DNA of 46,865 nt from an uncultured Clostridia bacterium (GTDB lineage: Bacteria > Bacillota > Clostridia > Oscillospirales > Acutalibacteraceae): the NCBI GenBank assembly GCA_947624285.1, contig CANQJS010000012.1:1-46865 (forward strand), read 5' to 3'. A program made the position numbers and the translations under genes. The notes below the pieces were generated by a model, which had not been told where the DNA came from, made no database searches, and worked only from the letters and a program-made list of their open reading frames with translations. Below are positions 1 through 46,865 of the stretch, piece after piece (the first letter of the stretch is position 1; each line of letters opens with the position of its first letter).

Positions 1-243
1 TAAACCTGAAAATTGTCGTAATCCCTGCGAAACCTTTTTTGCCCCCTATTGTTATACCTTTGTAAGAAATTCGACACCATTTTGTTTCTTTTGCATTTTT
101 TTGAAGATTTTTAAAAAATATACTGATAATTCGGCGCCGAGATTTTTTACAAATTTTGTCAATTGCTCCCCACTGATAAACCGAGACCCGACCGGTTATA
201 CTAAAAATGTGCAAAATATGCTCATTATTCCCTCATAAAATGT
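1..243. other. Left-edge intergenic, AT-rich
   Basis: No gene is supported here. The stretch is AT-rich, with several T-runs (for example 35-40 and 94-101), and has no convincing ORF with a ribosome binding site. I see no terminator-grade hairpin. It lies upstream of the promoter at 254-282. Confidence 0.5.
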
Positions 244-253
244 GTGATTTTAA

Positions 254-282
254 TTGACATTCGCCAATATTTTGTGTACAAT
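254..282 (+). promoter_or_regulatory. Sigma-A type promoter for the AAA ATPase gene
   Basis: TTGACA at 254-259 and TACAAT at 277-282 are separated by exactly 17 bp. Transcription would begin near 289. The in-frame ATG at 244 lies upstream of this and therefore cannot be the start of the downstream gene. Confidence 0.75.
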
Positions 283-315
283 GATGGCGAGAAGATTTTT
301 TGGGAGGAGTTACAG

Positions 316-1668
316 ATGTATCTGAGAAGAAAAGTCGATGCATTTTTAGACGAGTGGAAAGCGGATTGTAACCGAAAACCGCTCATAATCAAAGGAAGCC
401 GCCAGATCGGGAAAACCGAATCAATTTTGCATTTTGCGACCGAAAACTATGAAAACATCATTGAAATCAACTTTGTTCGGGACGAGAAGTACAAAGGAAT
501 CATTTCAGATGGGTACAGCGCTGAGGATATCATCAAGAACATTTCGCTGATCGACCCGTCAAAAAAGTTCGTACCGGGCAAGACCTTGATCTTTTTCGAT
601 GAGATCACGGAATTCCCTGAGATATCCACCTCCCTGAAATTCTTTTGCACGGACGGACGGTTTGATGTCATTTGCAGCGGCTCAATGCTGGGGATCAATT
701 ATAAAAGAATCGAAAGCAACAGCGTAGGCTACAAAACGGACTACGAAATGTTTTCGATGGATTTTGAAGAATTTCTTTGGGCAAAAGGGTATGGAAACGA
801 TACTGTTCAAAACATGCTTGACCATATGAAGGGGTTTTTGCCGTTCAGTGAATTGGAGATGAACACCTTTCACGCCCTGTTTTTGGATTACAACATTCTC
901 GGCGGGATGCCTGCCGTAGTTGCGGAGTATATTGAGCGGCACACCTTTGAGGGCTCTTTGAATACGCAAAAGCAGCTGATTGCAGATTATAAAGAGGATA
1001 TTCGCAAATATGCTTCCGGCGTCGACCAGACAAGAATAATCAATGTGTTTAACAGGGTTGCGCCGCAGCTTGCCAGAGAAAACAAGAAATTCCAAATCTC
1101 CAAGGTTGCGTCCGGCGCACGGTTTCGGGATTACCGTGGGTGTGCACAGTGGCTCGCAGACGCCGGTATGGTCAATATATGTTACTGTATGGAATTCCCG
1201 GAGCTGCCCCTCGGCGGAAATTACGAGCCGGACACATTTAAGCTGTACTTTGCGGACACAGGGCTGCTGGTGTCTATGCTGGACGACGAATCCCAAGAGG
1301 ATCTTCGAGCCAATAAAAACCTCGGCGTGTACAAAGGCGCTCTTTTTGAAAATATGGTAGGCGAAGCGTTGATCAAGCAGGGATACAAGCTCTACTACTA
1401 TCGAAAACAGGACTCCACGCTGGAAGCGGACTTTTTCATTCGCTCTGCGACCTCCTTGATTCCCATAGAGGTAAAGGCTAAAAGCGGGAGGGCAAAGTCC
1501 TTGAAAACCCTGATCGCATCGGAACATTATCCCGACATCCGATACGGCATAAAGCTGTCCAAAAACAACATCGGGCACGAATGCGGCATTTACACCTTTC
1601 CCTATTTCTGCACATTCCTGTTGAAGCGGTTTATGGCGGATTTTCACGCCAAGGAAGAAACGGAATGA
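316..1668 (+). CDS. AAA+ ATPase with C-terminal DUF4143 domain
   Basis: The product is about 450 aa. An N-terminal P-loop reads GSRQIGKTES, the Walker B-like segment is LIFFDE, and a sensor-like CSGSML follows, as in the archaeal-type ATPase/DUF4143 family common in gut Firmicutes and Bacteroidetes. The C-terminal segment contains LEAD and, about 15 residues later, IEVKAK. This matches the D...ExK pattern of PD-(D/E)xK nuclease-like folds typical of DUF4143. The start at 316 is chosen because GGGAGGAG (302-309) sits 6 nt upstream and the promoter at 254-282 excludes the earlier ATG at 244. The family's biological role is not established; proposals include DNA-related or defence-like functions. 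It is monocistronic and bounded by a terminator at 1836-1879. Its codon choice looks somewhat less GC-rich than the following genes, which may indicate separate acquisition. Confidence 0.85.
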   Translation: MYLRRKVDAFLDEWKADCNRKPLIIKGSRQIGKTESILHFATENYENIIEINFVRDEKYKGIISDGYSAEDIIKNISLIDPSKKFVPGKTLIFFDEITEFPEISTSLKFFCTDGRFDVICSGSMLGINYKRIESNSVGYKTDYEMFSMDFEEFLWAKGYGNDTVQNMLDHMKGFLPFSELEMNTFHALFLDYNILGGMPAVVAEYIERHTFEGSLNTQKQLIADYKEDIRKYASGVDQTRIINVFNRVAPQLARENKKFQISKVASGARFRDYRGCAQWLADAGMVNICYCMEFPELPLGGNYEPDTFKLYFADTGLLVSMLDDESQEDLRANKNLGVYKGALFENMVGEALIKQGYKLYYYRKQDSTLEADFFIRSATSLIPIEVKAKSGRAKSLKTLIASEHYPDIRYGIKLSKNNIGHECGIYTFPYFCTFLLKRFMADFHAKEETE

Positions 1669-1795
1669 CTTGAGAATGCCCGATAAGGTGTAAAATAAAC
1701 GCAAGACAGACGATATGATATAATCTTTTTGTTTTTGCCTTCGGTTTGCCGGATGTGTGATTTTTGATTTGGCGTGAGCCTTTTCAAGGTTTAAG

Positions 1796-1824
1796 TTGAC
1801 AAATATAGACGATAAGTGAATAAA
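1796..1824 (+). promoter_or_regulatory. Weak possible promoter upstream of phage cassette
   Basis: TTGACA lies at 1796-1801, with only a poor -10 match (AATAAA at 1819-1824) at 17 bp spacing. If it is used, transcription would start immediately before the hairpin at 1836-1869. The combination would be a promoter followed directly by a terminator. No better promoter is visible in front of the cassette. Confidence 0.25.
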
Positions 1825-1835
1825 AAAATAAATTC

Positions 1836-1879
1836 AGCCGAAAAAAGCAAATTTATGCGTTTTTCGGCTATATTTTTTT
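1836..1879 (+). terminator. Rho-independent terminator before the phage cassette
   Basis: A perfect 10-bp stem pairs AGCCGAAAAA (1836-1845) with TTTTTCGGCT (1860-1869) and is followed by a run of seven Ts (1872-1878). It most simply ends the ATPase transcript, but it also lies 54 nt upstream of the first cassette gene and could attenuate transcription into it. Confidence 0.75.
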
Positions 1880-1932
1880 GCTTTTCGCCCATATAACGGA
1901 GGGGTATCCTCAAAAAGCATTACGGAGGGACT

Positions 1933-2268
1933 ATGGGAAGAAGAAAAAAGAAAACGGCACAGGAAGAAGTACGCGACGGCTTAAGGCGCCTTGCCTTCGG
2001 AGAGATACATGACGCGGTACTGCTTCTTTTCGCCGATGAAAAAGAAATACTCGGAAAGCTGGACGAGCTCGATCTGTTCAACATCAGCGAAATAAAACGG
2101 CCTAAGGGCGGAGGTATGGAGATCAAATTTTTCGACAGGATAAGGGCGCTTGAAAAATTAAAAGATTCGGATAACGAGACTCCCGCTCAACCGTTGGGCT
2201 TTTATCGTGCGCTGGAGGAAAGCGTGAAGAACGCGCGGCTTGCATTTGACGATGACTGCGATGAATGA
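1933..2268 (+). CDS. Short terminase small-subunit-like protein
   Basis: The product is 111 aa, highly charged, with a basic N-terminus. A central segment around EIKRPKGGGMEIKFFDR followed by a helical RALEKL resembles the C-terminal part of clostridial phage small terminases. No obvious helix-turn-helix DNA-binding half is present, so compared with typical XtmA-type subunits (well over 150 aa) it appears short. The start has GGAGGG at 1923-1928 nearby. Its stop overlaps the TerL start by 8 nt, so the two are translationally coupled, as terminase pairs usually are. The assignment rests mainly on position and the C-terminal motif. If correct, it would recognise or nucleate DNA for packaging; loss of a recognition domain would fit non-specific packaging. 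Confidence 0.55.
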   Translation: MGRRKKKTAQEEVRDGLRRLAFGEIHDAVLLLFADEKEILGKLDELDLFNISEIKRPKGGGMEIKFFDRIRALEKLKDSDNETPAQPLGFYRALEESVKNARLAFDDDCDE

Positions 2269-3520
2269 TTTTGCCGCTTTCTCAAAAAAACAGCTTGCCG
2301 TGCTCACATGGTGGTGCGAAACAAGCCCCGTTAAAGGGAAAAACGGAATAATCTGCGACGGCGCGGTGAGGTCGGGAAAGACGCTTTGCATGAGCATATC
2401 CTTTGTTAGCTGGGCGTTTTATAATTTCAGCGACACCTCATTTGCGCTTTGCGGAAAGACCGTAACCTCCCTGAAACGGAATATTATAACACCGCTGATA
2501 CGGCATCTTTCATCCCTCGGTTTTAAATGCGATTACAAAACGAGCAGAAATTTGCTTGAGATAGAAAAAGCGGGCGTAAAAAACCGATTCTATCTTTTCG
2601 GCGGCAGAGACGAATCCTCGGCATCTCTTATACAGGGGATGACCCTCGGCGGAGTGCTGCTGGACGAGGTGGCGCTGATGCCGCGCTCCTTTGTGGAGCA
2701 GGCGCTGGCGCGTTGTTCGCTCGAAAACGCGAAATTCTGGTTCAACTGCAATCCCGAACATCCGTTTCACTGGTTTTATCTTGAATGGATAAAGAAACGG
2801 GAGTCAAAAAATATGCTTTATATTCATTTCAGAATGGAGGACAACCCCTCGCTGTCCGCCGCCGTTATAAACAGATACAAAAATCTTTACAGCGGCGCCT
2901 TTTACGAAAGGTTTATAGACGGCAGGTGGGTAGCCGCCGACGGGCTTGTTTATCCGATGTTCAGCGGCGATACCCATATTAGAAAAAGTGAAAAAGGCGT
3001 GTTTACATCTTATTATATGTCATGCGATTACGGCACGGTAAACCCCTTTTCTCTCGGGCTGTGGGGAAAGGCGGAGGACGGCTGGTTTCGCATAGACGAG
3101 TTTTATCACAGCAGCAGGGACAGAGGCGTTCAGCTCACCGATGAGGAATACTACGCGCGACTGAAAATGCTGGCGGGCGGCAGAAAGATCGAAGCGGTCG
3201 TAGTTGACCCCTCGGCGGCAAGCTTTATCGAGGTGATAAGGCGGCACGGTGAATACAGGGTGATAAAAGCCTGCAACGATGTGCTCAAGGGCATCAATCT
3301 CGTATGCTCTGCGCTGAAGAATAACGAGATCTTCTTTTATCCCGAATGCACGGACACGATAAGGGAATTTTCCGTTTACAGATGGGATAACGGGATCAAG
3401 AGAGACGCGCCGAAAAAAGAAAACGATCACGCGATGGACGACATCCGATACTTTGTCTCTACCGTTTTGCACGGCGGCGACAGTGAGGACGCGTTTTCCG
3501 TCGCGGTGGAAAGGATGTGA
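2261..3520 (+). CDS. Phage terminase large subunit
   Basis: The protein is about 419 aa, normal for XtmB/terminase_3-type motors. The Walker A motif GAVRSGKT is near residue 34 and the Walker B segment GVLLDEVALM near residue 130. The C-terminal RNase H-like nuclease shows CDYGTVNPF, VVVDPSAAS and a late NDHAMDDIRY, so all acidic catalytic residues appear present. It would pump and cut DNA at the portal. The start at 2261 (8-nt overlap with the upstream gene) is preferred over ATGs at 2240 and 2252 because the fold begins right after it, but no strong ribosome binding site decides this. The gene is intact, with no frameshift, which argues against simple decay. Confidence 0.9.
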   Translation: MNDFAAFSKKQLAVLTWWCETSPVKGKNGIICDGAVRSGKTLCMSISFVSWAFYNFSDTSFALCGKTVTSLKRNIITPLIRHLSSLGFKCDYKTSRNLLEIEKAGVKNRFYLFGGRDESSASLIQGMTLGGVLLDEVALMPRSFVEQALARCSLENAKFWFNCNPEHPFHWFYLEWIKKRESKNMLYIHFRMEDNPSLSAAVINRYKNLYSGAFYERFIDGRWVAADGLVYPMFSGDTHIRKSEKGVFTSYYMSCDYGTVNPFSLGLWGKAEDGWFRIDEFYHSSRDRGVQLTDEEYYARLKMLAGGRKIEAVVVDPSAASFIEVIRRHGEYRVIKACNDVLKGINLVCSALKNNEIFFYPECTDTIREFSVYRWDNGIKRDAPKKENDHAMDDIRYFVSTVLHGGDSEDAFSVAVERM

Positions 3521-3524
3521 AGAT

Positions 3525-4655
3525 TTGGGCTTATTTCGCAGTGAAAAAAAGGCACGAAGCCGCCGCGAAACGGCGGCGGTACAGACGGGTATGCGTTCAA
3601 GCCATCCCTATCGGCAGCTCACGACCAACGCGGCGATGGGGCTGAACTGTAAAATATATTCCTCCCTGCGTGAAGCGGTGCCGATAATCGACGCCGCGAT
3701 CTCCAAAATAGTGAGGCTCTGCGGAGGATTTCATTACGAAACAGGGAGCGCGGCGCTTGACTCTGCCATCAACACCTTTTTTGAAAGTATAAATGTCGGC
3801 GGCAACCAAATCGGCATAGACGCGTTTGTCTCCACATACCTGAACGAGCTGCTGACCTACGGCTCCGCCGTTGGTGAAATGATCGCCGATGACAGGGGCT
3901 TTTACGCGCTGTATAACGGTGAGTTGGAGGCGCTTGAGGTGAAAAGGGCGGCAAACGGTCTTGACCCGGAGTTTTACAACGGACGCGAGCGAATACCGCG
4001 TCAGGAGCTGATTTTGTTTTCCGCGCTTAATCCGCAGCCGGGAAGGCTTCTCGGAACAAGCCTGCTGCGGGGGCTTCCGTTTATTTCAAATATTCTGCTG
4101 ACGATTTACAACACGATAGGAGAAAATTGGGAGCACGCGGGGAATTTAAGATATGCCGTTACATATAAGCCCCAGTCGGAAAGCGGAGACTCCACGGGGG
4201 CTAAGGAGCGCGCCGAACAGATGGCAAAGGCGTGGCGCGAGGCGATGAGCAGCAAAGACACGGTCAAGGATTTTGTGGCTGTTGGCGATGTTTCGGTAAA
4301 GGTAATAGGAGCTGACAACAATGTGCTTGACAGCGAGATACCCGTAAAACAGCTTTTGGAGCAGATAATCGCCAAAACGGGGCTGCCGCCGTATATGCTT
4401 GGGCTGAGCTGGTCCACAACGGAGCGCATGAGCGTTCAGCAGGCGGATATTCTCACGACCGAGCTTGAGACCTACAGACGCATACTTACGCCGATGCTGC
4501 TGAAAATAGGCAGAAAATATCTTGAGGTCAACGGCGTTGCGTCATCTGTTGAGGTGGTGTGGGACAACATTACGCTTCAGGATGAGACAGAGCTTGCAAA
4601 AGCGAGGCTCTATGACGCCCAGACCGAAAAAATATTAAAGGAGGTCTATGCTTGA
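3525..4655 (+). CDS. Phage portal protein
   Basis: The product is about 376 aa and would form the dodecameric portal ring at the capsid vertex that the terminase docks on. I choose TTG at 3525 because GGAAAGG (3508-3514) sits 10 nt upstream and the resulting N-terminus (MGLFRSEKK) is typical of phage portals; an upstream ATG at 3453 lies deep inside the terminase gene. Characteristic stretches include REAVPIIDAAISKI near the N-terminus, an AYLNEL-like helix with YGSAVGEM, and the C-terminal SWSTTERMSVQQADIL. It starts 5 nt after the TerL stop and overlaps the next gene by 4 nt. Its length is slightly short compared with typical 400-500 aa portals but appears complete. Confidence 0.87.
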   Translation: MGLFRSEKKARSRRETAAVQTGMRSSHPYRQLTTNAAMGLNCKIYSSLREAVPIIDAAISKIVRLCGGFHYETGSAALDSAINTFFESINVGGNQIGIDAFVSTYLNELLTYGSAVGEMIADDRGFYALYNGELEALEVKRAANGLDPEFYNGRERIPRQELILFSALNPQPGRLLGTSLLRGLPFISNILLTIYNTIGENWEHAGNLRYAVTYKPQSESGDSTGAKERAEQMAKAWREAMSSKDTVKDFVAVGDVSVKVIGADNNVLDSEIPVKQLLEQIIAKTGLPPYMLGLSWSTTERMSVQQADILTTELETYRRILTPMLLKIGRKYLEVNGVASSVEVVWDNITLQDETELAKARLYDAQTEKILKEVYA

Positions 4656-5620
4656 AAGACGGCTACATAGAAAAAAGCTATATGCCGCTGCAAGAGGATA
4701 TAGAAAAAATAAGACAGTTTACAAGAAAGGAATTTTCAGAAGACGAGCTTTATGTTTTTACCCTTATCCTTTGCAGCAACGATATTGACAGGGATTTTGA
4801 AAAATTTTCCGTTTCCGCCCTTAAAGGGCTTGCCGAGCTTTTCGTGGGTAAAACGGGAATACGCGATCACTCAATGAAATCTTCGGACCAGACGGCGCGT
4901 ATTTTTGACGCTTGGGTCGAAAGAGTACCCGGCAAACAAACCGCCGACGGCGAGGAGCTCACCGTTCTTAAAGCGAAAGCGTATATGGTGCGAAGCGAGG
5001 AAAACCGCGCTCTTATCACCGATATCGACGCGGGAATAAAAAAAGAGGTTTCCGTCTCATGCTCCATGGCGTCCTGTGTTTGCTCGATTTGCGGCGAAAG
5101 CAGAAAGAGCGGCAAATGCAGCCATATTAACGGCAGGGAATACGCGGGCAAGCTGTGCTACAGCATTTTGAGCGAGCCCGTTGACGCATATGAGTGGAGC
5201 TTTGTGGCGGTCCCCGCGCAGCGAGACGCGGGTATAACAAAATCATTCAGCATTGCAAACGGAGATTTTAATATGGACGATATAAAAAAGAGCTTGAAAA
5301 GCGATGGGGAGGATATAACTCTCTCAAACGCGCAGGCAAGGGAGCTTTGCGACTATATTGAAGAGAAAGAAGCCCTTGCGCTGCTCGGCGAGGAATACAA
5401 AAAGACGCTTGTGAGGGAGCTTGTGGCGCTGTGCGCCAAATCCGTTCCCACAATGGATCTAAAGGTATTCGGCGGCGTGGCGGAGATCATGACCGTGAAG
5501 GAGCTTCAATGCTTCAAGGAGGCGTTTGAAAAGCAGCAGGCTGCCGAGAATATGCCCCAGCCCCAGCTTTCAAGGGCTCAGAAAAAAACAAAAAACGATT
5601 TTAACGAATTCAGAATCTAA
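4652..5620 (+). CDS. Prohead protease with C-terminal scaffold-like region
   Basis: The protein is 322 aa and starts at TTG 4652, 7 nt after a perfect AAAGGAGG (4637-4644), overlapping the portal stop. The N-terminal ~200 residues resemble caudoviral capsid maturation proteases: candidate catalytic His73 (GIRDHS) and Ser134/Ser136 (KEVSVS), then EWSFVAVPAQRDAG, which resembles the conserved end of the protease domain. Between them is a Cys/His cluster (Cys142, 144, 147, 156, His158, Cys169) that could bind zinc. Residues from ~208 on are charged and helical, like a scaffold, and begin at an internal Met preceded by its own ribosome binding site. It would assemble and process the prohead before DNA entry. 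Which Ser is catalytic is not certain. Confidence 0.75.
   Translation: MKDGYIEKSYMPLQEDIEKIRQFTRKEFSEDELYVFTLILCSNDIDRDFEKFSVSALKGLAELFVGKTGIRDHSMKSSDQTARIFDAWVERVPGKQTADGEELTVLKAKAYMVRSEENRALITDIDAGIKKEVSVSCSMASCVCSICGESRKSGKCSHINGREYAGKLCYSILSEPVDAYEWSFVAVPAQRDAGITKSFSIANGDFNMDDIKKSLKSDGEDITLSNAQARELCDYIEEKEALALLGEEYKKTLVRELVALCAKSVPTMDLKVFGGVAEIMTVKELQCFKEAFEKQQAAENMPQPQLSRAQKKTKNDFNEFRI
5273..5620 (+). CDS. Probable nested capsid scaffold (internal in-frame start)
   Basis: An ATG at 5273, in frame with the protease gene (codon 208), is preceded by GGAGAT at 5261-5266 at a suitable distance. Translation from here would give a 115-aa charged, mostly helical protein equal to the protease C-terminus. 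Nested scaffold genes inside protease genes are well known, as in phage lambda C/Nu3. The capsid protein downstream has no obvious N-terminal delta domain, so a separate scaffold is expected. This is inference from the start signal and analogy; no direct proof. Confidence 0.5.
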   Translation: MDDIKKSLKSDGEDITLSNAQARELCDYIEEKEALALLGEEYKKTLVRELVALCAKSVPTMDLKVFGGVAEIMTVKELQCFKEAFEKQQAAENMPQPQLSRAQKKTKNDFNEFRI

Positions 5621-5632
5621 GGAGGATTTGAT

Positions 5633-5974
5633 ATGTCATTTTCTTTTAAGGGATACGGTGAAAATATGCTCACATTCCCGACAAAGCTTACAGAGGCAGG
5701 CATCCCCGTCGTTGTGGGAGAAAACAGCGAGGTTTCAAAGGCGGCGGCCGACAAGGATTTTATCGGCGTTGCCGTAAGCGCGAACGGTGAATTCGCCGGC
5801 GTTATCCTGAACGGATATACCGAACTGCCGTATACGGGCACCGCTCCCGCGTTCGGCTTTTGCGCTCTTGCAGCCAACGGCACGGGAGGGGTCAAGACCT
5901 CGACCTCGTCAAACCATATTGTAAAGGTCATAAAAGTGGATACCGTCAATAAGACGGTGGGCTTTATTCTTTAA
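5633..5974 (+). CDS. Small head protein, decoration/stabiliser-like
   Basis: A 113-aa, Gly/Ala/Val-rich, beta-dominated protein is encoded immediately before the major capsid gene, with AGGAGG at 5619-5624. Position, size and composition match capsid decoration (DUF2190 or lambda gpD-like) proteins, which bind the expanded shell and stabilise it. Its stop (TAA, 5972-5974) lies 17 nt before the chosen capsid start. No catalytic motif is visible. It could alternatively be a small accessory head protein of unknown role. Confidence 0.6.
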   Translation: MSFSFKGYGENMLTFPTKLTEAGIPVVVGENSEVSKAAADKDFIGVAVSANGEFAGVILNGYTELPYTGTAPAFGFCALAANGTGGVKTSTSSNHIVKVIKVDTVNKTVGFIL

Positions 5975-5991
5975 TGAAAGGAGAAAACACA

Positions 5992-6984
5992 ATGGCATTT
6001 GATAATATAAGACTTGAAAAAGGACTTTACTCTACATCAAAGGGCTTCACGGCTTCTCTTGAGGAGCTTGACCCGTCGGAAAACTATATCGGCACCGATT
6101 ATGAGGGGCTTGACGCTTATCAGCGACAGCTCAAGCGATTTGATATAAAAGTATCGGGCGCCGGCTCGGATACGATTTCAAAATTCTTTCAGACCACCGA
6201 TTCCGCGGCGCTTTTCCCGGAATATATTTCACGCGCCGTTCAGCAGGGACTTGAGGAGGCGGATATTCTTCCCAAGATAATAGCCACCACCACGAATATT
6301 GATTCCCTCGATTACAGGGCTATCGAAAGCGTCCCGACCGAGGAGGATAAGGAGCTCGCGGCGGTAGCGGAGGGAGCGAAAATACCCGAAACGACGGTGA
6401 AAACAAAGGATAAGCTCACTACGCTGCACAAGAGGGGCAGAATGCTCGTGGCTTCATATGAGGCTGTCAAGTTCCAAAAGCTCGATCTTTTCACGGTAAC
6501 TCTCAGGCAGATAGGCGCGTATATCGCAAGAACGCAGCTTATTGACGCTTTGACAGCCATTTCAGCCAACGAGGCGACAGAAAAAATAGAAATGACCGGA
6601 AAGGTAGGCTACGAAAACCTTGTCAGCCTTTGGGACAAGCTTTCGCCTTATAAGCTTACTACCATCGTCGCAAGCTCAAGCGTTCTTGCCGATATTCTCG
6701 GTATAACCGAATTCAAGGATTCAAACGCGGGTCAGAGCTTCCACGGCACAGGCAGAATGATAACTCCGTTCGGCGCGGAGGTTTTGAAGGTGGGCAATAT
6801 TTCGGATAAGGTTTTATATGCCCTTGACAATTCCGCGGCGCTTGAAAAGGTGCAGGCGGGCGGCGTAACAACCGAGTACGACAAACTCATAGACCGCCAG
6901 CTTGAGCGCGCGGCGATAACGACGATAGCGGGCTTTTCGCCGATATTCTCTGACGCGGCGAAAATAATGACCTTTAACGACTGA
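5992..6984 (+). CDS. Major capsid protein, HK97 fold
   Basis: The product is about 330 aa. The ATG at 5992 is preferred over 5974 because AAAGGAG (5977-5983) falls between them at the correct distance from 5992. The sequence has a helical N-arm, a GAKIPETTVK stretch (E-loop/spine region), and the C-terminal pattern of a domain with GTGRMITPFGAEVLKV and a final FSDAAKIMTF. These features and the context after protease and decoration genes identify the shell protein. Length is normal for a major capsid protein that uses a separate scaffold. It is intact, so a capsid could be built from this locus. Confidence 0.85.
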   Translation: MAFDNIRLEKGLYSTSKGFTASLEELDPSENYIGTDYEGLDAYQRQLKRFDIKVSGAGSDTISKFFQTTDSAALFPEYISRAVQQGLEEADILPKIIATTTNIDSLDYRAIESVPTEEDKELAAVAEGAKIPETTVKTKDKLTTLHKRGRMLVASYEAVKFQKLDLFTVTLRQIGAYIARTQLIDALTAISANEATEKIEMTGKVGYENLVSLWDKLSPYKLTTIVASSSVLADILGITEFKDSNAGQSFHGTGRMITPFGAEVLKVGNISDKVLYALDNSAALEKVQAGGVTTEYDKLIDRQLERAAITTIAGFSPIFSDAAKIMTFND

Positions 6985-7007
6985 GCATTTGAAAGGAAGA
7001 TAAAGCT

Positions 7008-7364
7008 ATGATTGACAAGGAGCTTGTCACGGAAAGCATTATGATAATGGCGGGCATAGATTACGGCGAGGCGCAGACATATATGCCGTTTATCGCTTCG
7101 GCGGCGGCTTTCGTTGAGGAAAATCTCATCGAAGGGGCGGACGAAAACGACCCGAGAGTTATCCAGCTCGCCGCCGCAAAGGCGTACAAAAGCATCGAAC
7201 TCTCTATGTGCAGACAGGAGGAGCTTGCCGCTTTTACCGCAGGTGATGTTTCCGTAACGCTGTCGGACTCTCAGCCGAAAAACGCCGAGGAATACTACAA
7301 GTGTGCGCTTTCCGATTGCAAAGGGCTTTTAATCGATTCGGGCTTTGCCTTTTTAGGTGTTTAA
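7008..7364 (+). CDS. Head-tail connector (gp6/gp15-type)
   Basis: A 118-aa, largely helical protein starts at ATG 7008 after GAAAGGAAG. Its small size, helical acidic N-terminus (a run with AFVEENL) and a central ARG-like AAAKAYKSIEL helix fit the gp6-like adaptor family that forms the ring below the portal. It is the first of three small genes after the capsid, which is the standard place for connector, stopper and tail-terminator proteins. No enzymatic motif is seen. Confidence 0.65.
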   Translation: MIDKELVTESIMIMAGIDYGEAQTYMPFIASAAAFVEENLIEGADENDPRVIQLAAAKAYKSIELSMCRQEELAAFTAGDVSVTLSDSQPKNAEEYYKCALSDCKGLLIDSGFAFLGV

Positions 7365-7721
7365 ATGAATAAAGCTAAGTTAATTAAAAAAGGACTTGAA
7401 AAAACGGGGCGGCAGGTCACGCTTGAGGACGCAGGCTGGAGCTCCGTGCCGTTTTACGCCGTGATCAAGCAGAAATGGAAGAGCTACAAGTCCGATTTTG
7501 AATTCAATGAAACCGAGATCGGCAGGGTCAGTGCCGACTACTGTATTTATATCGGACCGTACGATCACGATATTACCGCTCTTTCCGATAACGCGGTCTT
7601 ATGCGTAGACGGCAGGAAATATATGTTTAAAAAGAAAGAGACGGAAAAACTCGGCGGCGAGACGGTGTATTACAGCGGGATCGTAAGAAGGATCTGGGAG
7701 GCAGAGGATGATCAAAGCTGA
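7365..7721 (+). CDS. Head-closure/stopper-like minor capsid protein
   Basis: This 118-aa protein starts directly after the preceding stop. A helical N-terminus is followed by a beta-rich body (FYAVIKQKW, a YIGPYDHD stretch, KYMFKKKE, YYSGIVRRIW), the pattern of XkdH/SPP1 gp16-type head-completion proteins that plug the portal after packaging. The 3' end overlaps the next gene by 14 nt. Assignment is from position and fold impression, not a diagnostic motif. Confidence 0.55.
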   Translation: MNKAKLIKKGLEKTGRQVTLEDAGWSSVPFYAVIKQKWKSYKSDFEFNETEIGRVSADYCIYIGPYDHDITALSDNAVLCVDGRKYMFKKKETEKLGGETVYYSGIVRRIWEAEDDQS

Positions 7722-8118
7722 AGAAATACTTGAAGAATTTATCGGCGCTCTTGAAGCGGACAGCTTCTTTGACGATATAAAAATAATAAAAGCCTATCCC
7801 CATTCGATAAAGCCGTCTTTTCCGAGCAACGCCGTTGTTGCGGCGGGAATAAAGCATATTGAGCTTGACGACTCCGGCGTGATGCAGAGCATCAAAACGG
7901 GAAAATACAGCATATTCACCGATATTTTTGTGCCGTATTCGCTAAACAGGCAGCGGCTTGAGGATATAGTTTTCCGCATAAGCGGCGATGTCGCAAAGTT
8001 CAATATAATATCCATAGAGATCACGGGGGCAAACGCGGATAACACGGCGGAATGTTTTGTGATGCGTGCGGTTTTTACATTCGGCGGTGAGATAGGCTTC
8101 GGGGAGGTATCGCAGTGA
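7708..8118 (+). CDS. Tail-terminator/tail-completion-like protein
   Basis: The protein is 136 aa, alpha/beta, starting at ATG 7708 behind a GGAGGCAGAGG ribosome binding region. A helical N-terminus (EILEEFIGAL) and alternating strands ending in AVFTFGG fit the XkdJ/gpU-like tail-terminator fold. In ordinary phages this protein caps the end of a tail tube, yet no tube gene is present here. It overlaps the 32-codon ORF by 4 nt (GTGA). Its retention suggests it still acts at the head neck, or that tube genes exist elsewhere. Confidence 0.5.
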   Translation: MIKAEEILEEFIGALEADSFFDDIKIIKAYPHSIKPSFPSNAVVAAGIKHIELDDSGVMQSIKTGKYSIFTDIFVPYSLNRQRLEDIVFRISGDVAKFNIISIEITGANADNTAECFVMRAVFTFGGEIGFGEVSQ

Positions 8119-8213
8119 CTGAGGAAAACGCCTATGAGCAGATGAAGGAGATATCCGAATATCTGCGCCTTGATTCCAAGAGATACGACACGGGAGTGAG
8201 CGAAACGCAATGA
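8115..8213 (+). CDS. 32-residue ORF at the missing-tail position
   Basis: GTG at 8115 has an excellent GGGGAGG (8101-8107) 7 nt upstream, and its TGA (8211-8213) overlaps the next start (ATG 8210) in an ATGA junction. The 32-residue product is hydrophilic (about half charged or polar, with an N-terminal acidic helix and a KRYDTG stretch near the end). It occupies exactly the place where sheath, tube, tail chaperones and tape measure would lie. It may be a neck adaptor, a remnant of a deleted tail gene, or a leader peptide coupling translation. I do not recognise a family. Confidence 0.6.
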   Translation: MTEENAYEQMKEISEYLRLDSKRYDTGVSETQ

Positions 8214-8716
8214 ATATGAAATTCAAAAATTTTGAGTTTCCGGCAAATCCCGAAACGGTGAGTGTGGATTATTCCGATAACATAAGGGAATTCCCTCTTT
8301 TCGACAGCGACAGCGCGGTTTGCAGAGTCTCCCGCAACGCCGCTCAAATAAGGTGCGGCGGCGCTTTTTGGGGAGAGGATCGTCTCGTTCTCGCGCAGGA
8401 GCTGAAAGGGCTGTTCAGAGACTGCTCCTCGGGTTGGCTTTTTCTGCCCGACGGGGAATGCTTCGACGCTTTTTTGGTTTCTCTCTCGGTTACGGAAACG
8501 GCAAAAAAGGGCTGTGTATCATACTCCATGGTTTTCAGAGAAAACTGCTCCCACAAAAAGTCAACGGCGCAGCTTGATTGCACTTACGCGCAGGAAAACG
8601 AAAATATGTTTGACATAGCTTACAGGTGCGGCGCAAGGGTAGAAACGCTTATGGAGCTGAACGAGTATAAAACTCCGTTCAGCGTGCAGGCGGGAGACAG
8701 GGTGATGCTGAAATGA
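8210..8716 (+). CDS. LysM-domain tail/baseplate protein (XkdP-like)
   Basis: The protein is 168 aa. The N-terminal ~115 residues are beta-rich and begin with FPANPETVSVDY, like the N-domain of XkdP-type proteins encoded just after tape measures. The last ~45 residues look like a LysM module (NMFDIAYRCGA, TLMELN, VQAGDRVML). In contractile phages this protein links tape measure, tube and hub and may touch peptidoglycan. Start alternatives are ATG 8210 (coupled to the upstream stop) or 8216. It overlaps the hub gene by 4 nt. Its preservation without a tape measure is unusual. Confidence 0.7.
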   Translation: MNMKFKNFEFPANPETVSVDYSDNIREFPLFDSDSAVCRVSRNAAQIRCGGAFWGEDRLVLAQELKGLFRDCSSGWLFLPDGECFDAFLVSLSVTETAKKGCVSYSMVFRENCSHKKSTAQLDCTYAQENENMFDIAYRCGARVETLMELNEYKTPFSVQAGDRVMLK

Positions 8717-9663
8717 AATTTGAATTTACCGATATAAACGGCGGGATATTCAAGCCGGAAAATATCGTATCCTACGAGCTTTCGCGGGAAGCGGGCGCTG
8801 CCTGCGACGGACTGCGCCTGAATTTTATCCCCGATGATTTTCCTCCCGAGCTTTGCGGCGTTAAGGCGTATTTGGGTGAAAAGCTTATATTCAACGGCTT
8901 TTGCGACAAGCAGAAAACCACCGTCTGCGAGACGGGGCTTCAATGCTTTGTGTACGCAAGAAGCAGCGCCGCCTTGCTTGTGGATAACGAGGCGGTGCCG
9001 TGTGAATACAACTGCCCGTCGGCAAGGCAGCTTTGGTACTCCAATGCCCGCGAGCTCGGCTTTTCCTGCGAACTTCCAGAGCTTTATTCGGAAAACAGCT
9101 ATCTTATATCGAAAGGCACAAGCCGCTTCGGAGTTATAAACGATTTTGTGAAGGCGACGGGCGGAATGCCCATTTATATCACGCCCGACAATGTGATAAA
9201 GGTATTTGAGAAAGGCGAAAAAGCAAAGTCGCTCAGGGATTTCAATATAATATCTCTGTCCCGAATCATAAACAGAAGCGAAGTCATCAGCGATATGGAT
9301 TGCAAGATAAGCGCTTCGGACTCTTACTCCTATCGCTTCAAAAGCGATTACGCAAGCGGCAGGGGTATCGTCAGAAAACGGCTGTATAACCTCTCCGCGC
9401 TGCCGATGTGGCAAAGGGAGATAACCGCAAGGGAAAAGATAAAAAAATCACTTGAGGAATACATCTGCGCTGAGGCGGTGATAGCCGGCGAGTGTGATTT
9501 GGAGCTTTTCGACAGGATAGAGGTATCGTTCGGAAAAAAAGGCGAAAGCGAAGAATTTTTCATAAGCGAAATAATACGCTCTAAAAGCGGGAGCGGAGAA
9601 AAGACCGCCGTGGTTATGAAACGAAATATTGACGGGGAGATCGTGAACTATGTGGCTCAGTAA
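8713..9663 (+). CDS. Baseplate hub protein (Mu gp44/XkdQ/late control D-like)
   Basis: The product is 316 aa, the normal length for the hub trimer of contractile tails. N-terminal strands (FEFTDINGGIF) and paired beta segments are followed by the TKGTSRFG-like signature (seen as ISKGTSRFGVINDF), a central GGMPIYITPDNVIKVFEKG, and a C-terminal FDRIEVSFG, consistent with the gp27/gp44 fold. The start is coupled through ATGA to the LysM gene. It would form the platform on which tube and spike assemble in a normal phage. Here it might attach more directly to the head neck, which is inference. Confidence 0.75.
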   Translation: MKFEFTDINGGIFKPENIVSYELSREAGAACDGLRLNFIPDDFPPELCGVKAYLGEKLIFNGFCDKQKTTVCETGLQCFVYARSSAALLVDNEAVPCEYNCPSARQLWYSNARELGFSCELPELYSENSYLISKGTSRFGVINDFVKATGGMPIYITPDNVIKVFEKGEKAKSLRDFNIISLSRIINRSEVISDMDCKISASDSYSYRFKSDYASGRGIVRKRLYNLSALPMWQREITAREKIKKSLEEYICAEAVIAGECDLELFDRIEVSFGKKGESEEFFISEIIRSKSGSGEKTAVVMKRNIDGEIVNYVAQ

Positions 9664-10021
9664 AAAATTTAACGAAAAGCAGAGCTTTGCCGCGGAAAAA
9701 GGAACGGTGGCTCTCGGAGGCAGCTCAACGCTTCGCCTGTCCGCCACGGCACAGTCTTTCAGAGTAAACTGCTACGCGCCTTACGGCTATTCGGCTTATG
9801 CGCCAGACGGGGAGGAGATACTTATCATCAACGGCTCCGACGGCAGCGCGGGCGCGGGCACAAGAATGAAAGACGAAACGCTGAAGGAGGGAGAAATATC
9901 CATAATTTCCGACAGCAAAGGATGCGTTAGGCTGAAAAATGACGGCTCGGTGCAGATAAACGGCTTCATTTTCACGCTTGACGGAAAAATAAAAAACTCA
10001 CAAGGAGAGATCGTTTTATGA
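9650..10021 (+). CDS. Baseplate spike protein (Mu gp45-like)
   Basis: The product is 123 aa. A PYGYSAYAPDGEE segment, then a GDRSHG-like turn (seen as GSDGSAGAG) and the C-terminal GEISIISDSKG...VRLKNDG...IN pattern match the OB-fold and start of the beta-helix of Mu gp45-type central spikes. These form the membrane-piercing tip of contractile injection devices. The beta-helix here is short, so the tip would be blunt. It overlaps the hub gene by 14 nt and the following gene by 4 nt. Confidence 0.7.
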   Translation: MWLSKKFNEKQSFAAEKGTVALGGSSTLRLSATAQSFRVNCYAPYGYSAYAPDGEEILIINGSDGSAGAGTRMKDETLKEGEISIISDSKGCVRLKNDGSVQINGFIFTLDGKIKNSQGEIVL

Positions 10022-10347
10022 CGCTGAAAATCGAAAACGGCGACTATGTGAAAAACGGCACAAAGCTTTTAGAGACTGATTGTATCGACGAGCTGCTGCA
10101 AAATGCCGTTATCGCGTTGTACGCCCCAAGGGGCGATTTTTATCCCGATAAGGATTACGGCTCATATCTTCTTGACCTGAAAACCGCCGACGGGGAGCGC
10201 GCCGCCTGCCTTGCAAGGCAGGCGGTGAGCAGGCTTGACGGAATTTTTATAAAATCCGCAAGCGAAACGCAAAACGGTCCGGAATTTATCATCACGGTCA
10301 ACGGCAGCGAAAGGAGGGTGCTTATCGATCATGAGCGTTACATATGA
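10018..10347 (+). CDS. Baseplate wedge protein (gp46/gp25-like, XkdS position)
   Basis: The 109-aa protein begins after AAGGAG in the preceding gene's 3' end. The N-terminal NGDYVKNG and CIDELLQNAVIAL segments, then RGDFYPDKDYGS, fit the Mu gp46/T4 gp25-like family that forms the baseplate wedge and in normal phages initiates sheath assembly. It overlaps the baseplate J gene by 17 nt. Retention of a sheath-nucleating family without any sheath gene nearby is one of the contradictions of this locus. Confidence 0.7.
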   Translation: MTLKIENGDYVKNGTKLLETDCIDELLQNAVIALYAPRGDFYPDKDYGSYLLDLKTADGERAACLARQAVSRLDGIFIKSASETQNGPEFIITVNGSERRVLIDHERYI

Positions 10348-11401
10348 TGAAATACTTAATTCAATGAAAAAAGCGTATTTTGAGGAAAAGGGCGAAAATG
10401 TAAAGAATTATTCCGAGCTTGATTTGAGATTCATGGCGGTCGCCTCTGAAATCTATTCCGTGTGCGCATACAATGATTTTATTTTGAAGCAGGGCTTTCC
10501 GCAGACGGCTACGGGCGAATATCTTGAAAGGCACGCCGCCCTCAGAGGGCTCACAAGAAAAAAGGCTTCCTGCGCAAAAGGGACTTTGACTTTCTCCCTT
10601 TCAAACGCAGTAAGCTATAAAATCAGGATACCCGCGGGCACGGTGTGCTCTGTTGACGGCAGACCTTTTCTTCAATTTGCCACGGATGAATCGGCGGAAA
10701 TAAACGCCAACACAAAAAGCGTTACAGTAAAAGCAACGGCATTGAGGGCGGGTGACGACCACAATGTTCCCGCGGGAACGGTTACCGTTATGGTAAATCC
10801 CACCGCCAATCTCAAAACGGTGACAAATGACGCCGCATTTTCAGGCGGCGGCGACGACGAGAGCGACGAATCACTCAGGGAGCGTCTGCTTTCTTCCTAT
10901 TCCGATCCAAACAGCAGCCTCAGCATATCGTCTGCGAGAGAACGGCTTATGACTATCGACACTGTTAAGGACGCCTACATTTACGCTGACACCGACTCAA
11001 CGCTGAAGGTCTGCCTTAAAACAGACGGTGGCACGATCTCAAGCAGTGTAAAAAACAAGGTCAACGAGCTTTTGGGGTTTGCGTCGCTTTGCAATGTTAA
11101 TATCGTGATAAACAGCGCGCAGGAGCTGCTCATCTGTGCCGTCGTTGATGCGAAGATGAAAAGCGGATATGATAAAACCGCTGTTGAAAATGCCGTCAAA
11201 GAAAGGCTCACCGCCTTTTGCAGCGGTGAAAAAATAGGGCAGAATTACAGCGAATCCGCGGCGGCGGCGGCATGCGCCGGAGCGCAGGGCGTTGAATATG
11301 TGAGCGTATGCTTCACAACAAATGAAGGCGGTGTTGTTTCCTGCGGCAGCGAGCAGTATCTAAAATTAGAGAAAATCGAGGTAAATGTTCATGAGCAGTA
11401 A
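10331..11401 (+). CDS. Baseplate J-like protein (Mu gp47/XkdT)
   Basis: The product is 356 aa, typical for baseplate J. The N-terminal helix and GEYLERHAALRGLTRK are characteristic, followed by a beta-rich domain (RIPAGTVCSVDG, AGDDHNVPAGTV), the GGGDDESDESLRERLL signature, and the C-terminal alpha/beta domain. AAGGAGGG (10311-10318) lies 12 nt before ATG 10331. It builds the peripheral wedges of a contractile baseplate. This is the most securely recognised baseplate gene in the cassette. Confidence 0.88.
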   Translation: MSVTYDEILNSMKKAYFEEKGENVKNYSELDLRFMAVASEIYSVCAYNDFILKQGFPQTATGEYLERHAALRGLTRKKASCAKGTLTFSLSNAVSYKIRIPAGTVCSVDGRPFLQFATDESAEINANTKSVTVKATALRAGDDHNVPAGTVTVMVNPTANLKTVTNDAAFSGGGDDESDESLRERLLSSYSDPNSSLSISSARERLMTIDTVKDAYIYADTDSTLKVCLKTDGGTISSSVKNKVNELLGFASLCNVNIVINSAQELLICAVVDAKMKSGYDKTAVENAVKERLTAFCSGEKIGQNYSESAAAAACAGAQGVEYVSVCFTTNEGGVVSCGSEQYLKLEKIEVNVHEQ

Positions 11402-11942
11402 AATTTTTGACCGACTTGAAGCGTTGACCCGCCGTTTGGGCATGAACACCGCTCACGGCACATTCACAAGGGCGGAGCTGGCGGCATACGCGGCGGCAGT
11501 AGAGCTTGCCGAGGAGAGCGCCGATAAGCTGCTGAACAATCTTTTCGTAGATACCGCAGACAGCGATGGGCTTGCCGGATTTCTCGGCTATATCGGCGAA
11601 TCTCCGGAAAGCAGCGATGAAAAAACGCGGCAGCTTATTCTCAAAGCGGTGCAGAGGAAAAAACAGCTTTTCAGTAAAACGGCTTTTGATAAGTACATTT
11701 CCTCTCTTAACGGCTCAACATATACTGTACAAAGCAACGAAATAATGCTCGATTTAAAAACGGAGTTCGGGGCGCAGAGCTTTGAAGCGGTCTCTGCGCT
11801 CCTTCGTGAATACATACCGTTTACCTCATTGCTCACCCTTACGGGGTGGGGTAAAAGGTTTTACGCGTGGGGCGCTCTCAATATGCCGTGGTATATGCTT
11901 GAAAGCTATAAGCTCCCGTTTTATGTGATTGATAAATTTTGA
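11391..11942 (+). CDS. Baseplate/tail protein (DUF2313, Mu gp48/XkdU-like)
   Basis: The protein is about 183 aa. ATG 11391 is chosen because GAGG (11378-11381) lies 9 nt upstream; ATG 11385 is too close. The N-terminal helical half (FDRLEALTRRLG, with a LADESADKL-like helix) and the C-terminal small beta domain fit the DUF2313 family, encoded directly after baseplate J in Mu- and PBSX-type phages. It links wedges to the receptor-binding fibres. It overlaps baseplate J by 11 nt. Confidence 0.7.
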   Translation: MSSKIFDRLEALTRRLGMNTAHGTFTRAELAAYAAAVELAEESADKLLNNLFVDTADSDGLAGFLGYIGESPESSDEKTRQLILKAVQRKKQLFSKTAFDKYISSLNGSTYTVQSNEIMLDLKTEFGAQSFEAVSALLREYIPFTSLLTLTGWGKRFYAWGALNMPWYMLESYKLPFYVIDKF

Positions 11943-11962
11943 TTTTCTGAAAGGAGAATGTT

Positions 11963-12436
11963 ATGAGCTCGAAAAAAAAGACAAGAAATCTTAATCTGAA
12001 TATGTGGGCAAGTACGGATATTCCCCAAATGTCGGATTTTAATTCCGACAATGTAAATATCGAGACGGGATTTACAAGGCACTCCACCGATATCAACTTG
12101 CACATCGCATCCGATGAGAGGCAGAGGTGGGATTCTCCGTGTTACTGCGGCAGTTACACGGGCAACGGAGCCTCAAGCAGAACTATTGAAACGCATTGCG
12201 GCTTCGTGCCGTCTTTCGGCTTGGTTTTTGCCGCGTCGATGCCGCCGTCTGCCGTGGATTTCAACAACAAAGTAAAACGCGGCTTTTTCGGCGTGTTTAC
12301 AGCCGCCGGAGGCACAACGGGCATTTCCGCCTCACAGGAGAATTTTACCGTGACCAACAATACATCCTCATCAAACGGCGATTACATAAGCCTTAATCAA
12401 AGCGGGGTAATATACCACTACGCGCTTTTCAGATAA
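11963..12436 (+). CDS. Minimal tail-fibre-like protein
   Basis: The 157-aa product follows an AAAGGAG (11950-11956). The N-terminal ~60 residues (LNLNMWASTDIPQMSDFNSDN, about one strand-helix unit) resemble the baseplate-attachment module of clostridial tail fibres. The rest is a small Gly/Ser/Thr-rich beta domain of about 95 residues ending in YHYALFR. Ordinary fibres are several times longer and followed by chaperones; none is present. It could be a compact adhesin or tip knob. It is the last cassette gene, ending 55 nt before the coaX promoter. Confidence 0.55.
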   Translation: MSSKKKTRNLNLNMWASTDIPQMSDFNSDNVNIETGFTRHSTDINLHIASDERQRWDSPCYCGSYTGNGASSRTIETHCGFVPSFGLVFAASMPPSAVDFNNKVKRGFFGVFTAAGGTTGISASQENFTVTNNTSSSNGDYISLNQSGVIYHYALFR

Positions 12437-12490
12437 TTTGTTTTTCAAAACGCCGTACCGCCGAACGCCTTGGAAAGCGGCTCTTTTCTA

Positions 12491-12519
12491 TTTACAATGA
12501 TACAAAATTATATTATAAT
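12491..12519 (+). promoter_or_regulatory. Promoter of coaX
   Basis: TTTACA (12491-12496) and a perfect TATAAT (12514-12519) are separated by 17 bp, 35 nt before the coaX start. It separates coaX transcription from the phage cassette. No clear terminator is visible between the cassette and this promoter. Confidence 0.75.
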
Positions 12520-12554
12520 CGTATTCGTAAATATTGTTTTCGGAGGTGTGAGCC

Positions 12555-13316
12555 ATGCTCCTTGCGGTAGATATAGGCAACACAAATATTGTTCTCGGCG
12601 TTTTGGACGGCGAAAAGCAGGTCTGCTCCGGCAGGCTTTCAACAAATCTCAAAGAAACGGATATCGAGTATTCGATAAAGCTCAAAGCGTTTCTTGAGAT
12701 CAACAAAGCGGGGGAGATAGACGGCGCGATAATTTCAAGCGTAGTACCCGCGCTCAGCAGAACTCTTTTGAAGAGCATAAGGCTCGCCTGCGGCGTAGAG
12801 GCGCTTGTGGTGGGGCCCGGTATAAAAACGGGGCTAAACATAAGAATAGACAATCCTTCGGAGCTCGGGGCGGACATTGTCGTGGGCGATGTGGCGGTAA
12901 TAAATAAGTATCCGCTCCCCGCGATCATCTTTGATTTCGGCACTGCCACAACGGCTTCCGTTATAGATAAAACAGGCGCGCATTTGGGCGGTGCAATAAT
13001 GTGCGGAGTCAAAACGGCTATAAATTCCCTTTCGAGCGGAACGGCTCAACTGCCGCAGGTGGATATTTCCGCGCCGTCAAAGCTTATAGGCACAAATACG
13101 ATAGACGCGATGAAAAGCGGCTCGGTGGTAGGCACGGCGGCGATGCTTGAGGGTCTTGTCGCTCGGTTTGAAAAAGAGCTCGGCGAAAAGGCAACGGTCA
13201 TAATAACGGGAGGCCTCGGCAAGGCGATCGCCCGCGCCACCGAGCTTGATGTTATAGTGGATGAAGATCTTCTGATAGACGGATTAAGGATAATATACGA
13301 AAAAAACAGGAAGTAA
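12555..13316 (+). CDS. coaX: Type III pantothenate kinase
   Basis: The 253-aa product phosphorylates pantothenate in the first step of coenzyme A synthesis. The ASKHA-fold phosphate loop reads AVDIGNTNIVLGV at the N-terminus. DIVVGDVA and FDFGTATTASVID in the middle match the conserved blocks that carry the catalytic Asp and the pantothenate site. GGAMMCG- and TGGLGKAIA-like segments complete the fold. GGAGGTG (12542-12548) precedes ATG 12555. Type III kinases are not feedback-inhibited by CoA. Length is standard for the family. It is the first ordinary housekeeping gene after the phage cassette. Confidence 0.93.
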   Translation: MLLAVDIGNTNIVLGVLDGEKQVCSGRLSTNLKETDIEYSIKLKAFLEINKAGEIDGAIISSVVPALSRTLLKSIRLACGVEALVVGPGIKTGLNIRIDNPSELGADIVVGDVAVINKYPLPAIIFDFGTATTASVIDKTGAHLGGAIMCGVKTAINSLSSGTAQLPQVDISAPSKLIGTNTIDAMKSGSVVGTAAMLEGLVARFEKELGEKATVIITGGLGKAIARATELDVIVDEDLLIDGLRIIYEKNRK

Positions 13317-13328
13317 ATTCATAAACGG

Positions 13329-13358
13329 TTGACAAAACATTTTTTTTAATGATACAAT
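13329..13358 (+). promoter_or_regulatory. Promoter of the M28 peptidase gene
   Basis: TTGACA (13329-13334) and TACAAT (13353-13358) are separated by 18 bp. The transcript would start about 30 nt before the chosen ATG at 13395. Confidence 0.7.
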
Positions 13359-13394
13359 GATTTATGAATTTGAGTTATGGAGGATTTTCTTTTT

Positions 13395-14669
13395 ATGAAA
13401 ACTGCACTTGAGTACAGCGATAAGTTTGATATTCCACGCCAAAGGGATTATGCGGTAAAGGGAATACAAAAAATATGCGGGAAAATAGGTCCCCGCAAGC
13501 CCGGCTCTCCCGAGGAGCACCGCGCCCAAAAATGGTTTGAAAAGGATATGAAGAATTATTGCGATGAAACGAAGATCGAGGAATTTACGCTTCACCGCCA
13601 GGGATTTATGGGATTTATTCCTTTCACCGTTGTATGCGGCGTTGCAAGCGTTTTTGTAAATTGGTTTGTAAGTCCCATTATCGCGCTCGTTCTTTGTGTG
13701 CTGGCTTTCATTCCGCTTATATTTGAATTTCTCATGTATAAGCAGTTTGACGATTTCCTTTTCCCGAAACAGACTTCGCACAATATGATCGCCACCCGCA
13801 AACCATCGGGCGAGGTTAAAAAGCGCATAATTATGATAGGTCATTCCGATTCGCAGTTTGAATGGACTCTTAATTATCTCATCGGCGGGCTCACGGCAAA
13901 GCTTCTTGTTGAGATACCCGCCGTTGTCGGCCTTGTTATAGACACGGTCGTTGCCGTTGTTGCCATAATTGTCGGCGCGGCGAAGGGCGGTGTGGTCGCC
14001 GCCTCCGAGATACCCGATCTACATACTCTTTTCCTTGTGTTCTTTATCATATGCTTGGTTTTTGTTCCGTTTGAGCTCTCATTCCTCTTTTTCCAGAGCT
14101 GGACTAAGTCAGTTCCCGGCGCTTCCGATAATCTTTCGGGCTGCTATGTGGGTATGGGCACAATAAAGGCGCTCGCCGAGGCGGATGTCCGTTTTGAAAA
14201 CACCGAGGTGGTAATGATCTGCTCCGGCTCGGAGGAGGCGGGGCTTCGCGGCTCAAAGGCGTATGCAAAAGCGCACGAGCAGGAGCTTAAGGATATCCCC
14301 ACCGTTGTTGTTGCAATGGATACTTTCAGGGATTTGGAAACTCTCGCGGTTTACGACAGAGATCTCTCTGGAACGGTGAAGCATCACGACGGCGTTAAAA
14401 AGCTCGTTCATGACGCCTGCGGCAACTGCGGATTTGATGTAAAATACGAATCCATCTATATCGGAGGGTGCGACGCGGCGTCGTTCACCCAGCGCGGCAT
14501 TCCGGCAACAGGCGTTGCCGCTATGGATCCCGCTCCACCGAGATATTATCATACCCGCCTTGACACGGCGGAAAATATCCGCCCCGACTGCATCGAGGTC
14601 GGCGTTGAAATAATGCTTGAAACTCTTTGTATGTTTGATAAGTACGGCGCCGAAGGCGTAACCGACTAA
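13395..14669 (+). CDS. Membrane-embedded M28 family zinc aminopeptidase
   Basis: The product is about 424 aa. All five zinc-ligand motifs of M28 peptidases are visible: GHSDS, GASDNLSG, CSGSEEAGL (catalytic Glu and ligand Glu), AMDTF and a late YYHTRLDT. Two hydrophobic blocks, about residues 75-115 (two helices) and 165-230 (two to three helices), interrupt the catalytic domain between the N-terminus and the active-site region, so the enzyme is probably membrane-anchored. No signal peptide is seen. Start 13395 is preferred because TGGAGG (13378-13383) precedes it; ATG 13377 overlaps that site. Substrate is unknown. A zinc-ribbon membrane protein gene follows at 20 nt and is probably co-transcribed. 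Confidence 0.85.
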   Translation: MKTALEYSDKFDIPRQRDYAVKGIQKICGKIGPRKPGSPEEHRAQKWFEKDMKNYCDETKIEEFTLHRQGFMGFIPFTVVCGVASVFVNWFVSPIIALVLCVLAFIPLIFEFLMYKQFDDFLFPKQTSHNMIATRKPSGEVKKRIIMIGHSDSQFEWTLNYLIGGLTAKLLVEIPAVVGLVIDTVVAVVAIIVGAAKGGVVAASEIPDLHTLFLVFFIICLVFVPFELSFLFFQSWTKSVPGASDNLSGCYVGMGTIKALAEADVRFENTEVVMICSGSEEAGLRGSKAYAKAHEQELKDIPTVVVAMDTFRDLETLAVYDRDLSGTVKHHDGVKKLVHDACGNCGFDVKYESIYIGGCDAASFTQRGIPATGVAAMDPAPPRYYHTRLDTAENIRPDCIEVGVEIMLETLCMFDKYGAEGVTD

Positions 14670-14689
14670 CGCGTTTTGGAGACAACATA

Positions 14690-15616
14690 ATGAAAATTTG
14701 TGAAAACTGCGGCGCGCAGGTAAACGACGATTCAAGATTTTGCACCAAGTGCGGAGCGGATACAATGGCGGGCGGCGACGACTCCGCTCTCACCGAAGCG
14801 AGCGCAGCTCCGTTGACTGATGAAAAACCGTCGCCGGCTTCCACAGACCAAAGCGGCGTATATTATCAGCCGCCCACGGAGAATGGCGGAAAATCCGAGA
14901 TCGGGTCCGCAACGCCTTATTCCTATGGCGCCACAAGCGAATATCATTACGAAGGCGAGCCCGTGCCGCAAAAGCCGGCAAAGAAAAGGCTGCCCGTATG
15001 GTCGATAATACTTATCGTTATCGCCGCGATCGGCATTGTAATAAGAATAGGCTTATTTGTTCTTGATTTTGTAGATGTTGATACTGTCATACCGTCTGCT
15101 ATTTCTGACGGAGAGGTCAGCGAAGGCGTTTATATAAACAACGACCTCGGAATAAAGGCGGATTTTTCCGACCCGTCCGGAATGGCGCTTATGAACGATG
15201 AAGAATTGAAGTTCTACGGCTTTACTGACGGCGATGTTGAATATGAATTTGTCGCCTATGACAAGGCTACGGGAGAAACGCTTTCTGCCTATATAGTTGA
15301 AGGCAGCGTTTCCGAAGCCATGATGAGTATGGATGAATTTGTTTCTCAAACCGTTGAATACGCCTTCGACGATGACGAGAATTGCGAGATAAGCGAAATA
15401 TTCGAGAAAGAGATTGCAGGCAAAACCTTCACCTGCGCAAAAGTGTCGCAGACTGTTCAAGAAGAGGGCTACGAGCCTTACTATATGGAGCAGACACTCT
15501 GCATCATAAGGGAAGGCAAATCGTTTTTTGAACTGCTGTTTACCATCTATCCGGAGGAAACGGGCAGTGAAGTGGATGATATGACGGCAACATATTTTTC
15601 GGAATACGCCGAATAA
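14690..15616 (+). CDS. Zinc-ribbon, single-pass membrane protein
   Basis: The 308-aa protein begins with a double CxxC zinc ribbon (CENCGA...CTKCGA, residues 4-21). A low-complexity Ser/Pro/Gly linker (about 25-100) follows, then one transmembrane helix (about 103-128, WSIILIVIAAIGIVI). The outside domain of ~180 residues is acidic and contains two similar-looking beta blocks. This layout (cytosolic zinc ribbon, one helix, extracellular domain) is common in Firmicutes envelope proteins of unknown function. GGAGA lies upstream of ATG 14690. Tandem hairpins after it (15638-15710) end the transcript. I do not recognise the outer domain. Confidence 0.75.
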   Translation: MKICENCGAQVNDDSRFCTKCGADTMAGGDDSALTEASAAPLTDEKPSPASTDQSGVYYQPPTENGGKSEIGSATPYSYGATSEYHYEGEPVPQKPAKKRLPVWSIILIVIAAIGIVIRIGLFVLDFVDVDTVIPSAISDGEVSEGVYINNDLGIKADFSDPSGMALMNDEELKFYGFTDGDVEYEFVAYDKATGETLSAYIVEGSVSEAMMSMDEFVSQTVEYAFDDDENCEISEIFEKEIAGKTFTCAKVSQTVQEEGYEPYYMEQTLCIIREGKSFFELLFTIYPEETGSEVDDMTATYFSEYAE

Positions 15617-15637
15617 TAGTCGAATAATACAAATTAA

Positions 15638-15674
15638 CAGTCCCCGGCCTTTTAAGTCGGGGACTGCTTTTTTT
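15638..15674 (+). terminator. Rho-independent terminator
   Basis: The stem CAGTCCCCGGC/GTCGGGGACTG (15638-15648 with 15656-15666; one mismatch) is followed by TTTTTTT at 15668-15674. It ends the peptidase/zinc-ribbon transcript. Confidence 0.85.
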
Positions 15675-15686
15675 CTTAGGTTATAA

Positions 15687-15713
15687 CAGGGAGCATACAC
15701 TCCCTGCTTTTTT
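15687..15713 (+). terminator. Second tandem terminator
   Basis: CAGGGAG (15687-15693) pairs perfectly with CTCCCTG (15700-15706) around a 6-nt loop, followed by a T-run. It sits 13 nt after the first terminator and may act as a back-up. Confidence 0.7.
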
Positions 15714-15811
15714 ATTGAAAAAATTTATCGAAGAAATACAAAGCTGATTTCGCGAGTGATCGCAAACCTATTTTAAAGGGGAAGCAGACCGACAGGCGGC
15801 GCGTGATCTCA

Positions 15812-16789
15812 TCAGAAATTTTCAAGCAGGGATGTATAAAACTCGCAGTAATCGCTGCGCTTTTCGGCGGTGAATGCCATCGCCTCGCGCGGGTGGCGGT
15901 TTAGCTGCCCCGTGAGCATATACTGAATATCGTAGCCCCAAACGACACCGCTCGCTTTAAGCGGCAGAATATAGTTTTCAATAAAGGACAGAATGGCGTA
16001 GAGATTGTATTTCGGGTTTTTAAGAAAGCCCAAAAGCAGCTCCATCGCGCAGTTCCCCGCGCCCCTGCCAAGCGCCGACGCCGTGGCGTCGAGATACGAC
16101 ACGCCGTAGGACATCGTCTCGATCGTGTTGGCAAAGGCGAGATTTTGGTTGTTGTGCGCGTGAAAACCAACGAGCTTTCCGTATTTTTCCGCCGCGGCAA
16201 GATATTTTTTCGCAAGATTTCCCGCGCTTTCGGGGTAAAGAGAGCCATAGGAATCAACAAGATATATAACATCAACATTGCTTTGCCCCAGCATTTCGAG
16301 AGCCGCGTCCACCTGCTCGCTGTTTGCTTGACTTATAGCCATTATGTTGCATGTTGTCTCATAGCCCAAGGAGTGAAAATGCTCTATCATTTCAATGGCG
16401 GCGGGTATCTGATGAATGTAGCACGCCACCCTCACCATATCTATTACAGATTCCGATTTAGGAATGAAATCCTCTCTGAAATCGCATCTGCCCACATCCG
16501 CCATAACGGAGATTTTCATATCGGAAACATTGTCGCCCACGATATTTCTTATATCCTCTTCCGCGCAGAATTTCCATTTGCCGAATTTTTTGGGGTCAAA
16601 CATCTTCTTTGACGCGCGGTAGCCGAATTCCATATAATCAACGCCGCTTTTTATATTTGCCTTATAAAGCTCGGTAACAAACTCATCGGTAAATTCAAAA
16701 TTGTTGCAGAGACCTCCGTCTCTTACGGTGGCGTCCACCACCTTGATATCCGAACGAACGGACATCAGATTTCCCTTTCTGGGAGCCAT
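15812..16789 (-). CDS. DRE-TIM metallolyase-like aldolase (HMGL-like)
   Basis: The protein is about 325 aa. DATVRDGG near the N-terminus is the DRE-type metal-binding motif, and HAHNNQNLAFAN plus ATASALGRGAGN match the conserved blocks of HMG-CoA lyase/4-hydroxy-2-oxovalerate aldolase/isopropylmalate synthase relatives. The catalytic TIM barrel lacks the long C-terminal domains of isopropylmalate synthases. It therefore probably cleaves or forms a 2-keto-acid carbon-carbon bond, but the substrate is not deducible. I choose the start at 16789 because AAGGAG lies 9 nt before it; an ATG at 16798 overlaps that site. It has its own strong promoter and two CTTTAAAG palindromes in the leader (16813-16839). 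A neighbouring acetaldehyde dehydrogenase, which would indicate a DmpG-type partner, is absent. Confidence 0.8.
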   Translation of the reverse strand: MAPRKGNLMSVRSDIKVVDATVRDGGLCNNFEFTDEFVTELYKANIKSGVDYMEFGYRASKKMFDPKKFGKWKFCAEEDIRNIVGDNVSDMKISVMADVGRCDFREDFIPKSESVIDMVRVACYIHQIPAAIEMIEHFHSLGYETTCNIMAISQANSEQVDAALEMLGQSNVDVIYLVDSYGSLYPESAGNLAKKYLAAAEKYGKLVGFHAHNNQNLAFANTIETMSYGVSYLDATASALGRGAGNCAMELLLGFLKNPKYNLYAILSFIENYILPLKASGVVWGYDIQYMLTGQLNRHPREAMAFTAEKRSDYCEFYTSLLENF

Positions 16790-16812
16790 TGTCAACATCT
16801 CCTTACTTTAGC

Positions 16813-16839
16813 ACTTTAAAGTCACATCGCTTTAAAGCG
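16813..16839. promoter_or_regulatory. Two phased CTTTAAAG palindromes, possible operator
   Basis: ACTTTAAAGT (16813-16822) and GCTTTAAAGC (16829-16838, extended to 12 bp by C/G at 16828/16839) have centres 16 bp apart in the untranslated leader of the aldolase-like gene, between its -10 and its ribosome binding site. They could be paired binding sites for a dimeric regulator. No known regulator is assigned. Confidence 0.35.
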
Positions 16840-16850
16840 GATTAGCGTAA

Positions 16851-16879
16851 ATTATAGCAAAGTTGATTTTATTTGTCAA
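16851..16879 (-). promoter_or_regulatory. Consensus promoter of the aldolase-like gene
   Basis: On the minus strand, TTGACA (16879-16874) and TATAAT (16856-16851) are separated by 17 bp, both perfect matches. Transcription would start near 16844, just before the CTTTAAAG palindromes. Confidence 0.8.
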
Positions 16880-16892
16880 GAGTAAATTATAT

Positions 16893-16930
16893 AAAAAATT
16901 GGGGCTGCCCCACTTGTGTGAGACAGCCCC
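16893..16930 (-). terminator. Terminator of the serC-serA operon
   Basis: GGGGCTG (16901-16907) and CAGCCCC (16924-16930) form a 7-bp GC stem. On the minus strand it is followed by an AATTTTTTAT tract (16900 to 16891). It lies 14 nt beyond the serA stop. Confidence 0.75.
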
Positions 16931-16943
16931 GTAAAAATTATTT

Positions 16944-18107
16944 TTATTTTATGAGCCTTACTCTTATAACGCCGTCTATTTTTTTAATATCCTCTATTGC
17001 CTTTTCGGAAAAATCGGAATCGGCGTCTATAATGCTGTAAGCCGTTTCGCCGCTGTTTTTATCCTCAAAATTGGCAATGTTTATGCCGTCTCTGCTGATA
17101 GTATCCGTTATCGTGGCTATCATATTCGGCTGATTCTTATGTATAACGGTGAGCCTTGCCTTGCCGGTGCGTTCAGACGAAACGGCGGGCATATTAACGG
17201 AATTTCTTATATTGCCGTTTTCGAGGAAATCTATAAGCTCAGCCGCGCCCATTGACGCGCAGTTTTCCTCGCTTTCCGGGGTGGAAGCACCTAAATGGGG
17301 AAGCGCTATCACGCCGTCAACGCCGATAAGCTCCGCAGACGGGAAATCTGTTACATAAGCCGCCATTCTGCCGTCCTCAAGCGCGTTGACTATATCTTCG
17401 CTGTTCGCAAGGTCGCCTCTCGCGAAATTGAGTATCCTTACGGTATTTTTCATCTTGTCGATATTTTCGCGGCAAATAAGCTCCTTTGTTTCGGGTGTGA
17501 GCGGAACATGAACTGTTACATAGTCGGCTATGGGGAAAAGCGAATCGAGGTCGTTATTCACCTTTACCTCTTTTTTCAGCGTCTGCGCCGCCGCCTCGGA
17601 AAGGAACGGGTCATATCCTACTACATCCATACCGAGATCCGCCGCGGCGTTTGCCACAAGTCTGCCGATAGCGCCCAAACCGATAACGGCAAGCGTTTTG
17701 CCCTTGATTTCGGGGCCCGCGAAAGCGGATTTGCCCTTTTCAACGCTCTTTGATACATTCTCATCGTTTTTAAGCGTTTTGCACCATTCTATCGCCTTTG
17801 TTATCTTACGGCTTGCGAGAAGAAGTCCGCATATCACAAGCTCTTTGACGGCATTGGCGTTTGCGCCGGGGGTGTTGAAAACAACTATGCCCTTTTCCGT
17901 GCAGCTCGCTACGGGAATATTATTTACTCCTGCGCCCGCGCGGGCAATGGCAAGCAGCGACTCCGGCATTTCCATATCGTGCATCGAAGCGGAGCGCACC
18001 ATTATCGCGTCGGGATTTTCAATATTGTCGCCGTAAGCGTATTTTGCCCCGTCGAATTTTGAAAGTCCCGCTTGAGATATTTTATTCAGAGTTTTTATAT
18101 TAAACAT
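16944..18107 (-). CDS. serA: D-3-phosphoglycerate dehydrogenase
   Basis: The 387-aa product oxidises 3-phosphoglycerate to 3-phosphohydroxypyruvate with NAD, the first committed step of serine synthesis. The N-terminal substrate domain contains MVRSASMH and AGAGVNNI. The NAD-binding fold has VIGLGAIGR, and HVPLTPETKELI and LNFARGDL carry conserved family residues. The last ~75 residues form a single ACT domain (LTVIHKNQPNMIATI), which usually gives serine feedback control. The length matches the short, ACT-containing type common in Clostridia. Start and serC stop share one base (TAATG), so translation is coupled. It is the second gene of the serC-serA operon. Confidence 0.93.
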   Translation of the reverse strand: MFNIKTLNKISQAGLSKFDGAKYAYGDNIENPDAIMVRSASMHDMEMPESLLAIARAGAGVNNIPVASCTEKGIVVFNTPGANANAVKELVICGLLLASRKITKAIEWCKTLKNDENVSKSVEKGKSAFAGPEIKGKTLAVIGLGAIGRLVANAAADLGMDVVGYDPFLSEAAAQTLKKEVKVNNDLDSLFPIADYVTVHVPLTPETKELICRENIDKMKNTVRILNFARGDLANSEDIVNALEDGRMAAYVTDFPSAELIGVDGVIALPHLGASTPESEENCASMGAAELIDFLENGNIRNSVNMPAVSSERTGKARLTVIHKNQPNMIATITDTISRDGINIANFEDKNSGETAYSIIDADSDFSEKAIEDIKKIDGVIRVRLIK

Positions 18108-19192
18108 TATTTATTGTCCTCCTCAAATTTTCTCATAAACTCAACGAGCTTTTCAACGCCCTCAATCGGCATCGCGTTGTAAATGGAGGCTCTCATTCCT
18201 CCAACGGTCCTGTGCCCCTTGAGATTTACGAAGCCCGCCGCCGTGGCTTCCTTTATGAATTTGGCGTTGAGCTCCTCACTGTCCGTAACGAAAGGAACAT
18301 TCATAAGCGAACGGTCCTCGGGAACGACTGTGCCCTTGAACATTTCGCTGCCGTCAAGAAAATCATAGAGTATCTTCGCCTTCTTTTCGTTGTGCGCCTT
18401 GAGCCCCTCAAGACCGCCGAAGGTCTCCTTTATCCATTCAAGCACCAGCTTGCAGATATAGATGGTCCAGCAGGGGGGCGTGTTGTAAAGCGAATCGGCG
18501 TCCGCCTGCACCTTGTAATTCATCATAACGGGGCATATATCCCTCGCGTTGCCGAGCAGGTCTTCACGGATTATCGCCACAACAAGACCGGCGGGAGCAA
18601 CATTTTTCTGAGCGCCGAAATAAACCATACCGAATTTTGAGATATCAAGCGGCTCGGAAAGAGCGCACGAGGAAACATCAGCGATAAGCACTTTATCTCC
18701 AACGGGCGGAAGCTCTTTATACACCGTGCCGTAGATGGTATTGTTAAGGCAGATATATACATAGTCCGCGTCGTCTCTGAAATCCTCGGGTTTCGTTTTG
18801 GGAATGTAGCTGAATGTCTTATCGGCAGACGAAGCGACCGCCTTTGCGTCGCCGTATTTCTGCGCCTCCTGAAACGCCTTTTTTGCCCATTGACCGGTGA
18901 TGATATAATCCGCCTTGCCCGAGCCGTTCATAAAGTTGAGCGGGATAGCCGAAAACTGCGCGGACGCGCCGCCCTGTAAAAACAGCACCTTATAGTTATC
19001 GGGAATTTTGTAAAGCTCCCTCATAAGAGCTTCCGCCTCTTTGATAATATCGTCAAAGACTTTGGAACGGTGGCTCATCTCCATTACGGACTGACCCGAG
19101 CCCTTGTAGTCGAGAATTTCCTTTCCTGCCTTTTCAAGGACCGAAACGGGGAGCGTCGACGGTCCTGCGCTGAAATTATAAACGCGTGCCAT
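18107..19192 (-). CDS. serC: Phosphoserine aminotransferase
   Basis: The 361-aa PLP enzyme converts phosphohydroxypyruvate and glutamate to phosphoserine. The N-terminal YNFSAGPSTLP is diagnostic. GGASAQFSAIPLN in the middle and FGAQKNVAPAG hold the PLP-binding site, the Lys forming the Schiff base. GGMRASIYNAMP near the C-terminus is the standard end block. A ribosome binding site (AGAGGAC) lies upstream of ATG 19192. First gene of serC-serA with a consensus promoter at 19250-19277. No phosphoserine phosphatase is in the window. Confidence 0.95.
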   Translation of the reverse strand: MARVYNFSAGPSTLPVSVLEKAGKEILDYKGSGQSVMEMSHRSKVFDDIIKEAEALMRELYKIPDNYKVLFLQGGASAQFSAIPLNFMNGSGKADYIITGQWAKKAFQEAQKYGDAKAVASSADKTFSYIPKTKPEDFRDDADYVYICLNNTIYGTVYKELPPVGDKVLIADVSSCALSEPLDISKFGMVYFGAQKNVAPAGLVVAIIREDLLGNARDICPVMMNYKVQADADSLYNTPPCWTIYICKLVLEWIKETFGGLEGLKAHNEKKAKILYDFLDGSEMFKGTVVPEDRSLMNVPFVTDSEELNAKFIKEATAAGFVNLKGHRTVGGMRASIYNAMPIEGVEKLVEFMRKFEEDNK

Positions 19193-19249
19193 AAAAATGT
19201 CCTCTCTTTCATATGTTTTACTAAATGCTTATTAAAAGCGTATGGAATT

Positions 19250-19277
19250 ATTATAAAGATGTTGCTCTTTTTGTCAA
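19250..19277 (-). promoter_or_regulatory. Promoter of serC-serA
   Basis: On the minus strand TTGACA (19277-19272) and TATAAT (19255-19250) are separated by 16 bp. The leader is about 50 nt and shows no T-box or riboswitch-sized structure. Confidence 0.75.
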
Positions 19278-19354
19278 TACCCATATATAATCTTTGTGAA
19301 ATTCAACGAAAGATTGATAATTTTTTCACAATATTATTCAAAATCGTGTTGAAA

Positions 19355-19390
19355 AGAAAAAAGGCAGACGGTTTTGCGAAACCGTCTGCC
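19355..19390 (-). terminator. Strong terminator after the hypothetical gene
   Basis: A perfect 12-bp stem, GGCAGACGGTTT (19363-19374) with AAACCGTCTGCC (19379-19390), has a 4-nt loop. On the minus strand it continues into TTTTTTCTTTTC. It ends the 19402-20247 gene before the serC promoter region. Confidence 0.9.
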
Positions 19391-19401
19391 GGTAGATCTT
19401 A

Positions 19402-20247
19402 TCAATATTGCCCGCCCGCCTGATTAAGAGCGTTTTGAAGCATACCCGTCTTTTTCTTTTTCGGTTTGTAGGGCGGCGGATTTTTCAGCTTTTTGGTGTA
19501 TTTATTATTTTTGGCGGTGATTTTGTTTATCTCGTGAATGGGACCCGCCATATATTCGGACATATATTTATCCGCGATCTCCATCAGCTTGGGATCGTTT
19601 TTCATCTCGCCCAGAATTGATACGCCGATTATATCCTGCACCTCGTTTGTGCCGTCCTCATAAATATCGCAGAGCACTTTAAAAAGCTTTTTCTGCTCCG
19701 CCTGCGAGCCGTTTTTGATCACCTCAAGCACACGCGGAGTGCCGATTTCTTTGAAAAAGGTCTCCGGCAAAAACTCACCGTACTCAATTATATTGCGCTT
19801 GATATCATCCTTGAGATCGGGGAAGAGAACGCCGAAACGGTTTGCAAGGGAATCGGCGTCGTAACTGATAGCGCCGCTTTTCGCCTGCCCTCTTGAAACC
19901 GCCTTTGGCATCTTCACTTTTTCAAGATTTGGCTTTTTCCTCGCCGCGAAGAGAGATTTTACCTCGTCGCCTATCTCGTTTGCGGTGTAGCGGCAGTCCC
20001 TCTCATCGTAATTTTCGGGCTCAAAAAGGGATTTCGATATCGTTTTGTACTGTTCCTCATCGCCCGTGTCCTCATAAGCGCACTCAAAAGAAAGAATGTG
20101 CGCCTTAGGATCGTAGACAAGGCGGTAAAGCCCTTTTTCGCCCTTAAAGGCAGGCTCCTCTCTGCCCTTGATCCTCGAAAAGCCAAGCTCCTTATTAACG
20201 GGGTCAAGATATTTTTCTATCAGCTTATATGCCTCGTTTATCTCCAT
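19402..20247 (-). CDS. Conserved-looking hypothetical protein
   Basis: The 281-aa protein is soluble, with no signal peptide or membrane segment. The N-terminal ~85 residues look like an alpha/beta domain (helix, then FKGEKGLYRLVYD and ILSFECAYED strands). The middle is Lys-rich, the next ~120 residues are mainly helical (DIKRNIIEYGEFLPETFFKE, QKKLFKVLCDIYEDGTNEV), and the C-terminus is a Lys/Pro-rich tail. I do not recognise the family. GGAGAT precedes ATG 20247. It has its own promoter (20313-20341) and terminator, divergent from ddl. The open frame, flanking signals and codon use support a real gene. Confidence 0.75.
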   Translation of the reverse strand: MEINEAYKLIEKYLDPVNKELGFSRIKGREEPAFKGEKGLYRLVYDPKAHILSFECAYEDTGDEEQYKTISKSLFEPENYDERDCRYTANEIGDEVKSLFAARKKPNLEKVKMPKAVSRGQAKSGAISYDADSLANRFGVLFPDLKDDIKRNIIEYGEFLPETFFKEIGTPRVLEVIKNGSQAEQKKLFKVLCDIYEDGTNEVQDIIGVSILGEMKNDPKLMEIADKYMSEYMAGPIHEINKITAKNNKYTKKLKNPPPYKPKKKKTGMLQNALNQAGGQY

Positions 20248-20312
20248 AAAGCTATCTCCTAAATAATTTAAATCAACGAAAATTTTTCGTTTGCCGCTGT
20301 TGTGCTTTTATT

Positions 20313-20341
20313 ATTATACCAACACTTATGGGATTTGTCAC
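20313..20341 (-). promoter_or_regulatory. Promoter of the hypothetical gene
   Basis: On the minus strand GTGACA (20341-20336) and TATAAT (20318-20313) are spaced 17 bp apart. It is divergent from the ddl promoter about 30 bp away. Confidence 0.7.
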
Positions 20342-20373
20342 GATTTATTTTTTGAAATATGGATTTATTTGTA

Positions 20374-20402
20374 TTGAATTAGAGAATTTTATATGATACA
20401 AT
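20374..20402 (+). promoter_or_regulatory. Promoter of the ddl-murI operon
   Basis: TTGAAT (20374-20379) and TACAAT (20397-20402) are spaced 17 bp apart. Transcription from about 20409 leaves a short leader before the ATG at 20434. Confidence 0.7.
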
Positions 20403-20433
20403 ATTATGAATATTTATGAGGGGAACCCATATT

Positions 20434-21501
20434 ATGCAGAAAAAAAGAATTGCCGTTCTTTTCGGCGGAGCCTCATCCGAGCACGATGTTAGCACCGTTT
20501 CCGCCTTGGGAATACTATCAAATATAGATAAAAGCAAATATGAGCCCGTTCTGCTCGGCATCACAAAGCAGGGCGAATGGTTTCTCTATGACGGCGACGC
20601 CGCTCTTTTGCCCGGGGACAGATGGCTTGAATCAAAAGCTCTCAGAAAAGCGTTTATTTCCCCCGATCCCGCCGTTCACGGAATATTGACGGAAGACGGA
20701 GAACAGATATACATTGACGCGGTTTTCCCCATCCTTCATGGTAAAAACGGCGAGGACGGCACGGTGCAGGGGCTGCTTCAGCTTGCGCGGATACCGTTTG
20801 TGGGCTGCGATTCCACCTCCTCCGGCGTATGTATGGATAAGGCGATAACGAACGCCGTTATGGATGCTGTTGGGATAAAGCAGGCAAAATGGCTCTCCTT
20901 CAGCGCATATGAATACAAAAAAGAGCCGGAAAAGTATATTAAAAAAGCCTTTTCTTATTTGGGCTCGCCCATATTTGTAAAGCCTGCCAATGCGGGATCG
21001 TCGGTTGGCGTTTCAAAGGCTTCAACGCCCGAAGAGCTGAGAAAGGGCATCGAAGCCGCTCTCAAAGAGGATAAAAAAGCCGTTTTGGAAGAGTTTATCG
21101 ACGGCTTTGAGGTGGAATGCGCCGTTCTCGGCAATGACGAGCCAATAGCGGGAGAAGTGGGCGAGATCAGAGCCGCCGCGGATTTTTATGACTACGACGC
21201 GAAATACAACAATCCGAACTCGCAGACGGTTATTCCCGCGGGCATATCCGAGGAAAAGCGAAACGAGGTAAGAGCCACCGCGCTCAAGGCTTACAAAACT
21301 ATAGGCTGCGAAGGGCTTTCAAGAGTTGATTTTTTTGTAAGGCGCTCCAACGGCGAGGTGCTTTTAAACGAGATAAACACGATACCGGGGCAAACTCCGA
21401 TAAGTATGTATCCCAAGCTGTTTGAGGCGGTGGGGATCTCCTACGCCAGACTTATCGACAGGCTTATCGAGCTTGCTTTTGAAAGAGGGGGTAATTTCTG
21501 A
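20434..21501 (+). CDS. ddl: D-alanine-D-alanine ligase
   Basis: The product is about 355 aa and joins two D-alanines using ATP for peptidoglycan precursors. Diagnostic segments are LFGGASSEHDVS at the N-terminus, PILHGKNGEDGTVQG, FVKPANAGSSVGVSK (ATP-binding loop), EEFIDGFEVEC and the C-terminal LLNEINTIPG with metal-binding Glu/Asn. The EHDVS serine region looks normal, suggesting a D-Ala rather than a D-Ser or D-Lac ligase, but the specificity residue was not traced. Start 20434 is preferred to 20416, because GAGGGGAA lies between them. The stop overlaps the murI start (TGATG), so the two are coupled. Confidence 0.93.
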   Translation: MQKKRIAVLFGGASSEHDVSTVSALGILSNIDKSKYEPVLLGITKQGEWFLYDGDAALLPGDRWLESKALRKAFISPDPAVHGILTEDGEQIYIDAVFPILHGKNGEDGTVQGLLQLARIPFVGCDSTSSGVCMDKAITNAVMDAVGIKQAKWLSFSAYEYKKEPEKYIKKAFSYLGSPIFVKPANAGSSVGVSKASTPEELRKGIEAALKEDKKAVLEEFIDGFEVECAVLGNDEPIAGEVGEIRAAADFYDYDAKYNNPNSQTVIPAGISEEKRNEVRATALKAYKTIGCEGLSRVDFFVRRSNGEVLLNEINTIPGQTPISMYPKLFEAVGISYARLIDRLIELAFERGGNF

Positions 21502-22325
21502 TGGATACGCGCCCAATAGGTATATTCGATTCGGGTCTCGGCGGCCTCAGCGCAGTAAAGGCCGTTTTCCAAAATCTTCCCAACGAGGATATAATATATT
21601 TCGGCGATACGCAGAGAGTGCCCTACGGCTCAAGAAGCGAAAAAACGATAGAAGCCTTCGCGAGAGAGGATATAGCGTTTCTTGAACAGTTCGGCTGCAA
21701 GCTGATAATGGCCGCCTGCGGCACGGTTTCCTCCGTTGCGGTAAACGCCACCTCAAAAATAAAAGAGCCGTTCGTCGGCGTTGTTAAGCCCTCATGCGTT
21801 GCGGCGGTCAAAGCCACAAAGAACGGCAGAATAGGCGTTATGGCGACCTCTGCCTCGATAAACAGCGGGGCGTACGACAGGGAAATACACCGCATCGACC
21901 CGCAGGCAAGGATATTCGGCGTTTCCTGCCCCGTTCTCGTTACGCTTGTTGAAAATAACTGGATAGATGAAGATAATTACATTTCAAAGGAGATAATCCG
22001 CCGATATATAAAGCCCTTGCTTGACGCTGATGTTGACACCGTTATTTTGGGCTGCACCCATTTCCCCCACCTTGCGCCAATAATTCAAAGCGTTACGGGC
22101 GAGGGAGTTACGCTTATCGACAGCGGCTTTGAAGCCGTTATGCAGGCAAAAAAGCTGCTTTTTGAGAACGGTCTTGAAAACGACAAAAGCCATATCGGAA
22201 CGGCGAAATATTTTGTCTCCGATAAAACACAGAATTTTTCCGTGATAGCAAAAACGCTGCTGGGGACAGATATATCGGATAATGTCACCTTCAGCGAAAC
22301 GGCGCGGCAGGCAATTTATGGATAG
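21501..22325 (+). CDS. murI: Glutamate racemase, variant first-cysteine motif
   Basis: The 274-aa protein makes D-glutamate for peptidoglycan. The N-terminal GIFDSGLGGLS carries the catalytic Asp, YFGDTQRVPYG the substrate site, and ILGCTHFPHL the second catalytic Cys and His. The first Cys motif, usually CNTAS/CNTAT, here reads AACGTVSSV, keeping the Cys but replacing the usual Asn by Gly. Overall length and all other blocks are normal. Context directly after ddl supports a cell-wall role. The variant could alter kinetics or substrate, but the two-Cys mechanism appears intact. The last 8 nt overlap the next gene. Confidence 0.88.
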   Translation: MDTRPIGIFDSGLGGLSAVKAVFQNLPNEDIIYFGDTQRVPYGSRSEKTIEAFAREDIAFLEQFGCKLIMAACGTVSSVAVNATSKIKEPFVGVVKPSCVAAVKATKNGRIGVMATSASINSGAYDREIHRIDPQARIFGVSCPVLVTLVENNWIDEDNYISKEIIRRYIKPLLDADVDTVILGCTHFPHLAPIIQSVTGEGVTLIDSGFEAVMQAKKLLFENGLENDKSHIGTAKYFVSDKTQNFSVIAKTLLGTDISDNVTFSETARQAIYG

Positions 22326-22767
22326 AATACTTTTGGATATAACGGGCGTTCAGCGTATAGACGGGCAAAGCGACAAAATACAGCTCACCACAATGGGAAC
22401 TCTCAGAGATGACGGAACTGCCTATATCGTAAAATATACCGAGGAGCAAGCCCCGCCGGTTAGCCCCGTCAAGGTGACCGTGAGAATACAAAAAGACAAA
22501 AGCGCGGCGGGAATAACGCGCTCCGGCGCAATAGATACCTGCCTGCTCATTGAGCGTTCCAAGAGAAATCTCTGCCATTACAATACCGAATTCGGCGATA
22601 TACTTATGGGGATCTACGGCAAGGATATAGAAATAGAGCATAACGGCGAGAGCGGAAGCTTTTTCTTCAGCTATGATATAGATGTGAACGGCTCGCTCGC
22701 GTCAAAAAACAGCATTGATATAGAATTTAAAATCAACCGAAATTCCGAAAACACAGGAGAAAATTAA
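22318..22767 (+). CDS. DUF1934 (YwiB-like) small beta-barrel protein
   Basis: The product is about 149 aa. The chosen ATG 22318 overlaps murI by 8 nt; longer upstream starts lie inside murI. The protein is beta-rich (strands around DRILLDITGVQRIDGQ, YIVKYTEEQ, KVTVRIQ, HYNTEFGDILMGIYG, FFFSYDIDVNG), the calycin-like layout of DUF1934/YwiB. The family typically lies just before argS in Firmicutes, as here (argS begins immediately after the stop). The molecular function of the family is not settled. I see no catalytic motif. Confidence 0.8.
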   Translation: MDRILLDITGVQRIDGQSDKIQLTTMGTLRDDGTAYIVKYTEEQAPPVSPVKVTVRIQKDKSAAGITRSGAIDTCLLIERSKRNLCHYNTEFGDILMGIYGKDIEIEHNGESGSFFFSYDIDVNGSLASKNSIDIEFKINRNSENTGEN

Positions 22768-24456
22768 ATGTCTTTATTAGTAAAAAAAACAGAAGAGGCT
22801 CTCAGGGAGAAGCTCCTTAAGGCGCTTGAAAGCGCTATGAAAAAGGGAGAGCTTCCCTGTGTGGATATACCCGATTTTATAATCGAAAAGCCGGCGAACA
22901 GCGCCAACGGCGATTTTTCCGCCAACATAGCCATGGCGGGGGCGAGAGTATTCGGAAAGCCTCCGAGAGCCATAGCGGAGATAATCACCGCCGAGCTCGA
23001 CCTTTCCGACACTCTGTTTGAAAGAGTGGAGACGGCGGGCCCGGGATTCCTTAATTTTTATCTGTCTCAAAGATATTATACAGAGATACTCAAGGATATT
23101 GCCGCAAGGGGAAGCGATTACGGCAGATCCGATCACGGCGGCGGCAGATCCGTATTAGTGGAATATGTGTCCGCCAATCCTACTGGCCCCATGCACATAG
23201 GCAACGCGCGCGGCGGCGCGATAGGCGACTGCCTTGCCGCCGTTTTTGAATACGCGGGCTACTCTGTGAGCCGTGAGTTTTATGTGAACGACGCGGGAAA
23301 TCAGATAGAGAAATTCGCCACATCGCTTGAGGTGCGCTATTTACAGCTTTATAAGGACGGCGTGGAGATGCCCGAGGACGCTTATCACGGAGCTGATATA
23401 ACGGAGCATGCCAAAAACTTTGCGGCGGAATACGGCGATAAATTCGTTGACGCAGACAGCGCCGAAAGGCGAAAAGCGCTTGTGGATTACGCTCTGCCCA
23501 AAAACATTGCGGGGCTTGAAAGCGATCTCCTCAAGTATCGTATAAAATACGACCGCTGGTTCAGGGAGAGCTCGCTTCACAACGACGGCTCGGTCGCCGC
23601 CGTTATCGAAAAGCTGAAAAGCCTCGATGTAACATACGAGCAGGACGGCGCCCTTTGGTTTAAGGCATCTCAATTCGGCAATGATAAGGATATAGTGCTT
23701 GTTCGCTCAAACGGCTTGCCGACATATATCGTGCCCGATATAGCCTATCATTACAATAAGCTGGTAACAAGGGGATTTGACAAGGCGGTAAATGTGCTCG
23801 GCGCTGATCATCACGGCTATGTGCCGCGAATGAAGGCTGCGCTTTCAGCCCTCGGTATCGACCCGTCAAGGCTTGACTGCGTTATCATGCAGATGGTAAA
23901 CCTTGTGCGCGACGGAGAGACGATAAAGCTGTCTAAGCGCTCGGGCAAGGCGGTCACCCTTAACACTCTGCTTGAGGAGATACCGATAGACGCCGCGAGA
24001 TTTTTCTTCAACCTGCGCGAGCCGAACTCGCATTTTGATTTTGACCTTGACCTCGCCGTAAAAGAGACGAGCCAGAATCCCGTTTACTATGTTCAGTACG
24101 CCCACGCGCGAATTTGCTCCATTTTGAAGAAAGCTCAAAGCGAAGGCGTTTCACTGTGTGAGGTGAAAGACGAGGAGCTTGATCTTCTTTGCGAAAAAGA
24201 GGAAAGGGAGCTTATTTCCCATTTGGCGGCGCTCACAAACGAGATAATATCAGCAGCCGAGGAGCGCAATCCCGCGAATATAACGCGGTATGTTATAGAG
24301 CTTGCAACGCTTTTCCATAAATTCTATAACGCGCATCGCGTAATGTGCGATGACGAAAGCCTTATGCAGGCAAGGCTTCATCTCTGCGTTGCGGCGGGCG
24401 AAACGATAAAAAATGTTTTAACGATGCTTAAAATCAATGCTCCCGACGCGATGTGA
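22768..24456 (+). CDS. argS: Arginyl-tRNA synthetase
   Basis: The 562-aa class I synthetase charges tRNA-Arg. An N-terminal Add1 domain (~100 aa) precedes the catalytic core, where ANPTGPMHIGNARGG is the HIGH signature. IKLSKRSGKAV is the KMSKS-equivalent, and VLGADHHGYVPRMKAAL and the NPVYYVQYAHARI anticodon-domain entry are typical of ArgRS. AGGAGA precedes ATG 22768. Length is normal. Fourth gene of ddl-murI-DUF1934-argS, with murI overlapping DUF1934 and DUF1934 abutting argS, so the four are probably one transcript. Confidence 0.95.
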   Translation: MSLLVKKTEEALREKLLKALESAMKKGELPCVDIPDFIIEKPANSANGDFSANIAMAGARVFGKPPRAIAEIITAELDLSDTLFERVETAGPGFLNFYLSQRYYTEILKDIAARGSDYGRSDHGGGRSVLVEYVSANPTGPMHIGNARGGAIGDCLAAVFEYAGYSVSREFYVNDAGNQIEKFATSLEVRYLQLYKDGVEMPEDAYHGADITEHAKNFAAEYGDKFVDADSAERRKALVDYALPKNIAGLESDLLKYRIKYDRWFRESSLHNDGSVAAVIEKLKSLDVTYEQDGALWFKASQFGNDKDIVLVRSNGLPTYIVPDIAYHYNKLVTRGFDKAVNVLGADHHGYVPRMKAALSALGIDPSRLDCVIMQMVNLVRDGETIKLSKRSGKAVTLNTLLEEIPIDAARFFFNLREPNSHFDFDLDLAVKETSQNPVYYVQYAHARICSILKKAQSEGVSLCEVKDEELDLLCEKEERELISHLAALTNEIISAAEERNPANITRYVIELATLFHKFYNAHRVMCDDESLMQARLHLCVAAGETIKNVLTMLKINAPDAM

Positions 24457-24504
24457 CGGGGCGGATACGCTATATGATATCGGAAAAATAAGGAGAGGTA
24501 TATT

Positions 24505-25926
24505 ATGCCATCAGCAAGAAGCAAGCTTCTGCACCGTATCGGAAACGGCGTTTTCAGATACATTTATAAAGACCCGAAAAAGAATATGCTTCGCCTTGTA
24601 AAAATCGGCAAAAGGGTCACGGGAAAGATGTATCCCGAAAGCACTTTTACAAAGCCTATCGAGATAATTTCCGATGAGAGCAATATTTGGCACAAGTATC
24701 TGTTTGACGGAATAAGGGATATAGACGGCGAGCTTCTGCGCAAGGCGGCGCTTACATTCGCCATAGATCTGGGGCTTATCGGCACTTCCAATCTCCGAAA
24801 GAAGAGAGACGAGCTGCATATCAATATCCCGTGGGTGGTGCTGCTTGACCCGACCTCCGCATGCAATCTGAAATGTAAGGGCTGCTGGGCGGCGGAATAC
24901 GGCTACCGTTCAAATCTCACTCTTGATGAGATGAGAAAGATCATCCGTGAAAGCAAGGAGCTCGGCACGCATTTCTTTATGTTCACCGGCGGAGAGCCTC
25001 TTATCCGAAAAAAGGATCTAATCACCCTCGCGCTTGAAAATCAGGATTGTATTTTTCTTGCTTTTACGAACGGAACGCTTGTGGATGATGAATTTTGTGA
25101 GGAACTGAAGAGCTGCGGCAATTTCGGACTTGCCCTTTCCATAGAGGGAACGAGAAAAACAAATGACGACCGCAGGGGCGAAGGCTCATATGACAAGACG
25201 GTTGACGCGATGAAAAAGCTGAAAGAACACGGCTGTCTTTTCGGCACTTCCGTTTGCTACACGAGTAAAAATTATGAGGCTGTTACGAGCGACGGGTTTT
25301 ACGACGATATGATTGCCCTCGGTGCAAAATATATGTGGTTTTTTCACTATATGCCGGTCGGAGGCGACGCGGATGTCTCTCTGCTGCTCACTCCCGAGCA
25401 GCGCGAGCATGTTTACCGCGCCATAAGAGAAAAACGAAACAGCAAGACGGGAAAACCCATATTCACCGTAGACTTTCAGAATGACGCGGAGTTTGTGGGC
25501 GGCTGTATCGCGGGCGGAAGAAACTATTTTCATGTGAATTCCGAGGGCGACGCCGAGCCATGCGTTTTCATTCATTATTCGGATTCAAATATCAGGGAAA
25601 AATCCATTATCGAATGCTTGCGTTCCCCGCTGTTCAGCGAATACTACAAGGGTCAGCCGTTCAATAAAAATATGCTTCGCCCATGCCCGATGCTCGAAAA
25701 TCCGCAGGCGCTGAGGAAAATGGTTGAAAGAAGCGGGGCTCATTCCACCAATCTCATTTGCAGCGAAAGCGCCGAAGCGCTGTGCGCGAAATGCGAAACT
25801 TATGCCAAAAACTGGGCTCCGAAGGCGAAGGAGATTTGGGAGGAAAAGGAGCGCTTCAAGCCCTTTACCCAATATTTCAGAGATACGCCGGAGGGCAAAG
25901 CTCAATACGATCCCAAAGATTATTAA
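24505..25926 (+). CDS. Radical SAM protein with C-terminal cysteine region
   Basis: The 473-aa protein holds the CNLKCKGC cluster motif (CxxxCxxC, about residue 119), followed by FMFTGGEPLIRKKDL (the GGE SAM-binding motif) and a TNGTLVDDE strand of the TIM-barrel. The C-terminal ~130 residues contain more Cys: CIAGGRNYFHVNSEGDAEPC, then CPML, ICSES and CAKC, a SPASM/twitch-like arrangement for auxiliary iron-sulfur clusters. The N-terminal ~115 residues (basic, starting with SKLLHRIGNGVFRYIYKD) are not a known domain to me. It may act on a peptide or protein substrate; no precursor gene is adjacent. GGAGAGG precedes ATG 24505. A terminator (26007-26045) follows. Confidence 0.82.
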   Translation: MPSARSKLLHRIGNGVFRYIYKDPKKNMLRLVKIGKRVTGKMYPESTFTKPIEIISDESNIWHKYLFDGIRDIDGELLRKAALTFAIDLGLIGTSNLRKKRDELHINIPWVVLLDPTSACNLKCKGCWAAEYGYRSNLTLDEMRKIIRESKELGTHFFMFTGGEPLIRKKDLITLALENQDCIFLAFTNGTLVDDEFCEELKSCGNFGLALSIEGTRKTNDDRRGEGSYDKTVDAMKKLKEHGCLFGTSVCYTSKNYEAVTSDGFYDDMIALGAKYMWFFHYMPVGGDADVSLLLTPEQREHVYRAIREKRNSKTGKPIFTVDFQNDAEFVGGCIAGGRNYFHVNSEGDAEPCVFIHYSDSNIREKSIIECLRSPLFSEYYKGQPFNKNMLRPCPMLENPQALRKMVERSGAHSTNLICSESAEALCAKCETYAKNWAPKAKEIWEEKERFKPFTQYFRDTPEGKAQYDPKDY

Positions 25927-26006
25927 AATAAAACGCAGAATGCAAAAAACGGTTGCGTTAAGACCGTATCTATTTAAAAAGCAAAATTTTGCACGGCAAT
26001 GTATTG

Positions 26007-26045
26007 AAAACCGCCGATATGCGTCAGCATTATCGGCGGTTTTTT
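26007..26045 (+). terminator. Terminator after the radical SAM gene
   Basis: A perfect 13-bp stem, AAAACCGCCGATA (26007-26019) with TATCGGCGGTTTT (26031-26043), ends in a T-run. The stretch 25927-26006 before it and 26046-26124 after it hold no gene that I can support. Confidence 0.9.
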
Positions 26046-26127
26046 GCATCGCTTATTTTTGCGAGGAAAAGAAAATAACGATACCTTCGCGGCGGCGTAA
26101 TTTAGTGTTTTATTTTTACTGTTTTTA

Positions 26128-26136
26128 TGCTACAAT
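26128..26136 (+). promoter_or_regulatory. Extended -10 promoter of polA
   Basis: The block TGC-TACAAT (26128-26136) fits an extended -10. The -35 region (about 26108-26113) is poor. Transcription would begin around 26143, so the ATG at 26145 would be leaderless; the chosen start is 26166. Confidence 0.5.
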
Positions 26137-26165
26137 AATAAAAAATGTTTATACGAGGTAGAAAA

Positions 26166-28760
26166 ATGAGATTGCTTGTTATCGACGGCAACAGCATCGC
26201 CAATCGCGCTTTTTACGGAATAAAGCTGCTTACAACAAAAAGCGGCTGTTTCACAAACGCAATTTACGGCTTTTTGAATATTCTTCTGAAGCTGAAAGAA
26301 ACCTGTTCTCCCGACGCGGCGGCGATCGCCTTTGATGTTCACGCTCCAACATTCCGCCATAAGATGTTTGACGAATACAAGGCGGGCAGGCACGCCATGC
26401 CCGATGAGCTTCGCGAGCAAATGCCGGTGCTCAAGCGGCTTCTCACATATCTCGGCTATCATGTGGTGGAATGCGAGGGCTGGGAGGCGGATGATATTCT
26501 CGGCACGCTTGCCGAGGTATGCCGTCAAAACGGCGACCCATGCTTTATCGCCACGGGGGACAGGGATTCGCTGCAGCTTGCCCACGGCGGGGTAAAGGTT
26601 TTACTCGCGCGCACAAGGATGGGTCAAACATCAACCGATATATATGACGAGGCGGCGATAGAGGCGGAATACGGCGTAACGCCGCAGGCTCTCATTCAGG
26701 TAAAGGGGCTTCAGGGCGATTCGAGCGACAATATTCCCGGCGTTGCGGGCATAGGACCTAAGACGGCGCTTGAGCTTATCAGAAATTACGGCACAATAGA
26801 CAACATTTATTCCAAAATAGACGATATAGATATAAAAAGCGGCGTGAGAGAAAAGCTGAAAAGAGATAAAGAAAAAGCATATCTCTCGCTGGAGCTCGGA
26901 ACTATCCGCACGGACGCGCCGATAGACAAAGATATATCCTCCTATGCGATAACGCAGGGCGACAGAGCGCTCGCGGCGGCTGAATTTGCCCGTCTTGAGC
27001 TTTTCAGCCTTATTGATAAATTCGGGCTTGACAGGCGTGAGGCAATTGTTGAAAAAACCGAGGAAAAGAGCAGGAAAACAGAGAAAAGAATATGCGAGAA
27101 CGCGGGAGAACTGCTCGGTCTTATCGGAAACGAAAGGGCGTATTTTTATCCCGCCGTTTCGGACGGCGTTATCACCGATTTGTATTTTGCCTTAGGCGAT
27201 GAAGTGGTCGTAATGCCTTGCGATTGCGAAGAATTTGAAAAATTCGCCGTTTCATTTTTTGAAAGCGGCGTTAAAAAATACAGCTACAACACAAAGCTTA
27301 TCCACCGCCTTGCCGCAAAGCACGGCGTAAAATGCAATAATGTATGCGGCGATCTGATGCTCTCCGCCTATCTCCTCCGTCCGTCGGACGCAAATTATGA
27401 TATAGACCGCCTCTGCCTTGAATACGGCGTGGCGATGCCGGAATATACAAACGAAATGGGAATAAAGGAGCAGGATGTCTGCCGCGCCGCGGCGCTCAAG
27501 GATATTTTCGATAAAACGGACGCTCTGCTTGAGGAGGCGGAGCAGACAAAGCTTCTCACCGATATTGAGCTCCCGCTTGCACAGGTGCTGGCGAAAATGG
27601 AGATCGCCGGATTTGAGGTGGACAGGGAGGGAATAGAGGAATTTTCAAAAAAGCTCTCCGCGGGGATAAAAGACCTGACAGCCTCGATATATGAGCAGGC
27701 GGGGCACGAATTTAACATAAACTCGCCGAAGCAGCTCGGCGTAGTCCTCTTTGAAGAAATGGGCATTCCCTGCAAAAAGAAAACAAAAAGCGGCTATTCC
27801 ACAAACGCGGAGGTGCTTGAGGAGCTTGCGCCCGTCTATCCTATAGTTTCTCAGATACTTGAATACAGAACGCTCTCAAAGCTGAAATCCACTTACTGCG
27901 ACGGGCTTTTAAAGGTTATAGCTCCCGACGGCAGAATACACACCTCGTTCAATCAGGTCGAGACCCGAACGGGCAGAATATCGTCCCTCGAGCCGAATTT
28001 GCAGAATATCCCGATAAGAACGCCTTTGGGCAGGGAGATGAGAAAATTTTTCCGCGCCGGCGAGGGCTGTGTGCTTATCGACGCCGATTACAGTCAGATA
28101 GAATTAAGGGTGCTTGCGGCGCTTGCGGACGACGAGAATATGATAAGCGCCTTTAACAACAACGAGGATATACACCGCACCACGGCGGCGCAGGTGTTCG
28201 GATTTCCGCCGGAAATGATTACCCCAGAGCTTCGTTCACGGGCAAAGGCGGTCAATTTCGGGATCGTTTACGGGATAGGCGCGTTCAGCCTTGCCAAGGA
28301 TATAGGCGTTTCCAACAGAGAGGCGAAGGAGTATATTGACGGATATCTGAGACATTTCAGCGGCGTTGCTTCATATATGAACAGAATGATAGAGACGGCG
28401 AAGAAAAACGGCTACGCTCAGACTCTTTTCAAGCGCCGCAGATATTTGCCGGAGCTCTTATCGTCAAACTTCAATCTCCGCGCCTTTGGGGAGCGTGTTG
28501 CAAGAAATATGCCTATCCAAGGCACAGCCGCCGATATAATAAAAATCGCCATGATCAGAGTGGCTCACAGGCTCGAAAGGGAAAATATGAGATCGCGCCT
28601 TATTCTTCAGGTGCACGATGAGCTTATAGTTGAAGCGCCCGAGGAGGAAGCGGATAAAGCACTTGAGATCGTGACCTATGAGATGGAAAACGCGTGCAAA
28701 ATGAAAGTGCGCCTTATCGCGGACGGCAAAAAGGCAAAAACATGGTACGACGCTCATTAA
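26166..28760 (+). CDS. polA: DNA polymerase I
   Basis: The product is about 864 aa. The N-terminal 5'-3' exonuclease (residues 1-290) shows LVIDGNSIANRAFYG, GWEADDILG, ATGDRDSLQL and GDSSDNIPGVAGIGPKTA. The central 3'-5' exonuclease-like region (about 300-470) lacks the usual catalytic DxE series, as in many Firmicutes PolA, so proofreading is probably absent. The polymerase domain (about 470-864) has TRTGRISS, DADYSQIELRVLAA, the fingers helix with RAKAVNFGIVYG, and QVHDELIVE. Start 26166 uses GAGGT (26154-26158); the earlier ATG at 26145 has no ribosome binding site. Followed closely by rimI. Confidence 0.94.
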   Translation: MRLLVIDGNSIANRAFYGIKLLTTKSGCFTNAIYGFLNILLKLKETCSPDAAAIAFDVHAPTFRHKMFDEYKAGRHAMPDELREQMPVLKRLLTYLGYHVVECEGWEADDILGTLAEVCRQNGDPCFIATGDRDSLQLAHGGVKVLLARTRMGQTSTDIYDEAAIEAEYGVTPQALIQVKGLQGDSSDNIPGVAGIGPKTALELIRNYGTIDNIYSKIDDIDIKSGVREKLKRDKEKAYLSLELGTIRTDAPIDKDISSYAITQGDRALAAAEFARLELFSLIDKFGLDRREAIVEKTEEKSRKTEKRICENAGELLGLIGNERAYFYPAVSDGVITDLYFALGDEVVVMPCDCEEFEKFAVSFFESGVKKYSYNTKLIHRLAAKHGVKCNNVCGDLMLSAYLLRPSDANYDIDRLCLEYGVAMPEYTNEMGIKEQDVCRAAALKDIFDKTDALLEEAEQTKLLTDIELPLAQVLAKMEIAGFEVDREGIEEFSKKLSAGIKDLTASIYEQAGHEFNINSPKQLGVVLFEEMGIPCKKKTKSGYSTNAEVLEELAPVYPIVSQILEYRTLSKLKSTYCDGLLKVIAPDGRIHTSFNQVETRTGRISSLEPNLQNIPIRTPLGREMRKFFRAGEGCVLIDADYSQIELRVLAALADDENMISAFNNNEDIHRTTAAQVFGFPPEMITPELRSRAKAVNFGIVYGIGAFSLAKDIGVSNREAKEYIDGYLRHFSGVASYMNRMIETAKKNGYAQTLFKRRRYLPELLSSNFNLRAFGERVARNMPIQGTAADIIKIAMIRVAHRLERENMRSRLILQVHDELIVEAPEEEADKALEIVTYEMENACKMKVRLIADGKKAKTWYDAH

Positions 28761-28764
28761 AGCT

Positions 28765-29199
28765 ATGGAAATAAGAAAATTCTCAAAAGAATATATCGGA
28801 AAAGCCGCGCTTATTGAGAAAGCGTGCTTTTCCGTTGCGTGGGACGAAGCGGCGCTGGCGGCGGAGCTTAAAAATCCCTGCTCGCATCTCTACATCGCCT
28901 TTGCGCACGGCAAAGCGGCGGGATATGCCGCAATATACGCCGTTGAGGGTGAGGCGGACATCGCGCGTGTAGCGGTGCTGCCCGAATTCAGGCGCAGAGG
29001 TATAGCCGAAACGATGCTTTTATACGCGCTGAAGGATATAGGCGCGAGCACGGCTTTTCTCGATGTGAGGGAAAGCAACCTCCCCGCCGTAAAGCTGTAT
29101 GAAAAATTGGGCTTTAAAAGTATGGGCGTTCGCAAAAATTACTACTCCGACCCCGCCGAAAACGCCGTTTTGATGAAGCTTGAAGCGCGCGGAGAATGA
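28765..29199 (+). CDS. rimI: Ribosomal-protein alanine N-acetyltransferase-like GNAT
   Basis: The 144-aa GNAT protein starts 5 nt after the polA stop. It contains the acetyl-CoA loop VLPEFRRRGIAETML (Q/RxxGxG/A pattern) and the RimI-type end block LDVRESNLPAVKLYEKLGFKSMG. RimI acetylates the N-terminus of ribosomal protein S18 in E. coli; the true target in clostridia is uncertain. Genomic linkage to tsaD directly downstream is the common Firmicutes arrangement. No strong ribosome binding site is visible at the ATG. Confidence 0.85.
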   Translation: MEIRKFSKEYIGKAALIEKACFSVAWDEAALAAELKNPCSHLYIAFAHGKAAGYAAIYAVEGEADIARVAVLPEFRRRGIAETMLLYALKDIGASTAFLDVRESNLPAVKLYEKLGFKSMGVRKNYYSDPAENAVLMKLEARGE

Positions 29200-29223
29200 A
29201 ACGAAACAAAACAGAGGGATAAA

Positions 29224-30237
29224 ATGAAAATTCTCGGAATCGAATCCTCCTGCGACGAGACAGCCGCTTCGGTGGTTGAAAACGGCAGGACGGTAAAATC
29301 AAATGTAATAGCAACCTCACTTGACGAGCATAAGCTCTACGGCGGAGTTGTGCCCGAGATTGCCTCGCGCAGGCATGCCGAATCAATAAGCGCCGTTGTA
29401 AAGGAGGCGCTGGAGAGGGCGGAATGCACGGTAAACGATATAGACGCGGTGGCGGTCACCTATGCCCCGGGGCTTATCGGGTCGCTTCTTGTGGGTGTGA
29501 ATTTCGCCAAGGGACTGGCGTGCGCGGCGGTCAAGCCCCTTGTTCCCGTTCATCATCTCAGGGCGCATATCGCGTCTAATTATCTCACCTCGGATCTGAA
29601 GCCGCCGTTTCTCTGCCTTGTAGTCAGCGGAGGGCATTCGCATATCGTTGGTGTAAACAGCTATACCGATTATAAGGTCATAGGCAGAACGCGGGACGAC
29701 GCCGCAGGCGAGGCGCTTGACAAGGCGGGGCGCGTAATGGGTCTTGCGTACCCCGGCGGGATAAGTATAGACAGAATAAGCCCGCAGGGAGATCCCGATA
29801 AATTTACCTTTACCCACCCGAAAATAGACGGCGCACCGTATGATTTTTCGTTCAGCGGGCTGAAAACCGCGGTAATAAACATCGTTCACAACGCATCGCA
29901 AAAGGGCGAGGAATTGAATATCGCCGATCTTGCAGCCTCGTTTCAAAAAAACACCGTGCAATGCCTCATAAATAATTTGGAAAAAGCGGCTTTAAATTCC
30001 GATTATAATAAAATCGCGCTTGCCGGCGGCGTTTCGGCAAATTCGCTTTTGCGCGCCGAATGCAAAAAAATGTGCGAGCGCCACGGGCTTTCGCTGTATC
30101 TGCCGGAGCTTAAATATTGCGGCGACAATGCCGCCATGGTCGCGTCTCAGGGGTATTATGAATTTCTTGCGGGAACGAGAGCAAATTCATCGCTTAACGC
30201 TTATGCAACTATGCCTATTGATAATGTAATTTTTTAG
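29224..30237 (+). CDS. tsaD: tRNA N6-adenosine threonylcarbamoyltransferase TsaD
   Basis: The 337-aa ASKHA-fold enzyme transfers threonylcarbamoyl to A37 of ANN-decoding tRNAs. LGIESSCDETAASVV opens the protein. VHHLRAHI carries the HxxxH metal-binding pair, and VVSGGHSHIV, AGEALDKAGRVMGL and the C-terminal LAGGVSANSLLR are family signatures. The late CGDNAAMVA block is present. GAGGGAT precedes ATG 29224. The partner genes tsaB and tsaE are not adjacent, so the t6A complex must draw on other loci. Confidence 0.95.
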   Translation: MKILGIESSCDETAASVVENGRTVKSNVIATSLDEHKLYGGVVPEIASRRHAESISAVVKEALERAECTVNDIDAVAVTYAPGLIGSLLVGVNFAKGLACAAVKPLVPVHHLRAHIASNYLTSDLKPPFLCLVVSGGHSHIVGVNSYTDYKVIGRTRDDAAGEALDKAGRVMGLAYPGGISIDRISPQGDPDKFTFTHPKIDGAPYDFSFSGLKTAVINIVHNASQKGEELNIADLAASFQKNTVQCLINNLEKAALNSDYNKIALAGGVSANSLLRAECKKMCERHGLSLYLPELKYCGDNAAMVASQGYYEFLAGTRANSSLNAYATMPIDNVIF

Positions 30238-30258
30238 TTAATTTATTCAATATGCCTA

Positions 30259-30286
30259 TTGAAAGTTTTAGTGAAATTGATATAAT
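30259..30286 (+). promoter_or_regulatory. Promoter of pckG
   Basis: TTGAAA (30259-30264) and TATAAT (30281-30286) are separated by 16 bp. The leader of about 65 nt contains a strong AAAAGGAGAAA ribosome binding site near 30340 but no obvious terminator hairpin. Confidence 0.65.
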
Positions 30287-30357
30287 AGTATTGATAAATT
30301 TTGCGGTAATTTGCCATTGAAATTCGTCAAAAGTTTCTTGAAAAGGAGAAATATAAT

Positions 30358-32133
30358 ATGCAAACTGAACTTACAAAAAACAAATCGCTTCTTGATTGGC
30401 TCGATGAAAAGGTCGAGCTGCTGAAGCCCTCGGAAATTATGTGGATCGACGGCTCCAAGGAGCAGATCGATATGCTCAAGGCAGAGGGCGTTAAAACGGG
30501 CGAGATGATAAAGCTCAACGAGGATCTTCTTCCCGACTGCTATCTTCACAGAACTGCGGAAAACGATGTTGCCCGCGTTGAGGACAGAACGCTCATCTGC
30601 TCCAGAAAAGAGAAGGACGCAGGCCCCACAAACCATTGGATGGATCCCGAAGAAGCGTATAAAATGCTTTACGATATAGCCGCGGGCTCATATCAGGGCA
30701 GAACGATGTACATTATCCCGTATTCAATGGGTCCCGTCGGCTCGCCGTTTTCAAAAATAGGCATTGAGATAACCGATTCCATATATGTTGTTCTCAATAT
30801 GAACATTATGACGAGAGTTGGCAAGGCGGTGCTTGACTGCCTCGGCGATTCGGACGACTGGGTACGCGGTATGCACTGCAAATGCAATGTAGACCCCGAA
30901 AAGAGATGGATATGCCAGTTCCCCGAGGACAATACCATCATCTCCGTAAACTCCGCTTACGGCGGAAATGTTTTGCTCGGCAAAAAGTGCTTTGCCCTTC
31001 GCATAGCCTCATATCTCGGCAAAAACGAAATGTGGCAGGCGGAGCATATGCTTATTCTCGGCCTTGAAAAGCCAAACGGCGAAGTAAAATATATCTGCGC
31101 GGCGTTCCCCAGCGCATGCGGCAAGACTAATCTCGCAATGCTCATTCCTCCCGAGGGCTATCGCAAGAAAGGCTATAAGGTTTGGTGCGTCGGCGATGAT
31201 ATTTCGTGGATAAGAAAAGGTCCGGACGGCAGACTTTACGCCATCAATCCCGAAAACGGCTTCTTCGGCGTTGCACCCGGCACAAATATGAAGTCTAACC
31301 CGAACGCTCTTAAATCAACGATGAGCGGCACGATATTCACAAATGTTTGCCATAATCTTGACAACAACACCGTTTGGTGGGAGGGACTTGACAAGAATCC
31401 GCCCACAAACGCGATAGACTGGAAAGGCAATCCGTGGAACGGTCAGGAATCAACGGAAAAGGGAGCTCATCCCAATTCAAGATTCACCGCTCCCGCAGTC
31501 AACTGCCCGTGTATTTCACCTGAATTTGAAAATCCGCAGGGCGTTCCGATCTCCGCCTTCGTATTCGGCGGGCGCAGAGCGAAGCTCACTCCTCTCGTTT
31601 ATCAGTCAAAGAGCTGGAACAACGGCGTTTTCGTCGGCTCGATAATGGGCTCCGAGACGACCGCCGCGGCGACAGGCGCGGTAGGCGTTGTTCGCCGCGA
31701 TCCCATGGCGATGCTTCCTTTCTGCGGCTACAATATGGGCGATTACTGGAAGCACTGGATCGACATCGGCAAAACTCTCGATCCCGATAAAGCTCCCAAG
31801 ATATTCAATGTAAACTGGTTCCGCAAAGATGATGAGGGCAATTTCCTCTGGCCCGGTTTCGGCGACAATATGCGTGTTCTCGACTGGATAATCGACCGCT
31901 GCGAGGGCAAGGTGGACGCGCGCGAAACGCCTATCGGTTATCTTCCCTATCCCGAGGACATCAATCTTGAAGGACTTGATATGACGACCGACGATCTCGC
32001 GAAGATCCTTGATGTTGACAAGGCGGCGTGGGAAGAAGAGCTCAAGGGCGTTGAGGAGCTTTACGCCAAATTCGGCGACACTCTCCCCGAGGAGCTTGAG
32101 GCGGAGCTTAAAACCGTTAAATCTAATCTGTAA
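30358..32133 (+). CDS. pckG: Phosphoenolpyruvate carboxykinase, GTP-type
   Basis: The 591-aa enzyme interconverts oxaloacetate and PEP using GTP/GDP. The FPSACGKTNLAML kinase loop with the SACGKTN reading is diagnostic for the GTP form; ATP-type PckA has a different loop and is shorter (~530 aa). Other GTP-type blocks present are SAYGGNVLLGKKC, VGDDISWIRKG, ISAFVFGGRRAKLTPLVYQ, and WFRKDDEGNFLWPGFGDN. In anaerobic Clostridia it often works toward oxaloacetate as a CO2-fixing step to succinate or aspartate. A bidirectional terminator (32198-32235) follows. Confidence 0.95.
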   Translation: MQTELTKNKSLLDWLDEKVELLKPSEIMWIDGSKEQIDMLKAEGVKTGEMIKLNEDLLPDCYLHRTAENDVARVEDRTLICSRKEKDAGPTNHWMDPEEAYKMLYDIAAGSYQGRTMYIIPYSMGPVGSPFSKIGIEITDSIYVVLNMNIMTRVGKAVLDCLGDSDDWVRGMHCKCNVDPEKRWICQFPEDNTIISVNSAYGGNVLLGKKCFALRIASYLGKNEMWQAEHMLILGLEKPNGEVKYICAAFPSACGKTNLAMLIPPEGYRKKGYKVWCVGDDISWIRKGPDGRLYAINPENGFFGVAPGTNMKSNPNALKSTMSGTIFTNVCHNLDNNTVWWEGLDKNPPTNAIDWKGNPWNGQESTEKGAHPNSRFTAPAVNCPCISPEFENPQGVPISAFVFGGRRAKLTPLVYQSKSWNNGVFVGSIMGSETTAAATGAVGVVRRDPMAMLPFCGYNMGDYWKHWIDIGKTLDPDKAPKIFNVNWFRKDDEGNFLWPGFGDNMRVLDWIIDRCEGKVDARETPIGYLPYPEDINLEGLDMTTDDLAKILDVDKAAWEEELKGVEELYAKFGDTLPEELEAELKTVKSNL

Positions 32134-32197
32134 TTTTTATCGGCGCGGCGATTGATACTCGGCATTTGTTGAGGACGCCGCCGTCAAATAAAATCAA

Positions 32198-32240
32198 AAA
32201 TCGCCCGAACGGCATTTTACCGTTCGGGCGATTTCTTTTT
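32198..32240. terminator. Bidirectional terminator between pckG and the permease
   Basis: A perfect 15-bp stem, AAATCGCCCGAACGG (32198-32212) with CCGTTCGGGCGATTT (32220-32234), has T-rich tracts on both sides (plus strand CTTTTT; minus strand TTTTTGATTTT). It serves the converging pckG and permease transcripts. Confidence 0.92.
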
Positions 32241-32254
32241 AAAACGATATTGCT

Positions 32255-33640
32255 TTAGGCTTCGTTTTCGGCGGCTGCCGCCTGTTCCGCTTCAAGCCTC
32301 GCGCGCTCAAGATCGCTAAGGTTTACCTTGCCCGCTTTGATTCTGTAAAAGCTGTAGCCGAACAGAAGCACAAGCATAATTATAATGAAATACTGATCGC
32401 CGGGCTTCATAGTGGTGAACAGCGCCACGCTTATAAGAAGATCGCATAGTATAGCCAACAGCATGGTGACTGTAAACGCCCATTTCGGCATACGGAAAAA
32501 GCCTCTTTTCCACGCGGCGGGATATTTTTTTACAAGCTTGAACATAAGCACATTGTTAATGAGATTAAGCACCATTACGGGTATCATCATAAGGGAAATA
32601 AGATCCTGCAAACCGATATCCACAAAAACGGGCACTACCGCGATGATATAGAGCACAAGCATCATGACCCACGGGTAGCCCTTCTTGTTTTTAATGCCGA
32701 GAAAAGCGGGAAGCCAGCCGTCCTCGATCGTCGCCATAAGCGGGTACTGAACGCTTGCGATCGCGCCGTAAAGAGATGTGGCGATTGCAAAGCACGCGCC
32801 GCCTATAATGAATATAACAAAAACGCCGTAGGGGAATATCTCCTTTGCAACTACTCCGAGGCTCTTGTCGGCAACCTGCTCGATAGGAAGTATTCCCGCG
32901 GAAACTATGCCTATAAGGCAGTAAACCGCCATTACCGCGAACGAGGCGATAAGTATCGCCTTGGGCAGACTGCGTTTCGGGTCTTTCGCGTCGGCCGTCA
33001 TCGCTATAGGCATCGTCGCCCCCTGGCAGGCGAAGCTCATCATCGCCACCGCCATAATAAGCCCCGTTGCGCCGCCTTTCAGATACCCGTCGGAAAACGG
33101 GTTGGCTGTTGAAAAATCGACCTGCGGCAGACCGACGGCTACATACACCAAAAGAGAAATTATAAGCACGGCAACGAGAATGAGATTGAATTTCCCCATA
33201 AATTTGCCGCCGAAAAAGGTGGTTATGAAAAACAGAGTTATTATCGCCACCGCTATCCATTTGCCGTAGGTTTCAACCGCGGGGAAAACGGTGGAGGCGT
33301 ATTCAACTATCGAAAGGGCGTACATCGCAAAGGCAAGCCCCGTGAATACGGTGGAGATAGCGGAAACGCCGACAAGTATAGGCGGCTGCAAAAGCGCCTG
33401 TTGGCTGTAATTCCCACCGGGGAGCACGAACATTCCCGACATAAGGGTTTTGTAGGCATACGCAAAAAGCACCACAACGCAGGCAAGTATCAGGGCAAGC
33501 GGAATTGAGCGCCCGGTAAAGCCTATTCCGCTTCCCATTGAAACGAATATGCCGGAGCCTATGCAATTGCCTATGCCGTAGCAGGCGAGCTCCGCCACGC
33601 CTAATTTCTTTTTGTTTTCCGAATTGCTTTCACTTTTCAT
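32255..33640 (-). CDS. APC superfamily amino acid permease
   Basis: The 461-aa protein has about 12 hydrophobic helices. The first helix block ACYGIGNCIGSGIFVSMGSGIGF matches the APC helix-1 unwound substrate/cation site (GIGxxIGSGIF). A later SFACQGATMPIAMTADAKDPKRSLPKA corresponds to the conserved family loop. The C-terminus is cytosolic and charged. A GGAGG site lies directly before ATG 33640. It follows the C-S lyase fusion gene by 50 nt with no promoter between, so it probably imports that enzyme's substrate (a cysteine-type or thioether amino acid), which is inference. Confidence 0.85.
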   Translation of the reverse strand: MKSESNSENKKKLGVAELACYGIGNCIGSGIFVSMGSGIGFTGRSIPLALILACVVVLFAYAYKTLMSGMFVLPGGNYSQQALLQPPILVGVSAISTVFTGLAFAMYALSIVEYASTVFPAVETYGKWIAVAIITLFFITTFFGGKFMGKFNLILVAVLIISLLVYVAVGLPQVDFSTANPFSDGYLKGGATGLIMAVAMMSFACQGATMPIAMTADAKDPKRSLPKAILIASFAVMAVYCLIGIVSAGILPIEQVADKSLGVVAKEIFPYGVFVIFIIGGACFAIATSLYGAIASVQYPLMATIEDGWLPAFLGIKNKKGYPWVMMLVLYIIAVVPVFVDIGLQDLISLMMIPVMVLNLINNVLMFKLVKKYPAAWKRGFFRMPKWAFTVTMLLAILCDLLISVALFTTMKPGDQYFIIIMLVLLFGYSFYRIKAGKVNLSDLERARLEAEQAAAAENEA

Positions 33641-33690
33641 AAATTTTCCTCCTCTTTATTTATTCAAGGGCAAAGCCTGTTTTTTAAATG

Positions 33691-35472
33691 TTATTTTAAG
33701 ATCTCAAGCAGATCCTTTACGCCGGGGAAATCGGCTACGGTTTTGCAATAATGCGAGTATGTGACCGTAAGATTTTTGTCAACGGCGACAAAAGCGGAAA
33801 GCTGAAGCTCGCGAGGCCCGTCTTCCTCCTGCTCATCGGCGCCGTTGAAGGCGGTGGCGATTGAATCGACCATATCCGTATCGAGCAGCTTTTTCACATT
33901 TCTGCCGACGAATTTTTCATACAGTCTGTCTCCCGCCAGCATCTGCACAAAATTTCCCGCCTCGAAGACCTCGTATCTGTCATACAGAATTTTATCGGGG
34001 TCGGCTATAAGCTCAAACGGGTATTTCTTCGCCGCCTTCAAAAGGGTGCTTAAATCGCTCTGCATAACGACCTTTACATCATATCCCCTCAGCTTCAGCA
34101 TCGGATACGCCGCCGTGAGCACGGCGAGTATCGCCCTGCATATGGGGCATTCGTAATAACGGGTGAAAACTATAAGAGTCGGGTTTGCCTGCGGAGCTCT
34201 CAGGCGGCGATTTCGCGCCACGGTGGAATCGTAATCGAAGCCCTCCGGCTTAACGCCGATATCCAATTTCTTATGATAGGGCTGTCCGTTTTCCGCCCAA
34301 TCGGCTCTCACGCCGTCAACGGCTTTTTTAAATCTTGCCATTGCTTTTTCAAGAGTTACACGGGCGCAGGCAAGGTTTATACGCTGAAATCCTCTGCCCG
34401 CTTCGCCGAACACCTCGCCGTTGTCAAGGTATAAATCGGCGCCCTCAAGCATCTTTTTCAGCTCGATATGGGTCATACCGAGTCCTCGCATATCAAGCCA
34501 CATAAGATATGTGCCCTCAAGCGGGGATATCTTGATTTCGGGGAAATTTTCCGCCATAAAGCCCTTAACATATTCCGCGTTGGAGGCGATGACCTTGAGA
34601 AGCGCGTCGAGCCATTCCTCGCATTCGTTGTAGGCGGCAATGCAGGCGGTGTACGCGACTATATTGAGGCTGAGCTGCATATTCATCATACTGCACGCCA
34701 CCGCTTTTGCGCGGATCTTCGCGTTAGGTATAATTATGTTTGAGCCCTGAAGCCCCGCGATGTTGAATGTTTTGCTCGGCGCGGTGCATACGGCTATATT
34801 ATCGAGCACCCTTTTCCCCGTGTTTGCCATAACGGTGTGCTCATAACCCGGCATAATTATGTCGTGATGAATTTCATCGTCTATTATAAAAACGCCGTTA
34901 TCGCAGCAAATATCGGCAACCTTCGCAAGCTCATCTTTCGTCCACACTCTGCCCACGGGATTGTGAGGATTGCAAAAAAGCAGCGCTTTTGCCCTCGGCA
35001 TAGCCGCTTTTTTCCTTAGATCCTCAAAATCTATCTCATAATGCCCGTTGATGTTTATAAGGGTGCTGTAGATTATCCCTCTGCCTTTGGCAAGCACAGC
35101 CATATCAAACGGATAGTAAACGGGAGTAAGTATAATGACGCTGTCGCCCGGTTTTGTGCAGGCGTCCACGAGCACGGCAAGCGCGTCCACCACGCCGGGA
35201 GTGTTGATTATCCATTCGCGCTTAACCTCAAAATCGTGCCTGCGCTTCATCCAGCCGCAGACCGCGTCATAATATTCATCGGTGGGCTTGGTGTAGCCGA
35301 GGATCGTGGTATCGGCAAGCCTCTTTACCGCTTTGGCTATGGGCGGCGCGGTGACAAATTCCATATCCGCGACCGAAAGGGGCACATTTTCAACGGAGGC
35401 GTTTTTAACTCCGTTCCACTTTGACGAGCCGCAGTCGGAGCGGTCGGGAACGGTGGTGAAATCATATTTCAT
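33691..35472 (-). CDS. PatB/MalY-like C-S lyase fused to a peroxiredoxin-like domain
   Basis: The product is about 593 aa. Residues 1-~390 are a fold-type I PLP enzyme of the PatB/MalY group: CNPHNPVGRVW, IIDDEIHHD, and SKTFNIAGLQ with PLP-binding Lys234. Such enzymes cleave cystathionine/cysteine to homocysteine, H2S and pyruvate. Residues ~425-593 are an added thioredoxin-fold domain with YYECPICR (Cys442 and Cys445) followed by typical AhpC/TSA-like strands; fusions like this are unusual. Start 35472 is set by GGGAGAG, 6-12 nt upstream; the first ATG at 35577 precedes the promoter. The first gene of an operon with the APC permease. Roughly 150 extra residues distinguish it from the usual ~390-aa PatB. 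Confidence 0.85.
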   Translation of the reverse strand: MKYDFTTVPDRSDCGSSKWNGVKNASVENVPLSVADMEFVTAPPIAKAVKRLADTTILGYTKPTDEYYDAVCGWMKRRHDFEVKREWIINTPGVVDALAVLVDACTKPGDSVIILTPVYYPFDMAVLAKGRGIIYSTLININGHYEIDFEDLRKKAAMPRAKALLFCNPHNPVGRVWTKDELAKVADICCDNGVFIIDDEIHHDIIMPGYEHTVMANTGKRVLDNIAVCTAPSKTFNIAGLQGSNIIIPNAKIRAKAVACSMMNMQLSLNIVAYTACIAAYNECEEWLDALLKVIASNAEYVKGFMAENFPEIKISPLEGTYLMWLDMRGLGMTHIELKKMLEGADLYLDNGEVFGEAGRGFQRINLACARVTLEKAMARFKKAVDGVRADWAENGQPYHKKLDIGVKPEGFDYDSTVARNRRLRAPQANPTLIVFTRYYECPICRAILAVLTAAYPMLKLRGYDVKVVMQSDLSTLLKAAKKYPFELIADPDKILYDRYEVFEAGNFVQMLAGDRLYEKFVGRNVKKLLDTDMVDSIATAFNGADEQEEDGPRELQLSAFVAVDKNLTVTYSHYCKTVADFPGVKDLLEILK

Positions 35473-35489
35473 ATATTTCTCTCCCATAA

Positions 35490-35527
35490 AAAATAAAACA
35501 AAGATGCCCAAAGACACCTTTGTCTTT
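35490..35527 (-). promoter_or_regulatory. Possible attenuator hairpins in the C-S lyase leader
   Basis: On the plus strand AAAGACA (35510-35516) can pair with TGTCTTT (35521-35527). Alternatively ACAAAG (35498-35503) can pair with CTTTGT (35518-35523). On the minus strand the second stem is followed by TTTATTTTTT, like a weak terminator, with the first as its competitor. Stems are short and AU-rich, so this is only a candidate. Confidence 0.3.
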
Positions 35528-35542
35528 TTGTTTAGCACCTTA

Positions 35543-35571
35543 ATAATACCACTCGGCGTTGACAATGTCAA
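35543..35571 (-). promoter_or_regulatory. Promoter of the C-S lyase/permease operon
   Basis: On the minus strand TTGACA (35571-35566) and TATTAT (35548-35543) are spaced 17 bp apart. The -35 forms part of a palindrome with a plus-strand -35. Confidence 0.7.
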
Positions 35572-35587
35572 TCGCATTTGTTAAGAT
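35559..35587 (+). promoter_or_regulatory. Divergent promoter, plus strand
   Basis: TTGACA (35559-35564) and TAAGAT (35582-35587) are spaced 17 bp apart. With the minus-strand -35 (35566-35571) it forms a 13-bp palindrome, TTGACAATGTCAA. It would give a ~215-nt leader before the gene at 35811. Confidence 0.45.
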
Positions 35588-35810
35588 ACTAAAGTATAGC
35601 CCGCCAAGAAGAAAAGGGGAAAAATAACCAAAAAGAACCGCCGTGGGATGCAAAGCAGTTTTTGCGGTGAGGATTTTTGCAAAGACAATGAAAACGCCGA
35701 AGTCAATACTTGCGTATTGACAAGGGGTTTGAAGCTGTATTTGCGTAAATAAACCCGCAAAAACCTTGTTGTGTTTGACTCCCCTCAGCTATATGAAAGG
35801 AGCTGCCGAA
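35588..35810 (+). other. Untranslated region with palindrome before the C26 hydrolase
   Basis: No gene is supported here. The notable element is a perfect interrupted palindrome, GTCAATAC-TTGC-GTATTGAC at 35702-35721, about 90 nt before the hydrolase start. It could be a MarR-type operator, since a MarR gene lies two positions downstream, or an RNA hairpin. No clear TATAAT-type element follows it. Confidence 0.4.
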
Positions 35811-36512
35811 ATGATAAAAATAGCCGTGCCCCAAATGGGTAATGATCTTTTCAGAAAATATATGAAAAGCAAATATGTGCAAAGCTTAAAGCGCGCCGGC
35901 GCACAGACGGTTTGGATAGAGCTTGACGATATAGACAGAGCGGTTAAAGAGGCGCTTGAATGCGACGGGCTTTTGCTGCCGGGAGGCGCGGATATCGACC
36001 CCGCGCTGTACGGCCGGAAACTGACGGAAAAATGCGGCAAGCCGAACAGGGCGCGCGATGAGGCAGAGCCGAGGCTGCTGGAGGCATTTCTTAAGTCGGG
36101 CAAGCCGATACTCGGCATTTGCAGAGGCATTCAGATAATAAATGTCTGCTTCTCGGGCACTCTTTTTCAGGATATCAAGGAAAGCCAACGGAAAAAACAC
36201 TCGGATTTTCTCAAAAGAGCGGGAAACGCCCACACCGTTTCCATTGCCGAGGGCACAATTCTTCGCGGTATTTTTGAAACCGCGAGCGAGCCGGTCAACA
36301 GTCTCCATCATCAGGCGATCGATAAAATAGGGCGCGAGCTTACCGTTTCAGCCGTAAGTGAGGACGGATTCGTTGAGGGCATCGAATACGCAAAGCATCC
36401 GTTTTGCGTTGCCGTTCAGTGGCATCCCGAGCATATGAGCAAAAAAAGCGCGCAGCAGAGGAAGCTGTTTTCGGCGTTTGTTGCCGCCTGTAAAGGAGAA
36501 CAAAATGAATAA
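35811..36512 (+). CDS. Class I glutamine-amidotransferase-like hydrolase (peptidase C26)
   Basis: The product is about 233 aa. The nucleophile elbow GICRGIQ, the oxyanion strand LLLPGGADIDPALYG and the C-terminal WHPEH (His/Glu) complete a Cys-His-Glu triad. This architecture is that of PuuD-type gamma-glutamyl-GABA hydrolases and related C26 enzymes. The N-terminal insert is typical and no synthetase domain is attached, so it acts alone on a gamma-glutamyl compound. AAAGGAG lies 10 nt before ATG 35811, excluding the upstream ATG at 35766. It overlaps the MarR gene by 8 nt. The true substrate is unproven. Confidence 0.85.
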   Translation: MIKIAVPQMGNDLFRKYMKSKYVQSLKRAGAQTVWIELDDIDRAVKEALECDGLLLPGGADIDPALYGRKLTEKCGKPNRARDEAEPRLLEAFLKSGKPILGICRGIQIINVCFSGTLFQDIKESQRKKHSDFLKRAGNAHTVSIAEGTILRGIFETASEPVNSLHHQAIDKIGRELTVSAVSEDGFVEGIEYAKHPFCVAVQWHPEHMSKKSAQQRKLFSAFVAACKGEQNE

Positions 36513-36975
36513 AAGGGAATTTGAGCTTGTGACCGAGGGGATAGATAAGGTTTACACCTTTGTTCTCGACAGCCACGATTACTACGCCGCGCCCAAGGAT
36601 TACGGCAACGGCGAAATGATGAATATGGCGGAGATGCACACCCTTTCACTCATCGCCGATAATCCGGGAATATCCGTAAGCGGCGTATCGAAAATGTGGA
36701 ACAGAACGGTGAGCGCCGCATCGCAGAACATAAACAGACTTGTAAAAAAGGGGCTTGCGCAAAAGCGCAAAGAGAAGGGCGACAATAAGACGATTCACCT
36801 TTACGCCACGGCAAAGGGTATGGAATTTTCAAGACTGCATAAGGAATATGATGAGAAAGAATTGACGCGGCTTGCCAAGAGCTTGCTGAAAAAGCATTCC
36901 TTTGAGGAGCTGAGCACGGCGCTCGAAGTTATTGAAACGGGTATAAGCGTTATTGAAAAAAGAACAGAAAAATAA
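36505..36975 (+). CDS. MarR family transcriptional regulator
   Basis: The 156-aa protein has a winged helix: MHTLSLIADNPGISVSGVSKMWNRTVSAASQNINRLVKKGL (helix-turn-helix, about residues 45-85) followed by the wing QKRKEKGDNKTIHLYATAKG. Flanking helices give the usual MarR dimer. AAGGAG overlaps the hydrolase's 3' end, and the start at 36505 shares 8 nt with it, so expression is coupled. By analogy, it may repress its own operon; the palindrome at 35702-35721 is the only visible candidate site. No ligand can be inferred. Confidence 0.88.
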   Translation: MNKREFELVTEGIDKVYTFVLDSHDYYAAPKDYGNGEMMNMAEMHTLSLIADNPGISVSGVSKMWNRTVSAASQNINRLVKKGLAQKRKEKGDNKTIHLYATAKGMEFSRLHKEYDEKELTRLAKSLLKKHSFEELSTALEVIETGISVIEKRTEK

Positions 36976-37005
36976 TAACGGCAGACTTCGAGAAACGGAA
37001 CTGAA

Positions 37006-37063
37006 TTCGCCTTTCGGCAATTCGTTGGCGTACATAGGTACGGTAGAGTTGCCGAAAGGTGAA
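37006..37063 (+). repeat. Long inverted repeat after marR
   Basis: An 18-nt arm (37006-37023) is near-perfectly complementary to 37046-37063 (two G-U/A-C-type differences), with a 22-nt loop. It has no T-run at its end. Confidence 0.7.
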
Positions 37064-37071
37064 AGCGCCGA

Positions 37072-37106
37072 AAGCCGCTTGAATTCGATATTCAAGCGGC
37101 TTTTCC
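37072..37106 (+). terminator. Terminator after marR
   Basis: The stem AAGCCGCTTGAAT (37072-37084) with ATTCAAGCGGCTT (37090-37102) is perfect, followed by TTTTCC. It ends the hydrolase-marR transcript. Confidence 0.8.
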
Positions 37107-37214
37107 AATGCAGTTGTTATTTATAATTATACCGACTGAATTTTTATCGGCGATACCGATAACGCAAACATAATTATTTTATCGGCGCGGTTAAGACCGC
37201 TTTATCGAAAGTCT

Positions 37215-37250
37215 GGGCAGGTCTCCGATAATTCGGAGACCTGCCCTTTT
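37215..37250 (+). terminator. Second strong terminator, possible shared use
   Basis: A perfect 14-bp GC-rich stem, GGGCAGGTCTCCGA (37215-37228) with TCGGAGACCTGCCC (37233-37246), ends in TTTT. It lies just beyond the stop of the minus-strand glucosaminidase and could serve either strand, though the T-run favours plus. Confidence 0.75.
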
Positions 37251-37268
37251 ATATCAAAATATCCGCTG

Positions 37269-39407
37269 TCAGCTGAGTTTTATCTGCTTTGCATCCGACC
37301 AACTGCCGTAAATCTTGCCGAAAGGCTTATTGTAATACGGCCTTACTTTCACATAATAATTTTTAGCTGCCAGATTGCGCAGATTGGTCTTGTTGTTGTA
37401 CATTCCGGAAACGGTGTATTTCAAATTGCCGGAGGAAAAGTCGGCTTTCGTGGAAAGTATTACCTCATATCCATAACTCTTTGCCAAATTCCAGCTTACA
37501 TACATTCTTCCCTTTCCGTTTTGCGCTACTGTATACAGCTTTGTTTTCGGAGGTAAGGTGTATGTGGAGTGTATATCGCTGTACGCTCCCAAATTGCCCG
37601 ATCCGCCTTTATATGCTCTTACCCTGTATCCGTAATCGTAAACAGGCGTGAGACCTTTGACGGTATATGTGTTTTCCGTGGGACTCGTAAGCGTTACAAG
37701 CTGCACCCAAGTATTATTAGGTCCTTTTCTGTAGACAACATAACCGGTTGCCCATTTTTGAGCGTCCCATTTGAGCGTGAGAGAAGTGCCGTCCGACGAG
37801 CGTGAAGTCGTTGTCAGCCCCGTGACCTTAGCGGGCTTTGTGTAAAACCTTTTCGTCTCCGACCAGTTTTCGGAATATGCGAGTCCGCTTCCCGTCTTAA
37901 TATATGCCCTGACGCGTATATCATAAGTTCCGGCGGGGCCCCATCCGGCGCCTTCCCATTTTTTGCTTGTGTAGCCCGTGTTTACATAGTGCGTCCATTT
38001 TCCGTCGTGATAATACTGTATCTCATAGCCGTCCGCGCCCGCGACCTTGCTATACGAAATCGTCACTCCGTTTGTGGTCGTGTTGCTAAGCACAAGATTA
38101 GTCGGCGCGGCGAGAACTTCGCCCGGCATTGCGGTAAATACGGGGATGATAAATGTCATCTTATTGTCAAGCCAGCCGTTGCTTTTGTATGCGGTATATA
38201 CGCTGTATCCCTCGGAAGCGGCGCCCTGCACATTTGCCATATATTCGTGGCTGTGCCTGTTGGAGGATGCGGGGTTTACATTGAATTTCTGAAGATAACC
38301 GGTGTTCTGCGTTTTATAGTTATCCGCTATCCACTGCGCACCGTTGTATATCGAAAGATACGGATTGGTCCACGGTCTGTTATAGGTAACGGTGGTTGAC
38401 GGCTTGACTACAAGATCCTCGCGGATATATCCCGTGTAGGTCTTGCCGTTGACGGTGGCGGAAACATGGACCCACTTGTAGCCGTCCGACTGGGTGGAGG
38501 TAGTATCAATGTAGGTCAGCGGCGTGCCGTTCTCCAAATAAATAACTATATCGGTGCTTTTGGACGGACCTTTTCTCATATTGCATCCGCCGTATGAAAG
38601 CCATTTCGTCGAAGGCGTTGTTGCAGCCCACTCCAGTCCGGCGGAGTAGCCGGTAGTTGCGTTGATATTATAATAGTTATAAATTCCTTTGTAATTTCCG
38701 TCGCCGTTGCCGGTCCCTTTGGCACCGCCCGCGGTCGGATTCGCTCCGCCTACCTCCTGCTTTATTTTGGACGCGAGATAGTAAGCGGAAAGTCCGCTGT
38801 CTTTTGCCGCGATCATTATCGCCTTTGAGTATTTTACGGTGTTGCCGTTTGAATCCTTGTAAGTAACGGTCTTGCCGCTCGCGTCCTTATAGGTTATGAC
38901 GGAATCATACATCCAAGTGCCCTTGAGTATAGTTTCAACGCCGGATTGAGTGTGAGATGAATTGTACTCGTTCGATAAAAATTGGAAAATGTACTGCTCG
39001 TTGAGAAAATTCCTCGGATCCATATAGTATTGGACCGCCGTTTTTGACGCCGATATCCAGCCCGAGCCCTCGCGCGGCACATAACTTCCGTTTTTGTAAT
39101 CGTTTTCGCATGTGCAGTAGTAGCCCTTGCCGTCATTTCCCGACCATTTTTGTATAAGCTGCTGATTGTGGGGCTTACGCTCATTGTCAACAGCGGTGTT
39201 GAAGTTCTCGTTCGTTATAAGGGGCTTAAAGCTCCAGTTGGGGTGCTGTTTATGCAGCTGAGTAAGCTGCGAAACATACGATTCAGTAAATCCGGCTTCC
39301 CTGAGCTGTGTTTCAAAATCCGCAGCCTGAGCGAAATATGCTCCCTGCGGAGCTATAAGCATAACCATAATTATAGAAAGAACAAAACTTAATATTCGTT
39401 TTTTCAT
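37269..39407 (-). CDS. Secreted N-acetylglucosaminidase with SH3b and fibronectin III domains
   Basis: The product is about 712 aa. A signal peptide (MKKRILSFVLSIIMVMLIA...AQAA) opens the protein. A glucosaminidase-type domain (about 25-290) with the SKIKQEVGG catalytic-Glu region matches LytD/LytG-like peptidoglycan hydrolases. A SH3b-like repeat (about 290-345, NMRKGPSKSTDIVIYLENG) then a second helical portion precede three fibronectin III-like modules (about 450-712). The catalytic domain has an unusual insertion with a tandem repeat (TYKDxxGxTV twice). It likely remodels or separates cell wall. I choose ATG 39407 (10 nt after GGAAG), but 39413 is possible. Confidence 0.82.
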   Translation of the reverse strand: MKKRILSFVLSIIMVMLIAPQGAYFAQAADFETQLREAGFTESYVSQLTQLHKQHPNWSFKPLITNENFNTAVDNERKPHNQQLIQKWSGNDGKGYYCTCENDYKNGSYVPREGSGWISASKTAVQYYMDPRNFLNEQYIFQFLSNEYNSSHTQSGVETILKGTWMYDSVITYKDASGKTVTYKDSNGNTVKYSKAIMIAAKDSGLSAYYLASKIKQEVGGANPTAGGAKGTGNGDGNYKGIYNYYNINATTGYSAGLEWAATTPSTKWLSYGGCNMRKGPSKSTDIVIYLENGTPLTYIDTTSTQSDGYKWVHVSATVNGKTYTGYIREDLVVKPSTTVTYNRPWTNPYLSIYNGAQWIADNYKTQNTGYLQKFNVNPASSNRHSHEYMANVQGAASEGYSVYTAYKSNGWLDNKMTFIIPVFTAMPGEVLAAPTNLVLSNTTTNGVTISYSKVAGADGYEIQYYHDGKWTHYVNTGYTSKKWEGAGWGPAGTYDIRVRAYIKTGSGLAYSENWSETKRFYTKPAKVTGLTTTSRSSDGTSLTLKWDAQKWATGYVVYRKGPNNTWVQLVTLTSPTENTYTVKGLTPVYDYGYRVRAYKGGSGNLGAYSDIHSTYTLPPKTKLYTVAQNGKGRMYVSWNLAKSYGYEVILSTKADFSSGNLKYTVSGMYNNKTNLRNLAAKNYYVKVRPYYNKPFGKIYGSWSDAKQIKLS

Positions 39408-39445
39408 AATCATAACACTTCCGTTCATTTGGTAATTTCGCGTTA

Positions 39446-39475
39446 ATTATAACAATGTTGTAACCTAATTGTCAA
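39446..39475 (-). promoter_or_regulatory. Promoter of the glucosaminidase
   Basis: On the minus strand TTGACA (39475-39470) and TATAAT (39451-39446) are separated by 18 bp. It is divergent from the glycosyltransferase promoter. Confidence 0.7.
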
Positions 39476-39518
39476 CACTTTGGCTCTTTTTGTAATAAAC
39501 TTACTGAGAATATATTAT

Positions 39519-39547
39519 TTGACATCATAGGGTCAGGGGTTTATAAT
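39519..39547 (+). promoter_or_regulatory. Promoter of the glycosyltransferase gene
   Basis: TTGACA (39519-39524) and TATAAT (39542-39547) are spaced exactly 17 bp apart, both consensus. Transcription would begin near 39554, past the ATG at 39550. Confidence 0.8.
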
Positions 39548-39591
39548 ATATGGAGCTTTTAAATATATTACATTCATTGGGAGACGAAGAT

Positions 39592-42500
39592 ATGGTCAAG
39601 GTTTCCGTAATCGTGCCTGTCTACAATACGCACAAGTACATCCGCAAGTGTTTAGACAGTCTTGTTGAGCAGACCCTCAAAGAGATAGAGATAATATGCG
39701 TTGACGACGGCTCTACGGACGATTCCGTAAGCATTATCGGGGAATATACCGAAAAAGACGACCGCGTAAAGCTGATAACTCAAAACAACAGCCATGCGGG
39801 AGTAGCCAGAAACAACGGAATAAAAAACGCCGTAGGCGAATACCTTGTGTTTTTGGATTCGGACGATTTCTTTGAAAAGGATATGCTCCGTGAAATGTAT
39901 GAAAAATGCCTTGAGGACAAGGCGGATGTATGCCTTTGCTCCGCGAAGATATACGATGAAGCCAACGGTCATACCGAAGTGCTTACGCATTATTTGAATC
40001 TTGAAATGCTGCCTAAAGCAACACCGTTCACCCCGTCCGACATAGCGAAGAACATCTTTACGGCAGTATCCCCCGCCCCTTGGAACAAGATGTTCAGAAG
40101 GGAATATATCATTGAAAACAACTTAAAATTCCAACCTCTTAAAAAAGCAAACGATCTCTATTTCGTTTACTCGGCGATCGCCTGCGCCTCGTCTCTTACT
40201 TATGTTAAAAAGGCGTTTATAAATTACAGAACGGGGAATGAGCAGAGCCTTCAGGGGGCTACCGCCAAGCTTTCCTATGACTTTTACACCGCGCTTTCCG
40301 GCTTGAAGCAGGAACTTGTCAGCCGCGGATTATACAAAAAATTTAAAGTAAGCTTTGCCAACAGGGCGCTCAGCACCTGCTTTTACGCGCTGGACAGAAA
40401 CAGCCTTAAGGAAAACTTTATCGCCACTGCCGAAAAGCTGAGGCAAAGCTGGTTTAAAGAGCTTGACATATTGGGTCAGCCGAGAAGCGCGTTTTATAAC
40501 AAAAGCAATTATGACAGGCTTATAAAATTTATGGTCACACCCTCGGAGGAGCTTTGGTTGGAGAGAGACGGAAGCGTCGGCGGCAACACAAACAGCAAGA
40601 TAAATATCGATTTGTGGATAAGCCCCATCAAAATTGTATATGACAACAGCATTAAAATATCGGTAATAATACCGGTTTACAATGTTGAAAAATATCTCGA
40701 GGAATGTATCGATTCAGTATTGAACAACACTTTTACCGATTTTGAACTTATCTGCGTTGACGACGGCTCCACCGACCGTTCGCCGGAGATACTTCGTTCT
40801 TATGCCGAAAAAGATAAAAGGGTAAAGGTTATAACAAAGGAAAACGGCGGTCAGTCGTCGGCGAGAAATCTCGGCTTGAAATATGCCAAGGGCGAATATA
40901 TCCTGTTTGTTGACAGCGATGATTATATCGAGCCGAGAACGATGGAATTTCTCTATGCCGAGGCAAAGTCGGACGGACTTGATCAGCTGTTTTTCGGGGC
41001 AAAAGCGTTTTTCGACGGCGAGGGCGACCCCAACGATCCCCTCCTCACATATTACGACAGAAAAACGGAATACAACGGCGTTATGACAGGTAAAAAAATG
41101 TTCTGTATTATGAGCGAATTTTACGATTTCAAGCCGTCGCCCGTTCTTCAGCTTATAAGAAAAGATTTTCTTAAGGATAATAATATCAGCTTCATCGAGG
41201 GCATAATTTACGAGGATAACCCCTTTACCATTCAGTGCCTTTTCTATTCGCAAAGAGTCAGATTTACAAATATAGATCTTTATAACAGGCGCGTTCGCGC
41301 AAACTCTACGATGACGGGCAACGCCGGCCTTAGGAAGGCGTATAATTATTTCCGTATGCTCAAATGTATGAGAAAGCTTTCCGCCGATAACAATTTCAGC
41401 AGCGACCCCGAGTTTTTCGATGCACTTCTTGTTCAGCTCAAGCGTATGGAATTTGTCTGCGCCGATTGCCTTAACGGTGTAAGCGAGGAGGAGCTCAACA
41501 AATTTCTGCTGACATTGGACGAAGAGAACAGCCTTGAGTTTTATCTTACCTACAAGACCGTCAACGAGCAGAAAGAGCGCATAAACACGCTCAAAAAGAA
41601 CGGAAAAACAAAAAATCAGACCGCCAAAAAGAAAATCACATTAAGAAGGCTTATCAAATGGGGCATTTTGCTTGTTTTCAAGATACTGAGAAGTATAATC
41701 AAGGCTTTCAGAAAAGTTTTCTCAAGCAAAAAGAACAACCCCGAAAGGGTAATAGATATTGAAAACTGGATAAATCCCGATGAGCTTGTGAATGACGGAA
41801 GCGTAAAGGTCTCCGTTATAATTCCCGTTTACAATGTTGAAAAGTATCTTGAGGAATGTTTGGATTCCGTGATAAACAACTCCTTTAAGAATATTGAAAT
41901 AATCTGCGTTGACGACGGCTCAAACGACAGCTCGCCCGATATTCTTCGGGCATATGCCGAAAAAGATCCGAGAGTGAAAATCATCACCAAGGAAAACGGG
42001 GGGCTTTCCTCTGCAAGAAATGCCGGCATTGACGAAGCCAAGGGCGAGTACATCCTTTTTGTTGACAGCGACGATTATATTGAAGAGAGAGCTATCGAAT
42101 ATCTCTACAGCGAGGCAAAGCATAACGAGCTTGACCAACTGTTTTTCAGCGCGAAGCCGTTTTATGACGACGCAACGGATCTTCACAGCAACCTTATTCA
42201 GTACTACAACAGAAAAACGGTTTACAACGGGGTGATGAGCGGCAGGCAGATGTTTATACGGATGAGCAAATTCGAGGATTTCAAGCCGTCCGCCTGTCTC
42301 CAAATCATAAGAAAAGATTTTCTCACCGAAAACAATATCAGATTTATCAACGGTTTGGTGTATGAGGATAATCCGTTTACTATCCTTTGCCTCTTCAGAG
42401 CGCAAAAGGTTAAATATGCCAACATAAAGCTTTATAACAGAAGGCTCAGGGCGGATTCGATAATGCTGAGCTCGCAGGGCGTCAAAAGCGCTTACGATTA

Positions 42501-42786
42501 TTTCCGGCTTATAAAGAACATCATAAATGTTGCGCAGGAAAATAAATTCGGTAGCGATCCCGACTTCTATGAAGCGCTTATCGCTCAGGTAAGACGGACT
42601 CTTTTCGTCGGCGCGGGCTTTGCCAGAAAGGCAGATAAGGACGAGCTGAAAGAATTTCTTTTCAGCCTTGACGAAAAAGAATGTATGGAGTTTTATTATT
42701 CAATAAAACTTGCCGCGGATCAAAAGCTGACGCTGAGGCGGCTTAGAAACGCCGCGGTGAGAAAAGCGAAAAAAATGCTTTCATGA
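39592..42786 (+). CDS. Three-domain GT2 glycosyltransferase
   Basis: The product is about 1064 aa. Three GT-A family 2 domains begin near residues 4, 360 and 742, each with VSVIIPVYN, CVDDGS and a DSDD metal/nucleotide motif. Domains 2 and 3 are very similar (for example EYILFVDSDDYIE in both), showing internal duplication, while domain 1 is more divergent. Each is followed by ~180 helical residues. A basic, hydrophobic segment between domains 2 and 3 (about residues 690-725) could bind membrane. Start 39592 uses GGGAG upstream; the ATG at 39550 precedes the transcript start. It likely builds a repeating glycan such as a capsule or teichoic-acid-like polymer. No other polysaccharide genes are adjacent. 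Confidence 0.85.
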   Translation: MVKVSVIVPVYNTHKYIRKCLDSLVEQTLKEIEIICVDDGSTDDSVSIIGEYTEKDDRVKLITQNNSHAGVARNNGIKNAVGEYLVFLDSDDFFEKDMLREMYEKCLEDKADVCLCSAKIYDEANGHTEVLTHYLNLEMLPKATPFTPSDIAKNIFTAVSPAPWNKMFRREYIIENNLKFQPLKKANDLYFVYSAIACASSLTYVKKAFINYRTGNEQSLQGATAKLSYDFYTALSGLKQELVSRGLYKKFKVSFANRALSTCFYALDRNSLKENFIATAEKLRQSWFKELDILGQPRSAFYNKSNYDRLIKFMVTPSEELWLERDGSVGGNTNSKINIDLWISPIKIVYDNSIKISVIIPVYNVEKYLEECIDSVLNNTFTDFELICVDDGSTDRSPEILRSYAEKDKRVKVITKENGGQSSARNLGLKYAKGEYILFVDSDDYIEPRTMEFLYAEAKSDGLDQLFFGAKAFFDGEGDPNDPLLTYYDRKTEYNGVMTGKKMFCIMSEFYDFKPSPVLQLIRKDFLKDNNISFIEGIIYEDNPFTIQCLFYSQRVRFTNIDLYNRRVRANSTMTGNAGLRKAYNYFRMLKCMRKLSADNNFSSDPEFFDALLVQLKRMEFVCADCLNGVSEEELNKFLLTLDEENSLEFYLTYKTVNEQKERINTLKKNGKTKNQTAKKKITLRRLIKWGILLVFKILRSIIKAFRKVFSSKKNNPERVIDIENWINPDELVNDGSVKVSVIIPVYNVEKYLEECLDSVINNSFKNIEIICVDDGSNDSSPDILRAYAEKDPRVKIITKENGGLSSARNAGIDEAKGEYILFVDSDDYIEERAIEYLYSEAKHNELDQLFFSAKPFYDDATDLHSNLIQYYNRKTVYNGVMSGRQMFIRMSKFEDFKPSACLQIIRKDFLTENNIRFINGLVYEDNPFTILCLFRAQKVKYANIKLYNRRLRADSIMLSSQGVKSAYDYFRLIKNIINVAQENKFGSDPDFYEALIAQVRRTLFVGAGFARKADKDELKEFLFSLDEKECMEFYYSIKLAADQKLTLRRLRNAAVRKAKKMLS

Positions 42787-42968
42787 TACGGCCTGCGTAA
42801 CGGCTTTCAACGCGTGTTCCTTATCGGCTCTCGCCTTTTGAGGAATGCGCTTTTTTACGCCCCAAAGCCGAGAAAAAGGTGATATAAAGCCGCCGTTTTG
42901 CTTCGGTTTTGATTAACTTTGACAAATTGTTAACGAATATTGTGTTTAACTATGTGGAAAAATATGTA
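42787..42968. other. Intergenic between GT2 and pgk
   Basis: No gene is supported. A weak stem (CAAAGCCGA around 42863, pairing with TCGGTTTTG around 42903, one mismatch) might end the GT2 transcript. A second TTGACA (42919-42924) has no good -10 partner. Confidence 0.35.
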
Positions 42969-42997
42969 TTGATTTTAAAATACATATATTTTATAAT
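42969..42997 (+). promoter_or_regulatory. Promoter of pgk-tpiA-gpmI
   Basis: TTGATT (42969-42974) and TATAAT (42992-42997) are spaced 17 bp apart, in a very AT-rich leader before the pgk start. Confidence 0.7.
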
Positions 42998-43034
42998 ATA
43001 GAAAAATTCAAAACTATTCAGGAGAGGTATTATA

Positions 43035-44234
43035 ATGAACGCATTGAATAAAAAGACCGTTGAGGATATCGAGGTCAAAGGCAAAAGAGTTCTCGTGCGC
43101 TGTGATTTCAATGTTCCGCTCAAGGACGGAGAGATAACAAACGACAAGAGAATAGTTGCCGCGCTTCCCACGATAAAGTATCTTGCCGAGCATGGCGCGA
43201 AGATCATTCTCTGCTCCCATTTGGGCAGACCGAAGGGTGAATATAAGCCCGAATTCAGCCTTGCTCCCGTTGCAAAGAGGCTTTCGGAATATCTCGGCAA
43301 AGAGGTAAAGCTTGCCGAGGACGCCGAGGTAGTAGGCGAAAACGCGAAGGCTATGGCTGCTGCATTAAACGACGGCGATGTTATGCTGCTTGAAAATGTG
43401 CGCTACAGAAAAGAGGAAACCAAGAATGAGGAGGGCTTTTCCAAGGAGCTCGCTTCCCTTGCCGATATTTTTGTAAACGACGCTTTCGGCACCGCTCACA
43501 GAGCTCACTGCTCCACAACGGGCGTTGCTTCATATCTTCCCGCCGTATGCGGCTATCTCATTCAAAAGGAGATAGAGTTTATGGGCGGAGCGCTCGCGAA
43601 TCCCAAGCGTCCGCTTGTGGCGATCCTCGGCGGCGCAAAGGTCTCCGATAAAATCGGCGTTATAACAAATCTTCTTGATAAGTGCGATACGCTGATAATC
43701 GGCGGCGGTATGGCATACACCTTTATGAAATCCCTCGGCTACACAATCGGCACTTCTCTTCTTGAGGAGGAGCAGGTTGAAAACGCCGCCAAGATGATGG
43801 AGGACGCCAAGGCAAAGGGCGTTAAATTCCTTATTCCGGTTGACAATAAATTGGGCAAAGAATATGACGAAAATACGGAGTCGATGATCGTTGATAGCGA
43901 CAATATACCCGACGGCTGGATGGGGCTTGATATAGGTCCCAGAACGCAGAAAATGTTCACCGATGCCATCAAGGGCGCGGGCACCGTTATCTGGAACGGA
44001 CCGATGGGCGTTTCAGAATGGGATAATTTCGCCGGCGGCACTATCGCCGTTGCAAATGCCGTTGCAGAGTCGGGCGCCATCTCAATCGTAGGCGGCGGCG
44101 ATTCCGTTGCGGCTGTCACAAAGTTGGGCTTCAGCGATAAAATGAGCCATATTTCAACAGGCGGCGGCGCTTCCCTCGAATTTCTTGAGGGCAAGGAGCT
44201 TCCCGGCATCGCCGCGCTCAACGATAAAGACTGA
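43035..44234 (+). CDS. pgk: Phosphoglycerate kinase
   Basis: The 399-aa glycolytic enzyme transfers phosphate from 1,3-bisphosphoglycerate to ADP. The N-terminal [22 protein letters not shown] is diagnostic, with [32 protein letters not shown], and the C-terminal [10 protein letters not shown] and GGGDSVAAV nucleotide-binding blocks. Length is exactly standard. GGAGAGG precedes ATG 43035. First gene of pgk-tpiA-gpmI; gap and eno are not nearby in this window. Confidence 0.96.
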
Positions 44235-44259
44235 TCGATTTTGAAAAGAGGTACAAATA

Positions 44260-45027
44260 ATGAATAAAAAGCTTCGCAAGGCGGTCATCGCCGGAAACTG
44301 GAAGATGAACAACACCCCCGCGCAGACTACGGCGCTCATAAATGAAATGAAGCCGCTTGTCGCCGGTGCGGACTGCGATGTGGTGATATGCGCACCGTTC
44401 GTTGACTTACAGGCGGCTATGGACGCGGCAGAGGGGTCAAACATAAAAATAGGCGCGCAAAACTGCCACTGGGCGGAAAGCGGCGCGTTTACCGCCGAGG
44501 TCTCCGCGCCGATGCTCAAGGCAATGGGCGTGCCCTATGTCATTATAGGCCACTCCGAGCGCCGTCAGTATTTCGGCGAGACAAACGAAACCGTCAACAA
44601 GCGCGTTCGCGCGGCTCTTGACAATGACCTCAAGGTCATCCTCTGCGTAGGCGAGGTGCTTGACGAGAGAGAGCAGGGCGTAACCTTCGAGGTAGTCGGT
44701 CTCCAGACGAAGATCGCGCTTCAGGGCGTTTCAAAGGAAGAACTTAAAAATGTTATAATCGCCTATGAGCCCGTTTGGGCAATAGGAACGGGTAAGACCG
44801 CCACCGCCGACCAAGCGGACGAGGTAAACGGCTATATCCGTCAGGTTATTGCAGAGCTTTACGGTAAAGACGCCGCCGACGCGTTCGTTGTTCAGTACGG
44901 CGGCTCGATGAACGCCAAAAACGCCGAGGAGCTTCTCTCAAAAGAGAATGTGGACGGCGGTCTTATCGGCGGAGCGTCGCTTAAAGCGCAGGATTTTTCC
45001 GTTATAGTTAAGGCGGCAAGCAAATAA
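44260..45027 (+). CDS. tpiA: Triosephosphate isomerase
   Basis: The 255-aa TIM barrel interconverts dihydroxyacetone phosphate and glyceraldehyde 3-phosphate. AGNWKMN (Asn, Lys), the catalytic His in IIGHSERR, catalytic Glu in AYEPVWAIGTGKTA and the YGGSMNAKNAEEL phosphate loop with GGLIGGASL are all intact. It lies 25 nt after pgk and 62 nt before gpmI, with a small hairpin in the latter gap. AAAAGAGG precedes ATG 44260. Confidence 0.96.
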   Translation: MNKKLRKAVIAGNWKMNNTPAQTTALINEMKPLVAGADCDVVICAPFVDLQAAMDAAEGSNIKIGAQNCHWAESGAFTAEVSAPMLKAMGVPYVIIGHSERRQYFGETNETVNKRVRAALDNDLKVILCVGEVLDEREQGVTFEVVGLQTKIALQGVSKEELKNVIIAYEPVWAIGTGKTATADQADEVNGYIRQVIAELYGKDAADAFVVQYGGSMNAKNAEELLSKENVDGGLIGGASLKAQDFSVIVKAASK

Positions 45028-45034
45028 AAAATGA

Positions 45035-45082
45035 TATTGCAGTCCTCTTGCCGTGTGCAGGAGGGCTTTGCTTTGGAGGATA
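45035..45082 (+). promoter_or_regulatory. Imperfect hairpin between tpiA and gpmI
   Basis: AGTCCTC and GAGGGCT arms (roughly 45041-45069) form an imperfect stem with a 12-nt loop, followed by a short T-rich stretch and the gpmI ribosome binding site. It may be a weak attenuator or mRNA-processing site within the glycolytic operon. Confidence 0.35.
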
Positions 45083-45089
45083 TACAGTA

Positions 45090-46616
45090 ATGAAAAAAAG
45101 CGTAGTTTTATGTATAATGGACGGCTTCGGCATAAATCCGTCCGAGCACGGCAACGCCATCGCCATGGCGAAAACCCCCAATCTTGATAAACTGATGGCG
45201 GAATGCCCGATGACGCAGATAGGCGCGTCGGGTATGGATGTGGGGCTTCCGGACGGTCAGATGGGCAACAGCGAGGTCGGCCACACCAACATAGGAGCGG
45301 GCAGGGTCGTCTATCAGCCGCTCACCCGCATAACCAAAGCCTTTGAGGACGGAGAGGCTTTTGAAAATCCCGCTCTTTGCAAGGCGATGAAAAACGCCAA
45401 AAACAGCGCGCTTCACCTTATCGGCCTTGTCTCCCCAGGCGGAGTTCACAGCCATACCGATCACCTTTACGGTCTTGTTGAAATGGCGAAGAAAAGCGGC
45501 GTAGAAAATGTGTATATTCACGCTCTTCTTGACGGGCGCGATGTTCCGCCCGCGTCGGCGGACGAATATCTTGCCGAGCTTGAGGCAAAGCTCAAGGAAA
45601 TCGGCGTCGGGAAAATCGCATCCGTTATGGGCAGATTTTACGCTATGGACCGCGATAATATTTGGAACAGAGTGGAAAAAGCATACGCCGCCATGGTTTA
45701 CGGCGAGGGCATTCACGCAAACGACGCCGTTGCCGCGGTCAGAGCTTCGTATGAGACGATAGACGAGGACGGAAAACATCTCACCGATGAATTTGTGCTT
45801 CCCACGGTTATCGGTGAAGGCGGCAGAGTAAAGGAAAACGACAGCGTCATTTTCTTCAATTTCCGCCCCGACCGCGCGAGGGAAATAACAAGAGCGTTCG
45901 TTGATCCCGATTTCAACGGCTTTGAGAGAAAATACGGCTTTTTCAAGCTGAATTATGTTTGTATGACCCAGTATGACGCGGAGATGCCGAATGTCGATGT
46001 CGCTTTCGGTCCGGAAGCGCTTACAAACACTCTCGGCGAATATCTTTCGTCACTCGGCAAAACACAGCTTCGTATCGCCGAAACGCAGAAATACGCCCAT
46101 GTCACATTCTTTTTCAACGGCGGCGAGGAAAAGCAGTATGAGGGGGAGGACAGGATCCTTGTCGATTCCCCGAAGATCTCCACCTTTGACCTTATGCCCG
46201 AAATGAGCGCTTACGGCGTTTCCGAAAAGCTCAACGCCGCCGTCAGAAGCGGAAAATATGATGTTATCATCGTCAATTTCGCAAATTGCGATATGGTGGG
46301 TCACACGGGCATAATTCCCGCGGCGGTAAAAGCCGTTGAAACTGTTGACGAATGCGTCGGCACGCTCACCGAGGCGGTGCTTGAGACGGGCGGAGTTTTG
46401 CTTGTTACAGCCGACCACGGCAACGCCGATAAGATGCTCGATGAGAATGACGAGCCCTTCACCGCCCACACCACAAACCCCGTTCCGTTTATCGTTGTGA
46501 ATTATCCCTGCGAAGTTCGCGGCGGCGGCAAGCTGTGTGATATCGCCCCCACGATTTTAAAGGTCATGGGGCTTGCGCAGCCTAAGGAAATGACGGGCGA
46601 AAGCATAATAAAATAG
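45090..46616 (+). CDS. gpmI: Phosphoglycerate mutase, 2,3-bisphosphoglycerate-independent
   Basis: The product is about 508 aa and is the manganese-dependent alkaline-phosphatase-type mutase. CIMDGFG at the N-terminus and the NSEVGHTNIGAGR segment with the phospho-accepting Ser are clear. HSHTDHLYGL, HALLDGRDVPP, FRPDRAREI, and the C-terminal ADHGNADKM and AHTTNPVPF metal-site blocks are intact. Start 45090 is preferred because GGAGG (45076-45080) precedes it; the ATG at 45048 would fall inside the upstream hairpin. Third gene of pgk-tpiA-gpmI. Confidence 0.95.
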   Translation: MKKSVVLCIMDGFGINPSEHGNAIAMAKTPNLDKLMAECPMTQIGASGMDVGLPDGQMGNSEVGHTNIGAGRVVYQPLTRITKAFEDGEAFENPALCKAMKNAKNSALHLIGLVSPGGVHSHTDHLYGLVEMAKKSGVENVYIHALLDGRDVPPASADEYLAELEAKLKEIGVGKIASVMGRFYAMDRDNIWNRVEKAYAAMVYGEGIHANDAVAAVRASYETIDEDGKHLTDEFVLPTVIGEGGRVKENDSVIFFNFRPDRAREITRAFVDPDFNGFERKYGFFKLNYVCMTQYDAEMPNVDVAFGPEALTNTLGEYLSSLGKTQLRIAETQKYAHVTFFFNGGEEKQYEGEDRILVDSPKISTFDLMPEMSAYGVSEKLNAAVRSGKYDVIIVNFANCDMVGHTGIIPAAVKAVETVDECVGTLTEAVLETGGVLLVTADHGNADKMLDENDEPFTAHTTNPVPFIVVNYPCEVRGGGKLCDIAPTILKVMGLAQPKEMTGESIIK

Positions 46617-46716
46617 GTATATATAAAATAAAATAGCTATATATAAAATAAAAACACGGGCGCGGGCATATCTCTATTTGCCGCTCAGCTATAGCCGGTG
46701 TTTTGGGCAGCAAAAA

Positions 46717-46756
46717 AGCCGATGATTTGTGATGTATCTCGCAAATTCATCGGCTA
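46717..46756 (+). terminator. Terminator-like hairpin after gpmI
   Basis: AGCCGATGA (46717-46725) pairs with TCATCGGCT (46747-46755), extended inward by ATTTG/CAAAT, followed by ATATTTGT. The outer AGCCGA/TCGGCT arms and trailing TATATTT resemble the terminator at 1836-1879. Confidence 0.65.
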
Positions 46757-46759
46757 TAT

Positions 46760-46865
46760 TTGTCTGTGACAAAGTAAACCCCCTGTTCTACAGGGGGTAA
46801 AAAAATAGCTTTAAGCGAGGAGTGAAGTAGACAAGAAAAAAGCTCCTTGGTATAGTAGAAATGGT
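46760..46865. other. Right-edge hairpin region, possibly mobile-element related
   Basis: A perfect stem ACCCCCTG (46778-46785) with CAGGGGGT (46791-46798) around TTCTA lies near the window end, followed by A-rich sequence and a possible ribosome binding site (GAGGAGTG near 46820). Such GC-rich subterminal hairpins occur at IS200/IS605-type element ends, but no transposase is visible before the window ends. It could equally be a minus-strand terminator of a gene outside. Confidence 0.25.

What the first reader, a model, noticed from the sequence alone, without database searches (positions are those of the whole stretch)
1933..12436. Intact capsid-packaging-baseplate cassette with no tail tube, sheath, chaperone or tape measure
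Seen: terminases, portal, protease, capsid, three neck proteins, LysM protein, hub, spike, wedge, baseplate J, DUF2313 and fibre-like genes lie in one open, tightly coupled operon. Known: in Mu/PBSX-type phages, the sheath, tube, chaperone and tape-measure genes lie exactly between tail-completion (here 7708-8118) and LysM (here 8210) genes. Here that interval is a 32-codon ORF. Inference: a particle with a baseplate docked on, or close to, the head neck, i.e. a minimal gene-transfer-agent-like or DNA-delivery device; alternatively a partly deleted prophage.
Basis: partly seen in the sequence, partly recalled or inferred. Interest (0 to 1): 0.88.

Follow-up and report, generated by a model that had tools for sequence, protein, structure and literature searches.

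The report
Tailless-neck phage particle kept by bacteria
A gut-type bacterium and most of its sequenced relatives keep, as an ordinary chromosomal operon, the genes for a virus-like DNA-packaging head with a landing baseplate but no tail between them, probably a stripped-down device for moving bacterial DNA between cells.

Summary
At 1933-12436 lie terminases, portal, protease-like protein, capsid, three neck-position proteins and a baseplate (LysM, hub, spike, gp25-like, J, gp48, fibre), with no sheath, tube or long tape measure. It is not a decaying prophage: the portal occurs at one locus in 71 of 80 genomes of the genus; in 58 of these J lies 6.4-7.2 kb from it; head and baseplate protein trees share 15 of 21 and 15 of 20 splits with rpoB; dN/dS is 0.055-0.40 for all 16 genes against the nearest relative. 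Tail genes elsewhere are rare: a second J locus, the sign of a separate contractile prophage, occurs in 5 of 71 cassette genomes. Related host-embedded cassettes form a reduction series: sheath and tube with a tape-measure-position protein of 100-229 residues; tube only; neither (here); head only. The 32-codon ORF at the junction is probably the C-terminus of that protein. TerL motifs are intact; TerS lacks the N-terminal part of its Pfam domain. Best reading: a domesticated gene-transfer-agent-like particle with a zero-length tail. The nearest published system, FpGTA, gave no convincing TerL match. Packaging and transfer remain untested.

The parts
1933..2268 (+). TerS, 111 aa, matching only positions 59-126 of 141 of Terminase_2 (PF03592)
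   Evidence: below Pfam's cut-off
2240..3520 (+). TerL; Walker A GAVRSGKT, Walker B VLLDE and three nuclease acid motifs present (motif names recalled)
3453..4655 (+). portal (phrog_30703); homologues suggest the true start is near 3525
4652..5620 (+). protease-like/scaffold protein, phrog_16951 (function inferred from position)
5633..5974 (+). small head protein phrog_4588, decoration-like; not found in some relatives
5974..6984 (+). major capsid protein phrog_3922 / PF25209
7008..7364 (+). n1, head-tail adaptor by position
   Evidence: no convincing PDB match
7365..7721 (+). n2, stopper by position
   Evidence: no convincing PDB match
7708..8118 (+). n3, tail terminator/completion by position; fused to tube or to fibre in some relatives
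8115..8213 (+). 32-codon ORF (GTG start), probable C-terminal stub of the tape-measure-position gene
8210..8716 (+). LysM baseplate protein, tail-tube-initiator-like by position
   Evidence: (initiator structure only at E 0.39)
8713..9663 (+). baseplate hub (Mu gp44 type)
9650..10021 (+). spike, gp45-like (weak)
10018..10347 (+). gp25 / sheath-initiator-like wedge protein (weak)
10331..11401 (+). baseplate J, gp6-like wedge
11385..11942 (+). Mu gp48-like (DUF2313)
11963..12436 (+). fibre-like, candidate receptor-binding protein
   Evidence: weak matches only
12555..13316 (+). coaX (type III pantothenate kinase), host gene: right boundary of the cassette

Best explanation
A domesticated, vertically inherited phage remnant that makes a gene-transfer-agent-like particle with a zero-length tail. 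SHOWN by sequence: packaging, head and baseplate modules; TerL with its motifs; a TerS without the N-terminal part of its family domain; no sheath, tube or long tape measure at the locus, and tail genes elsewhere in only a few genomes of the genus; near-fixation, vertical descent and purifying selection. INFERRED: TerL with a TerS that no longer reads a pac site fills small heads with host DNA; adaptor, stopper and terminator (n1-n3) close the head; the baseplate assembles around the tape-measure stub; the terminator ring, which normally caps the tube, sits directly on the tube-initiator-like LysM ring. Fibre, LysM domain and spike let the particle bind and pierce a recipient wall without sheath contraction, as in a short-tailed phage. 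Lysis and regulation must come from unlinked genes.
For: One locus in 71 of 80 genus genomes, 47 of 51 high-quality ones; gene order kept over capsid identities of 50-89% within the genus; the same downstream host neighbours, DUF1015 in 22, M28 in 18 and coaX in 13 of 29 loci (DUF1015 checked by Pfam in L148 and L149); 15 of 21 splits shared with rpoB (300 shuffles: mean 0.35, max 4), Mantel r 0.77; dN/dS 0.055-0.40; TerL motifs; TerS truncation; exactly one J match in 66 of 80 genomes and a second J locus in 5 of 71 cassette genomes; PF04984 sheath 2 of 80, DUF2001 tube 3 of 80; a tail-reduction series on a 121-locus head tree, 19 state changes against at least 64 in 200 shuffles; no integrase in the 14 neighbouring or more distant window proteins scanned outside the cassette. 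Precedent in the same order: FpGTA particles, about 40 nm, no identifiable tails, about 9 kb DNA (PMC12946183 section 9).
Against: No particle, packaged DNA or transfer is shown. No lysis or regulatory gene was seen linked. Nine of 80 genomes lack a portal match, 4 of them high-quality, so the cassette is dispensable. G083 has TerL in two pieces, G061 the portal and G074 the J gene in two. A gp25-like 'sheath initiator' is retained without a sheath. n1-n3 roles rest on position. Two sheathed cassettes also have a truncated TerS (L170, L050), so truncation is not tied to tail loss. The sheath search has a blind spot (phrog_23 type). FpGTA gave no convincing homology, so its phenotype is only an analogy.
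Confidence: 0.6

Rival explanations
1. A domesticated particle whose job is not DNA transfer: for example a killing, immunity or cargo particle in which the head is loaded but DNA delivery is not the selected function.
For: [quoted passage not shown] The baseplate with LysM and spike could damage a wall.
Against: Packaging and head genes are among the most constrained (TerL dN/dS 0.073, capsid 0.058). Tailocin-like killing normally needs sheath and tube (recalled), absent here.
Confidence: 0.2
2. Tail parts are supplied in trans by another locus of the same genome, as FpGTA uses a second operon.
For: FpGTA has a second operon about 125 kb away in strain APC918/95b. PF04984 misses phrog_23-type sheaths that do occur in prophages of the genus, and a novel tube could be missed too.
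Against: Contractile prophages bring their own J, and only 5 of 71 cassette genomes have a second J locus. The cassette's own tube family has 0 convincing matches in 80, DUF2001 3 of 80. The baseplate is already in the cassette, and the tape-measure-position gene has shrunk to a stub at the same junction.
Confidence: 0.12
3. Capsid-forming satellite or phage-inducible island that borrows a helper phage's tail.
For: Head genes without a tail resemble capsid-forming islands (recalled).
Against: It keeps its own baseplate; one copy, recurrent site, vertical descent; no integrase beside it in the window; possible helper prophages with J are seen in few genomes.
Confidence: 0.05
4. A partly deleted, decaying prophage.
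For: Missing tail genes; a few broken copies (G083, G061, G074).
Against: dN/dS well below 1 in all 16 genes, 71 of 80 genomes, narrow spacing in 58 genomes.
Confidence: 0.02

Closest known systems
FpGTA I/II of Faecalibacterium prausnitzii (PMC12946183)
   Same: Same bacterial order; host-embedded head operon of about 10 kb; TerS without an obvious DNA-binding domain; particles without identifiable tails
   Different: Baseplate and lysis genes in a second operon; called podovirus-like; our TerL profile finds one fragment at E 0.0055 and otherwise nothing in 6 genomes of a genus that is probably Faecalibacterium
RcGTA and other alphaproteobacterial GTAs (recalled)
   Same: Domesticated head-packaging cluster under purifying selection, reduced TerS, small capacity expected
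   Different: Those have a siphovirus-type tail; here there is no tube gene
PBSX/Mu-type contractile tails, including solved structures 8q01 and 9g8s
   Same: Order LysM-hub-spike-gp25-J-gp48-fibre (order in PBSX recalled); the tube of related cassettes matches tail tube protein 8q01 at 1e-4
   Different: Sheath, tube, chaperone and long tape measure absent
phi29-like and other short-tailed phages (recalled)
   Same: Expected look: head with a stub
   Different: The baseplate here is of contractile-tail type

Membership tests
Gene transfer agent (viriform) | Virus-derived cluster near-fixed in host chromosomes and inherited vertically | tested here: met
Gene transfer agent (viriform) | Structural and packaging genes kept under purifying selection | tested here: met
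   TerL motifs
Gene transfer agent (viriform) | No integration or phage replication module in the cluster | tested here: met
   16 cassette genes named; neighbours on both sides and 10 of 21 large ORFs right of 15 kb are host-type, including a host-type DNA polymerase I; only 1.9 kb of contig lies left of the cassette
Gene transfer agent (viriform) | Packaging initiation not tied to a pac site (TerS DNA-binding part lost) | tested here: inconclusive
   PF03592 N-terminal part absent in the window and L038, also in sheathed L170 and L050; full in L088, L103, L123, L128, L165; no hit in L115. That this part holds the HTH is recalled; packaging not assayed
Gene transfer agent (viriform) | Particles carry random host DNA | not testable with these tools
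   needs particles
Gene transfer agent (viriform) | DNA transferred to recipient cells | not testable with these tools
   needs an assay
FpGTA family | Homologous TerL | tested here: not met
   A1 in 6 g122 genomes: one fragment at E 0.0055, otherwise none. g122 as Faecalibacterium rests on recalled 16S sites in G828 only; G504 of another genus carries them too; portal and capsid not tested there at a loose limit
Contractile-tailed (PBSX/Mu-type) phage or tailocin | Sheath, tube and tape measure present in the cluster | tested here: not met
   genome-wide with the blind spot
Capsid-forming satellite island | Integrase/attachment site and variable occurrence | tested here: not met
   single recurrent site, no integrase beside it in the window; attachment sites were not searched for

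The most novel reading that the evidence does not exclude
An order-wide family of domesticated particles in which evolution has repeatedly run the tail down to nothing, with the tape measure shrinking in step: sheath plus tube with a 100-229-residue tape-measure-position protein; one tube gene, sometimes fused to a neck protein so that tube number is fixed, with a stub of about 40-70 residues; no tube with a stub of mostly 28-56 residues (window genus); and head-only forms, some with the terminator fused to a fibre domain. In the window genus the terminator docks directly on the tube initiator, giving what would be the first DNA-delivery particle known to me with a contractile-type baseplate and no tail tube.
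Probability: 0.5. Interest if true: 0.92.

Novelty: new variant of a known kind. Interest (0 to 1): 0.86.

Why it matters
It would be a second GTA-like lineage in gut Clostridia, and a widespread one: a capsid profile matched 71 of 394 genomes sampled across the order, 35 of the 43 listed for the family. GTA-like DNA packaging has been measured in several gut taxa for which no operon was reported, so this family is a concrete candidate list. It also offers a natural experiment on tail-length control: how far a tape measure can shrink and still seed a baseplate, and whether a terminator can sit on an initiator with no tube. Relatives in named, sequenced strains (Faecalispora sporosphaeroides DSM 1294, Scatolibacter rhodanostii) make it testable.

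Tried and rejected
Recent deletion or decay: rejected on prevalence, spacing, congruence and dN/dS. Tube or sheath encoded elsewhere: three genome-wide searches, little support; but on checking, the sheath family used misses phrog_23-type sheaths of prophages in G001, G027 and G011, which is why I lowered the best reading from 0.62 to 0.60 and raised the in-trans rival from 0.10 to 0.12 (satellite 0.04 to 0.05). A first tube profile drifted by taking in fusions; it was rebuilt from unfused members and the fusions rechecked: those in L131/L183, L179, L184, L187 and L195 rest on weak tube signals (E 1e-4 to 0.03); L112, L175, L186 and L193 are firmer. My early label 'fib' for tailless loci was partly wrong: several are n3 alone, others n3-fibre fusions. 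For the tree tail states were assigned by hand, loci cut by contig ends were mostly dropped, and the group meant as outgroup was not monophyletic (L050 fell inside), so the midpoint root was used. NG86 dS is saturated in several of the eight pairs (infinite values, printed as ratio 0); n3 of L028/L029 reaches 0.53. The rpoB search found 25 of 30 genomes, the window's own not among them; 24 were used. Of 146 viral-collection loci 131 had a capsid match, and 47 of those were cut by contig ends. Stub profile: four of ten sheathed loci (L165, L166, L167, L170) gave no hit below 1, and most tube-only loci score above 0.01 although the motif is visible. No protease alignment was made (one search failed) and no structure prediction was obtained.
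Full report
WHAT IS THERE. The window is the whole of contig 12 (46,865 bases) of a 1.59-Mb, 75%-complete genome in 27 contigs. Between an AAA/DUF4143 gene (244-1668) and coaX (12555-13316) lie 16 co-oriented, tightly packed genes plus one tiny ORF. Family searches support terminase large subunit, portal, capsid, LysM protein and J; the protease-like protein falls in a strong but functionally unknown family; TerS, gp48 and the gp25-like protein match below Pfam's cut-offs. The hub is supported by profile (phrog_177 in 15 of 16 members, Mu-type 43-kDa structures from 2e-4). The spike is weak (E 0.012). n1, n2 and n3 are named from position. The LysM protein is called tube-initiator-like because its position is that of XkdP (recalled) and PF07157 hits 3 of 12 members; the structure annotated as gp61 tail tube initiator appears only at E 0.39, below many plain LysM domains.

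THE GAP. Between n3 and the LysM gene the window-clade loci have roughly 50-120 bases with a small conserved ORF and nothing else (in L037 the gene calls leave 6 bases because the LysM frame was started early). In the window it is 8115-8213, 32 codons, overlapping its neighbours.

GENOME-WIDE ABSENCE. PF04984 sheath: 0 in the own genome, 2 of 80 in the genus. Those two, G011 and G068, carry separate PBSX-type prophages with tape measures of 1,196 and 1,169 residues; G068 has no portal match. Tube profile of the related cassettes: one marginal match in 80, with a stop. DUF2001 tube: 3 of 80, G011, G068 and G015, the last in two fragments on different contigs and not inspected. B. subtilis rang as a control for both families (PF04984 also in E. 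coli and Synechococcus). A check at the end showed a blind spot: prophages of G001, G027 and G011 have phrog_23-type sheaths that PF04984 misses or barely sees, and in G001 a PF04985 tube. A better yardstick for contractile prophages is J: 66 of 80 genomes have exactly one J match, 7 none, 7 more than one (in G074 one gene in two pieces); of the 71 cassette genomes 5 (G011, G015, G027, G077, G101) have a second J locus. So most carriers show no sign of another contractile tail, though a lone unrecognised tube or sheath gene cannot be excluded.

FIXATION AND DESCENT. With the capsid protein alone as query, 33 of 37 genus members (own genome included) and 1 of 23 other genomes matched. The portal profile finds 71 of 80 genus genomes, 47 of the 51 high-quality ones, each at one locus (in G061 as two adjacent pieces), and none of 14 control genomes. 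J lies on the same contig and strand 6,434-7,173 bases from the portal in 58 of the 71; in the other 13 the two were not found together on a contig. Downstream host genes recur: DUF1015 in 22, M28 in 18, coaX in 13 of 29 loci; of the eight families recurring in six or more loci none looked like a lysis or regulatory gene to the eye, within up to 9 kb downstream and at most 5.7 kb upstream. Head and baseplate trees share 15 of 21 and 15 of 20 splits with rpoB in 24 and 23 genomes (shuffle maxima 4 and 2), Mantel r 0.77 each. Against the nearest relative dN/dS runs from 0.055 (n2) and 0.058 (capsid) to 0.40 (gp25-like).

RELATIVES AND THE REDUCTION SERIES. A capsid profile finds 71 of 394 genomes drawn across the order, including 35 of the 43 listed for the same family; 69 of the 71 have one match, G387 two loci and G469 two short fragments. 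The TerL scan kept the best 80 of 563 relatives; titles are mostly Clostridia, Eubacterium, Ruminococcaceae and Oscillospiraceae MAGs, with Faecalispora jeddahensis (cut by its contig end), Clostridium sporosphaeroides DSM 1294 and Scatolibacter rhodanostii among named strains. These loci share the head genes and differ in the tail. (S) Sheath plus tube, 12 loci with a sheath match, and a 100-229-residue protein in the tape-measure position in the seven where its C-terminal motif could be seen. (B) Tube without sheath; the tube family matches tail tube protein 8q01 at 1e-4, and in some loci the tube is fused to a neck protein. (A) No tube: the window genus, and apparently L174, L178 and L182. 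(C) Head plus n3 or an n3-fibre fusion and then, to the eye, host genes; none of 22 genomes tested (21 of this type and L130, completeness not told) has a J relative at 1e-6, while three genomes of other types in the same call do. (D) A hub but no J. On a 121-locus head tree, states change 19 times against a minimum of 64 in 200 shuffles; S forms lie at the base under midpoint rooting and in scattered branches; the window clade is one group of 41 with support 1.00. In the viral-contig collection the capsid scan kept 80 of 367 relatives; of 131 loci classified from two scans only two had any ORF over 600 residues downstream of the capsid gene, neither between tube and LysM gene.

THE STUB. A profile trained on 20 window-clade stubs finds the motif before the LysM gene in all 57 window-clade loci (E 4.1e-6 or better) and at E below 0.1 in 6 of 10 sheathed loci (L196 at 3e-7, then L171, L185, L172, L050, L173), where it is the C-terminus of the tape-measure-position protein; the best of 393 reversed controls scored 0.77. 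Homology is therefore likely but not certain, and four sheathed loci gave no hit below 1. That tape-measure C-termini bind the baseplate hub is recalled.

TERMINASE. TerL has its motifs. TerS covers only positions 59-126 of PF03592; of eight relatives compared outside the window genus five have the full domain, two sheathed ones (L170, L050) are truncated likewise and one (L115) had no match. Median TerS length, from the first start codon, is 110 in the window genus and 158-189 in the other classes, with overlapping ranges. FpGTA's TerS is also said to lack an obvious DNA-binding domain (PMC12946183 section 9); what the truncation means here is inferred.

PRIOR WORK. Eight full-text searches in the open-access library found one close paper, PMC12946183; I read its outline, passages and sections 9, 10 and 26, not the rest; of all other papers I saw only the listings. 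No bioRxiv collection was held. The paper's main text does not contain Acutalibacteraceae, Oscillospirales or 'tailless'. Its FpGTA I operon is in all twelve Faecalibacterium genomes its authors examined, yet my TerL profile finds nothing convincing in six genomes of a genus one of whose members (G828) carries recalled Faecalibacterium 16S sites six times on a single contig, so the two systems appear to be separate lineages. A genome of another genus, G504, also carries those sites, so the identification is probable, not sure. The GTDB family name Acutalibacteraceae is recalled, not from a call.

VERDICT. A real, old and selected system; a new variant of the gene-transfer-agent kind with a gene content I found nowhere in print in these searches; function inferred, not shown.

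Noticed in passing
L049 (MT835508.1), L050-L052: Four GenBank 'Bacteriophage sp.' records from human faeces carry these cassettes; MT835508 also carries what by eye is a ribosomal-protein operon and other host genes, so it looks like bacterial chromosome filed as phage.
   Followed up: partly
IMG/VR loci L232-L377: A capsid scan reported 367 relatives in the viral collection (80 kept); many kept contigs are about 10-14 kb, probably trimmed out of host chromosomes by prophage callers.
   Followed up: partly
L158-L164, L130, L168: Cassettes with head genes and a baseplate hub but no J, spike or wedge found: a further, unexplained reduced form.
   Followed up: partly
L087, L088, L090, L091, L093, L094, L096-L098, L101, L103-L107, L118, L119, L124, L129, L191: Head-only cassettes ending in n3 or an n3-fibre fusion, followed by what look like host genes.
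   Followed up: partly
L112, L175, L186, L193: Neck protein and tail tube protein in one ORF, which would fix the number of tube subunits per particle.
   Followed up: partly
L149 (G083), G061, G074: TerL in two pieces in G083, portal in two in G061, J in two in G074: broken copies or assembly errors.
   Followed up: no
G001, G007, G066, G068: Four high-quality genomes of the genus have no portal match, so the cassette can be lost.
   Followed up: no
L151 (G001), L152 (G027), L147 (G011): Prophages with phrog_23-type sheaths that Pfam PF04984 misses or barely detects; a caution for sheath surveys.
   Followed up: partly
window 244-1668: AAA_14/DUF4143 ATPase directly upstream of the cassette; no match in the fetched stretches of the relatives compared.
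   Followed up: no
L131, L115, L174, L182: In several other genera the cassette sits just upstream of an HflX-like GTPase gene (Pfam-checked in L131; by eye in the others), a second recurrent site.
   Followed up: partly
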